From a virus, in IMG/VR virus record IMGVR_UViG_3300046703_000129, positions 1 through 40,354 of that record: a stretch of 40,354 nt of DNA. One strand, written 5' to 3'. Below the pieces are notes generated by a model. That model had not been told where the DNA came from. It worked only from the letters and a program-made list of their open reading frames with translations, and did not search any database. Of the stretch, positions 1-40,354 are shown piece after piece; the first letter of the stretch is position 1, and the number at the start of each line of letters is the position of its first letter. The position numbers were made by a program, and so were the translations under genes.

Positions 1-822
1 ATCGTAACCTGATTTCATCCCAGCAACCGTAACACCCCAGGCATCGGCTGTATCGCGGGTAGAGTTCACTACAGACTTAAAAAATTCAAACCCCTTAGAA
101 AGAGCCATTACACTACCGGCCACAACTCCGGCGGCAATGAAAAGGCCACCCAATACTTTCGTAAATCCATTTCCGCTTTCCGATACACCTTTCCATAAAG
201 TAGAGGCCTGAGAAAAAACATTATTCATTCCACCCATTGCATCTGAGGCACTCCCGGCAGCAGCACCCAACGACTTAAACATTTGTGGATAATTACCTAC
301 ATTTGGCCTAAAGTTCCCGGTTGCTGCCTCAAAACTTCTAATCACATCGCGTAGTTTTTCAAGTTTACGCTGCATATCCATGCCTTTAGCAGAATCACGC
401 TCTGTCGCACCCATTTTCTTTAATGTCTTCTCTAAACTCAGGGCCTCTTTTTCGTAAGCGACGATAGAATCTTTGGCAACTTTTCGTAATGCTATTTCTA
501 ATTGCAAAGCAACATTATTATCCCTTGTTGCGACTTTTAATTCTAATATTTTTTTGTTTCCCTCAGTAAGTGAAAGGTTATAGGCCCTTTGTGCAGCATC
601 AACCTTTTTGGCCATAGCCTCTGCTTCCGATAATGCGGCGGTGTGTTTCTTTTGATTATCAGTAAAATCCTTCATCCCGGCGGGTGCCTGGATCTTGCCA
701 ACGCTTTCATTAACACTAACAATAGCATTTTCATACGTCTTTATGTATTCGGCCAGCTTTTCAAATTGCTTTTGAACAGCGGCCTCATTGATGATCGTAT
801 CTAATGCTATGTTTTTACTCAC
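1..822 (-). CDS. Tape measure protein, N-terminal part (runs off the contig start)
   Basis: This is the N-terminal 274 codons of the tail-length ruler and scaffold of a long-tailed phage. It begins at a GTG at 820-822 that overlaps the stop of the preceding gene (GTGA). The first ~150 residues are charged, Lys/Glu-rich and coiled-coil-like; then comes a Gly/Ala/Ser-rich stretch and a hydrophobic segment (LGGLFIAAGVVAGSVMAL). The part encoded by 1-238 is a diverged version of the N-terminal region of the 37908-40354 gene, while 239-365 is identical to 40228-40354. Joining 366 to 40354 gives one in-frame gene of 968 codons. I infer that 1-238 is a strain variant rather than a second tape measure gene. 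Confidence 0.85.
   Translation of the reverse strand, partial: MSKNIALDTIINEAAVQKQFEKLAEYIKTYENAIVSVNESVGKIQAPAGMKDFTDNQKKHTAALSEAEAMAKKVDAAQRAYNLSLTEGNKKILELKVATRDNNVALQLEIALRKVAKDSIVAYEKEALSLEKTLKKMGATERDSAKGMDMQRKLEKLRDVIRSFEAATGNFRPNVGNYPQMFKSLGAAAGSASDAMGGMNNVFSQASTLWKGVSESGNGFTKVLGGLFIAAGVVAGSVMALSKGFEFFKSVVNSTRDTADAWGVTVAGMKSGYD
239..365. repeat. 127-bp exact terminal repeat, copy 1
   Basis: These bases are identical to the last 127 bases of the window (40228-40354). Identity stops abruptly on the left: 1-238 is only similar to the corresponding bases before 40228. A length of exactly 127 is a common assembler k-mer size, so this is probably a graph-overlap signature of a circular or permuted molecule with a strain branch, not a biological terminal repeat. 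Confidence 0.9.
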
Positions 823-1472
823 GGTTTACTATTTTGATCAATCTCTTTTTTGAATATCTTGTAAGCATAAGCAAATTCAGCAACGGTAGTGGTATTTACA
901 TGCATTGGATGATTGTTTTGCTTCCCTAAAACTGAAAGAAGTTCCATAATATCATCCTCAGTCAGTTTCTTTCCGGTTACCTGTTGATCTTTATATTCCT
1001 GAGCGGCTAATTTGATGGCTATTTTAACAGATCCTAATCCTAACCCAACTGCCCTGATGTCTGCCCTGTAACTTTCCTGATCCTGGTAATTGAATTTTCG
1101 CCGATAGCCAAACGAATGGATTACCTCAACACATTTAGCGGAATAAGTAATATTCAATAGATAAAGGCAATGCTGCAAGGTCCTCAGTTTTCCTTCCAGG
1201 TAACTCCAATTTGCTGCCGCTTCGAGATTTTGCTTATTGCCTATCAAATCACAGTATTCAGTAAAAAGATCATCCCAAGCGGTTTCGATTGATTCCTTTT
1301 TGGCTTTTCCCTTGATGACCAGCCTTTCAAATTTTGAATAACAATAACAATCGATGAACACATCCATCGGGAACTCCCTGCAACGGGTATATAATTGGGC
1401 GGTATGTAGTTTAGTTAAAAACAAATCCGGTCTGTTCTGAAAGTTTATTTGCAAACACAGGTAAAAAAACAT
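819..1472 (-). CDS. Hypothetical tail-region protein upstream of the tape measure
   Basis: The protein has up to 217 residues and I do not recognise a named family. It occupies the place where tail assembly chaperones usually lie. The longest reading begins at 1472, inside the end of the preceding gene. A Met at 1367 would give 182 residues, but the residues just before it (LHTAQLYTRCREFP) look coding, so the true start may be a rare codon near 1420. Its stop overlaps the GTG of the tape measure gene, which suggests translational coupling. Confidence 0.7.
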   Translation of the reverse strand: MFFYLCLQINFQNRPDLFLTKLHTAQLYTRCREFPMDVFIDCYCYSKFERLVIKGKAKKESIETAWDDLFTEYCDLIGNKQNLEAAANWSYLEGKLRTLQHCLYLLNITYSAKCVEVIHSFGYRRKFNYQDQESYRADIRAVGLGLGSVKIAIKLAAQEYKDQQVTGKKLTEDDIMELLSVLGKQNNHPMHVNTTTVAEFAYAYKIFKKEIDQNSKP

Positions 1473-1875
1473 CGAAATTATATCCCGGTTGGTGTTCAGG
1501 TGTCAGGCCGTAGATATCATCATATTTCTGCAAAACCTCCGGCCATCCTGTGAATGTTATATCTACACCAACTGCTATTTGTAAGGATTCATAAAAAAAT
1601 CCATTGATATACAAATTGGGTGCATATTTATTCCGTTCGGGATTCGGTGTTATTCTTTGCTTCCAACTAGCATAAGCCTCTGCCTGTTTCCTTGTCTTAA
1701 AAAAGGGATCATCAAGATAGGATGGTGTAATATCCGCCCCGGAGGCTTTTTTACCAGCCCATAACTGATTCTTATTCAGGTGAAGGTACTCCTCTGAGGT
1801 CTCGACAATGGATTCAACCGCTGCCTGGTGAATATTGACCCGCTCCAATGCCTCCCGAATTTCGTTGATATACAT
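1411..1875 (-). CDS. Hypothetical tail completion-type protein
   Basis: The protein has 154 residues and no signal peptide. A central stretch (WKQRITPNPER, then APNLYINGFFYESLQIAV) resembles a minor structural protein of Bacteroidota prophages lying between the tail tube and tape measure genes; that comparison is from memory. The gene follows the 1878-2093 gene after 2 bases and overlaps the next gene by up to 62 bases in another frame. A U-rich heptamer near its end is discussed under rejected items. Confidence 0.7.
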   Translation of the reverse strand: MYINEIREALERVNIHQAAVESIVETSEEYLHLNKNQLWAGKKASGADITPSYLDDPFFKTRKQAEAYASWKQRITPNPERNKYAPNLYINGFFYESLQIAVGVDITFTGWPEVLQKYDDIYGLTPEHQPGYNFDVFLPVFANKLSEQTGFVFN

Positions 1876-1877
1876 TT

Positions 1878-2093
1878 TTAGGCATTTTTAACAGGTTTTT
1901 CTTTTACAAGTTTTTCGGTTCCTTTTTTCGCTTCATCAAAAATCCGCTTGAATTCCTTTAGCCTGATATCGGGATAAAGATGGATCATTGCATGGGATTG
2001 AGCCTGCATAAATTCCCTTACAGTAGCAAAGGAACGGACATAGGCAGGCTGAAACTCAGCCCGCCCGATGTTCGATTTAAGAGGCGCTTCCAT
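1878..2093 (-). CDS. Small hypothetical structural-operon protein
   Basis: A 71-residue basic protein whose C-terminal half is Lys-rich (FKRIFDEAKKGTEKLVKEK). Its start overlaps the stop of the tail tube gene and it is followed after 2 bases by the next gene, so it is co-translated with tail genes. No family was recognised. Confidence 0.7.
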   Translation of the reverse strand: MEAPLKSNIGRAEFQPAYVRSFATVREFMQAQSHAMIHLYPDIRLKEFKRIFDEAKKGTEKLVKEKPVKNA

Positions 2094-3073
2094 TAACCTA
2101 ATGATAAGGAAACAGAACCAGTCGATTCAAAACCACCTTCCGGTGCAGCACCTACGCCCAGGGCAGCCAACGCGGTTGCTCCGACAAGGTTTGCAACGTG
2201 AACGCCGGTAGGTGAGGATCCGATGGTCAAAGTAAAATAATCATCCTTTGCACCTACGATAGTTTCGGGTACATAAGCAACCGAGGAGGGTACAACCGGA
2301 GCGCCGGCCTTTGTAACAGCCCAGGCAGCAGCAGCGGCCAAAGGAGTGGAAAAACTTTCACCCATTGAAGTTTTTGTTGCAACCTCAAAGGCTGAAATTT
2401 TCCATACCACGTCGGTTGTTCCCGATTTACTGATCGAAGTCAGCACAACAGGAAGCAGTCCTTTAATTTGGTTTTCAAGTGCATTGGCCAGACGGATATA
2501 ACCGAAGGAGTCATTCATTTCGCTTACATCTGTAAATGCAAGTTTGGTACGGTATTCGACCGTTTTTGAGAAGTCATTTGCCTTGTAGGCAAATGTCAGG
2601 ATCTGATCCAAGGAATACCCGTAAAGGTTTCCGGTTGCATCTTTGCGACCGAACAATGTATTCGGGTTTCCGGAATCAACTAACAATACTGAAAAATCTT
2701 CCGAAAGGTTGAAGGTTCTCAGTTGTTTGTTGAGTTCCAGACCGCCTTTGTCGAGCCGGTAAGTGTAGCTGTTTTTGCCTTCTTTTACAAAGACTTCGGC
2801 GTCGTTACCGAGTTTTTCAAATGTAGGCTCTGTCGATCCATCAACGATGGACGCAACACCCATAACAGGATAATAGCGTTCCTTACCCGTCTTTCTCGAA
2901 GCAGCCTGAATGTAGGCAATACAGGTAGCGGCGTCAACAAGCGAAGCCGTAGGGATGAATTCATTTTTGTCGAGCAGAACGAAACCCTTAATCGCTTGAG
3001 GGTTCACAGCCTTGCCCGGTGTTCCAGTTAAACCGTAAGCGGTTGTAATCTGGGGATCGTTTAATATACTCAT
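2093..3073 (-). CDS. Major tail tube protein
   Basis: A 326-residue protein with an N-terminal stretch typical of tail tube or sheath-like subunits of Bacteroidota phages (SILNDPQITTAYGLTG) and an Ala/Gly-rich C-terminal region with an Ig-like feel (TGVHVANLVGATALAALGVG). It lies between the tail terminator and the genes leading to the tape measure, the standard position for the tail tube. With a long tape measure and no sheath or contractile baseplate genes seen, a non-contractile tail tube is the best reading. The function is inferred from position and composition. Confidence 0.65.
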   Translation of the reverse strand: MSILNDPQITTAYGLTGTPGKAVNPQAIKGFVLLDKNEFIPTASLVDAATCIAYIQAASRKTGKERYYPVMGVASIVDGSTEPTFEKLGNDAEVFVKEGKNSYTYRLDKGGLELNKQLRTFNLSEDFSVLLVDSGNPNTLFGRKDATGNLYGYSLDQILTFAYKANDFSKTVEYRTKLAFTDVSEMNDSFGYIRLANALENQIKGLLPVVLTSISKSGTTDVVWKISAFEVATKTSMGESFSTPLAAAAAWAVTKAGAPVVPSSVAYVPETIVGAKDDYFTLTIGSSPTGVHVANLVGATALAALGVGAAPEGGFESTGSVSLSLG

Positions 3074-3606
3074 GGCGTTTGTTTAATTTTAAGTGTTAAT
3101 GATAAATTTTTAATGTCAATGGCATCGATAAAGTCAAAGCCTGGTATTCCGTCTTTTCCCCATCTCATGCGGTCGGTTTTGGTAAAGGATAACATATTAA
3201 AAGTGCATTCTTTAAATACACCCGATTGTTTGATCCCTTCCATAAGGGCCGTAAAAATTGGGTAAAGTATAGGCTTAAAATTGTTTGTGTAACGAAGTGC
3301 GGCCGTCCAGTCCTTGTCCGATAAGTTTACAATAGCAAGGTGTAATGAAGGTAGTTTACAATAGTAACCGATGTCCTCACTAAACTTTTCATCAAAATCC
3401 TGGATTAAAAAGATAGCAGGGAATTTGTAAGCCTCACGAGCCGGGTCTTTACCCATTTCGGTAAGTGTATCTGAAATTTCATCAATGGGGCCATAATAGA
3501 ACGACGGTACAACTCCGACGCCAGCACCCAGGACAACATCGGCCCTGAACAGCGCACCCTCGACCATCGCTTTGAAAATATCTACTATGTACTGACTATC
3601 TTCCAT
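3070..3606 (-). CDS. Tail completion / tail terminator-like protein
   Basis: A 178-residue protein placed between the head-tail connector and the tail tube, where the neck or tail terminator protein lies in lambda-like gene order. I start it at the ATG at 3604-3606, which overlaps the preceding stop as TAATG; an upstream Met at 3618 is possible. Visible features include a hydrophobic N-terminal helix and the segment YKFPAIFLIQDFDE, which resembles small virion connector proteins. The function is inferred from synteny. Confidence 0.6.
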   Translation of the reverse strand: MEDSQYIVDIFKAMVEGALFRADVVLGAGVGVVPSFYYGPIDEISDTLTEMGKDPAREAYKFPAIFLIQDFDEKFSEDIGYYCKLPSLHLAIVNLSDKDWTAALRYTNNFKPILYPIFTALMEGIKQSGVFKECTFNMLSFTKTDRMRWGKDGIPGFDFIDAIDIKNLSLTLKIKQTP

Positions 3607-4124
3607 TATATTCCCCATTGATTCATCAGTTCAAATTCCTCCCATCCGGTATCTCCGGAGATGTAGGTAGTGTAGATCGTCGAGTTATCATCCACCCAGA
3701 TACGCAGGTTTTCGATCATGTCAACCATGCGGTTCCAGTTTGCGATGATTTTACCTTTATTCGATACGACTTCCCCGCCCTCCGGTTTTGGTTTTACCGA
3801 TCCGATCCCGGTAGTCTGGGACTGTTGATCTTTTAGCCAATGATGATAAACATAATTAGCAACCGGCCCTGTGTAGATAGACCCTGAAACGACATATATC
3901 TGATCCTTAAGGTTATGCCAGATGCCAGATGAATCCGCTTTGTGCGTGTAAAACTCATCAGCAAAGGCAGTGCCTAATATCTTACGTAAAAAAGCGACCT
4001 CATACAATTCAGCCAAAGCAAGTATGCCGTTCTGAATCGAAGTATGCGGATCGCCTGAGCCGTTGATATTAGGAACCTTTGTGGGTTCGTAATAAAAATA
4101 CGCCGTCGTTAAAATCGCTGTCAT
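3606..4124 (-). CDS. Head-tail connector-like protein
   Basis: A 172-residue protein with repeated aromatic helices (YEVAFLRKILGTAFADEFY; VANYVYHHWLKDQQS) like the helical head-completion adaptors of Bacteroidota phages. Its start overlaps the end of the small basic gene before it, and its stop overlaps the next start (TAATG). The order capsid, connector, terminator, tube supports an adaptor role, but no diagnostic motif is visible. Confidence 0.6.
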   Translation of the reverse strand: MTAILTTAYFYYEPTKVPNINGSGDPHTSIQNGILALAELYEVAFLRKILGTAFADEFYTHKADSSGIWHNLKDQIYVVSGSIYTGPVANYVYHHWLKDQQSQTTGIGSVKPKPEGGEVVSNKGKIIANWNRMVDMIENLRIWVDDNSTIYTTYISGDTGWEEFELMNQWGI

Positions 4125-4342
4125 TTCTTCTTTTTGCCTTTAGTTACTTTTGAAACAACTTTGAACTTTTCTTCTTTGGTTTCAAGTACCGCCTTTTCCT
4201 GTTTCTTTACAAGGACAATTTCAACAAGTCCCCGTAATTCAAGATTGTTAGCAATGCTTTCTTCCAAGAGATAGCGGGTACCGGGCAACCTTAGCCCGGT
4301 TTCTCCTGCCTGTTTCAGAACTTTGACTTCGATCTTTGCCAT
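4121..4342 (-). CDS. Small basic hypothetical protein of the head operon
   Basis: A 73-residue protein ending in a Lys-rich tail (VTKGKKKK). The N-terminal half reads like a small beta-strand domain (IEVKVLKQAGETGLRLPGTRY). It lies between a secreted-looking protein and the connector gene and overlaps the latter. No family was recognised; a minor head or adaptor component is possible. Confidence 0.65.
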   Translation of the reverse strand: MAKIEVKVLKQAGETGLRLPGTRYLLEESIANNLELRGLVEIVLVKKQEKAVLETKEEKFKVVSKVTKGKKKK

Positions 4343-4344
4343 TT

Positions 4345-4887
4345 TTACAGTTGTTTTAAAACAACAAAGGCTTTCGGGTAAATATTGCCGGTTGCCTTCA
4401 TGTGGATCATCTTTACCCTATAATATGGATAAAGCAGGGTGCCTGAGGTGATTTTATAAATAGCGTAAGCAGCTAAATCTTTAACTGCGAAACGCTGCAC
4501 GCCAGTACCACCAGTTATGACCGATGTACCTGTTGCTGTAACTGATGGGATTCCCAAATCGACATGAATCCACGCGGTATTATCTATCGAAACCTCAAAT
4601 GATAACAATAAAGAGTCGGTTTCGGTAACAAGACTGTGAACACCACCGAGTAGAACATAAGCAACCTCGTGCTGAGTAATTGGCTGTGATGCTTTTGTTC
4701 CATTCGGGTGTACCCTTGAATTTTGAGTTCCGGATGATCCATTGATATAGTAATACGTATTCTGAGTATCACCAACACCAACACTATCAACTCCGACAGA
4801 GCCGTTGGCAACGGTCATTAGTTTGGTTTGCGCCTGTATTGCAACTGCTGCAACCAACAGGACGGCGATTAAAAATAACTTTTTCAT
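4345..4887 (-). CDS. Signal-peptide protein encoded inside the head gene cluster
   Basis: A 180-residue protein with a clear Sec signal peptide (MKKLFLIAVLLVAAVAIQAQ, cleavage expected after AQA). The mature part is Gly/Thr/Ser-rich and beta-strand-like, with no Cys. It lies directly downstream of the major capsid gene, where decoration or head-completion proteins are usual, yet the signal peptide suggests export to the periplasm. No enzyme motif is visible. It could be an exported moron-like protein or a structural protein that kept a leader-like N-terminus. Confidence 0.75.
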   Translation of the reverse strand: MKKLFLIAVLLVAAVAIQAQTKLMTVANGSVGVDSVGVGDTQNTYYYINGSSGTQNSRVHPNGTKASQPITQHEVAYVLLGGVHSLVTETDSLLLSFEVSIDNTAWIHVDLGIPSVTATGTSVITGGTGVQRFAVKDLAAYAIYKITSGTLLYPYYRVKMIHMKATGNIYPKAFVVLKQL

Positions 4888-4903
4888 TGTTTTTGTCCTC
4901 CTA

Positions 4904-6226
4904 TTAAAGTATAGTGATTGCTTTTAAATCAGTTGACAGGGTGCCTTTCATCAATGCGTTTGCATTGTAAACAGGTAGCATTACCATCGCTTCGATCTTC
5001 AACGTAATGAGGTCGTTGATGAAGTTAGAGGCATGGCTATCAGTTGCAAAGATTTCAACCGGACCATTGAACAAGAGCTGCATATAAGCCGGATTGATGT
5101 TTGCCAGCAAATATTTGTCAATTGTGATGTTCTTTGTTTTGTCCGGGCGCATCCCGAAGATAGATGTATATCCCTGATTGTTTGAGGTCAAAAAAGTAGC
5201 AGGGTTAATAAAGTCGGCAATTGTATTTTTTGCGGACGATAAAATCCGTGCATTAACAGGGTTCAGGAGTGCGTCGGTCGGGGAAAGATCGTAAAGTTCT
5301 TCCATTTCACCGGCAGCCATATTCAGCACATCCATGAAGTTGGCATTAGCGACCGAACCTGCAAACGATCCGGCGCCAGCCAGGAAAGTATTGGCCTGGT
5401 TGTACAGCCCGTTCAGGTCTGTACCTGCGCCTGTTCCTGCAATTGATTCGCGGTTCAGCTCCTTAACAAAGAATGCCATCAGCCGGTTAGAAATGTAGTT
5501 CGACAACCAGGCCGTGTTTTTCAAAGCCGTGCGGCTTATCTCAACAAAAGCAGGGATACGGACTGCGGTTACGGATGTCATGGTAAATCCAAAGGTAGAT
5601 TCATCTGCTGCTGCATTTTCAGCTTTTGAGGCTGTTGCATCAGTCAGCGAAGCGGCACGTTCTTGCGGGAAGTCCAGCTTTGAACTTTCGATTGTCCCGG
5701 TAGGCAGGAGCAAACGAACATCAAAGTTTTCCATCGGGGGCATCTGCGGGATTTGGAAAGGCATCACTGCCTGGGCTGCTGCGCCCGATCCGTAGGTTCC
5801 TGTAAAGGCGATGTCCTTGGTTTCGATCCGCATTACACCGGTCGAGGTTTTGCGTTCGTAGAAATCATTGAACACGCCTTTGGTTAGTTGTTCTTCAACA
5901 GATTCGCGGAAGGTTTTACGCTGCATTTTGGGATCAAAAGCAGTTTTAAGAGTGGTAATGGAATCACCCTGGATTTTGATTACATCCATAAGGCCGTCAA
6001 AAGCCTTTTTGAGCTTTCCCATTTCTTCGCCGCCCTTGTCGAGGGTTGAGGCAACTTCACGGGAAGCGAGAATAATCTCGGCCTGAAATTGCTTAAAGTC
6101 CTTCAACTCGACTGTATTAGCGAGTAAGGCATTATACTTTCTAATGATTTGGTTCATTGAGGCCGCAACAATTTCCACGGTCTTAACGTCCTCTGCCGTT
6201 AGTTCCTTTACTTCAATATTTTCCAT
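4904..6226 (-). CDS. Major capsid protein, HK97 fold
   Basis: A 440-residue protein with the layout of HK97-family capsid proteins that carry a built-in scaffold: an N-terminal Lys/Glu-rich coiled coil (about residues 1-110) acting as a delta domain, then the capsid core with a Pro-rich N-arm (MPFQIPQMPPMENFDVR), an E-loop region, the spine-helix segment (NYISNRLMAFFVKELNRESI) and the A/P-domain strands. It is preceded by the prohead protease, which would remove the delta domain. Copies of the subunit form the icosahedral head. Confidence 0.9.
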   Translation of the reverse strand: MENIEVKELTAEDVKTVEIVAASMNQIIRKYNALLANTVELKDFKQFQAEIILASREVASTLDKGGEEMGKLKKAFDGLMDVIKIQGDSITTLKTAFDPKMQRKTFRESVEEQLTKGVFNDFYERKTSTGVMRIETKDIAFTGTYGSGAAAQAVMPFQIPQMPPMENFDVRLLLPTGTIESSKLDFPQERAASLTDATASKAENAAADESTFGFTMTSVTAVRIPAFVEISRTALKNTAWLSNYISNRLMAFFVKELNRESIAGTGAGTDLNGLYNQANTFLAGAGSFAGSVANANFMDVLNMAAGEMEELYDLSPTDALLNPVNARILSSAKNTIADFINPATFLTSNNQGYTSIFGMRPDKTKNITIDKYLLANINPAYMQLLFNGPVEIFATDSHASNFINDLITLKIEAMVMLPVYNANALMKGTLSTDLKAITIL

Positions 6227-6236
6227 TTTTAAAAAA

Positions 6237-6974
6237 TTAAAAGTTAATTAATTCCGTGAGTTTTTTTAAATCGGCTCTTTGCTTATCAGTGATTCTGCTC
6301 GGCTGAAGGAAGAGTGATTGTATATGTTCAGCTTCTTTTTTGCGGGTGTCGCTGTAATTGCCCGTATTTACTTTATTTAAGATTTCTGCTATTTTAATAG
6401 GATCCGTTTCACCTTTTAACAAGGCTTTGATTCCGATTAAAGGGGTGTTTGAATTTGAGCCCCAGCTTGTCAGGGTTGAAAACTCCCATAACTTCCATTC
6501 GGTTACGGTACGGATCATCTTTTGCTCGTCGATATTATATTTAATAGCTTGTACACCGATTGAGTGTTCAAGGCTTTTATTGTATTCCTGATAAAGCAGA
6601 TAATCGGAATAAGTGTCGCGCCCAATCTCTTTTTCAAGGTTTAACTGAGCCAGCATTTCCAGATACGAAGGTGTTTCCGTACCCTTAATTGGTACACCAA
6701 GTAGTTTTGTTGTGTCGTGATTCAGGAACCAGCGTGAACGTGCAAAATTCTCTTTTAATGTTTTCTTAAATGATCCGGGTGCTGAAATATCCCCGTCACT
6801 ATCTTCGTTTCCAATACCGTTAACCGCGATTAAAACCTGGCCTTTTTTATCGAGTTCCATTACTTTGGTTTCCCAACGTGTACCCGGTTCATTAATCGAG
6901 TGATATTTATGGATTATCTCACCCGGGTTGTCCTGCCAATATTTTTTAATTTCCATTTCCGTTTGAATTTGCAT
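6237..6974 (-). CDS. HK97-family prohead maturation protease
   Basis: A serine protease of the phage prohead protease family (S78/U35-like), expected to cleave the capsid scaffold domain during head maturation. The motif around the catalytic His is clear (RWFLNHDTTKLLG, His86), and the Ser is in LEHSIGV (Ser138). The upstream DGDISAPGSF stretch is typical of the family. At 245 residues the length is normal. The start at 6974 overlaps the portal gene by 29 bases; a Met at 6956 is an alternative. It lies between portal and capsid as expected. Confidence 0.9.
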   Translation of the reverse strand: MQIQTEMEIKKYWQDNPGEIIHKYHSINEPGTRWETKVMELDKKGQVLIAVNGIGNEDSDGDISAPGSFKKTLKENFARSRWFLNHDTTKLLGVPIKGTETPSYLEMLAQLNLEKEIGRDTYSDYLLYQEYNKSLEHSIGVQAIKYNIDEQKMIRTVTEWKLWEFSTLTSWGSNSNTPLIGIKALLKGETDPIKIAEILNKVNTGNYSDTRKKEAEHIQSLFLQPSRITDKQRADLKKLTELINF

Positions 6975-8340
6975 TATCGGTAATAAGTTGACGTACCATA
7001 TCGGCTGTTATTGGCCCGGTATCTGGAGAAAGAGAACCGGAGGCTCTGTTAATTGGTATAACTGCATTCGGATCAACCGGCTTAGGTATTTCAGTTTCGG
7101 CTGGTACTAATGAAGTCTTTCTGAAATAAAACTCAGGTGCGTTATTTTCAGCATCTTCGCCGTAAAGGGTTTCAAAGGCACCGTGTGGAGTTATGACTGC
7201 ATAATCAATCTGTTGGACCATTACCGCTGTCATCTCCTTGCGGTCTGCCTGGATTTCTTCTACCTTTGACCAGTCGGCCTTTATCTCGTCACCCGGTTGA
7301 CCGTTATTAATGAAGATTGAAAGTTGTTTGTAGAAATTATCTACCCAGGGTTTTATAACCTGGAGGATGTATTTCTTTTCGGCTTCTTTTTTGTTTGAGA
7401 ACGTCGAGCCTTCAGTCGAGAAGATAACCGGGTCCATTTCGTTCAACCAGCAAAGATCATCGAACGATGCTTTTTTATTTTCGATCAACTGTAATTCTGC
7501 AATACCTAGGGACATTTGCTGCCATCTCAGCTTTTCGGTTGTCAGAATAACCTTCTTTTTGCCGTCGCCCAATCCATATTCTTCTTCCAGCTTTTCAAGT
7601 GCCTTTTTGCTTTCTTCCCGGTCTGGGAGTTCCCCGTCGTTTGATATAAACCCCATTGCACCCCGTTTCTCGACAATAGATACTTTGGCTTCGTGTATTG
7701 CTTTTAACTCCCTGGCGATCTTTGAACCTGCAACGTACTTTGAGATCCCGTAAACCCACATTCCATTATCGTAACGCAAGGAAAAATAACGCTCATGCAA
7801 TACGTTTTCGGCTGGTATATTATATTCCTTTCCTCCGATAGTGCATTGGTATCCTGCAACCTCGTTCATCCAGGCAGGCAGAGTTTTATCGCGCTTCAGT
7901 ACGATCAATGTTTTATCAAAAGGCAGGCAATAGAGTTGAGGAACGGCAAACACCCCGGCCTCTTTAAATCCATCCGGAGGAATCTTATACAGAAAACTGT
8001 TACCCATTAACTCGTAATAAGCAACCAATAATTTGATGAGTTCTGAGAAACTTTGGTATTTATTCGGACCTTCAATCAACTGATATAACTGCGAATCTGG
8101 TGCGTCTTTGCCTTTCTTGTTCACTACCTTAATCGGTATTGAAGCGATTTTATTCATTTTATAGGTAGTGATCGAGAATATCTGTGGTATGGTCTCAGAG
8201 TTTTCAATCAGTGTTTGTGGGGTTACATCCTTATCTGTTGCAAACAATGCCCAATCCCTTGCAGGACTGACAAGGGTAACAAAGACATTAGTGGCTGATT
8301 TTTTGATAAATCGGGTAAGGAAATTGCCTTTTTTCTCCAT
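6946..8340 (-). CDS. Portal protein
   Basis: A 464-residue portal protein forming the dodecameric DNA gate at the head vertex. Start chosen at the ATG 8338-8340 because the promoter-like TATATTTG (8360-8367) lies just upstream; a longer reading to 8445 would translate through that promoter. Portal-like stretches include the N-terminal strand region (NKIASIPIKVV), the clip/stem region (GSTFSNKKEAEKKYILQVIKPWVDNFYKQLS) and a Pro-rich C-terminus. It directly precedes the protease and capsid genes. Confidence 0.88.
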   Translation of the reverse strand: MEKKGNFLTRFIKKSATNVFVTLVSPARDWALFATDKDVTPQTLIENSETIPQIFSITTYKMNKIASIPIKVVNKKGKDAPDSQLYQLIEGPNKYQSFSELIKLLVAYYELMGNSFLYKIPPDGFKEAGVFAVPQLYCLPFDKTLIVLKRDKTLPAWMNEVAGYQCTIGGKEYNIPAENVLHERYFSLRYDNGMWVYGISKYVAGSKIARELKAIHEAKVSIVEKRGAMGFISNDGELPDREESKKALEKLEEEYGLGDGKKKVILTTEKLRWQQMSLGIAELQLIENKKASFDDLCWLNEMDPVIFSTEGSTFSNKKEAEKKYILQVIKPWVDNFYKQLSIFINNGQPGDEIKADWSKVEEIQADRKEMTAVMVQQIDYAVITPHGAFETLYGEDAENNAPEFYFRKTSLVPAETEIPKPVDPNAVIPINRASGSLSPDTGPITADMVRQLITDNANSNGNGN

Positions 8341-8359
8341 TAAAATGGATATTTGAGGG

Positions 8360-8367
8360 CAAATATA
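8360..8367 (-). promoter_or_regulatory. Promoter -7 element for the portal-to-tail operon
   Basis: TATATTTG on the minus strand matches the Bacteroidota -7 consensus TAnnTTTG and lies 20 bases upstream of the portal ATG. No TTG is present at the expected -33 position; a GTTAAT direct repeat (near 8387-8400) lies there instead, so activation or another sigma factor may be needed. Confidence 0.5.
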
Positions 8368-8407
8368 CAACCGTAAACATGGATTTGTTAATAAGTTAAT
8401 GACATAA

Positions 8408-8423
8408 TGTCCGTAACTGGACA
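8408..8423. promoter_or_regulatory. Inverted repeat, candidate operator
   Basis: TGTCCGTAACTGGACA is an inverted repeat with 5-base arms and a 6-base centre. It lies between two divergent promoter elements, 40 bases from the minus one and 10 bases from the plus one, where it would overlap the -33 region of the plus promoter. A repressor or activator dimer site is plausible. Confidence 0.5.
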
Positions 8424-8433
8424 AAAGTTTTAC

Positions 8434-8441
8434 TACTTTTG
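8434..8441 (+). promoter_or_regulatory. Promoter -7 element for the plus-strand genes
   Basis: TACTTTTG matches TAnnTTTG and lies 21 bases before the ATG at 8463. The -33 TTG is absent; the inverted repeat 8408-8423 occupies that position. Confidence 0.5.
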
Positions 8442-8462
8442 ACAAATCCCCAAATACAACAC

Positions 8463-8669
8463 ATGGTCGGTACTTATTGGGAATATAAGATTTTGCCCGA
8501 AAGGCTTATAGTAAATAAGATCGAAGGAGAATTAAGGCCAAAAGAACCGAAACCATTGGGAAAGATTACCGACATATCACTTGAAGTAGGCTATGTCTAT
8601 CATTTTTACACGGTTGATAAAGTAAATTACTACACAAAACGTAAATTATATTCAGGAGAGATAGAATAA
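8463..8669 (+). CDS. Plus-strand hypothetical protein
   Basis: A 68-residue protein read opposite to nearly all other genes. The ATG at 8463 is preferred to an upstream in-frame TTG at 8439, because that TTG lies inside the -7 promoter element. The sequence is rich in Tyr, Lys and Val (TYWEYKILPERLIV; VGYVYHFYTVDKVNYYTKR) and suggests a small beta-rich fold. No family recognised. It is followed by a small HTH gene on the same strand, so the two may form a regulatory unit. Confidence 0.6.
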   Translation: MVGTYWEYKILPERLIVNKIEGELRPKEPKPLGKITDISLEVGYVYHFYTVDKVNYYTKRKLYSGEIE

Positions 8670-8682
8670 AATCCCATAAACC

Positions 8683-8853
8683 TTGGTTAAAAAAACCTAT
8701 TCCCCTCAGCAGTTCTCAAAACAATTTAAGATCGCAGGTAAACAGGTAACCGAACGCACCGTCAGGCGAAGGTGTGAAAATCAACAGTTACCGGATAAAT
8801 ATCAGGCTGTAAAATGCGGAAAGAATTGGATTATATTTGTGGGATGGGATTAA
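8683..8853 (+). CDS. Small helix-turn-helix (MerR/excisionase-like) protein
   Basis: A 56-residue plus-strand frame that opens with TTG at 8683, just after an in-frame stop at 8677. The sequence follows the winged HTH pattern of excisionase or MerR-type helix-turn-helix proteins: YSPQQFSKQFKIAG, then the recognition helix TERTVRRRCENQQLP, then the wing and strand CGKNWIIFVGWD. No ATG is available and no strong ribosome site precedes the TTG. Its stop overlaps the convergent lipoprotein gene stop in the bases TTAA. It may regulate the divergent promoters upstream of the portal gene. Confidence 0.55.
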   Translation: MVKKTYSPQQFSKQFKIAGKQVTERTVRRRCENQQLPDKYQAVKCGKNWIIFVGWD

Positions 8854-9071
8854 TGTTTTGAACACGTCCAATTCTGACCAAGTGAGTTTCCGGACTTTTG
8901 TAAAGTAGAAATATAGAGATCCACATTTGCCGGTGAACCACAATAGTCCGCTGCCGTAGTGTGGGTTTTTTGTTCAGTACAGGTAGCGCAAACTTCCAAT
9001 TTCTTACACGATGCAAAGAAAATGATTATCAATGCGACTGCAATACTGGCAATAAATAGAATCTTTTTCAT
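8850..9071 (-). CDS. Small lipoprotein
   Basis: A 73-residue protein with an N-terminal hydrophobic leader and lipobox (FFASCKK, Cys22), so probably lipidated and anchored in the cell envelope. The mature part has five further Cys residues, including CATC and a terminal CSKH, which could form disulfides in the periplasm. It lies between the terminase and the portal genes and converges with the plus-strand HTH gene. Superinfection exclusion is a common role for such small phage lipoproteins, but that is only an inference here. Confidence 0.7.
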   Translation of the reverse strand: MKKILFIASIAVALIIIFFASCKKLEVCATCTEQKTHTTAADYCGSPANVDLYISTLQKSGNSLGQNWTCSKH

Positions 9072-9152
9072 AAAATTGTCTTTTTTGTAAGTGTTAATAT
9101 ATCAATATCTTATCAGTTCAAAAATGCGAACCCTCCAGTATAGGAAACAAAC

Positions 9153-9236
9153 TTATATTTTGCCTGTTTCTTTTAAAACTGCCAAACAAATCATTATTCC
9201 ATACATGAACCCAAATAAAAAAACTATTATTATCAT
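9153..9236 (-). CDS. 27-residue membrane peptide coupled to the large terminase
   Basis: Its ATG overlaps the terminase stop as ATGA (9233-9236). The peptide is almost entirely hydrophobic (IIIVFLFGFMYGIMICLAVL, then KETGKI), a single membrane span with a positive C-terminal end. Bases 9072-9152 between it and the lipoprotein contain no further gene that I can see. Confidence 0.5.
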   Translation of the reverse strand: MIIIVFLFGFMYGIMICLAVLKETGKI

Positions 9237-10423
9237 AACGTAAACCCCTTTCTTTTGTTAAAATAAGTGAATACAGCCATACGAAAAGCTGCCATAAAGT
9301 GATATTTTTTTGTGTCTTTGACCGATTGAGTTAAAATATCTTCGCCAGTTTCCAATGATTGTACCGATTCCCATTGATAACTCGACTTTTCGGTTTCAAT
9401 AAACTCATCGTAAACATACTCAACCTCAAATTCCTGGCATTTCATTATCCCATTCCATTCCGACTTTTCACCTTTCTCGGCCATTCGTATCCCAATGCCG
9501 ATCATTCCTAATTCCTTTTTCTTATCTTCGTCATGGTCTGCATAAATGCGCTGTCCTGAGATGTACCCGCTTGTGTATAGCAATAGTTTAATCTGCTCGG
9601 CTGTCAGTCCCGGTTTATAACAGCAAAGCAATACAGCAAGCCTCCGGCGGTCAATTACACCCACTTTAACAAGGGCCGTCATCCCGATTGTATATCCGTA
9701 GTCCAGGCCCCAGATGACTTCCTCAATTCCCTGGGGCCATTCTTTGATGACTTTCCAGTTCTTATAAATAGCACCCTCCATGTGGCCGGTCATCCCGCGT
9801 GCGTAAACCTTCCAAAGTTCAGATCCATGCGGGTATTGGGTTTCTATCTGTTCGTGTTGCCCTTCGGATAGAAATGGATTTGACCGGTGATCGTTAATAA
9901 ACAACCTCACGTCCGGCCTTCCTATCAACTTAGCGTGGACCCAAAACGGCGATGTGGAATTATAGTCCAAAAATCCCTGTCCTTTGCATTGCATCTGCAT
10001 TTGATTGAAGATCCCAAACCCGTTTTTTACAAAGTTACATTCATTCATGTAGAAGTCCTGGATGTCGGTCATCTTGGCATCCTGTTCATTGGCAAACGAA
10101 GCGAACTGAATTGTGGAGCCTGAGCGGAAATAGAACTTTGTTTCCTGTTGGTTGTAAGACTTTAACTGCTTTTGGGCTTCAGGGTATAATGCAAAGATAC
10201 GAAGCATATCAGCAATGCAGCCGCGCTTCATGTGCGGCATATCCCAGCCAATGATAATACGGATTTGATTGTGATTGATTATTGACCTTATAATAAATAA
10301 CTCACTGATACTGAAAGTTTTGATTGCCCTCCGTCCACCTTGACAAATAACGGTTTTGCTGTCGCACTCCAAAAGATAATGCAGCAATAAAGGTTGGTGA
10401 TCCGGATCGAAGTCAGGAAACAT
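9233..10423 (-). CDS. terL: Terminase large subunit
   Basis: The ATP-driven DNA packaging motor and nuclease, 396 residues. The ATPase P-loop is an atypical Walker A (GGRRAIKT, residues 29-36); a Walker B-like acidic pair is in FYMNECN (about 124-130). The RNase H-like nuclease domain shows WGLDYGYT (Asp241), IYADHDEDKK (Asp296) and a C-terminal Asp370 (SVKDTKKYH). It is shorter than many terminases but complete. Its start overlaps the end of the small subunit gene. Confidence 0.92.
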   Translation of the reverse strand: MFPDFDPDHQPLLLHYLLECDSKTVICQGGRRAIKTFSISELFIIRSIINHNQIRIIIGWDMPHMKRGCIADMLRIFALYPEAQKQLKSYNQQETKFYFRSGSTIQFASFANEQDAKMTDIQDFYMNECNFVKNGFGIFNQMQMQCKGQGFLDYNSTSPFWVHAKLIGRPDVRLFINDHRSNPFLSEGQHEQIETQYPHGSELWKVYARGMTGHMEGAIYKNWKVIKEWPQGIEEVIWGLDYGYTIGMTALVKVGVIDRRRLAVLLCCYKPGLTAEQIKLLLYTSGYISGQRIYADHDEDKKKELGMIGIGIRMAEKGEKSEWNGIMKCQEFEVEYVYDEFIETEKSSYQWESVQSLETGEDILTQSVKDTKKYHFMAAFRMAVFTYFNKRKGFTL

Positions 10424-11021
10424 CCGGCAATTCTTTTTTCAAAACCTCATCCTCGGAGCTGGAAATTTCACCGTAAACCCGGCCATCGGATTGAATAAGT
10501 TGGATGCTGGTAATATTTTCGGTATGTGCATCAACCTCTAATTTATCACCGTATTTCTTAGGGTTCATCTTTGATAATATCCATTTGCGGGTATCAACAC
10601 GGAGTCGGTCGCGATTGATTACATTATGATTAGTGATCTCTTTCCCGGTTTCGTGGTCTATGATTATGTCATTTTCGGTAGCATCACAAATCTCCGTCAT
10701 TTCATCAAATATCAAACCTGCCCTGATCTCGCATGCGCGCGCGTATTTGTTTTTTCGATCTTCGTCTTTCAATAATTCGTAGAATGTAGCAGATGACATT
10801 TCAATCTTTTTGATTGCCCGAATAGCAGATATGCCGAGTGATATATCCTGAATAATAGTTTCAAAACGATCTTCGTCTTTTGCCAATTTTAGCAATTCTG
10901 CATCCTTTGGGTTTATAAAAACAGCCCCGGCGGTAAATCCTTTTACATCTTTGAGGTTTACAAGAATGGCAGGGTTGGTAATCTCCTTTTTTCTTTTCCT
11001 ATTTCCTTTAGGTACCGGCAT
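10413..11021 (-). CDS. terS: Terminase small subunit
   Basis: The DNA-recognition subunit of the packaging machine, 202 residues. It has a helix-turn-helix-like segment (AIRAIKKIEMSSATFYELL) followed by KYARACEIRAGLIFDEM and the conserved block RDRLRVDTRKWILSKMNPKKYGDK, as in the Sf6/P22-type small terminase family. The N-terminus is strongly basic (KGNRKRKKE). It overlaps the large subunit gene by 11 bases. Confidence 0.88.
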   Translation of the reverse strand: MPVPKGNRKRKKEITNPAILVNLKDVKGFTAGAVFINPKDAELLKLAKDEDRFETIIQDISLGISAIRAIKKIEMSSATFYELLKDEDRKNKYARACEIRAGLIFDEMTEICDATENDIIIDHETGKEITNHNVINRDRLRVDTRKWILSKMNPKKYGDKLEVDAHTENITSIQLIQSDGRVYGEISSSEDEVLKKELPDVS

Positions 11022-11184
11022 GGTGTTTTGTTGTTATCACAAATTCATCGTTTATATACCTAACTGAAAATTCAGAACGTGGTACCTTTTCACCTGTTAC
11101 CCAATTTTCACAAGTCCAGCTTCCCCTCTTCCTGTTTTCCCTGGATGCCTGGATGGGGTGCTTATTACGGTTGATTTTGCTCAT
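11008..11184 (-). CDS. Small hypothetical protein before the terminase
   Basis: A 58-residue protein from the ATG at 11184 (an in-frame Met two codons earlier is possible). It is basic at the start (SKINRNKHPIQASRENRKRG) and then has a short beta-like part. It overlaps both neighbours by about 14-20 bases. No family recognised. Confidence 0.55.
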   Translation of the reverse strand: MSKINRNKHPIQASRENRKRGSWTCENWVTGEKVPRSEFSVRYINDEFVITTKHHAGT

Positions 11185-11419
11185 AATCAATCATCTTAAC
11201 TGTAAAAATCATATCAGGATACATTTTACCCTCCGGTACGACTTCAAATTCATCTGACCTTAAGAGTACTTCGATATGGTTTTCAAAACCATTATGCCTT
11301 ACATCAATGATAATAGCATCCTTTGGGATACCATCAATAATCTCATAAGGTTTATTGATTCCATTACGAAATAAATCAAGGAATAAATCACAATGTATTT
11401 TTAATACTTTTACTTTCAT
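11165..11419 (-). CDS. Hypothetical protein
   Basis: An 84-residue protein that looks like a single small domain (VKVLKIHCDLFLDLFRNGI; FEVVPEGKMYPDMIFTVKMI). It resembles the many small DNA-adjacent proteins of early phage regions but matches no family I recognise. Confidence 0.55.
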   Translation of the reverse strand: MKVKVLKIHCDLFLDLFRNGINKPYEIIDGIPKDAIIIDVRHNGFENHIEVLLRSDEFEVVPEGKMYPDMIFTVKMIDYEQNQP

Positions 11420-11437
11420 CTGCTTTTCAGTTTAACC

Positions 11438-11623
11438 TCAATTATGCCAGATATTAATTTTACCATATTGCTTTGAAGTCCAAATAATTCTAACTCTCGT
11501 ATATATAAATTTACCATTCAAACCATTCCCCTGTAAATAGTCACCACGAATACGGGATTTTGTTTCACCAAACCTCATTTCATCCAATAATCTTTTGGTT
11601 ATATATTTTTCTAACCAGCTCAT
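11438..11623 (-). CDS. Small hypothetical protein
   Basis: A 61-residue basic protein with an amphipathic first helix (SWLEKYITKRLLDEMRF). It sits 18 bases from the next gene and follows the 11635-11925 frame. No family recognised. Confidence 0.5.
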   Translation of the reverse strand: MSWLEKYITKRLLDEMRFGETKSRIRGDYLQGNGLNGKFIYTRVRIIWTSKQYGKINIWHN

Positions 11624-11634
11624 ATTATTTTCAG

Positions 11635-11925
11635 TTAATCTTCATTGATCTTTTTATTCCCATCATGCCTGCTTTCTGTTACCAGTTTAAACTTCAGCGC
11701 GTTTTCTTATCTATCGACAGCCCTTTCAATATTATGCCCTGGCGTTACAAAAATACGACTTTTCCCGTCAGATAGCAATATTTCGGTTTTTCCTTTCAAA
11801 GATCCATGCTTCAAACTTTCCGGTTTGGGTTGATATGGGTTACCCTTACTTATTGAAGTATGCAGGTAACTTTCGTTGTCTCGGATATTTGAGGCGTGAT
11901 AGTTTTTATTCAACGGAAGTCCCAT
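11635..11925 (-). pseudogene. Hypothetical gene with an internal in-frame TAA
   Basis: The open frame 11707-11925 encodes 72 residues ending ERAVDR followed by TAA. In the same frame 23 more protein-like codons follow (ENALKFKLVTESRHDGNKK and on) to a TAA at 11635-11637, immediately before the next gene. The continuation fills an otherwise empty gap of 83 bases. I read this as a 95-residue gene interrupted by a nonsense change at 11707-11709, or a sequencing error; the short form may also be functional. Other genes in the window use TAA normally as stop, so code reassignment is unlikely. Confidence 0.45.
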
Positions 11926-11941
11926 TGGTTTTGGTATTTAA

Positions 11942-12553
11942 TCAACAATGTATAATATATGGGAAATTCAGTGGATGATAAGTGTCATTTTTTATCACAA
12001 ATTTATCATATTCAAGTGCAGCATCAGTCACTGTTTTCAATCCACGTTTATAATAGTGTATTCTATTGTATGTAATACACATAAACCAATTCTTGTTATT
12101 TTTGTGATAATTAGCACCCCTATAACCGGATGTGTTTGTGGATTTTAATAATCTCCTGTTTTGACAATTTACAGACATTGTTACAAATCGACAATTATCT
12201 GGTTGGTAATTTCCGTTATTATCAATTCTATCAATTTGTAAACCCTCTTTATAACCATTCATTATTGCCCAATTATAAAAAGACAAAAACTCTTTCCATT
12301 CCTCACAAATGGTTATGCCGCGACCTCCATAAACCGAATAACACTTTCTTTTTTTATTATAACACCGTCTTTTCATTTCATACCATAACCTACAAATTTT
12401 AGTTTCGCTCATTCCGTGTTTATATGACGGATTCCTTACACCATATACGCCTTTTCTCATAAAAAACACCCTATCCAAACCCAATGGCGATTCGTTTAGA
12501 ACAGGATTGTTCATTTGGAACATTGTGAGAGGATAGGGGTTTTGTGTTTTCAT
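11942..12553 (-). CDS. HNH homing endonuclease with AP2-like DNA-binding domain
   Basis: A 203-residue free-standing homing endonuclease. The N-terminal half has the PSYKHGMSETKICRLWYEMK block common in this class and the HNH core LQIDRIDNNGNYQPDNCRF; the C-terminal part is an AP2-like DNA-binding domain (TSGYRGANYHKNNKNWFMC). It has its own promoter (12571-12601), unlike its operon neighbours, fitting an independently acquired selfish gene. The first ~45 residues (NPYPLTMFQMNNPVLNESP) are unlike the family core and may be captured host-gene sequence. Confidence 0.88.
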   Translation of the reverse strand: MKTQNPYPLTMFQMNNPVLNESPLGLDRVFFMRKGVYGVRNPSYKHGMSETKICRLWYEMKRRCYNKKRKCYSVYGGRGITICEEWKEFLSFYNWAIMNGYKEGLQIDRIDNNGNYQPDNCRFVTMSVNCQNRRLLKSTNTSGYRGANYHKNNKNWFMCITYNRIHYYKRGLKTVTDAALEYDKFVIKNDTYHPLNFPYIIHC

Positions 12554-12570
12554 ATTAACAAATCGCAGTA

Positions 12571-12601
12571 CAAAGGTAGTGAATTAATATTGATAAATCA
12601 A
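12571..12601 (-). promoter_or_regulatory. Promoter of the HNH homing endonuclease
   Basis: On the minus strand TTG (12599-12601) is followed by 20 bases and then TACCTTTG (12571-12578), a full Bacteroidota promoter, 18 bases upstream of the start codon. An inverted repeat with 7-base arms, TATTGATAAATCAATA (12588-12603), covers the -33 element and may be an operator. Confidence 0.7.
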
Positions 12602-12613
12602 TAATGTTAATAT

Positions 12614-12676
12614 TTATTTCTCTCCGCCATTGGTTGCGGCACGGGTTTGTGGTGAATTATATTTTGGGATGTTCAT
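12614..12676 (-). CDS. 20-residue peptide, doubtful
   Basis: A 20-codon frame whose ATG overlaps the stop of the preceding gene as ATGA, like many real junctions in this genome. The peptide is polar (NIPKYNSPQTRAATNGGEK). It may be real, or a chance frame in the gap before the homing endonuclease promoter. Confidence 0.25.
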   Translation of the reverse strand: MNIPKYNSPQTRAATNGGEK

Positions 12677-13137
12677 TGTTTGCTGGTTAAATAAGAATAT
12701 ATCTCGTCTGCAATCATCTTAAGAATATCCGGATGATTGTTTTTTAATAGATTATTTTCACGAACAACCCGCAACGCTTCCCCTATTGCTGTTTTTCTTA
12801 AATTCAGGTCATCGATGATTTCTTTACTGATCGCGGCTTTTCGTAAACACATTCCGGTATTCACCTTAAGGATGTGAGCGTTTTCCTTTTTGAGTTCTGC
12901 AAGTTCCTGAAGCGTTTTTTCGTGAGCCTTCATCTCTTCAATTTTTTCATCTATTTTTTTTAGATATTTATCAGCATATTTATTTCTGTCCGCCCTATGT
13001 GCTTTTACATCTTTCTTCAGGTAATGCCGGTCAACCATAAGCGCAATTTGAACGATCAGTATAAATACTAAGACGCAAATCGTTATTAATCTTTCATTTT
13101 CGGTAATGAAGTTCTGAATTGTTTGTAAGGTTTCCAT
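12673..13137 (-). CDS. Membrane-anchored coiled-coil protein
   Basis: A 154-residue protein from the ATG at 13137 (the upstream Met at 13185 overlaps the exonuclease gene). One membrane span near the N-terminus (LITICVLVFILIVQIALMV) is followed by a long Lys/Glu-rich coiled coil (KKIDEKIEEMKAHEKTLQEL). This resembles small membrane-tethered phage proteins. Its place directly after the recombination pair may be coincidental. Function unknown. Confidence 0.7.
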   Translation of the reverse strand: METLQTIQNFITENERLITICVLVFILIVQIALMVDRHYLKKDVKAHRADRNKYADKYLKKIDEKIEEMKAHEKTLQELAELKKENAHILKVNTGMCLRKAAISKEIIDDLNLRKTAIGEALRVVRENNLLKNNHPDILKMIADEIYSYLTSKQ

Positions 13138-13148
13138 TGGTTTGGGTT

Positions 13149-13865
13149 TTAAAATTGTAAGTTTGTTTGCATCCACTCCCTGCATTGTTCTACCCTCGCA
13201 TGGAGTCTGTTAATATCTTCCTGGTTACGTTCTATCGGAATCGAATGTACCCGTTCACTTAATGGAATATCATCAAATAAACAGTTCTTTTCAATTGTGG
13301 CAAAGGCCTCAGCACTTATCTCATCATCCGGGTTTATAATTCCCTGGTTCCACATGAATTTACGCTTTTCACTTTCAATCAACGCTGGCGGTGTGTTTAC
13401 AAGGCAATAATCTAATGAAGCGTTTTCTGCTCCGGCCAGATCCATATAAGACTGTAATTGCCAGTAATATCCTTTGTCAATTCCGTTGGTTTTGGATTTG
13501 AAGAATGTAAAAATATCCCAGGATGTTTTTGTATCGCGGATCAATATAGGTAAGGATTTTTCATCTCTTACAATAATATCCGGGGTTCCTGTAAGCCAGT
13601 CATTTTTTAAATTTTCCTCGTTTTTCAGGAAAAGGGTTTTTTCTACCCGGCTCAATAAGGTCAAAGAATCTTCTTCCTGCATCAACCCTTTTTGCATGGC
13701 CTTGCTGATAATTTCCTTTTTCCTTCCATACATCACGTTAATGTAAACTTCAATAAGATAGGTCTTTGTAGTTTCACTGATTGTTTCTGACTTCGATCGT
13801 GGATCTGTCATTAAGGCCCCAGTTTGTGAGGCCCTGAATCGTTGGTGTGAAAAATCGTGGTTCAC
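13149..13865 (-). CDS. YqaJ/lambda-exonuclease-like recombination nuclease
   Basis: A 238-residue PD-(D/E)XK nuclease, the exonuclease partner of a single-strand annealing protein. It opens with HQRFRASQTGALM as in YqaJ-family enzymes; the catalytic core is WLTGTPDIIV (Asp) followed by ILIRDTKTSWD (D-x-K), with a later KGYYWQLQSYMDLAG helix that is conserved in the family. Its start overlaps the recT stop (ATGA), confirming a two-gene recombination unit. It would resect DNA ends to generate 3' single strands for RecT. Confidence 0.88.
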   Translation of the reverse strand: MNHDFSHQRFRASQTGALMTDPRSKSETISETTKTYLIEVYINVMYGRKKEIISKAMQKGLMQEEDSLTLLSRVEKTLFLKNEENLKNDWLTGTPDIIVRDEKSLPILIRDTKTSWDIFTFFKSKTNGIDKGYYWQLQSYMDLAGAENASLDYCLVNTPPALIESEKRKFMWNQGIINPDDEISAEAFATIEKNCLFDDIPLSERVHSIPIERNQEDINRLHARVEQCREWMQTNLQF

Positions 13866-14734
13866 GCACCCTCCAGTTCTACCTGCTTTGCAATAAACAG
13901 ATCATTATATTGTTCGGGTATTTGTTTTGCGATTTTATTCAGGTCCTTTGTTGTTTTGCAGTCGGAAAGTATCAGTTTTATGCGTTCCAGCTCCTTATCA
14001 ATTGGTTCGTGTTCGCCATTATCAACGTAAGTGAAGTCTGTAATTTCCAGGTTTTCATCCATGTGAACGGTTGCCTGGTCGGCGGAAATAGACATTTGCA
14101 TTTCAACCGATAAGGGTGCGTAACGTGAAAGTAAAAGCTTCAGGACGGTTTTTGAAGCCATTGCCTCGAAGTTGGTTTTCCAGGATGATCCATTAAAACT
14201 GAATGTCTTTGAAAACTTTTTTGCATGAGCCGTAATCTTTTCCGTTGTCATGTAAAACGACTTTGAAAAACCATTCACTAATTCAAAGTACGCAGCATAA
14301 CCGACAACTTTATCGGATATCTTTTCACCGGTAAAATCCAGTTCACCGGTTAATCGGTTTTCTTTTTTCAGTTCACCTTCGTAAACTTCTGTCACGTTGA
14401 TTGTTTTGAATTGCCCGGAGCGCAAAGCAAGTTGAACCAACCCCTTTGTCATTATCTGAAATTGTGCAGAATTGCCATAAGGAACGATAGCGGCAAACCC
14501 CAAGGCCGGGGTTACTTGCAAATTTAATGAAGCGGCCGCAATGGCGGCAGAGAGGATTGATTTCGGGTCACACTTTGAAAGTGCGGAGGTTGTCGCAATG
14601 GTAACAACCGATGAAATAAAGGCATTGCCATTTTTTCCGAGGATCTCTGCAAACTTTGCTTTTACGGCTTCATTTGACATTAATTGCTTAATATTACTGT
14701 CGCCTGTTTTCTGTAATTGGGTATCTTTTTCCAT
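13862..14734 (-). CDS. recT: RecT-family single-strand annealing protein
   Basis: A 290-residue RecT/Bet-type protein that binds single-stranded DNA and pairs homologous strands. Family hallmarks are VVTIATTSALSKCDPKSILSA, AAASLNLQVTPALGFAAIVPY and FQIMTKGLVQLALRSGQFK, typical of the RecT core. The C-terminal ~60 residues are acidic and variable. It is coupled to the exonuclease downstream. Confidence 0.95.
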   Translation of the reverse strand: MEKDTQLQKTGDSNIKQLMSNEAVKAKFAEILGKNGNAFISSVVTIATTSALSKCDPKSILSAAIAAASLNLQVTPALGFAAIVPYGNSAQFQIMTKGLVQLALRSGQFKTINVTEVYEGELKKENRLTGELDFTGEKISDKVVGYAAYFELVNGFSKSFYMTTEKITAHAKKFSKTFSFNGSSWKTNFEAMASKTVLKLLLSRYAPLSVEMQMSISADQATVHMDENLEITDFTYVDNGEHEPIDKELERIKLILSDCKTTKDLNKIAKQIPEQYNDLFIAKQVELEGA

Positions 14735-14737
14735 TTT

Positions 14738-14914
14738 TTATAGTGTTAAATTGTTTTCTTTTTCGGCTTTTATTTTATTTAAAGGATGTGCGGTTTTATT
14801 TTCTCTATCCCAATCGTTCCGATCATCGGCATCATTCGATTCCTGGTTAAAGATTTCATCTTCCGTTGGTTCATCCTCAAGTTGAGGTTCCGGGTAATAG
14901 TCTGAGTAGTTCAT
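14738..14914 (-). CDS. Small acidic protein upstream of recT
   Basis: A 58-residue protein very rich in Asp, Glu and Asn (YYPEPQLEDEPTEDEIFNQE). The ATG at 14914 overlaps the previous stop (ATGA) and the stop lies 3 bases before the recT start. Such composition could mimic DNA, but there is no direct evidence. Not a known family. Confidence 0.6.
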   Translation of the reverse strand: MNYSDYYPEPQLEDEPTEDEIFNQESNDADDRNDWDRENKTAHPLNKIKAEKENNLTL

Positions 14915-15249
14915 CTTTCAAGTTCTGAATGACATTCGACAAGTGATTCTACCCGTTTTATGGGATCATCTTCAAAAAGCGAGTTTTGATCCTGAACAAC
15001 CGACAAAACAAACCTTTCCAGTTCTGCGGAATAGTGTTCGATTGTGGTGTTATGATAGTTTGCAATGTCGTTTAGAATGGCATTAAAGTTCCATGTCATT
15101 CCCCGGAGATAGGTATCCCTACCTACCTGATCGTAAACCGGCCCACGATTTGTTTCGTAGATTTTATAAACATTGTATTTATCTGCCCTGAAAGTAGGAT
15201 CGGTTAATTCGAGTTGGTCTGTCATGATTTTTTCGATCGTAATTTTCAT
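14911..15249 (-). CDS. Hypothetical early protein
   Basis: A 112-residue protein, acidic with mixed helices (YLRGMTWNFNAILNDIANY; IKRVESLVECHSELER). The start overlaps the stop of the ribbon-helix-helix gene (ATGA). No family recognised. Confidence 0.6.
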   Translation of the reverse strand: MKITIEKIMTDQLELTDPTFRADKYNVYKIYETNRGPVYDQVGRDTYLRGMTWNFNAILNDIANYHNTTIEHYSAELERFVLSVVQDQNSLFEDDPIKRVESLVECHSELER

Positions 15250-15386
15250 TTCTCCTCCTTTTCTCCTTTGGTGTATTTGATAAGGAATTGCCGGATCACA
15301 ACCGCAAGGTTACTACCCTCGTGTTGAGCCTTTTTGCTGGCCTTCTTTTGAATGACCGGATCGAGTTTGATCGTGTAGAGGTTCAT
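15246..15386 (-). CDS. Ribbon-helix-helix DNA-binding protein
   Basis: A 46-residue protein matching the Arc/CopG fold: a basic beta-strand (NLYTIKLDP), helix A (VIQKKASKKAQHEG), then helix B (NLAVVIRQFLIKYTKG). These are the elements needed for a dimeric RHH repressor. Its stop overlaps the next start (ATGA), so it would be co-translated with the recT-side genes. The nearby hairpins at 15417-15456 separate it from the gene upstream. Confidence 0.7.
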   Translation of the reverse strand: MNLYTIKLDPVIQKKASKKAQHEGSNLAVVIRQFLIKYTKGEKEEK

Positions 15387-15416
15387 ATAATTAACTTTTA
15401 AGTGAATTTTAAATAA

Positions 15417-15433
15417 GGTTCGTTAGGCGAACC
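15417..15433 (-). terminator. Hairpin with T-rich tail, candidate terminator
   Basis: On the minus strand GGTTCG and CGAACC pair around a 5-base loop, followed by TTATTTAAAATT. A second hairpin (CCTGC/GCAGG, 15439-15456) lies just before it. Both are downstream of the 15467-15742 gene and could end its transcript. The stem is short and the T-run is interrupted. Confidence 0.45.
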
Positions 15434-15466
15434 ACTCCCCTGCTAAACTTCGCAGGTAACACAGGA

Positions 15467-15742
15467 TCATTGATTGTCGATATTAAAAAGGCGATTGTAG
15501 CGTGCTACATAGGTGCTGGCGTCTGCTTTGTATGTCTGCCCGGAAGCATCCATAAGGGCCTGCATCTTCTCTATCTCACAATATGATGTAAATGTAGAGG
15601 AGAGAAAATCGCCTACCTCATACAGTCCGGCTGCATCCTCACGCCATGTGTGTGCTGCGCTTTTTAATTCCGGTATAATTTCAGTCGGAAAAAATCCCTT
15701 TTCCCCGGTTTTCGTGTTGGTGATCGTTGTACCTTGTGCCAT
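15467..15742 (-). CDS. Hypothetical protein with its own promoter
   Basis: A 91-residue protein from the ATG at 15742, just downstream of a full Bacteroidota promoter (15771-15801); the longer reading to 15838 would include the promoter. The sequence starts AQGTTITNTKTGEKGFFPTE and has mixed helices (EKMQALMDASGQTYKADA). No family recognised, but the isolated transcription unit marks it as possibly expressed independently of its neighbours. Confidence 0.6.
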   Translation of the reverse strand: MAQGTTITNTKTGEKGFFPTEIIPELKSAAHTWREDAAGLYEVGDFLSSTFTSYCEIEKMQALMDASGQTYKADASTYVARYNRLFNIDNQ

Positions 15743-15770
15743 TTTGCGAAGTTTTAATTGGTTTGTCCTG

Positions 15771-15801
15771 CAAATATATAACATATATATGGGTAAGTCA
15801 A
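15771..15801 (-). promoter_or_regulatory. Promoter of the 15467-15742 gene
   Basis: TTG (15799-15801), 20 bases, TATATTTG (15771-15778) on the minus strand, a complete TTG-N20-TAnnTTTG promoter. A TTGTTAATAA element shared with other intergenic regions lies just upstream (near 15827-15838). Confidence 0.7.
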
Positions 15802-15883
15802 CAAATAAGTGGTTTATTTTCGTAAAAGTTATTAACAATTCAATATTATTAAGTCTGATTTTGATTCCTTGTTATCATTTTCA

Positions 15884-16459
15884 TTATTTAGAACGCTTTT
15901 CCCAATATTCACCATAAGACATTTTGTTTGATTTACAGGCTACTTTTATATTTCTAAAGGCCTGTTTGGGATATTCACTTTTTAGTTCAGCAGTTAAAAA
16001 CTCCTTTCCATCACTTAGTCTTTTAAAGATATATTTTGAGGTTTTTATTCCACATTTTGCATGTTCTGATCTTATATTTGCCCCAACATCATACATTCTT
16101 TGCCTGCTTTCTTCTAATGTTAATACCATTATATTATCAGCACAAGTATTAAACTGGTCGTAATCTTTTCTTTGAAAACAATATCTATCTTTTAAGTATC
16201 CATTAAAGGCCAAACCAACCAATTGAAGAATTGTAAACGTTTTTTTATCATACGTTATGGAAAGAAAAGGAATATCACCCATTTTAATTAACTGTTTTAT
16301 AATTTTTTCTTTTCTATATCTACCCCTTGCATCATAATATCCGACCCTTTTTATTCTTCCAAAATTTGATGCAAATAATATACCATCATACATTGGTACA
16401 TCCCTCCACTCTTCTCCATTAATATCAATTAAACTTTCATTCAAATATGCCTGTATCAT
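15884..16459 (-). CDS. NUMOD4-type homing endonuclease-like protein
   Basis: A 191-residue protein with an N-terminal NUMOD4 motif (EEWRDVPMYDGILFASNFG, RIKRVG) and a middle part resembling a degenerate HNH core (FNGYLKDRYCFQRKDYDQFN). The C-terminal ~60 residues (FKRLSDGKEFLTAELKSEYP) are like DNA-binding modules of NUMOD/HNH enzymes. The canonical HNH histidines are not obvious, so it may be inactive. Unlike the other two homing genes it has no promoter of its own and is coupled by ATGA to the gene upstream. Confidence 0.65.
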   Translation of the reverse strand: MIQAYLNESLIDINGEEWRDVPMYDGILFASNFGRIKRVGYYDARGRYRKEKIIKQLIKMGDIPFLSITYDKKTFTILQLVGLAFNGYLKDRYCFQRKDYDQFNTCADNIMVLTLEESRQRMYDVGANIRSEHAKCGIKTSKYIFKRLSDGKEFLTAELKSEYPKQAFRNIKVACKSNKMSYGEYWEKRSK

Positions 16460-16884
16460 GTCTGATTTTGCCTGGATGTGACCATTTTTTCCTGCTTCAT
16501 GTAACTGATCCGCTGCTGGATCCCGGAAAGAATGATGTTTGTTTGTTTTAAGAGCAACTCCAGCATTACGGCGGTGGCTTCGTGTTGCTGTTCTATTTCA
16601 TATTCAGTTGCATTATCAACCAATGCCTGAGTGTCTGCGCGGCCCTGCTTCATTTCGTTCTTTTGGTATTGTAATGAAGATTTTGCAACTCCAATACGGC
16701 GAATGAAATAATGTGCATTGAATGATGTTTTATAATCACTTACATGGCTGGCCAGCGTTAAACTGCGGATTGCGATTTCATCCTGAATATCCAATAACTT
16801 GTCAATAGAACAGGATTGCCGTACCCGGTGATATTCAACAACCCAGGCCCTTATTTCTTTTACTATAACATCACAGGATTTCAT
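16456..16884 (-). CDS. Hypothetical helical protein
   Basis: A 142-residue, mostly helical, charged protein (LLDIQDEIAIRSLTLASHV; YQKNEMKQGRADTQALVDN). No catalytic motif or membrane span. It is coupled to genes on both sides (ATGA at each junction). Confidence 0.6.
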   Translation of the reverse strand: MKSCDVIVKEIRAWVVEYHRVRQSCSIDKLLDIQDEIAIRSLTLASHVSDYKTSFNAHYFIRRIGVAKSSLQYQKNEMKQGRADTQALVDNATEYEIEQQHEATAVMLELLLKQTNIILSGIQQRISYMKQEKMVTSRQNQT

Positions 16885-17042
16885 TTCTTCCCTTTTTTAC
16901 ATTCTTCTTTTACCAGTTCAATAACTACACCCATCGCGTCAATAGCATCCGAGGGCCGGATCAATTTCATTTCGTTATGAGTAAGCAGATACTTTTTCGT
17001 GTATCCACTTACATTTGCTAAAATCTGCCAGTTGCTTTTCAT
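16881..17042 (-). CDS. Small hypothetical protein
   Basis: A 53-residue frame (SNWQILANVSGYTKKYLLTH), overlapping the previous stop and the next start in ATGA junctions. A basic Lys-rich tail ends the peptide. No family recognised. Confidence 0.55.
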   Translation of the reverse strand: MKSNWQILANVSGYTKKYLLTHNEMKLIRPSDAIDAMGVVIELVKEECKKGKK

Positions 17043-17197
17043 CCTTGTTCTTTTGGTTGTTCTAATTTGATTAACTTGTCAATTTCTTTTGCAAGTAATC
17101 GTATTGCTTCTCTTGTTTGTAAATCATCCAATCTTGAGGGGTGACAACAAAACTGCTTTTTGAATATATCCTCAATTTTTTCACTTATGTTTTTCAT
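17039..17197 (-). CDS. Small hypothetical protein
   Basis: A 52-residue frame opening NISEKIEDIFKKQFCCHPSR and continuing as an amphipathic helix (EAIRLLAKEIDKLIKLEQ). It overlaps both neighbours (ATGA). A helical dimerisation or adaptor peptide is plausible. No family recognised. Confidence 0.55.
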   Translation of the reverse strand: MKNISEKIEDIFKKQFCCHPSRLDDLQTREAIRLLAKEIDKLIKLEQPKEQG

Positions 17198-17502
17198 AGT
17201 TCTCCTTTCTGTTTGATTAACTTCATTTTATCGGGTCTAAAACAGTGGGTTTTTGATTTACACTTCCCCGATTTATTGTTGCAAGGTTCATAATCTTCGC
17301 AATTCCTACCGCAGGTTGTATCATCACTTGCACAGGCATCACCAGCGGCATCACACCAAAAATGGTCTTTTGATTTATCAGGTTTAGCTTCAAAGACCAT
17401 CATTTCCGTTATCCCCGCATCCTTCATCTCGTCTTTGAAATACGAAAGTGGATGACAGCGTTCCGAATCCTCGTTTCTGAAATAAAGTTTTGCCTTTGTC
17501 AT
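17194..17502 (-). CDS. Cysteine-rich hypothetical protein
   Basis: A 102-residue protein with ten Cys residues, nine of them between about residues 50 and 87 (CDAAGDACASDDTTCGRNCE, then EPCNNKSGKCKSKTHC). The spacing suggests metal binding or an Fe-S site, since no signal peptide is present and cytoplasmic disulfides are unlikely. It lies in the dense early block. Not matched to a named family. Confidence 0.65.
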   Translation of the reverse strand: MTKAKLYFRNEDSERCHPLSYFKDEMKDAGITEMMVFEAKPDKSKDHFWCDAAGDACASDDTTCGRNCEDYEPCNNKSGKCKSKTHCFRPDKMKLIKQKGEL

Positions 17503-17780
17503 TTCTGTTCTTTCAGGTATTCAACAAATTCAGACAAAACACACGAAGTCTTATGTCTTGACCTATACCATGTTTTGGGAATATCGGGAATATTGTCAAG
17601 TTTATAATCCTGAAATTCATTTGCCTTTTTCATAAGTTCCTCCCTGTCTATCCCGACAGGGGGAGTGACGGCAGGGGAAATATGAGAAGCATAGCCAACC
17701 ATTATATTGTAAATCTGATTCCTTTGGTATTCAGAAACCGATTCATAATATGCTTTTGCACTATCAAAATTATTTTCCAT
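17499..17780 (-). CDS. Hypothetical protein
   Basis: A 93-residue protein with a basic C-terminal portion (IPKTWYRSRHKTSC). The start is near 17780 and its end overlaps the Cys-rich gene. No family recognised. Confidence 0.55.
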   Translation of the reverse strand: MENNFDSAKAYYESVSEYQRNQIYNIMVGYASHISPAVTPPVGIDREELMKKANEFQDYKLDNIPDIPKTWYRSRHKTSCVLSEFVEYLKEQK

Positions 17781-17801
17781 TGTTTTGCTTTTAGGGGTTA
17801 A

Positions 17802-17912
17802 TCAATAGTATGTAGTGGTTGTAACCACATAGATGTAAACCTTGCCACTGTTCGGATCATAAAATTTTACAATCTCATTTTTTGTATCTTTTACTACACT
17901 TAGATCTGCCAT
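17802..17912 (-). CDS. 36-residue peptide with a strong ribosome site
   Basis: A short frame (ADLSVVKDTKNEIVKFYDP; then KVYIYVVTTTTYY) preceded by AAAGGAGGAGAGAAAA, an unusually good Shine-Dalgarno for this genome. The C-terminal beta-like stretch is all Val, Thr and Tyr. It looks like a real small gene. Confidence 0.55.
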   Translation of the reverse strand: MADLSVVKDTKNEIVKFYDPNSGKVYIYVVTTTTYY

Positions 17913-17940
17913 TTTTCTCTCCTCCTTTATTTTGGGTTGA

Positions 17941-18540
17941 TTAAATTACACTTCGGATATGTTCTATGCAGGATTGTATTCTACTCAATTCTTGATTACT
18001 ATATCCGGCCTTATCTCCAAAATCGTAATATTCCATTAATTTGTTTATGGCTTTTTGTTTAAATTCTTCATCCGTTGTCATGGGTTCCTTTTTGGTAGGT
18101 TCAGAACACAAAGGACAGGGTTCTGTCACGGTTCCCGTAGGTGATGGGAATATAATACCCGTACCATCACATTGGGAACAATGTTGGGGAAAATTATTCC
18201 CATATGAAACACGACCTGATCCTTTGCAATTTGAGCAAACCGTTTTTACATCACCCTCCATTGGTTCTTCCTGCTCAGGTAAGGATTCCTTAACAACCAA
18301 TTCCTGATTTGATAGAAGATAGAATTGAAACTCATTAAGGATTGTATTAGATATATTTATTCCCGGCTCTTGTTTAAACCGCAATTTCATATACCAATCT
18401 GACAACTCTTGTCTTGTCATCGGAACAGGTGAGAATTGATTGTGGTATCTTTCACAACACTCAACAGCCTGCTCGGTTGTAAGTAATTCTCCGTTCTGTT
18501 CAACTATATTTATTATTTCAATAGGTGTTTTTGTTTTCAT
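17941..18540 (-). CDS. Zinc-finger protein with DnaJ-like CxxCxGxG motifs
   Basis: A 199-residue protein from the ATG at 18540 (one base after the preceding TAA). The middle has two CxxCxGxG modules (CSNCKGSG and CSQCDGTG) and a third CPLC pair, forming zinc-binding knuckles as in the DnaJ cysteine-rich domain. The N- and C-terminal parts are helical. DnaJ J-domain residues are absent, so this is a stand-alone zinc-ribbon protein, possibly binding nucleic acid or protein. Confidence 0.65.
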   Translation of the reverse strand: MKTKTPIEIINIVEQNGELLTTEQAVECCERYHNQFSPVPMTRQELSDWYMKLRFKQEPGINISNTILNEFQFYLLSNQELVVKESLPEQEEPMEGDVKTVCSNCKGSGRVSYGNNFPQHCSQCDGTGIIFPSPTGTVTEPCPLCSEPTKKEPMTTDEEFKQKAINKLMEYYDFGDKAGYSNQELSRIQSCIEHIRSVI

Positions 18541-18541
18541 C

Positions 18542-19096
18542 TTACTTTGTATCAAAATTTATCCATACAACTATGTTTTTGTTTAATGGTTTCTTATCTG
18601 AACTGAGATATTTTACATGAATATTTGCCTGTCCATTATGATAATTTTGAATTACCTCATATCCTTTCATGTGATAGGCAATCGGAGAAAGATAACCGTA
18701 ATCCGTTTTTACTTCTTTGTATTCATAACTGCCCCCACTAATTAAAGTATCATTCCCAATAATTTCTGTCTTACCTGAACCTTTAATATATTTCCCAATA
18801 GAATAACTTGTAAAAATATTGTGTGATGTATCTGATACCAGCATTAATACAGGAATGGTGTCGTACACAGATATGTCAAGCTTGGAAGTCGGGCTCCAAC
18901 CGAAAGGCATTAATCCAACTGAACCACTTGTGGTAATATGTGAATTACCATGAACATCAATTTTAGTGGGCATTGAACCTCCGTCTCCAATTCCTATGTG
19001 GGTATCATCCCAATAAATACTATCAGTTGTTTGCCCGAATCCTGTTACACTAAGGGCGAACAGAATCGCCATGATGATAATTAATCTTATTTTCAT
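18542..19096 (-). CDS. Secreted hypothetical protein
   Basis: A 184-residue protein with a clear Sec signal peptide (LIIIMAILFALSVTGFGQ; cleavage likely after GFG). The mature part is beta-rich and polar, Gly/Ser/Thr-containing. It overlaps the gene upstream by 47 bases. Its location between zinc-finger and replication genes makes an exported product unexpected. Function unknown; a host-envelope-modifying protein is possible. Confidence 0.65.
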   Translation of the reverse strand: MKIRLIIIMAILFALSVTGFGQTTDSIYWDDTHIGIGDGGSMPTKIDVHGNSHITTSGSVGLMPFGWSPTSKLDISVYDTIPVLMLVSDTSHNIFTSYSIGKYIKGSGKTEIIGNDTLISGGSYEYKEVKTDYGYLSPIAYHMKGYEVIQNYHNGQANIHVKYLSSDKKPLNKNIVVWINFDTK

Positions 19097-19499
19097 ATGT
19101 CTGTTTTTTAGGTGAAATTGTATTATGAATATCAGTTAAACCATTAACTGCTATATGTAATCCCTTTTGTAAGTCTACTATCATTTCGTATGCTTCCAAA
19201 AGAGCCGTTCTTGTTTTATATAAGTCAGCTTCCACCTTTTCTTTATCAACTCCATTCTGCGTCATTTTATCATAAAGAAAGTAAATGAACTTCATTGTAT
19301 CTCCTTTAATTTCTATAGTGCAAGGAGAATGGTAATCCTTGACGTCATAATTTCCAAAACTAAATGAACATCTACCAACTTCTACCAAAGCTGGTTGATC
19401 TTCTATCTTAAATCCAGAAGTATCAATATACAAACGTCTCATTTCTTGCGAATACCCTGTTACACTAAAGAATAACAGGATAACTAATAGTGTTTTCAT
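19050..19499 (-). CDS. Secreted hypothetical protein
   Basis: A 149-residue protein from the ATG at 19499 (a tandem ATG at 19502 follows GGAGAA). It has a signal peptide (KTLLVILLFFSVTGYSQ). The mature part contains a central Lys/Glu-rich segment (YDKMTQNGVDKEKVEADLY). Together with the next gene it forms a pair of exported proteins in the early region. Confidence 0.6.
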   Translation of the reverse strand: MKTLLVILLFFSVTGYSQEMRRLYIDTSGFKIEDQPALVEVGRCSFSFGNYDVKDYHSPCTIEIKGDTMKFIYFLYDKMTQNGVDKEKVEADLYKTRTALLEAYEMIVDLQKGLHIAVNGLTDIHNTISPKKQTYENKINYHHGDSVRP

Positions 19500-19523
19500 C
19501 ATTTCTCCATTTGTTTTAACCAT

Positions 19524-19742
19524 TTAAAATATTACCAGCTTATCTTCATCATCCAAATTATAATCCTTAACCCTTAATCCGTATACCTTTTTGTCCCTAT
19601 CAGAAAGATCATCATTTGAACTTAATGGATCATTCCACGGTTCAAAGAGATCGTCTTTTCTCATTGGATTATTGTGTGGCATAAAGGGATCATCCTCCAT
19701 CATTGGATCATTCCAAATATTAAACGGATCATTGTTTTTCAT
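19524..19742 (-). CDS. Short DPF-repeat protein
   Basis: A 72-residue protein from the ATG at 19742, which follows the strong ribosome site AAAGGAGGTAAAGAA; the longer reading to 19865 lies inside ninG. It carries about three 13-residue repeats of the form DPFxxWNDPMxxD (NDPFNIWNDPMME, DDPFMPHNNPMRK, DDLFEPWNDPLSS) and an acidic end finishing DDEDKLVIF. The acid-hydrophobic C-terminus recalls SSB tails, which recruit replication and repair proteins. That analogy is an inference. Confidence 0.55.
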   Translation of the reverse strand: MKNNDPFNIWNDPMMEDDPFMPHNNPMRKDDLFEPWNDPLSSNDDLSDRDKKVYGLRVKDYNLDDEDKLVIF

Positions 19743-19755
19743 TTCTTTACCTCCT

Positions 19756-20184
19756 TTATTTATATTTAAGAATAATTGAAATAAGTAAAAATCGATCCCA
19801 TTTGTAAAAAGTTCTTTTGTAGATAGCATCCAGCTGATCAAGTTCCAAAACCTTTTCTTCACCATATTTTTTTACAAGTCCTTTACGATATCCGATTGCG
19901 TTGGAGTGAAGGTGTGTATTGCATTGACCACATTGACCGTTTACATTCACTTCGTTATACTTTAGCGCGCTCTCGGTGCCAGCGTAATAATGTCCTGCAT
20001 GATAATTACCGCCGTTGGCATAATTCGTTATCCTGAGCGTTCTATTGCAGGAAATACAGGTAAAATAATCTCCATACCGATCCCTCTTTCTAATCCAGGC
20101 ATTGAAATTATCCCTTGCCTTGCCCTTCAACCAGTCAATTGAACGATTGCGATAATACTGTATATCCTTAGCCACTAATTCCAT
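19756..20184 (-). CDS. ninG: NinG/Rap-like recombination nuclease
   Basis: A 142-residue protein resembling lambda NinG (Rap), a structure-specific nuclease acting on branched recombination intermediates. It has the paired Cys motif FTCISCNRTL, the AGHYYAG segment and QCGQCNTHLHSNAIGYRKGL, matching the family. It overlaps the DnaA-like gene upstream by 10 bases. It fits with RecT and the exonuclease in the phage recombination pathway. Confidence 0.8.
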   Translation of the reverse strand: MELVAKDIQYYRNRSIDWLKGKARDNFNAWIRKRDRYGDYFTCISCNRTLRITNYANGGNYHAGHYYAGTESALKYNEVNVNGQCGQCNTHLHSNAIGYRKGLVKKYGEEKVLELDQLDAIYKRTFYKWDRFLLISIILKYK

Positions 20185-20540
20185 AAAATCGGTTTTCTGA
20201 TTCCCAGTTCGGTTTTGATCTGGTAAAATTTCTGCCTGAAGTCCGGTTCAACCTCAATGAGATTCTTAACTTTTTTTACTGCATGATAAACCGTTGCGCG
20301 GTCTACTCCGTATTCATCTGCAACCCGGCTTCGCATTATTCTGCCTATTGAAAATGAGAATTTATATTTACCGTCTCTTTTCACGCCCCCGACCCTGCGG
20401 ATCTGCCATCCCATCCAGAGCCGGAAAACTATACATAAATACTTTGCATCCACAAACTGTCGTTTCCGGTTCAGAATCATAGATTCTTCCGGTACTCCCA
20501 TGATCCGGCAAACAACTTCATTGATTTTTTCTTTTCTCAT
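20175..20540 (-). CDS. DnaA domain IV-like DNA-binding protein
   Basis: A 121-residue protein related to the C-terminal DNA-binding domain of the initiator DnaA: NRKRQFVDAKYLCIVFRLW (the basic start and first helix), SFSIGRIMRSRVADEYGVDR and ATVYHAVKKV in place of the DnaA signature RDHTTVxHAxxKI. The AAA+ part is absent. It may bind a DnaA box-like site and help or block replication start. It overlaps neighbours on both sides (ATGA). Confidence 0.65.
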   Translation of the reverse strand: MRKEKINEVVCRIMGVPEESMILNRKRQFVDAKYLCIVFRLWMGWQIRRVGGVKRDGKYKFSFSIGRIMRSRVADEYGVDRATVYHAVKKVKNLIEVEPDFRQKFYQIKTELGIRKPILWN

Positions 20541-20770
20541 TTCGCTTTCTCTAAGATGTAAACCGCATAACCATTCCCATTGTGTTGCTCTGTTTTTATG
20601 TTCCAGCCCTCATTTCTCACCAACTCGCGACATCTTTGCCCCAGTGCATCAATACCATACAACCTGAGCGATCCCATCTGACCCATTTTTTGGATCCATC
20701 CATATTTTTCCAAATGGTGTTTTAATTGTTCCTTTTGGCTGGGTACTTTTATTTCAAGCTGGGTTTCCAT
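20537..20770 (-). CDS. Small helix-turn-helix protein
   Basis: A 77-residue protein with a winged helix-turn-helix pattern (QLKHHLEKYGWIQKMGQMG; GIDALGQRCRELVRNEGW; wing NGNGYAVYILEKAK), as found in short phage proteins near replication genes. It may be a DNA-binding adaptor. Confident only of the fold type. Confidence 0.6.
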   Translation of the reverse strand: METQLEIKVPSQKEQLKHHLEKYGWIQKMGQMGSLRLYGIDALGQRCRELVRNEGWNIKTEQHNGNGYAVYILEKAK

Positions 20771-20774
20771 TGGG

Positions 20775-20915
20775 TTATTGGGTTAAATTAAAACTGAATA
20801 CCAGGAATGAAAATCGGATATTCCATGATCCGTAAACTTTTGATATTTCAATAGATGGGAATAATTGTACCCTGGTCTGTCGTTTTTTGGCATAGATAAA
20901 AAATGATGTTTTCAT
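20775..20915 (-). CDS. 46-residue hypothetical peptide
   Basis: The ATG at 20915 follows the helicase stop as TAACATG. The peptide begins KTSFFIYAKKRQTRVQLFPS and ends with a hydrophobic stretch (FSFLVFSF). No family recognised. Such a tight junction favours a real gene. Confidence 0.5.
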   Translation of the reverse strand: MKTSFFIYAKKRQTRVQLFPSIEISKVYGSWNIRFSFLVFSFNLTQ

Positions 20916-20916
20916 G

Positions 20917-22653
20917 TTAAAATGGCTCTTTATCGGGTTCATAAAAATTAATCGCTTCCTGTTTTTCTACAGGTGCGTCCAGGTAAGAATCGTAACCCAG
21001 GGGATCATTATTCATTTCGTATCGGTTATTAATAGCATTGAAAACGAGTTCACATTCCCCGCCCGGCCCCAAATGTTTAAACCTGACCTTTGAAACATCA
21101 ATAGTTACCAGCCCTGTTTTGAAGTCCCGGAAAACTATCAACCCATAATCCGGTTTGTCAAAAAACGTAGCTGATCCAGAAATGTCATAAAGTGAAGGCC
21201 GGTTAAAAAGTCCTGTTTCTTTATTTTTCTCCATCTTTTTGGGGTGTGCAACCAAGACAACAAGGACATCATTCATTTTTGCGAACATTGACAATTTATC
21301 CAGGAACCGGGAAATGTACCGGGTTTCACTTTCCCCGTAGTCGCTTTGGTGTTCCAATTTATTGAACGGATCAATTACTAAAACTTTTATACCTTGTTTG
21401 CGGACCAGGTATTTTGCTTTGTCTAAAATGTTTTGAATAGAAATATCTTCATCCGGTACGATCCAGAAGTAATTTTCCCGGATATAACAGTATGTCTTTT
21501 CAAATTCTAACTGTTGCAGGTACTTAGGATTAAATGATTTTCCGGATATTACATTCGAAATATTGGCAATATGAACCTGAACCGGACAATTTTCAGGTGA
21601 AAACAATCCGATCTTCCAGCCGTGAAGTACATTGAGCCGGGTAATTAAAAAATCAACAAATGTGCTTTTACCATGTGATGGGATCCCGGTAACAACTGCC
21701 AGCCTTCCAGTTTCCCAGGTTATAAATTCATCAACCTGGCGAACAGAGATTGTTTTTCCCGGTTGCAGTCCTTTTTGGTACAGGTTGTAAATTGAATCGT
21801 AAATATTATCCAGTACAATAATATCTTTAATTGGTACGGATTGAGCGTTTTTAACAACTTCCTGAAGCTCTATTGATCCATATTTGACAAGATATTCATT
21901 CCCATCCTTACAGTCCTTAAAATCTACCGTGTAGCATCTTTCCGGTCCCAATCGGCGTATCAATTCCTCTCTTAATTCTATTCCTTTGGGATCCTGGTCG
22001 GTTGCCAGTATAAATTTTTCAATGGATAAAAGTTGTTCATAACAGTTTGTGATATAATCAAGATTTTTAGCCCCGGCCCCATTGGGAACAGAGATAACAG
22101 GAATAAACCCGGCTTCAATAAACGAAAGGCAGTCTATTTCGCCCTCAGTAACAATACATTCTTTGTGATCCTTTACGCTATCCAGGTTGTAAAAAATCAA
22201 TTCAGCATCTTTAACGAGTTTAAAGTTTTTAGCCCCGTCCCGGTATTTTATATTCACAATTTTACCGTCTCGGAAATAAGGGAAACAGATACAATTCCTT
22301 TCCTGTTGAACCTGTGATATATACTCTTTAGAATTACCGATCTGTAGTTTGTCCAGGGTTTGTTTTGATATCATCCGGCCTGTAAACCATTTTACAGAAT
22401 TTTCATCTATGTTTGTTGAAGGTTTGTATTCAGGTATTGAATATTCCTTTTTCTGTTCCTGCTGAACATACTCAAAAAACGAAGTCATACAGTGATTACA
22501 ATATCCTATCCGAGTGCTGGCATTAAACGAGAAACATTTATTTTTTGCTTTTTTACGATCCTTTGAACATTCCGGGCATGGCATTTTATTTTCACCTGAT
22601 CCCATCAAGGTAATGTCATAAACCTGTCTTGTCTTTTGGGATAGGATTTTCAT
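20917..22653 (-). CDS. Primase-helicase of the T7 gp4/Twinkle type
   Basis: A 578-residue replication protein that should make primers and unwind DNA. The N-terminal zinc-binding site has Cys26, Cys29, Cys52 and Cys55 (CPEC, CNHC). The TOPRIM domain has Glu170 (IVTEGEID) and the ATDQDPKG motif near residue 219. The RecA-like helicase core has Walker A GIPSHGKS (about 323-330), Walker B KVLVIDPFNKL and VLVVLVAHPKKM. Its start overlaps the replication initiator gene stop (ATGA). This is the main replicative enzyme of the phage. Confidence 0.93.
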   Translation of the reverse strand: MKILSQKTRQVYDITLMGSGENKMPCPECSKDRKKAKNKCFSFNASTRIGYCNHCMTSFFEYVQQEQKKEYSIPEYKPSTNIDENSVKWFTGRMISKQTLDKLQIGNSKEYISQVQQERNCICFPYFRDGKIVNIKYRDGAKNFKLVKDAELIFYNLDSVKDHKECIVTEGEIDCLSFIEAGFIPVISVPNGAGAKNLDYITNCYEQLLSIEKFILATDQDPKGIELREELIRRLGPERCYTVDFKDCKDGNEYLVKYGSIELQEVVKNAQSVPIKDIIVLDNIYDSIYNLYQKGLQPGKTISVRQVDEFITWETGRLAVVTGIPSHGKSTFVDFLITRLNVLHGWKIGLFSPENCPVQVHIANISNVISGKSFNPKYLQQLEFEKTYCYIRENYFWIVPDEDISIQNILDKAKYLVRKQGIKVLVIDPFNKLEHQSDYGESETRYISRFLDKLSMFAKMNDVLVVLVAHPKKMEKNKETGLFNRPSLYDISGSATFFDKPDYGLIVFRDFKTGLVTIDVSKVRFKHLGPGGECELVFNAINNRYEMNNDPLGYDSYLDAPVEKQEAINFYEPDKEPF

Positions 22654-23330
22654 CGAATTTGTCCTTGTTTTTCCACTTTATTTTCCAACTTAAACCAAAC
22701 GGCAATCATTTTTTGTTTCCAGTTGTGAACTTTATTTCCTTGACTATCTATCCAATCATTTACCGAATAGTATTCATGTGCTTTTTTTGCTGCATCAATC
22801 TTATAACCTTTTTCTACAAAGTATTTTATTACATCTTCAACAAGGGGCGGAACAAACACTTCTTTTACTTTATTAACCTTCTTTACTTTCTTATTACTTT
22901 CTTGTATGTGTTCCACGGTTGTTACATGGTTGTTACACAGTTGTTCCACAGTTGTTATATGGTTGCTACGTGGTTGCTCTATTTCATCTTCGTATCCCTG
23001 ATAATTATCCCAATTACAAACAGTTACAATAGAATATTGGTTGTTACTTTCTATCGAAATTAACCCCCAATCATCGGAGGCAAATTTTTGTATCCATTTA
23101 TAAATGGTTGATCCATCAATCCCTAATTGTTCCTCTGCTTTAAATCTTCCAAAAATGAATTGACCGGGATTAAGAGTTACAATAGTTGATCCTTTACCAA
23201 TCTTTATCGGAAGGCAACGAATTTTATAACTTGCTTTTGCAAGGCACCATATCCATATCTTTAATGCGGTTTGGTGAGCGAAAACCGGATGATCTAAAAT
23301 TTTACGATATAATTTTATATGGCCCTCCAT
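22650..23330 (-). CDS. O-like replication initiator containing the origin iterons
   Basis: A 226-residue protein with an N-terminal winged-helix region (IKLYRKILDHPVFAHQTALK; FKAEEQLGIDGSTIYKWIQK) typical of phage replisome organisers and DnaT-like initiators. The middle is a variable linker whose DNA contains six tandem 11-bp iterons (22911-22976), followed by a Lys-rich segment (ESNKKVKKVNKVKE). This copies the lambda O arrangement, in which the initiator gene contains its own origin. It is followed by the primase-helicase. Confidence 0.75.
   Translation of the reverse strand: MEGHIKLYRKILDHPVFAHQTALKIWIWCLAKASYKIRCLPIKIGKGSTIVTLNPGQFIFGRFKAEEQLGIDGSTIYKWIQKFASDDWGLISIESNNQYSIVTVCNWDNYQGYEDEIEQPRSNHITTVEQLCNNHVTTVEHIQESNKKVKKVNKVKEVFVPPLVEDVIKYFVEKGYKIDAAKKAHEYYSVNDWIDSQGNKVHNWKQKMIAVWFKLENKVEKQGQIR
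22911..22976. repeat. Six tandem 11-bp iterons, probable origin of replication
   Basis: On the plus strand six consecutive 11-base units fit TTMCAYRGTTG closely: TTCCACGGTTG, TTACATGGTTG, TTACACAGTTG, TTCCACAGTTG, TTATATGGTTG and CTACGTGGTTG. They lie inside the initiator gene, are not a multiple of three, and are flanked at 22861-22905 by a pyrimidine-rich AT-rich tract that could melt. This matches iteron-type origins. Confidence 0.75.
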
Positions 23331-23734
23331 TATTCCACATCTTTATTAACAGGGGTAATTTCAATATTCCACGTTTTCCCGTAATCGTAATACATTAAAT
23401 CCTTTGATTGAAGTGTGATATTAATCTTGTCAAGGATCATTGCAATTGCCCGATAATGATAAGTTGTAAAGGTTTCCATACCAACAACCTTCATAAAATT
23501 TACCTGTATCTTTTCCAAATCATTGTGTTCATTTTTATGGCAATCTTCACAAAGGGTAATAAGGCATATATTATCATATTCCCAGATCATTTTACCCTTA
23601 TCATACCAGCGATGATGAACATTGAGGGTTTTGTCTGTTGCCCTGCAGCAACAACAAGTGAAATGGTCGAGTTCCATTATTTCCAGCCGTTTCTTTTGCC
23701 AGCGTGGATCTTTTATTTGTTCCTGGTAGGTCAT
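23330..23734 (-). CDS. HNH nuclease-like protein
   Basis: A 134-residue protein with a metal-binding HNH fold: a CxxC knuckle (TCCCCRATDKT, Cys27-Cys30), the core LNVHHRWYDKGKMIWEYDN and the second CxxC with CHKNEH (Cys62, Cys65, His66, His70). This small HNH group is often next to phage replication genes. It could be a nicking endonuclease or a DNA-binding HNH. It overlaps the small 23731-23859 gene (ATGA). Confidence 0.8.
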   Translation of the reverse strand: MTYQEQIKDPRWQKKRLEIMELDHFTCCCCRATDKTLNVHHRWYDKGKMIWEYDNICLITLCEDCHKNEHNDLEKIQVNFMKVVGMETFTTYHYRAIAMILDKINITLQSKDLMYYDYGKTWNIEITPVNKDVE

Positions 23735-23859
23735 ATAAAATAAACCCTGCCTGGTTCGGGTATTGACATACCGATTTTACGCAGGTGCAGACGCCCGGTA
23801 ATTTCTTTTCCCCAGGACAGGGATTTCGTTAAAAATGGACAATTTGAATGTGTCTGCAT
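23731..23859 (-). CDS. 42-residue leader gene of the replication operon
   Basis: A small frame starting QTHSNCPFLTKSLSWGKEIT and ending IPEPGRVYFI, stop overlapping the HNH start as ATGA. It is the first gene after the promoter at 23886-23915. Function not known. Confidence 0.55.
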   Translation of the reverse strand: MQTHSNCPFLTKSLSWGKEITGRLHLRKIGMSIPEPGRVYFI

Positions 23860-23885
23860 AAGGTGTTGGTGTCAATCAACGAGAG

Positions 23886-23915
23886 CAAAATTACTGAATA
23901 ATATTAACAAGTCAA
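23886..23915 (-). promoter_or_regulatory. Promoter of the replication operon
   Basis: TTG (23913-23915), 19 bases, TAATTTTG (23886-23893). The upstream region holds two near-copies of a 23-25 base element (ATTGACTTGTTAATA and ATTGAGTTGTTAATA) between 23897 and 23949, the second overlapping the end of the methyltransferase gene. It would drive 23859 down to the replication genes. Confidence 0.7.
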
Positions 23916-23949
23916 TAGGTAATCTGAAATACTTATTAACAACTCAATA

Positions 23950-24732
23950 TTAAAAAAGCGTTTCACTTCCGATGGGTTTGGCTTCGTAAATTCTGGAATC
24001 TTTATTGTGAACAACAGAATCAATAAGGGTTAACGCCTCTTTATAGAAATTCTTTTTAATCTCAAAACCATATGCCTTTCTTCCGCAAAGTTCAGCTGCT
24101 GCTAAGGTTGTACCACTTCCAGCCACAGGATCAATAACCACGTCTCCAACGTCTGTAAATATTCCTATCAGCTTTAGTAATGTCTTTATTGGTTTTTGTG
24201 TCGGATGGATCTTCGGGGTGTCGCCGTCTTTTGCCCAGTCTATGCAGTTGAAAATCATTTTACCATTGTTATTGAATTTGGGTAATTTTTCCCGGTAGAG
24301 CAATAAGGCATATTCACAATTACCGACGATCCGCATATTTGCTTTTAATACCTGAGCGGAAAAGTTTTTACGGAAAATCAAATTAATATACCTGTTCAAT
24401 CCATATTCTTTGCCGAGTTTTATAAGTTCAAATTGCTGCTCAAATTCACAAAAAACAATCATACAGGGAGCCGTCCCGGTTTGTTTTGGCTCTTTAATTA
24501 GCATGGTTGAACAAAAGTGCATGAACTCTTTTACCCGAAAATCCTTATCGGTATCAAAAAATTCAGTCCCGGCCAGATCGCTTTGACCGTTTTTATTGTC
24601 ACCTCCGATATACCAGGATGGATTTGAACCGTAAGCATTAATTCCTACATTGTAAGGAATGTCAGCAATCAAAAGTTGACATTTAGGAATATTATATTTC
24701 TTATAGTTTTGGAAGTGGTCATTATATAACAT
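23950..24732 (-). CDS. DNA methyltransferase (N4-cytosine or N6-adenine), beta-class order
   Basis: A 260-residue DNA methylase. The catalytic motif (DIPYNVG, Asp24-Tyr27) is near the N-terminus and the S-adenosylmethionine-binding motif (DPVAGSGTT) near the C-terminus, the beta-class order shared by many N4/N6 enzymes. It probably protects phage DNA from host restriction. Its start is overlapped by the end of the homing endonuclease, and an N-terminal copy of its reading frame remains upstream of that endonuclease (25345-25419). The ATG is unambiguous. Confidence 0.9.
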   Translation of the reverse strand: MLYNDHFQNYKKYNIPKCQLLIADIPYNVGINAYGSNPSWYIGGDNKNGQSDLAGTEFFDTDKDFRVKEFMHFCSTMLIKEPKQTGTAPCMIVFCEFEQQFELIKLGKEYGLNRYINLIFRKNFSAQVLKANMRIVGNCEYALLLYREKLPKFNNNGKMIFNCIDWAKDGDTPKIHPTQKPIKTLLKLIGIFTDVGDVVIDPVAGSGTTLAAAELCGRKAYGFEIKKNFYKEALTLIDSVVHNKDSRIYEAKPIGSETLF

Positions 24733-25321
24733 GCTTTTTGATTTTTGGTTTTCTCATTTTCAATTTTGATTCTTCTGTGTGATGCCTTCCAAGCCAAACC
24801 TTATTTCCCATTTTTGCTTCGCTTAGAATTTTTTTAGTTTCGTCTGTGTGTTTTTTCCCCCTGCGCGCTATACCCATTTTTAATTTTGTTTCTTTCGATG
24901 CTGTCCGGCCTTTCATTTTTATTGAATGTGCCAATTTTTCTTCATCGGTTCTCGGTATACCTTTATTCCATGCCTTTTGTCCTAAATGTGAGATTTTTAA
25001 TTTTTCTCTTGTTTCATCTGAAATTGTGTGATTATTACCGCCACTATGCAAATTCATTCCGGATTCAGAATTAAAACATTGGTATAAATCAATATAATAA
25101 ATTTCCTTGTCATTAAGTTCGCGGTTTTCGCATTGGCAAAGTATTTCAAATTTATGTTTATTGTGTCCGTATTTTTTAAGTGATCTGTATAATCTCGTTT
25201 TAGAACCACATCCATGTAATTTTTTATACTCGTTCCATCGTCTTATTATATTAATACTTTGCCCTATATAAACACGTCCCGTCGGACTTGTAATTTTATA
25301 AATTCCTGTTATCTTTTTCAT
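24722..25321 (-). CDS. GIY-YIG homing endonuclease with NUMOD3 repeats
   Basis: A 199-residue free-standing homing endonuclease. The N-terminal GIY-YIG nuclease core is TGIYKITSPTGRVYIGQS (GIY and YIG with the nearby Arg of RRWNEYKKL), followed by two or three NUMOD3 DNA-binding modules (ETREKLKISHLGQKAWNKG; TKLKMGIARRGKKHTDETKK). It has its own promoter. The start at 25321 is used because the longer reading overlaps the promoter. It sits between a truncated and an intact copy of the methyltransferase start. Confidence 0.9.
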   Translation of the reverse strand: MKKITGIYKITSPTGRVYIGQSINIIRRWNEYKKLHGCGSKTRLYRSLKKYGHNKHKFEILCQCENRELNDKEIYYIDLYQCFNSESGMNLHSGGNNHTISDETREKLKISHLGQKAWNKGIPRTDEEKLAHSIKMKGRTASKETKLKMGIARRGKKHTDETKKILSEAKMGNKVWLGRHHTEESKLKMRKPKIKKHVI

Positions 25322-25325
25322 ATTG

Positions 25326-25355
25326 CAAAGATACAACATTTATTTCAATCAGCAA
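25326..25355 (-). promoter_or_regulatory. Promoter of the GIY-YIG endonuclease
   Basis: TTG (25353-25355), 19 bases, TATCTTTG (25326-25333). The -33 element lies within the last codons of the methyltransferase remnant, and the -7 element is only 4 bases before the start codon, implying a near-leaderless message. Confidence 0.65.
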
Positions 25356-25419
25356 TAATTAACTGGGCCTTTGGGATTCCGTAAACTTTGTAATTCTGAA
25401 AATGGTCGTTTATAAGCAT
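25345..25419 (-). pseudogene. Truncated methyltransferase N-terminus
   Basis: A 24-codon frame with its own ATG, ending in TGA, whose protein matches the start of the intact methylase at 23950-24732 in about 19 of 24 positions (LINDHFQNYKVYGIPKAQL against LYNDHFQNYKKYNIPKCQL). It stops right after IAD, where the intact gene continues with the catalytic DIPYN motif. The DNA is clearly diverged, so it is not a fresh duplication. It marks the former methyltransferase gene at this place, cut by the homing endonuclease insertion. Confidence 0.8.
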
Positions 25420-25420
25420 T

Positions 25421-25552
25421 TCAGTTCAAATAAATAATAAACAACCCATCTTCAGCAGGATTTCTCCAGTCCGGAATAATGGATATGATAAATTGATAGG
25501 GTTTGCCAAACTCAATAAGGGCCGGTTTGGAGTAGGTTTTATCTTTTACCAT
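25421..25552 (-). CDS. 43-residue hypothetical peptide
   Basis: A frame reading VKDKTYSKPALIEFGKPYQF and IIPDWRNPAEDGLFIIYLN. Its ATG overlaps the end of the small membrane-peptide gene, and it stops 2 bases before the methyltransferase remnant start. No family recognised; the sequence looks like a real domain rather than noise. Confidence 0.5.
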   Translation of the reverse strand: MVKDKTYSKPALIEFGKPYQFIISIIPDWRNPAEDGLFIIYLN

Positions 25553-25635
25553 AACTTTTTGTCTTTATACCATTCATAAATTACAATAGCTAAACAACCA
25601 ATGAGAAATAATAAAATGGGTAGATGTTCGGTCAT
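25546..25635 (-). CDS. 29-residue membrane peptide
   Basis: The ATG overlaps the Dam-type methyltransferase stop (ATGA). One transmembrane helix (LPILLFLIGCLAIVIY) then a basic tail (WYKDKKLW). It belongs to a recurring class of tiny membrane peptides in this genome. Confidence 0.5.
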   Translation of the reverse strand: MTEHLPILLFLIGCLAIVIYEWYKDKKLW

Positions 25636-26150
25636 AAAAGAGTAGTTTGAGTAGTTGATTTTTGTAAAAGCTGAGGATCAATAAGGTTTTTTAATTGTTT
25701 GTCAGTTGTCTTTTTAAATCCTGGTGGCTCTAAAATAAAACAAGCGACATGACGACCCGTTCCCGGTCCCTCGATTCCGTCCTCGGTAGAATGCCAGTGA
25801 ATATCTTTCAGGTTACGGACCACCGCCCCGGCCTCCAGCATCTTTAAAACCCATTTATCTATCGGATATACAAATACGACCCGTTTCCCTTTCTTAAATT
25901 CGATAATTGCTTTTTTTGCCCAGGCGGTTGGTCCCTTCTTTTTCATATCAATTCCAGTATAGAAACCAAAGGGTGCATTAACATAATTAGATTCACCCCA
26001 TTCGGAATTTAATCCGTCATAATCATTTGGCTTTGGAAACGGGCAGGGGTCATAATCAAAATCAAATTCCAACCGTAATTGTTCATAAATTGCCGGGGGT
26101 GTAAGCCAATAATGTTTACCGTCTGCCTTATTTCCTTTTTCAAATGCCAT
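25632..26150 (-). CDS. Phage DNA N6-adenine methyltransferase (Dam type)
   Basis: A 172-residue methylase of the compact phage Dam family. The N-terminus (KHYWLTPPAIYEQL) and FDYDPCPFPKPNDYDGLNSEW are characteristic; the catalytic NPPY-type motif appears as VNAPFGF (Asn58-Phe61). The later part holds a Rossmann-like strand (KRVVFVYPIDKWV). Together with the beta-class enzyme this gives the phage two DNA methylases, likely for restriction avoidance. Confidence 0.85.
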   Translation of the reverse strand: MAFEKGNKADGKHYWLTPPAIYEQLRLEFDFDYDPCPFPKPNDYDGLNSEWGESNYVNAPFGFYTGIDMKKKGPTAWAKKAIIEFKKGKRVVFVYPIDKWVLKMLEAGAVVRNLKDIHWHSTEDGIEGPGTGRHVACFILEPPGFKKTTDKQLKNLIDPQLLQKSTTQTTLL

Positions 26151-26461
26151 TATACCGGATAGATATCTTGTCTTAAATAATTCTTAGCAATTATCCGATG
26201 ACCTTTTTCATCCACCGGACAATCAGTATCGGAAAAGCTGACCGTTACCCAGATTTTACCCAGCCCCATGTCTTCGCCTTGTGGATTTCTGGATGATTTC
26301 AGGGTTCCGCGATGGCGCTTTCCGTTACAATCAACCACACAATTATTTCCGGGCTGCATTTCTTCCTGAAACTTCCTTGTCTTTCGGATCCTATGCTGGC
26401 AGACGAAATAATAGATTGTAAGGGAAAAAACGATTCCGATGATAATAAAAATGGTTTTCAT
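26150..26461 (-). CDS. Membrane-anchored hypothetical protein
   Basis: A 103-residue protein with an N-terminal membrane span (IFIIIGIVFSLTIYYFV) and a soluble beta-rich part (GNNCVVDCNGKRHRGTLKSS; KIWVTVSFSDTDCPV). A single TM helix with a short tail suggests an inner-membrane protein. Its start (26461) overlaps nothing; its stop meets the Dam start. No family recognised. Confidence 0.6.
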   Translation of the reverse strand: MKTIFIIIGIVFSLTIYYFVCQHRIRKTRKFQEEMQPGNNCVVDCNGKRHRGTLKSSRNPQGEDMGLGKIWVTVSFSDTDCPVDEKGHRIIAKNYLRQDIYPV

Positions 26462-26512
26462 ATTAATTCGGGGTTTTCGTAAAGGGGTTTATTTTCTTTT
26501 TTATTTTTTTCA

Positions 26513-26549
26513 CCTGTTTATTTCACACTATTTTTGAAAATAAAACAGG
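26513..26549. other. Imperfect hairpin in a short intergenic region
   Basis: CCTGTTTATTTC and GAAAATAAAACAGG form an inverted repeat with 12 paired positions, one bulge and an ~11-base loop. It lies in the non-coding gap 26462-26571, within an AT-rich stretch. A processing or regulatory RNA structure is possible; there is no T-run to make it a terminator. Confidence 0.35.
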
Positions 26550-26571
26550 CTGACACACACACAATTACAGG

Positions 26572-26742
26572 TTAATCAATCGTTATTCCTGTTTTTTCCA
26601 CTGCATATCGCATGGCGTAGTCATGCAGTACGTTATTAGGATTATCCTTAAATTCCGGGTATTTTACCTTTAGCATCCTCATTTTGAGGGCATAATAATA
26701 CTGGAATGTTTTTTCCTGTTTTATTTGCTTATCACTTTTCAT
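26572..26742 (-). CDS. Small hypothetical protein
   Basis: A 56-residue helical protein (YYYALKMRMLKVKYPEFKDN; HDYAMRYAVEKTG). The ATG at 26742 follows the stop of the preceding peptide gene by 1 base (TAACATG). Helical and basic; a DNA or protein adaptor is possible. Confidence 0.55.
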   Translation of the reverse strand: MKSDKQIKQEKTFQYYYALKMRMLKVKYPEFKDNPNNVLHDYAMRYAVEKTGITID

Positions 26743-26743
26743 G

Positions 26744-26833
26744 TTATAATTTTAAAAAGTAAATAGCAGTCAATATCAGCGCACCGGCAACCCAGGCGAT
26801 ATCGATTTGGTGTTTTAATAGGAAGTTTTTCAT
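26744..26833 (-). CDS. 29-residue membrane peptide
   Basis: One transmembrane helix (DIAWVAGALILTAIYFLKL) with a basic start (KNFLLKHQ). It lies between two small soluble genes and is spaced by 1-4 bases. Confidence 0.45.
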   Translation of the reverse strand: MKNFLLKHQIDIAWVAGALILTAIYFLKL

Positions 26834-26837
26834 AATT

Positions 26838-27011
26838 TTAATTTTGTCCACGTCTTTCATTTCGCTCTTCTTCTTCAAATTCCTCAATAGCGTCGCGAAA
26901 TTCACGTTGTAGTTCCCGTATTTTCTTTGCCTTTTCAGTATCAGTCATATTTTCGTCTTCTTCAATTAGATCAATTTCGTGATCTAATCCTTTTTCTGAT
27001 GGATAGTTCAT
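26838..27011 (-). CDS. Small acidic coiled-coil protein
   Basis: A 57-residue protein rich in Glu and Asp with a coiled-coil pattern (DTEKAKKIRELQREFRDAIE; EFEEEERNERRGQN). It follows the pentapeptide-repeat gene. Highly charged small proteins of this kind often act as inhibitors or adaptors in phage early regions, but the role here is unknown. Confidence 0.55.
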   Translation of the reverse strand: MNYPSEKGLDHEIDLIEEDENMTDTEKAKKIRELQREFRDAIEEFEEEERNERRGQN

Positions 27012-27055
27012 TTTGTTATTTTTAACCCTCTTTTTTCGAGGTCGGTTTTTGCTTT

Positions 27056-27625
27056 TTACTTATTAATTTCTAACCATTTTTTACAGGTTTCAAAAGCCAG
27101 TACTCGCAACTGTGATTTAATAGAATTGTCATTTGGAAATTCATTATTGTTATTCCAAAAGTCTTTCTCCCATTCTTCAACTGATCTTAAATAACAGCCT
27201 AATTTGATGTACTTTTTATCATCCTCTGCAATAATCGGCATAGCGATGTATTTGTAGATCCCCGTAAATACGATTGCCGTTTTGATTTTAATATCTCCAA
27301 TAATGGCACCCCGTAGGTTGGCACCCCGTAGGTCGGCACCCCATAGGTTGGCACCCCGTAGGTTGGCACCCCGTAGGTTGGCACCCCATAGGTCGGCACC
27401 CCGTAGGTCGGCACCCCATAGGTCGGCACCCCATAGGTTGGCACCCCGTAGGTCGGCACTCCGTAGGTCGGCATCCCGTAGGTTGGCATCCCGTAGGTTG
27501 GCATCCCGTAGGTTGGCACCTTTTTTAACCGCCCCCTGAATGCATTTTAACAAAGTATTATCCTCGCATTCAGTAGAAAACAATACTGAATCACTAAGCC
27601 TGCTTACAATGTCTATCTTTTTCAT
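27056..27625 (-). CDS. Pentapeptide-repeat protein
   Basis: A 189-residue protein with about 14 consecutive pentapeptides of the A(N/D)LxG class (NLRGA, DLWGA) that should fold as a right-handed quadrilateral beta-helix, then a helical C-terminal part (VEEWEKDFWNNNNEFPNDN). The repeat lies in a 15-bp tandem array (27305-27514). Such proteins can mimic DNA and bind gyrase or other targets, which is a known role of Qnr-type proteins and a possible role here. Its start overlaps the stop of the HTH gene upstream. Confidence 0.8.
   Translation of the reverse strand: MKKIDIVSRLSDSVLFSTECEDNTLLKCIQGAVKKGANLRDANLRDANLRDADLRSADLRGANLWGADLWGADLRGADLWGANLRGANLRGANLWGADLRGANLRGAIIGDIKIKTAIVFTGIYKYIAMPIIAEDDKKYIKLGCYLRSVEEWEKDFWNNNNEFPNDNSIKSQLRVLAFETCKKWLEINK
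27305..27514. repeat. 15-bp tandem array encoding the pentapeptide repeats
   Basis: Fourteen consecutive copies of a unit close to GGCACCCCGTAGGTT with a few changing positions (C/T at unit positions 6 and 15, G/A at 9). Being a multiple of three, gain or loss of units by slippage would keep the reading frame, so copy number may vary between strains. The repeat makes several other frames open by chance. Confidence 0.85.
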
Positions 27626-27825
27626 TTATCCTCCTCTTTAAAGTTTTTTGAAAGTATATTTCTTACTGTTGATTCGCTTACCATGTGCCTTTTGGAAAGC
27701 ATCTTAACAATTACAGATTTCCTTGCAAGTGGATTGTTTTTTTTAATCCTTGCAAAATGATCCCGAATGTCATTTTCTCGTTTGGATCTGATTTTTTCAG
27801 CATCGGTTAAAAGTTCCATTTCCAT
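27622..27825 (-). CDS. Small HTH protein, first gene of the early operon
   Basis: A 67-residue protein from the ATG at 27825, which follows the promoter (27850-27879); the reading from 27879 would begin in the promoter. It contains an HTH-like pattern (ARKSVIVKMLSKRHMVSEST, VRNIL) with a basic N-terminus. As the first gene of the early block it may be an early transcription regulator. Confidence 0.65.
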   Translation of the reverse strand: MEMELLTDAEKIRSKRENDIRDHFARIKKNNPLARKSVIVKMLSKRHMVSESTVRNILSKNFKEEDK

Positions 27826-27849
27826 TGTTTTCAGTATTAAATTATTTGA

Positions 27850-27879
27850 CAAAATTAATACTATTTTTAACAAAGTCAA
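27850..27879 (-). promoter_or_regulatory. Strong early promoter
   Basis: TTG (27877-27879), 19 bases, TAATTTTG (27850-27857), with TTGACTTTGTTAA upstream that closely matches the replication promoter at 23886-23915. It lies 24 bases upstream of the HTH gene start and would drive the early operon toward lower coordinates. Confidence 0.75.
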
Positions 27880-27943
27880 GATTTATTTTCGTTTATTTTT
27901 TAACTCCCTGAAAATGAAACCAATAATTTTAGACAAGGAAAAT

Positions 27944-27966
27944 CCGGCACTTATTTCAGGAGCCGG
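27944..27966 (-). terminator. Candidate terminator after the lysis genes
   Basis: On the minus strand CCGGC pairs with GCCGG around a 13-base loop, followed by ATTTTCC. It lies 25 bases beyond the stop of the spanin-like gene and before the early promoter. The loop is long and the T-run short, so it is only a weak candidate. Confidence 0.35.
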
Positions 27967-27990
27967 TCAATGGCAAATAACTTTTAACCT

Positions 27991-28599
27991 CTATTTCTTA
28001 AACACCACCCCAATACGGATATTCCCGTAAACACCGTTAAGGACCAACCCGCCGCCGGAGATTGTTACCTGATCTTTGATGATCAATTGCGCCCCGACCT
28101 CAATCCCTGGAAACCTACTGAATGAATTTAATGTCATCCCGGCATAGGGGCCCCACCGGAAGAAAGGCTGTTTTACCTTTATACAAGTGTCCTTTAAAAC
28201 GGTTTTCGTTACGATCCGGTAATCGATAGGCAGGTTTACGGAATCAAATTGTATCTGTAATTGACAATCCCTCACGTGTGCCTGGTAATGAATACCACCT
28301 ACCAGGATCCCTTTGACAAATTTGTAATTATCCGAGTAATCCTGTTCACACCATTTTGGCTTTACCGTATCAATATAAACAGGATAAGGTACCGGTTTGG
28401 GTGTGTGCCATCGGTCAGAATAGATAATAGTATCCCGGATGCTATCCCTGATCGTCACGGGGGCGTTCCAGCAAGCGTCACGCTCTGCGGTGAGTAGTTT
28501 GTTGTCACTACCCACCGAAAGCGTCTTATACGTCATAAAACCGCCGAATGCGATCAGAATACCGACCACAATCCATGCAATAACTTCCCTGGCGGTCAT
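27991..28599 (-). CDS. Spanin-like envelope protein
   Basis: A 202-residue protein with an N-terminal membrane span (VIAWIVVGILIAFGGFMTY), a polar periplasmic middle with two Cys pairs, and a C-terminal region of alternating beta-strands (YAGMTLNSFSRFPGIEVGAQ; VYGNIRIGVVFKK) like an outer-membrane-contacting sheet. Located after the holin-like gene, it may span the envelope and act as a spanin. Similar Bacteroidota phage proteins occur at this place. No sequence proof of activity. Confidence 0.5.
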   Translation of the reverse strand: MTAREVIAWIVVGILIAFGGFMTYKTLSVGSDNKLLTAERDACWNAPVTIRDSIRDTIIYSDRWHTPKPVPYPVYIDTVKPKWCEQDYSDNYKFVKGILVGGIHYQAHVRDCQLQIQFDSVNLPIDYRIVTKTVLKDTCIKVKQPFFRWGPYAGMTLNSFSRFPGIEVGAQLIIKDQVTISGGGLVLNGVYGNIRIGVVFKK

Positions 28600-28841
28600 T
28601 TCGTTTCTTTTGTCAAGATTTGATCGCTACTGTTAGTAAATAGGTTTTTGATCAGATATGCAAGGCCCGCCGCGATGGCTGTATAAACAATCGGTTGCCA
28701 GAAAACCCATGTAAAAAGAATGGCCCCGGCCTGGATTGCCTGATAAGTTGCCGTAATCAACGACATAATGATTGCCAATATGAACCCTTTTACAAGGTCC
28801 ATAAAGTTTAATAATAAGAATGCCGATTTCATTGTTTTCAT
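28596..28841 (-). CDS. Holin-like membrane protein
   Basis: An 81-residue protein with two or three membrane spans (LVKGFILAIIMSLITATYQA; AILFTWVFWQPIVYTAIAAG) and a charged C-terminal tail. Size, topology and position next to the glycosidase and spanin-like genes fit a holin, which forms membrane holes at the end of infection. Its stop overlaps the spanin-like gene start (ATGA). Function inferred from topology. Confidence 0.65.
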   Translation of the reverse strand: MKTMKSAFLLLNFMDLVKGFILAIIMSLITATYQAIQAGAILFTWVFWQPIVYTAIAAGLAYLIKNLFTNSSDQILTKETK

Positions 28842-28865
28842 TGTTTTTTGTTTTTAAGTGAATAA

Positions 28866-29672
28866 TTATTTATAAATTCTCAAATAATCGATATACATTA
28901 TTCCCGGAACATCCACGCTGGATGATCCCTGTGAAATTCCGTTCCCAATTAATACATACAAAGGCACCTGTGGCACCCATGAAGTTTCGGTAAAGATAAG
29001 AATATTATCCAAATAAATCTTAATGTAAGTAGAAGTCCAGTCGAGTGCGTAGGTATGGAATTGTGCAGATAAATCGGTATGAAAATTGTAAAAAGCATGA
29101 GGCGACTTAGTGTTGTCCGTTGGATGGATGGTTGAGGAAAATCCGGTGTTGTTGTTTTGATCGAATTCTGCTATATCAACCTCCGGCAACCATCCGGATG
29201 CTGCGTTATAGAGTAAAAACGCTGGCCAGTATTTCACCCCGCCAGCAGGGATCTTCATCCTGACCTCAAAGTATCCGTAGAGTTGGTTCCAGCACCTCCA
29301 CGTAGTAAGTTCACCAGATTTAACCAATGGTTGCCCTAATGAATTAGGGTTGTTATCGGTTGTCAGCGTTACCCATCCATCGGTAAAATTGAATTTCACC
29401 TGATCTTTTAGCCAAATTATATAGGGTGCGTTACCGTCTTTTATGGTTGACTCATCGCCACTCCACACCTCGCCAAAAGTCCAATTGTTATTCTGTGTGA
29501 TATTGACATTATCAAAATCATCTGAAAAAACCAATATTTTGTCGGTACGGATAGCGTTCTTTGTAGGATTTTTGAATACCTGCGTGAAGTTTGCCTGATA
29601 CCAAACAGAGGAACAACTTGTAACTAACAAGAGTGTAACCAACAGAAAGGTTATGTTTAGGAGTTTCTTCAT
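28866..29672 (-). CDS. Exported GH16-family glycoside hydrolase, lipoprotein
   Basis: A 268-residue protein from the ATG at 29672, which overlaps the DUF5675 stop (ATGA). It has a lipobox (LLVTSCSS, Cys20) and the GH16 catalytic signature EVDIAEF: Glu164 nucleophile, Asp166, Glu169 acid/base. The surrounding strands (YGYFEVRMKIPAGGVKYWPA; FHTYALDWTSTYIKIYLDN) match laminarinase/agarase-type beta-jelly-roll enzymes. The substrate is unknown; candidates are capsule or exopolysaccharide, or beta-glucan in the habitat. As a lipoprotein it would be held in the envelope. Confidence 0.9.
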   Translation of the reverse strand: MKKLLNITFLLVTLLLVTSCSSVWYQANFTQVFKNPTKNAIRTDKILVFSDDFDNVNITQNNNWTFGEVWSGDESTIKDGNAPYIIWLKDQVKFNFTDGWVTLTTDNNPNSLGQPLVKSGELTTWRCWNQLYGYFEVRMKIPAGGVKYWPAFLLYNAASGWLPEVDIAEFDQNNNTGFSSTIHPTDNTKSPHAFYNFHTDLSAQFHTYALDWTSTYIKIYLDNILIFTETSWVPQVPLYVLIGNGISQGSSSVDVPGIMYIDYLRIYK

Positions 29673-30118
29673 GCTTTTTTTATTGTTATCCAAACATCTT
29701 CATTCCGTTTTTCTGCACGTTGTAAAATGTCCATAAACATATCGAAACAAGTCCCGGAATCCCGGACAAAATCATCCTTGCCATAATATTCACCAAGCAA
29801 AAGACATCCAGATGTATCGACATCCGAATTTCCGATGTGAATACGGATACCCCCAAATCCCGGAACGTCCAAAATATGTGGCATATCTTTTTGAAAGCAG
29901 TCGGAAAAATCTATTACCAATTTATATCTGCCGTAGGGTATTGCTGTTTTGTGAGGAACTTTTACCGATAATATTTTTTCAATAGAATCAGTTTGATATA
30001 GTCCCCGGTCAGTATCTTCCAACACATTACACAACAAATTATTTTCATTTGTCGGAAATGTCAAATCCGATATTGTGGATTTAGTCTGGAATATTTTACG
30101 TGTTACTTCGATTTTCAT
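29669..30118 (-). CDS. DUF5675-family protein
   Basis: A 149-residue protein of the DUF5675 type common in Bacteroidota phages, opening with KIEVTRKIFQTKSTISDL. The segment IRIHIGNSDVDTSGCLLLG (His94, Ser103, Cys105) resembles the H...SGC signature of L,D-transpeptidase/YkuD-like enzymes, so it may act on peptidoglycan. It is located in the lysis cassette next to the GH16 gene. The enzymatic link is an inference from this motif. Confidence 0.7.
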   Translation of the reverse strand: MKIEVTRKIFQTKSTISDLTFPTNENNLLCNVLEDTDRGLYQTDSIEKILSVKVPHKTAIPYGRYKLVIDFSDCFQKDMPHILDVPGFGGIRIHIGNSDVDTSGCLLLGEYYGKDDFVRDSGTCFDMFMDILQRAEKRNEDVWITIKKA

Positions 30119-30137
30119 TTTGCTGGTGTTATCATGG

Positions 30138-30461
30138 TTATCTTTTGTTAGAATAATTATTCTGCCAAATCTTCATGTTAACAGAATCAATTTTAGAATA
30201 TGCTTTATCGAGTTTGTCGGTCATCTTATCCAGCTTTCTGTCCATGGCCCCCATTATGCCAAGGAAAAGCCCAACCTCTGATTTATCCGCCTTTTTGTCA
30301 ATCTCCCTTTGCATATAATCTATCTTGTTGGCAGATGCCCCTCTATCAGAACCCAATGAGAAAATACCGACTATCACAGAAATAACTAATGCCATTATTG
30401 CGGCAGATTTTTGCAGGGCCTTCCAAAATAATATCCAGTTGTTTTCTTTGTGATTTTCCAT
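30138..30461 (-). CDS. Membrane coiled-coil protein of the lysis region
   Basis: A 107-residue protein with a membrane span (ALQKSAAIMALVISVIVGIF) and a long coiled coil after it (YMQREIDKKADKSEVG; MDRKLDKMTDKLDKAYSKID). This topology recalls XhlA-type holin partners and membrane-anchored baseplate factors. It lies between the tail fibre and DUF5675 genes. A holin partner is plausible. Confidence 0.6.
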   Translation of the reverse strand: MENHKENNWILFWKALQKSAAIMALVISVIVGIFSLGSDRGASANKIDYMQREIDKKADKSEVGLFLGIMGAMDRKLDKMTDKLDKAYSKIDSVNMKIWQNNYSNKR

Positions 30462-30478
30462 CGGTTTAGTGTTTTGAT

Positions 30479-32983
30479 TTATTTCTTTTCAAGTGTCTTT
30501 ATTCTTTGTTTCAATTCCTGAATTTCCTTTTGTTGAGCCTGAATAGCTTTTAACATCGGTGTTATCAAAGTAGAATAATTAACTGTTTCTGGCAATCCGT
30601 CTTTGCCATAACTCACTAAGGATTTGTTTACTTTCTCTACATCTTCAGCAATCAGTCCATACTGTTTCGCTGCTGTTGTATCTTTTTTATAAATGAAGTT
30701 TACGGGATTGAGTTTGTAAAGCCAGTTAATAGATTCCATTGGAGTAATATTCTTCTTAAATCTACGAGAACTTGAAACATAACCTATAACACCTGTGTTG
30801 TCAATATAAAGATCACGGTTTGTTGCCCCTACGGTTGTGGCATAGGTAGCAGCCGAAGTAAGCCAACCACAGTCAAGTCCATAATTTGTTTTCAACCCCT
30901 CACCAATAGAGGTCAACCATGTACCACCCCCAGCCTCCCAGAAAATGGTATCATTTAAGGCCATACTTCCTATAACATGAAGTTTCCTGTTCACGTTAGC
31001 GGTTGTTGCACTACTTCCAATAGTTACCCTGTCGGTGGAATTACGTAAATAGGCTGAATGTCTAGTTGCATTATGAATCCATGCAAGGCTATCCGTAATT
31101 ACACCGCTTGATGTTACCCCTATCAACCCCGTATTATCAATGAACAGAGGTTTGTTTGTTGATCCTACTGACGTGGTATAAACGGCAGGGGCGGTAATTG
31201 TTCCATCGGCCAAGATGTTATTATCTCCTGCGTCACTATCTCCTCCGATGTGCAGCCCTCCATTTATTGCAAGTTTAGACAATGGTGCAACAGTCCCGAT
31301 GCCGACGTTGCCGGATTGTGCAAGAATAGACATTTTCTCAGTTGCATCTGCGGCGGTCTCCGCCGTTCCACTAAGAGTAAAAAATCCCATCCTTGTATTT
31401 AGAACACCGGGATTGGAAGCAGTATTTATTGCTTTTATCTGAGTCATGTAATAAGTCCCGGCACCCCCGATTTGAAGAACTCCGGTAATATCGCCAGCTA
31501 GAAATCCATCAACCCCTATGTGTGTGGTGCCAGCAACCTGTAACTTATACCCCGGCACCGTCGTCCCGATGCTGACGTTTGTTCCATCGGTATAAATGGG
31601 ACTATCTCCTAATGATGCCCCACCCGTGAGCCATTTTGGGATGTAATTCAGGGTTCCTGTTCCTGTAACGGGATTTGTAAGTATATTTTGTTTCAGTGCC
31701 GCTATACTATCTAACCGTTTCCCTGTTACATAATTCCCGGCAACCGTTTTATTGCTGTCTGCTACCTTAACTTGTTTGTCATTCGTGACATTTGGAAGTC
31801 CGTTTGAAGTGATATAAGTAGAATTATCATAACTCAACGATGTTCCACTTGCTTTGACAAAACCAGTACCATTGATAATTGTTTGTAAAGTTGGTTTATT
31901 TGCTATTGAATTACCACCTGATCCCGATGTCCAGTCAATATAAGCCGTTGCTAATCCTGCTGCTGTTCCTGTAGTATTTTGGTTTAAAGTTGGATATGAA
32001 GATAAATGGCTCATCCGGGTTTTATTCACTAATCCTGTTCCTGCTGTTGTGGTATCAACCCCCGCCGGTACATCTGCCCAATGATGACTATCCAATAAAT
32101 CTGCATTTAAGTTTGTGTTTAAAGTTGTCGAAGTAACTGCAAAAGGCGATGTACCTACTGCCAAAGTAGATTGAAATCGTGAAGCAGTTGAGATTATTCC
32201 ACTTGAAGGAGCATAAAGATAATCATTACCTATATCTGCGGTTCCACCAAACCATAATTTGTTTGTGGATTGAATACGAAGATCACCCGCCACATCGCAT
32301 CTATAATAAGGAATACAAGCAATCCCGACATTGGCCAAACCTACGATAATGGGACTATCTCCTAATGATGCCCCACCCGTGAGCCATTTTGGGATGTAAT
32401 TCAGGGTTCCTGTTCCTGTAACGGGATTTGTAAGTATATTTTGTTTTAATGTTAGATCATGTTTTGTTGCTATTTTGGCAATAGAATCTGACCAGTGTAG
32501 AATCTTTGCAGAATCCGAAGAAAAAACAGGATCAGTTTCAGACCAGGTTGTGATGTAACCCTTGTCTGTAACCCATTTCGGAGTAGCATAGCCATAAGGA
32601 GAAACAGTGTTGCTATCTGCCCGTTTGGGATATAATGTTCCTAATGCCCAATTATTCCATCCCCAAGCCGTTGCGCCGTGATTCTGCTTTGTCCACCAAA
32701 CAGTAAGGGAATCAGGATTGATAGCAACAGTATAGGTGTTGCCCGTACTGTCTAATTTAATGGGTGACGTTGAACGCAAATAAGTTGAATCCTTTGATGG
32801 GGCGGTTAAATATACTGAATCCAGCCGGAACCCGTTCCAATAAAAATGATGTGCCGGGTTTGCATAGGCTTTATTGGTGGTGACCGACGGGACCACTCCG
32901 GATAAATGGATATTGTCATAATTCCCCGATTGACCGAAAATCAAAACCGGAAATAAAACGAATAGAAATATTAACTTTCTCAT
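30479..32983 (-). CDS. Tail fibre-like protein with C-terminal S74 chaperone and signal peptide
   Basis: An 834-residue protein. The N-terminus looks like a Sec leader (KLIFLFVLFPVLIFGQ), unusual for a virion fibre. The middle is beta-rich, with repeated fibre-like segments, including a perfect 99-bp repeat. The C-terminal ~100 residues are a peptidase S74 intramolecular chaperone domain (SSRRFKKNITPMESINWLYK; YGLIAEDVEKVNKSLV; and a final coiled coil QKEIQELKQRIKTLEK). Such domains trimerise fibres and then cut themselves off. Probable host-recognition protein, though the leader leaves a surface-exported role open. Confidence 0.85.
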   Translation of the reverse strand: MRKLIFLFVLFPVLIFGQSGNYDNIHLSGVVPSVTTNKAYANPAHHFYWNGFRLDSVYLTAPSKDSTYLRSTSPIKLDSTGNTYTVAINPDSLTVWWTKQNHGATAWGWNNWALGTLYPKRADSNTVSPYGYATPKWVTDKGYITTWSETDPVFSSDSAKILHWSDSIAKIATKHDLTLKQNILTNPVTGTGTLNYIPKWLTGGASLGDSPIIVGLANVGIACIPYYRCDVAGDLRIQSTNKLWFGGTADIGNDYLYAPSSGIISTASRFQSTLAVGTSPFAVTSTTLNTNLNADLLDSHHWADVPAGVDTTTAGTGLVNKTRMSHLSSYPTLNQNTTGTAAGLATAYIDWTSGSGGNSIANKPTLQTIINGTGFVKASGTSLSYDNSTYITSNGLPNVTNDKQVKVADSNKTVAGNYVTGKRLDSIAALKQNILTNPVTGTGTLNYIPKWLTGGASLGDSPIYTDGTNVSIGTTVPGYKLQVAGTTHIGVDGFLAGDITGVLQIGGAGTYYMTQIKAINTASNPGVLNTRMGFFTLSGTAETAADATEKMSILAQSGNVGIGTVAPLSKLAINGGLHIGGDSDAGDNNILADGTITAPAVYTTSVGSTNKPLFIDNTGLIGVTSSGVITDSLAWIHNATRHSAYLRNSTDRVTIGSSATTANVNRKLHVIGSMALNDTIFWEAGGGTWLTSIGEGLKTNYGLDCGWLTSAATYATTVGATNRDLYIDNTGVIGYVSSSRRFKKNITPMESINWLYKLNPVNFIYKKDTTAAKQYGLIAEDVEKVNKSLVSYGKDGLPETVNYSTLITPMLKAIQAQQKEIQELKQRIKTLEKK
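31595..31693. repeat. 99-bp perfect direct repeat in the fibre gene, copy 1
   Basis: Identical to 32348-32446, 33 codons in the same frame (NILTNPVTGTGTLNYIPKWL and on). Perfect identity over non-adjacent copies suggests recent duplication or gene conversion. Confidence 0.9.
32348..32446. repeat. 99-bp perfect direct repeat in the fibre gene, copy 2
   Basis: Second copy of the repeat at 31595-31693, 753 bases away. Recombination between the copies would remove or add a 251-codon segment without a frameshift. Confidence 0.9.
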
Positions 32984-32984
32984 A

Positions 32985-33392
32985 CTATACTATCTTTTGA
33001 ATTGAAAAAAAAAAGTCAACCACAACCGGCCACCCGGGAGCGGTAATATAAAGTGTTTGTGCCACCGTTTTTGAGAACCATTTGTCCACTGTAATTGTAT
33101 AGCAACCATTACAATCAACACCGCTCATCACATTATCGCCGCCCGGAGTTGTACCTATTGAAATAGTGACAAGTGAAGCAGAATAAGTATCAACTGCCAA
33201 TAGTTTATACCCGGCTGGGATAATCGAAGTTAAGGTGGTGTCGGCGTTAATTCCCTCAACTGCAATTATACTGACAGCCGCACCCGTAACCAACGAAGCC
33301 AATATCCGCGCATTCTTCCCCAATTGAAGTATCGGGAAATATTCCGTTCCGTTTAGGGTTGCCGTTACCGGATATTGGATTATTGCTTTCAT
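32985..33392 (-). CDS. Hypothetical tail-region protein
   Basis: A 135-residue beta-rich protein (VTATLNGTEYFPILQLGKNA; YTITVDKWFSKTVAQTLYI). It lies between two tail-tip/fibre proteins with 0-1 base gaps, so it is probably a small virion or fibre-attachment protein. No named family recognised. Confidence 0.6.
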   Translation of the reverse strand: MKAIIQYPVTATLNGTEYFPILQLGKNARILASLVTGAAVSIIAVEGINADTTLTSIIPAGYKLLAVDTYSASLVTISIGTTPGGDNVMSGVDCNGCYTITVDKWFSKTVAQTLYITAPGWPVVVDFFFSIQKIV

Positions 33393-34322
33393 TTAAACCG
33401 ATATATTGACTGTTCCGTTTAATACTATAAATTGTACCGTGCCGTTTAATTTAACAAGTGCAAGTTCTACAGACTCGTTTTGATTAAGATATATCCCTGC
33501 ATTTCCGGCAATCAAAACCGTACCGGGGCCGGTAAGTGAATGGATCGTAACAGCCGCAACCCCAATATTAGAGATTTTCACATTTCCCAGCATTGCAGTG
33601 TCAATCAATGGTAAATCAATCGGGTTAGTGGGATGAGCGCAAACATATAATGGCACTGATCCATCTATGCCGGAAACCTGACTGGCAACTATCGTTGTCA
33701 TTATTTGTGGAAGTAGGGGTATTGGATCTCCACCGATGCCTACTGTTTCCAATAAGGCACACTCAAAATACCAGATATAAAATGTGATCGATGCAACACC
33801 ACCAGAAGCGGGTCCATTCCCATCAGATAATCCGGCATAAATTCCCAGATTCTCATATAACTCATTTCCTGCATAACCACCCTGAACCGGCATACTGAAT
33901 ATCGTATCGGCAGTTTCCCCGGTTGCTGGTGTCATATCAAATACTCTATTGGTTGCAGATTGTAAAAATGCGCCGGAAAAATATCCAATGGCATGCTGCC
34001 TGGGATTAGTTCCGTATGTTATACATAGGTTTTGACCACCTACATTCAGCGGCGTTGTAGGGAAGATCGCCGCCATTATAAATGCAATTTTATCGAGTTT
34101 AATCGTGCCGGGTGCCACAAGTAAAGCGGCCGGAGTATCCAGGTCGCCTCCAAAACCTGCATTGATTGTTACGGTTTTGAACTTCAACCCCAGGCCGTAA
34201 TAAAGTGCATTTGTGGCATAGAGTTCTGTGAAGTTATCATTAATCATATCCCCGCCAGTCCGTAAACCAGTACCGGTGCGATCATCCGGGTTTGTTCCTA
34301 ATGCAATTACTTGTTTTGCCAT
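33393..34322 (-). CDS. Tail/baseplate protein with a fibre-like N-terminus
   Basis: A 309-residue protein whose N-terminus (GTNPDDRTGTGLRTGGDMIN, DNFTELY) matches the short module found at the start of many phage tail and fibre proteins. The remainder is beta-rich. Position between the tail-tip protein and the fibre protein supports a baseplate or fibre-adaptor role. Confidence 0.65.
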   Translation of the reverse strand: MAKQVIALGTNPDDRTGTGLRTGGDMINDNFTELYATNALYYGLGLKFKTVTINAGFGGDLDTPAALLVAPGTIKLDKIAFIMAAIFPTTPLNVGGQNLCITYGTNPRQHAIGYFSGAFLQSATNRVFDMTPATGETADTIFSMPVQGGYAGNELYENLGIYAGLSDGNGPASGGVASITFYIWYFECALLETVGIGGDPIPLLPQIMTTIVASQVSGIDGSVPLYVCAHPTNPIDLPLIDTAMLGNVKISNIGVAAVTIHSLTGPGTVLIAGNAGIYLNQNESVELALVKLNGTVQFIVLNGTVNISV

Positions 34323-35221
34323 TATATTAAGGTTTGATCAAAGGTTACTATTGAATTATCAAATGTTATTATTGAAGAATCCCAAGTCAAATAAATTGCC
34401 GGGATTGTATTAAGTTGTATATCTTCACTAAATGGGTTTTCTTTCTTTACCAAGTCAATGGTCCATCCGGCCAGCGGATAGTCATCTACGCCTTTGCGCT
34501 CCAACTTTGCTCCGTCTGCACGCACGTATTGAGTGCCATCGAGCCGCATTTCCGATAAAAAGGGAATTCTGTTTAATTTATCGGCCATGTGATTCGGCAT
34601 ACCGTAACCAGGGCCAAAGGTCCATTTCTCTACATTGAAAGGAACCCCGTCCAGTTGCTCGCTGACATAACCTAAATCATGGTACATATCAAATTTTCCA
34701 CCCGGTTGAAGGCCACCTGACTTCATTCCGCCTTCGATGCGGATCATCATCCCTGCACAATTTCCGGTTGTAAACAAAATATCGTAATCGTTTACATTGT
34801 GATTATAAAACAGCACAATTGTTTTCGGGAAAGTTGTTTCAACCTTAATCGGTTCAGAATACAGTATCGCGGTTTGGGTTCCGGTGACAATTTCTGCCTT
34901 CAGGTAAAATATCCCGGTATCTGGGAAGTTATAAGAAGGAACTTCGTAACTATAAAGGCCGGAAAAGTTAATATCTGTTATCTTTTGAGTTGTAATGGTA
35001 TCTGTCAAGACATCTACCCCGTTCACATATTCGTATAAGTAGATGACAAACGAAGTCGGATCGACCGGGAAATGAAACTGTAAATAAACAAAGTCGGCGG
35101 TTGTAAACTTTTGCAGATAGCCCCTTCTGTATTCAAACGAGGGCTTCATGTCAATGGCAAACTGTCCATTGACAGCATCATGGAAGCGGATAGGGTTCAG
35201 GTATGGTTGTTTGCAGATCAT
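34322..35221 (-). CDS. Distal tail / baseplate protein
   Basis: A 299-residue beta-rich protein (FVYLQFHFPVDPTSFVIYLY; FYLKAEIVTGTQTAILYSEP). Its start overlaps the end of the propeller-containing tail protein (ATGA) and it is followed by fibre genes, so a distal-tail or baseplate hub-associated role is likely. No definite family. Confidence 0.6.
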   Translation of the reverse strand: MICKQPYLNPIRFHDAVNGQFAIDMKPSFEYRRGYLQKFTTADFVYLQFHFPVDPTSFVIYLYEYVNGVDVLTDTITTQKITDINFSGLYSYEVPSYNFPDTGIFYLKAEIVTGTQTAILYSEPIKVETTFPKTIVLFYNHNVNDYDILFTTGNCAGMMIRIEGGMKSGGLQPGGKFDMYHDLGYVSEQLDGVPFNVEKWTFGPGYGMPNHMADKLNRIPFLSEMRLDGTQYVRADGAKLERKGVDDYPLAGWTIDLVKKENPFSEDIQLNTIPAIYLTWDSSIITFDNSIVTFDQTLI

Positions 35222-37887
35222 CGCATCAGTAGCGTTAAATCGTTATCTTTTGTTAATTGTAAAAGGTAATCAGCATCTGAAATTCCGGAAAGTTTCACAT
35301 CGAACTTTTTAATCAATCCCCTAAAAGAATTTCCCTGGTATTTAAAAGGTACCGTTCCGCGATTAAAGGCATTCAGTAAATTAATAGTATCTGCTGGATA
35401 AGGTGCATTAAATTTGACTGTTATAGGATAGGTCTGTGTGTGTTCGAGCAGTTGAACGGGATCCTTTTCATTGACAAAATGAGTTAGGTCGGTATCGGAA
35501 ACTGCATTATGAATCTGATCATTATCGCCAGCGGTGAATTTTAATACCGATTGTGCCTGGGAAGGAAGGATCAACTGGCAATCTGACAAATGCCACAAAT
35601 GCCTTAGCAAGTTGCGGCGGGGTGTTATAAGTCCATTGGATATTCGATATACTCCCGCAGGTGTTGCAACCGGTATCTTCTCCAGCCAACTTCCATTAAT
35701 CAAATAATCATCCTGTAAAATATAAGTGCCTGGAGTAACAGGATCGATGTAATGCGCACCCCAATAAATTTGATTAAAAACCAACCCGTCTCCAATATTT
35801 GTATTCGAAGGTTCCATCATCGTTTCTTCAATTTCCTGCCAGTCGGCACGGATTTTTGAGATTAACTCAAGAGTTTTTGAAGAAATATTATTGACTTCCT
35901 TCCCATTGGTGTTTACGGAAAAAGTGCTGGAGGCATTTGGTTCTTTAAAAGATAGTTGTTCATCGGTATAGGATTGTTTTTCATAACCCACCCTCACCTT
36001 TGAAAAAGTCAGATCATTGTCAACACAAACTTCTATATTCGAAACTTCGCCAACGTCCAATATCGGGGAATCGATATAAAACAATTCAGCGCGGCGAACC
36101 AGGTGAAGGGTTTCTACTCCATAAGCTATATCGATATAAGCACCTAGGTCAAAGACTGCATCCAGGGACTGGAAAAGGTTTTTAAAAGTAATCGTTCCTA
36201 TTCCCTGGGATCCTGACCAGTCGGAGGTCTCCGGCGCTATCCAGTCAGCACAATCCGAAATGGTAATTATGTTATCAAATTCATGTAAATAATCGGAGAA
36301 AACCCTTAACGTCCCGTCTGCAATCCTTCCATTTGTGATTTTATTCAGTACAAATTCTACAACATCCATAATATTATGAGCGCGGAATTCCCAGTTCACA
36401 TACCGCGAAGGATAAAGGGTGTGGTCATATCCGGGTCCCAAATCGTTGTAATAGTAACATTGGAGTGAAGATGAGTAAAGATCATAATTCGTATCATTTA
36501 CTAATTGCGTCCAAGTTGTTCCTCCATCGGTTGTTTTTAAAACAAGTCCACCGGTTCCAACAATATAACCGATGTAAACCGAAACCATATAAATAGAGTT
36601 TAGGTTGTAAGTTGTTCCGCTGGTTTGTGCAACGTATGTGACCCCGTAATCAGTAGTTTTATAAATTATACCAGCGCCCCCAACCATCCACCCGACCATT
36701 GTTGCCGGGAAGTGTACCGATCGCAAACTTCGTGTTGTAACTAAAGGATACTCGGGATATATGCCTTCAAGTGTTGATATACTCCAACTTACACCTCCGT
36801 CATATGTTCTAAGTGTTAGTCCGGAGTTACATGCAATATATCCTTTATTGGCATCAGGAAAATGAATCGAATTAAGTGGTCCTATTTCTTTCAAAAAAGA
36901 TTGTGAAAAAACAGGGACTATCCATGTCCATGAAGATCCGCCATCGGTTGTTTTATAAACCTTTTGATAACCTTGATAATAACCACCAGTCAGCGCACCG
37001 GTTATATTACCAACCGCCCAAACAGTATTAGCATCGGTGCAACAAATAGAATAAAAAGGGTCTGGATTTGTGCCGGTATAGGGTAGGTATGTATTTAAAA
37101 CACTCCATACCGCTCCTCCGTTTATGGTTTTTAAGATAGTGCCGTTATCTCCACAGGCATAACCTGTATTATTATCCAGATAAGGAAAAGTAACAGAACG
37201 AAGATCATTAGGTACTGGATTAGATTGTTCGTTCCATGTCAATCCAGCATCTATTGTTTTCAGGATCAACCCGCCTTCACCAACAATAAATCCTATGTCT
37301 GCGGAAGGGAAGCAAACCCCGTAAAGTGTTTTGACCGGAAATGAAGTGTTTGCATCCATTTTCAACTGCGTGAAAGTATCACCTCCGGTAATCTTAAAAG
37401 CCACACCACCAACCCCGACCACATAACCGGTATCAGCATCAGTAAACCAGCACGAGTTAAGGTTTTGAATATCCGAGCCGACAAACTGCACATCGTCATC
37501 CTCGTGATTTTTCAACGTATCTGCCAACCCAGCATCGGTCAGGCAAATTTCAACCCAGAAATCACATTTTTTTAATGTAGCGAAATCAGCCTTGCATGTA
37601 TAAGCCCGGAAATAGGTAAGGGTTTTTTTGTCTAATTTATCAACGAAGACATTACAGAAAGCATTTTGACCCCATGTAGAAAGTTCCTTAAGTAAAATAT
37701 CAGCACCCTCAAAAACAAACTTCAATGGCATAGTATAGCTGCGAAAGATCCCGTGATAGACCGGCGACATTTCAAAAGAAACGCTGGATGTGTCCCAACC
37801 GTCAGGGGAATGAATGAGCCAGTTCTTACCTTTCTCGGTAATCATGTTGAAACCGTGCGTTTCTATTTTAAAGATTAATTCTTTCAT
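35218..37887 (-). CDS. Tail-tip protein with an inserted seven-repeat Ycf48-like propeller
   Basis: An 889-residue protein following the tape measure gene, in the position of the distal tail or tail-tip protein. Residues 1-135 and ~470-889 form the tail-type body (FIDSPILDVGEVSNIEV and other beta-rich stretches). Between them, ~141-465 hold seven repeats of the kind LxSVxFxxxxxGYxVGxxGxILKTxDGGxTW, the signature of Ycf48/BNR-type beta-propellers. Seven units match a seven-bladed propeller. It may contact cell-surface ligands. The insertion breaks a family that otherwise reads through. Confidence 0.8.
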   Translation of the reverse strand: MKELIFKIETHGFNMITEKGKNWLIHSPDGWDTSSVSFEMSPVYHGIFRSYTMPLKFVFEGADILLKELSTWGQNAFCNVFVDKLDKKTLTYFRAYTCKADFATLKKCDFWVEICLTDAGLADTLKNHEDDDVQFVGSDIQNLNSCWFTDADTGYVVGVGGVAFKITGGDTFTQLKMDANTSFPVKTLYGVCFPSADIGFIVGEGGLILKTIDAGLTWNEQSNPVPNDLRSVTFPYLDNNTGYACGDNGTILKTINGGAVWSVLNTYLPYTGTNPDPFYSICCTDANTVWAVGNITGALTGGYYQGYQKVYKTTDGGSSWTWIVPVFSQSFLKEIGPLNSIHFPDANKGYIACNSGLTLRTYDGGVSWSISTLEGIYPEYPLVTTRSLRSVHFPATMVGWMVGGAGIIYKTTDYGVTYVAQTSGTTYNLNSIYMVSVYIGYIVGTGGLVLKTTDGGTTWTQLVNDTNYDLYSSSLQCYYYNDLGPGYDHTLYPSRYVNWEFRAHNIMDVVEFVLNKITNGRIADGTLRVFSDYLHEFDNIITISDCADWIAPETSDWSGSQGIGTITFKNLFQSLDAVFDLGAYIDIAYGVETLHLVRRAELFYIDSPILDVGEVSNIEVCVDNDLTFSKVRVGYEKQSYTDEQLSFKEPNASSTFSVNTNGKEVNNISSKTLELISKIRADWQEIEETMMEPSNTNIGDGLVFNQIYWGAHYIDPVTPGTYILQDDYLINGSWLEKIPVATPAGVYRISNGLITPRRNLLRHLWHLSDCQLILPSQAQSVLKFTAGDNDQIHNAVSDTDLTHFVNEKDPVQLLEHTQTYPITVKFNAPYPADTINLLNAFNRGTVPFKYQGNSFRGLIKKFDVKLSGISDADYLLQLTKDNDLTLLMR
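36493..37467 (-). other. Propeller-encoding insert within the tail-tip gene
   Basis: This segment encodes residues ~141-465 of the tail-tip protein: seven consecutive propeller blades (for example GYIVGTGGLVLKTTDGGTTW). Flanking sequence appears to belong to one tail domain on both sides, so the segment behaves as an inserted domain. Confidence 0.7.
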
Positions 37888-37901
37888 TTGTAGTACTACA
37901 A
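37888..37901. promoter_or_regulatory. Perfect 14-bp palindrome directly before the tail-tip start codon
   Basis: TTGTAGTACTACAA is a perfect palindrome covering the ribosome-binding position immediately upstream of the ATG at 37885-37887. The heptamer ATTGTAG also occurs at the tape measure stop a few bases before. It could be a protein-binding site or an RNA hairpin limiting translation. Confidence 0.4.
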
Positions 37902-37907
37902 TTTAAA

Positions 37908-40354
37908 CTACAATCTCACTCTATTATTTATCCAGTTTTCATGCACTTGCCCGTTCCTGAGCGAAGTACGAAAACCATGTTTATCAATGTTTACAATAAG
38001 TTGCTTTTGGTTGTCGAGCTTTGATGCTACATTCTGTAATTCCCGGACTATTGGTAAGGTATCCAGCGTAGAATCATGCCTGTAATTCCCTGTGATCCCT
38101 GCCATAGATTTATTCAGGTAATCCCTGCGGACTTCATTTGCGGTCAATACAGAGGCTCCCAATGGCAAACGAGCTAGGGTATCGTCTGCGACATAACTTG
38201 CAGATGATCCTAATTCGATTATTTCACCTTTGTGAACAGCAGCCAACTCTTCAGGGCCGCCTTTACGGCCTGTTTTATAGGATGGAATGTCGATTGATTG
38301 TGCTTTAGAAATAGCAGACCAAACGGACAGGAACCCGGCAATTACCGCACCCACCATTTCAATAATATATACCGGAGTTGTAATCGGTGCCGCCGGACCG
38401 GTTTCTGCACCAGCAGAAGTAGCGCCTCCAATTGCCGAGGCTATTGATATACCAAGTTGAGCCGCTGTATTAACCAATGCCATTGCAATAACAATGTCGG
38501 CCTGTTTCTTTTGGGAAACAGCCTGATCGTGTGCAAGTTGTCTATCAATCTTTTTTATTTGTGCATCAAAATTAGTTTTGGAAATTACACCCCTATCTAA
38601 CTGATCTTGCAATGCTTGTTTTTTAGCATCTGCTGCAATTTTATATTTTTCCTGATCTGCCTGATAGGTTTCATTAAGCAGTCCACCCAATTCATTAGCA
38701 ACATTGACGGCCTCGCGTGCCAGCGTTATATATGTATCTTTTTCGGCTTTCTTCCTTTTGTTTATTTCAGCTATTAAATCTTTCGAGTATTGATCTTCGA
38801 GTTTAAAATTTGCCCGTAAATATTTCTCGTGTTGTTCTAATTCAGATTCGAGTTGATCTTTTGTTAGATCTTCAAGCCTTATCTGCGGTGCGTCTGCCTC
38901 AGTTGATGAATTTACTCCCTTTGCAGTCGGTATCCCAAACAGTCCTGTACTTTTACCAACACCGGCAAGGTTCTGTTCAATTTTCGCTTGTAATGCTTTT
39001 GCGTCTGCAATAACCTTCAGCTTTTTATCTTCAAGTTCTTTCAGTTCCTCAAGTTCCTTATCGTTATATTTATTGCGAAGCCCTCCGATTAATTGCAACT
39101 TTTGTTCCTCGGTTGCAACGGCGTACTTTTTGGAAGCCATCATCTCCACAATTTCATGGTCTAACTGTTCTTGTAAAGAAACTTGTTCTAATGCAACCAA
39201 ATCTTTCCATAAATCCTCTTTGGCTTGTTTCTGTTCCTCGGTTAGTTTTTTATAATCTTCAACTGCTTGTTTCTGTTTATCCTGTTCTGCTTTTGTCATC
39301 TGAGCCAAGTCGTTATTAAAAGCAGTCAAAGATTTTAACGCCCCTTGTTTCATATTAACGGCGGCTAATCCTACATTTGCATAAGCCGTTTTCAGTTCCT
39401 CAAGTGTTTCGGGTTTTGCCTTTCCCATTTTTGCAATAATATCAGCATAGACTTTTGTAAATGAAGATGTGTTCTTAATCTGTGTTTGAACGTCGATTAA
39501 ATTTGATTTGAACTCAGACCGGGTATCGGCGTCTTTTGCGGCATTAACTTTGCCTTGTAACGAGGCCTCTTCTTTTAAAAGTGCATTATATTTTTCCCCA
39601 TTCTTAACGAGTGAAAGATTTTGTTCTAAGTTTTTTTGGTAAGCAATAACCTGAAAATCTGCTAACCCGGTTTCGGTACTTGCTTTTAATTTTGCAGCAT
39701 CGAGCAGGCGCCGTTTTAATTTATCCTGAACCCCTAATCCTTCATTTTCTTCGTGCATTATAGCAAGTCCGGCTTTTGCCTGTTCGAGTGTTCCTATTGT
39801 AGCGTCTTTCTGTTTTTTTCTTAAATCAAATATTCTATTTTGACGTTCTGAATCCAGCATATCGAAAGAGCGTTGGCGTTTTTCAACTTCGTCTAAAATA
39901 TCAAAATATTGTGCACCCTTCGTAATGGCATCATCCATGTTTTTAATCAAGTTAGACCAATCACCTGTCGCTATTGTACGAAGTAAAGAGCCATAAGCCC
40001 ATTCAATTTGAGTAAGTTTTTTTTGGAAGGCATCTGCCGTATCTTTGGTTGAATGCATTACTGATTTAAAAAAATCAAATCCTTTCGATAGTGCCATTAC
40101 ACTACCGGCCACAACACCGGCGGCAATAAACATACCGCCCAAAATCTTTGTAAATCCATTACCGGTTTCACTTACACCCTTCCACAAAGAAGATGCCTGA
40201 GAAAAAACATTATTCATCCCGCCCATAGCATCTGAGGCACTCCCGGCAGCAGCACCCAACGACTTAAACATTTGTGGATAATTACCTACATTTGGCCTAA
40301 AGTTCCCGGTTGCTGCCTCAAAACTTCTAATCACATCGCGTAGTTTTTCAAGTT
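37908..40354 (-). CDS. Tape measure protein, main C-terminal part
   Basis: The frame is open to the end of the window, and 366-822 supplies the first 152 codons when the circle is closed (967 residues in total, tail roughly 145 nm by the usual 0.15 nm per residue). It is a long, mostly helical, Lys/Glu/Gln-rich protein with membrane-like segments near the start (LGGMFIAAGVVAGSVMAL) and near the end (VYIIEMVGAVIAGFLSVWSA). The apparent start at 40334 is an internal GTG codon, not the real start. Confidence 0.9.
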   Translation of the reverse strand, partial: LEKLRDVIRSFEAATGNFRPNVGNYPQMFKSLGAAAGSASDAMGGMNNVFSQASSLWKGVSETGNGFTKILGGMFIAAGVVAGSVMALSKGFDFFKSVMHSTKDTADAFQKKLTQIEWAYGSLLRTIATGDWSNLIKNMDDAITKGAQYFDILDEVEKRQRSFDMLDSERQNRIFDLRKKQKDATIGTLEQAKAGLAIMHEENEGLGVQDKLKRRLLDAAKLKASTETGLADFQVIAYQKNLEQNLSLVKNGEKYNALLKEEASLQGKVNAAKDADTRSEFKSNLIDVQTQIKNTSSFTKVYADIIAKMGKAKPETLEELKTAYANVGLAAVNMKQGALKSLTAFNNDLAQMTKAEQDKQKQAVEDYKKLTEEQKQAKEDLWKDLVALEQVSLQEQLDHEIVEMMASKKYAVATEEQKLQLIGGLRNKYNDKELEELKELEDKKLKVIADAKALQAKIEQNLAGVGKSTGLFGIPTAKGVNSSTEADAPQIRLEDLTKDQLESELEQHEKYLRANFKLEDQYSKDLIAEINKRKKAEKDTYITLAREAVNVANELGGLLNETYQADQEKYKIAADAKKQALQDQLDRGVISKTNFDAQIKKIDRQLAHDQAVSQKKQADIVIAMALVNTAAQLGISIASAIGGATSAGAETGPAAPITTPVYIIEMVGAVIAGFLSVWSAISKAQSIDIPSYKTGRKGGPEELAAVHKGEIIELGSSASYVADDTLARLPLGASVLTANEVRRDYLNKSMAGITGNYRHDSTLDTLPIVRELQNVASKLDNQKQLIVNIDKHGFRTSLRNGQVHENWINNRVRL
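40228..40354. repeat. 127-bp exact terminal repeat, copy 2
   Basis: Identical to 239-365. See copy 1. The bases before it (40036-40227) are a diverged allele of 1-238. Confidence 0.9.

Follow-up and report, generated by a model that had tools for sequence, protein, structure and literature searches.

The usual picture of phage homing endonucleases places them in intergenic positions, inside introns or inteins, or within genes that they split. The free-standing GIY-YIG and HNH enzymes of T4-like phages (SegA-G, MobA-E) mediate intronless homing between co-infecting phages and often target active-site codons of conserved genes (PMC2988022), and intergenic homing, split genes and collaborative homing are the outcomes covered by the same review and by a survey of phage nuclease genes (PMC10448857). 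The replacement of one end of a gene by a homing element is a principle already known from yeast and from fungal mitochondria, at 3' ends. In the WHO elements of Torulaspora and Lachancea (Coughlan et al. 2020), the 3' end of FBA1 is replaced by a resistant allele, and cleavage has been shown (PMC7282813). Mobile ORFs of fungal mitochondria form hybrid genes in Allomyces (atp6) and Glomus (atp6, atp9, cox2 and nad3); in Glomus atp6 the native end is 91.2% identical to its relative, and the two ends are 63.5% identical to each other (PMC3630166). For phages, we found no literature report of a gene end being replaced while the old one persists as a displaced remnant, in a search that reached only a minority of subscription journals, so that a precedent may have been missed.

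The locus described here lies in positions 1 to 40,354 of the viral record IMGVR_UViG_3300046703_000129, a single metagenomic contig; this whole stretch of 40,354 nucleotides is referred to as the window. The locus is like the WHO elements in that an endonuclease gene sits beside a conserved gene with one end apparently replaced, the presumed old end is left beyond the endonuclease, and no splicing is needed; it differs in that WHO elements are LAGLIDADG, intein-derived elements of the yeast nuclear genome acting at the 3' end, whereas the phage cases involve GIY-YIG or HNH enzymes with predicted cleavage, and mostly the 5' end. The fungal ORFs (LAGLIDADG or GIY-YIG), as proposed for the window, sit in a conserved gene with a foreign, diverged end and the native end as a remnant, but they are mitochondrial, affect C-terminal ends only and are sometimes fused in frame with the endonuclease. 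With SegA-G and MobA-E the locus shares adjacency to a presumed target in a conserved gene, different enzyme classes acting on one gene and tight overlaps with neighbours; those enzymes, however, are known for intergenic insertion or split genes (Aeh1 nrdA/mobE, T4 60/mobA), with no gene-end replacement with a displaced remnant described.

The methylase locus of the window

On the minus strand, a 43-aa ORF is followed, 5' to 3', by a 24-codon frame, a GIY-YIG endonuclease gene and an intact N6-adenine methylase gene, with these features:

25421-25552, minus strand: 43-aa ORF; its stop lies one base before the remnant ATG at 25419, and the remnant keeps the operon junction
25348-25419, minus strand: putative displaced 5' remnant of the methylase gene, 24 codons, MLINDHFQNYKVYGIPKAQLIIAD; 19/24 amino acids and 41/72 nucleotides identical to the intact start
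25345-25347, minus strand: TGA closing the remnant, directly at the break point
25326-25355, minus strand: Bacteroidota-type promoter-like site, TTG-N19-TATCTTTG, a weak pattern match with its TTG inside the remnant codons
24722-25339, minus strand: GIY-YIG homing endonuclease with NUMOD3 repeats, 205 aa, predicted from profile matches; Met7 at 25321 is a possible real start
24722-24732, minus strand: overlap of 11 nt between endonuclease end and methylase start
24661-24732, minus strand: codons 1-24 of the methylase, putatively a replaced 5' end of recoded or foreign origin; 3/18 codons in common with the remnant, DNA identity 38/69 over codons 2-24, GC 0.26 against 0.38 in the body
24649-24663, minus strand: catalytic motif IV, D-I-P-Y-N, codons 24-28
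23950-24732, minus strand: complete gene for a DpnA-like N6-adenine methylase of 260 aa (PF01555), the body of which, from codon 45 or so, is putatively native

The endonuclease ORF, which begins eight bases further on from the TGA-closed remnant, matches PF01541 (E 1.1e-6), NUMOD3 (PF07460, E 9.7e-16), a phage homing endonuclease family (phrog_314, E 7.5e-37) and the structure of I-TevI (1mk0, E 0.0015). The IY, Y-G, E and N columns expected of a GIY-YIG domain are invariant in an alignment with five relatives, and the NUMOD3 match supplies the DNA-binding repeats expected of the predicted homing endonuclease. The methylase (PF01555, E 3.7e-23) has the DpnA-type enzymes 5hek and 5hfj as its nearest solved structures, and its DIPYN aligns with the DPPYN of the adenine methylase 5hek, i.e. 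with catalytic motif IV. It is otherwise an ordinary DpnA-like phage N6-adenine methylase, 73% identical to dpnA of a Campylobacter phage, and differs from other DpnA-like methylases of the PF01555 family in its apparently hybrid front. A second endonuclease gene, of HNH type (phrog_119), lies about 215 bases downstream of the methylase (23330-23734, minus strand).

The preliminary description of this DNA had pointed to a short frame with about 19 of 24 residues like the methylase start and diverged DNA, to its stop after IAD where the intact gene goes on with the catalytic motif, and to the overlap of the last endonuclease codons with the methylase start; our alignments bear out all of these. 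The remnant ends after the D codon of IAD, the intact gene running on as IADIPYN, and the resemblance of the two starts is significant (tblastn E 1.9e-7). It had also placed part of a promoter element inside the remnant. A match to TTG-N19-TAnnTTTG is indeed present at 25355-25326, with its TTG in remnant codons, but about 1.2 such matches per window are expected by chance.

The two starts are close in protein yet far apart in DNA. Among 18 comparable shared residues, 15 are encoded by different codons; the DNA identity over codons 2-24 lies below that of 99.99% of 17,364 family pairs with equal protein identity, and the kept-codon count alone places the window in the lowest 1.7% of comparable methylase pairs. 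The front is AT-rich, as is the endonuclease gene (GC 0.32), in contrast to the methylase body, although the front offers only 72 bases for this comparison. The remnant, in turn, is identical in up to 23 of 24 amino acids to the starts of intact methylases elsewhere. These figures bear on the idea of an old target-site duplication, in which the gene start was doubled, by the insertion itself or in tandem, with later drift between the copies. The copies do flank the insert, as a duplication would give, but they are less alike in DNA than almost any family pair of equal protein identity, and the remnant is closer to the genes of many other phages; together with the comparison of a related locus given below, this makes such an origin very improbable.

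To place the frame among its relatives, we fetched about 403 methylase-family loci from viral contigs and bacterial genomes. Separate N-terminal frames of the window type occur only in the window and in one further locus, L078 (encountered again as L159 and L247), and in both a nuclease ORF lies between the frame and the methylase. A frame of the 24-codon type in a locus devoid of an endonuclease, which would have spoken against the earlier interpretation, was looked for in the same ~403 loci and found in none. As the frame is restricted to nuclease-bearing loci, it is neither a chance occurrence nor a normal feature of the methylase gene. The same restriction counts against the view that the frame works as a leader or regulatory peptide instead of being a scar. 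The kept operon junction, with the ATG one base past the upstream stop, indicates that the frame is probably translated, as that view would have it; the frame ends, however, exactly at the break point, and its counterpart in L078 ends 12 nt later with an unrelated tail, so that we give a leader peptide scarcely any credence.

Uninterrupted alleles exist in abundance, with more than 300 distinct methylases and, for L078, a collinear empty site (L248). For the window, a collinear uninterrupted relative was sought by way of a Dam-like methylase gene and the small ORFs, all of which lie upstream, and none was found; the best uninterrupted candidate, L003, has a body 76-78% identical in DNA and a different gene context. 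A window-type endonuclease next to other methylases was found in none of 76 loci, a search with relatives of the HNH ORF of L078 yielded no second methylase insertion, and NUMOD3 was detected in 3 of 396 bacterial genomes. In the Streptococcus phage Javan254 (L607, 1489-2237), the same methylase family is annotated as two overlapping pieces, apparently owing to a frameshift.

A related locus and its uninterrupted counterpart

L078 (IMGVR_UViG_3300009686_000018) can be compared with a collinear relative lacking the insertion (IMGVR_UViG_3300006950_000002, L248, also L064). Its order is remnant codons 1-29 (MELYHDHFQNYKKQNIPKAQLIIADIPYN), a nuclease of the HNH family (phrog_374) and an intact methylase. 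The upstream gene and the remnant (1317-2060) are collinear with L248 2331-3087 with no break, and the second copy (2984-3793) is collinear with L248 2989-3799, i.e. with the same L248 methylase. The remnant is identical to L248 at 79/87 nucleotides (91%) and 29/29 amino acids, the front behind the nuclease at only 64/87 nucleotides (74%), and the body (codons 41-260) at 583/660 nucleotides (88%); the front differs from the body in this respect (p=0.0006) and the remnant does not (p=0.59). Mismatches are dense up to codon 39 and sparse beyond, placing the exchange point near codon 40. From these identities the remnant is the native front and the working gene is a hybrid, native throughout except for a foreign stretch of about 39 codons at its start. 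A small antisense ORF, MAVSKMNIRTLITIPKELKTKLEQLAVRDDRSLNNLIIKILKEYAAHN, ribbon-helix-helix-like by eye, lies between the remnant and the HNH gene (2085-2230, minus strand).

The break in L078 falls after P-Y-N, 12 nt (four codons) beyond that of the window and in the same motif, and the remnant frame there continues into its unrelated tail. Two unrelated nuclease families, GIY-YIG in the window and HNH in L078, have thus broken the same methylase gene 12 nt apart within IAD/IPYN, in keeping with what is generally remarked of T4-type homing enzymes (PMC2988022). Since the L078 remnant is 91% and the neighbouring copy 74% identical to L248, the two copies are not sisters, contrary to what a target-site duplication would predict. 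The existence of this independent case, like the tblastn significance, also argues against a chimeric assembly or a chance resemblance. That the window is a single metagenomic contig is the one point in favour of such an artefact, which we hold to be the least likely reading of all.

In the window itself, the native 5' end would correspond to the remnant at 25419-25348, whose counterpart in L078 is shown to be native by the comparison with L248. The origin of the body has to be judged from correlation and profile. Across 302 methylases, the identity of the window body tracks that of the remnant (rho 0.25) more than that of the front (0.06; bootstrap difference 0.016-0.36). Against the sequences with the eight nearest bodies, the present methylase falls below expectation in codons 13-44 and is normal or above it over most of the remaining codons; the remnant outscores the present front, and the replacement tract may reach about codon 44. 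A native origin of the window body is, with no close empty-site relative found, suggestive only, and the hybrid structure of foreign end plus native body is clear in L078.

The main competing account holds that the endonuclease and a complete foreign methylase entered together, with no more than 24 codons of the resident gene surviving. The front is clearly no copy of the remnant, and no near relative fixes the origin of the window body, both of which such a replacement would accommodate. In L078, however, the body is native and the front alone foreign, and the window body shows its correlation with the remnant and not with the front; we thus regard replacement of the whole gene as unlikely. 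The earlier proposal that a resident methylase was disrupted at its active-site codons, with a diverged homologue now lying behind the endonuclease, is accordingly upheld as to the disruption, by the two nuclease families acting 12 nt apart and by the uninterrupted L248, but probably not as to the extent of the homologue: L078 is foreign only in its first 39 codons or so, and the weaker signals of the window agree.

Putative displaced gene ends beside other phage nucleases

The window and L078 prompted a translated search that set the two flanks of each of 114 distinct GIY-YIG or HNH loci against each other. In this blind screen, a displaced gene end was found in 4 of the 112 other nuclease loci:

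L127, 2171-3224 (also L128, L129 and L132): 5'-type; ClpP-like head maturation protease; identical in four contigs
L510, 1818-1955 and 2794 onward: 5'-type; helicase; the rebuilt copy changes frame close to a poly-A run, through either error or decay
L584, 46-1359, 1527-2138 and 2335-2511: 3'-type; full major capsid gene, frameshifted GIY-YIG endonuclease and displaced 58-codon capsid tail
L111, 3240-3818 and 2250-2500, both minus strand: 3'-type; deoxyribonucleotidase; nuclease antisense, break just before a V-D-D motif

The layout of L127, being the same in four contigs, is not an assembly artefact, which weighs further against a chimeric origin of such arrangements. In each of the 5'-type cases (the window, L078, L127 and L510), the start of the rebuilt gene lies inside the nuclease end or at most 5 bases past the nuclease stop. 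Among 239 control ORFs, strong flank matches arose only from internal similarity between different methylase genes. Flank matches at L108, L141, L144, L163, L529, L553 and L554, low-scoring or of repeat type, were set aside because tandem nuclease genes, repeat domains or noise account for them.

The empty-site comparison covers L078, and a DNA search in named phages for empty sites of L584, L510 and L111 returned none. A hybrid structure of the rebuilt genes in L127, L510, L584 and L111 is suggested by analogy with L078, and a tandem duplication may be another reading of these four. A screen of 16 nuclease genes in 14 cultured phages found the layout at none of them, implying that it is a minority outcome.

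In Bacillus phage Goe14 (L594, 1-3712) the RNA polymerase gene yonO is annotated in two pieces around a GIY-YIG-like ORF, and in Lactococcus phage AM4 (L603, 689-3946) the annotation divides ribonucleotide reductase alpha into two parts with a GIY-YIG homing endonuclease between them; no end duplication was found in either. A stretch within a homing endonuclease gene of Xanthomonas phage MK21 (L595, 8295-8530), annotated as CRISPR in the public record, probably represents NUMOD3 repeats.

A possible course of events and its implications

Taken at sequence level, the window locus is quite probably a gene-end-replacing homing element of a phage, in which the native 5' end has been displaced, the front has diverged and the gene has been rebuilt as a hybrid. 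The donor would have been a related phage carrying the GIY-YIG gene immediately ahead of a diverged methylase that resists the enzyme. During co-infection, the resident methylase would be cut by this endonuclease at its motif IV codons, and repair would bring in the endonuclease gene together with the donor 5' end before returning to the resident sequence somewhere in the conserved body. It would use homology within the gene on the body side, and on the other side the cut end would be joined to the sequence before the endonuclease. The native 5' end, severed at codon 24, would stay behind upstream, a remnant that a stop codon happens to close, and the gene would be whole again as a hybrid starting inside the endonuclease end; the native-like remnant and the body could then serve as homology arms for the next round. 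These steps match those proposed for the WHO elements (PMC7282813), and the outcome matches the hybrid genes of fungal mitochondria (PMC3630166). We infer the cleavage, the position of the cut, the resistance, the co-infection and the window having followed the route of L078.

A replacement 5' end that specifies nearly the same protein in different codons should resist the endonuclease, and the extreme synonymous divergence of the window front agrees with this presumed resistance. Such recoding is expected if the replacement has to specify the same motif while evading the endonuclease, or has to avoid recombination with the remnant. The extreme degree is limited to the window, L078 (11/22 codons kept), L127 (12/18 kept) and others being ordinary in this respect, so selection for recoding is not general; in L078 and L127 the replaced front may be no more than a homologue acquired from a different phage. 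It is therefore a tentative and somewhat doubtful extension that phages host a general class of homing elements which break a conserved gene, carry a synonymously recoded, cut-resistant end and keep the native end as a homology arm, with the selection for recoding visible in the window.

To the usual outcomes of phage homing, these loci appear to add a further one, in which a gene is interrupted and then restored with an end of diverged sequence. It is seen repeatedly, with two families of nuclease and in target genes of five kinds. Gene-end replacement of this kind would make phage genes mosaic from within. As the end of the remnant would mark roughly where the enzyme cut, target sites may be readable from sequence. 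If the general class of recoded ends is real, it would be a natural counterpart of engineered recoded-rescue gene drives.
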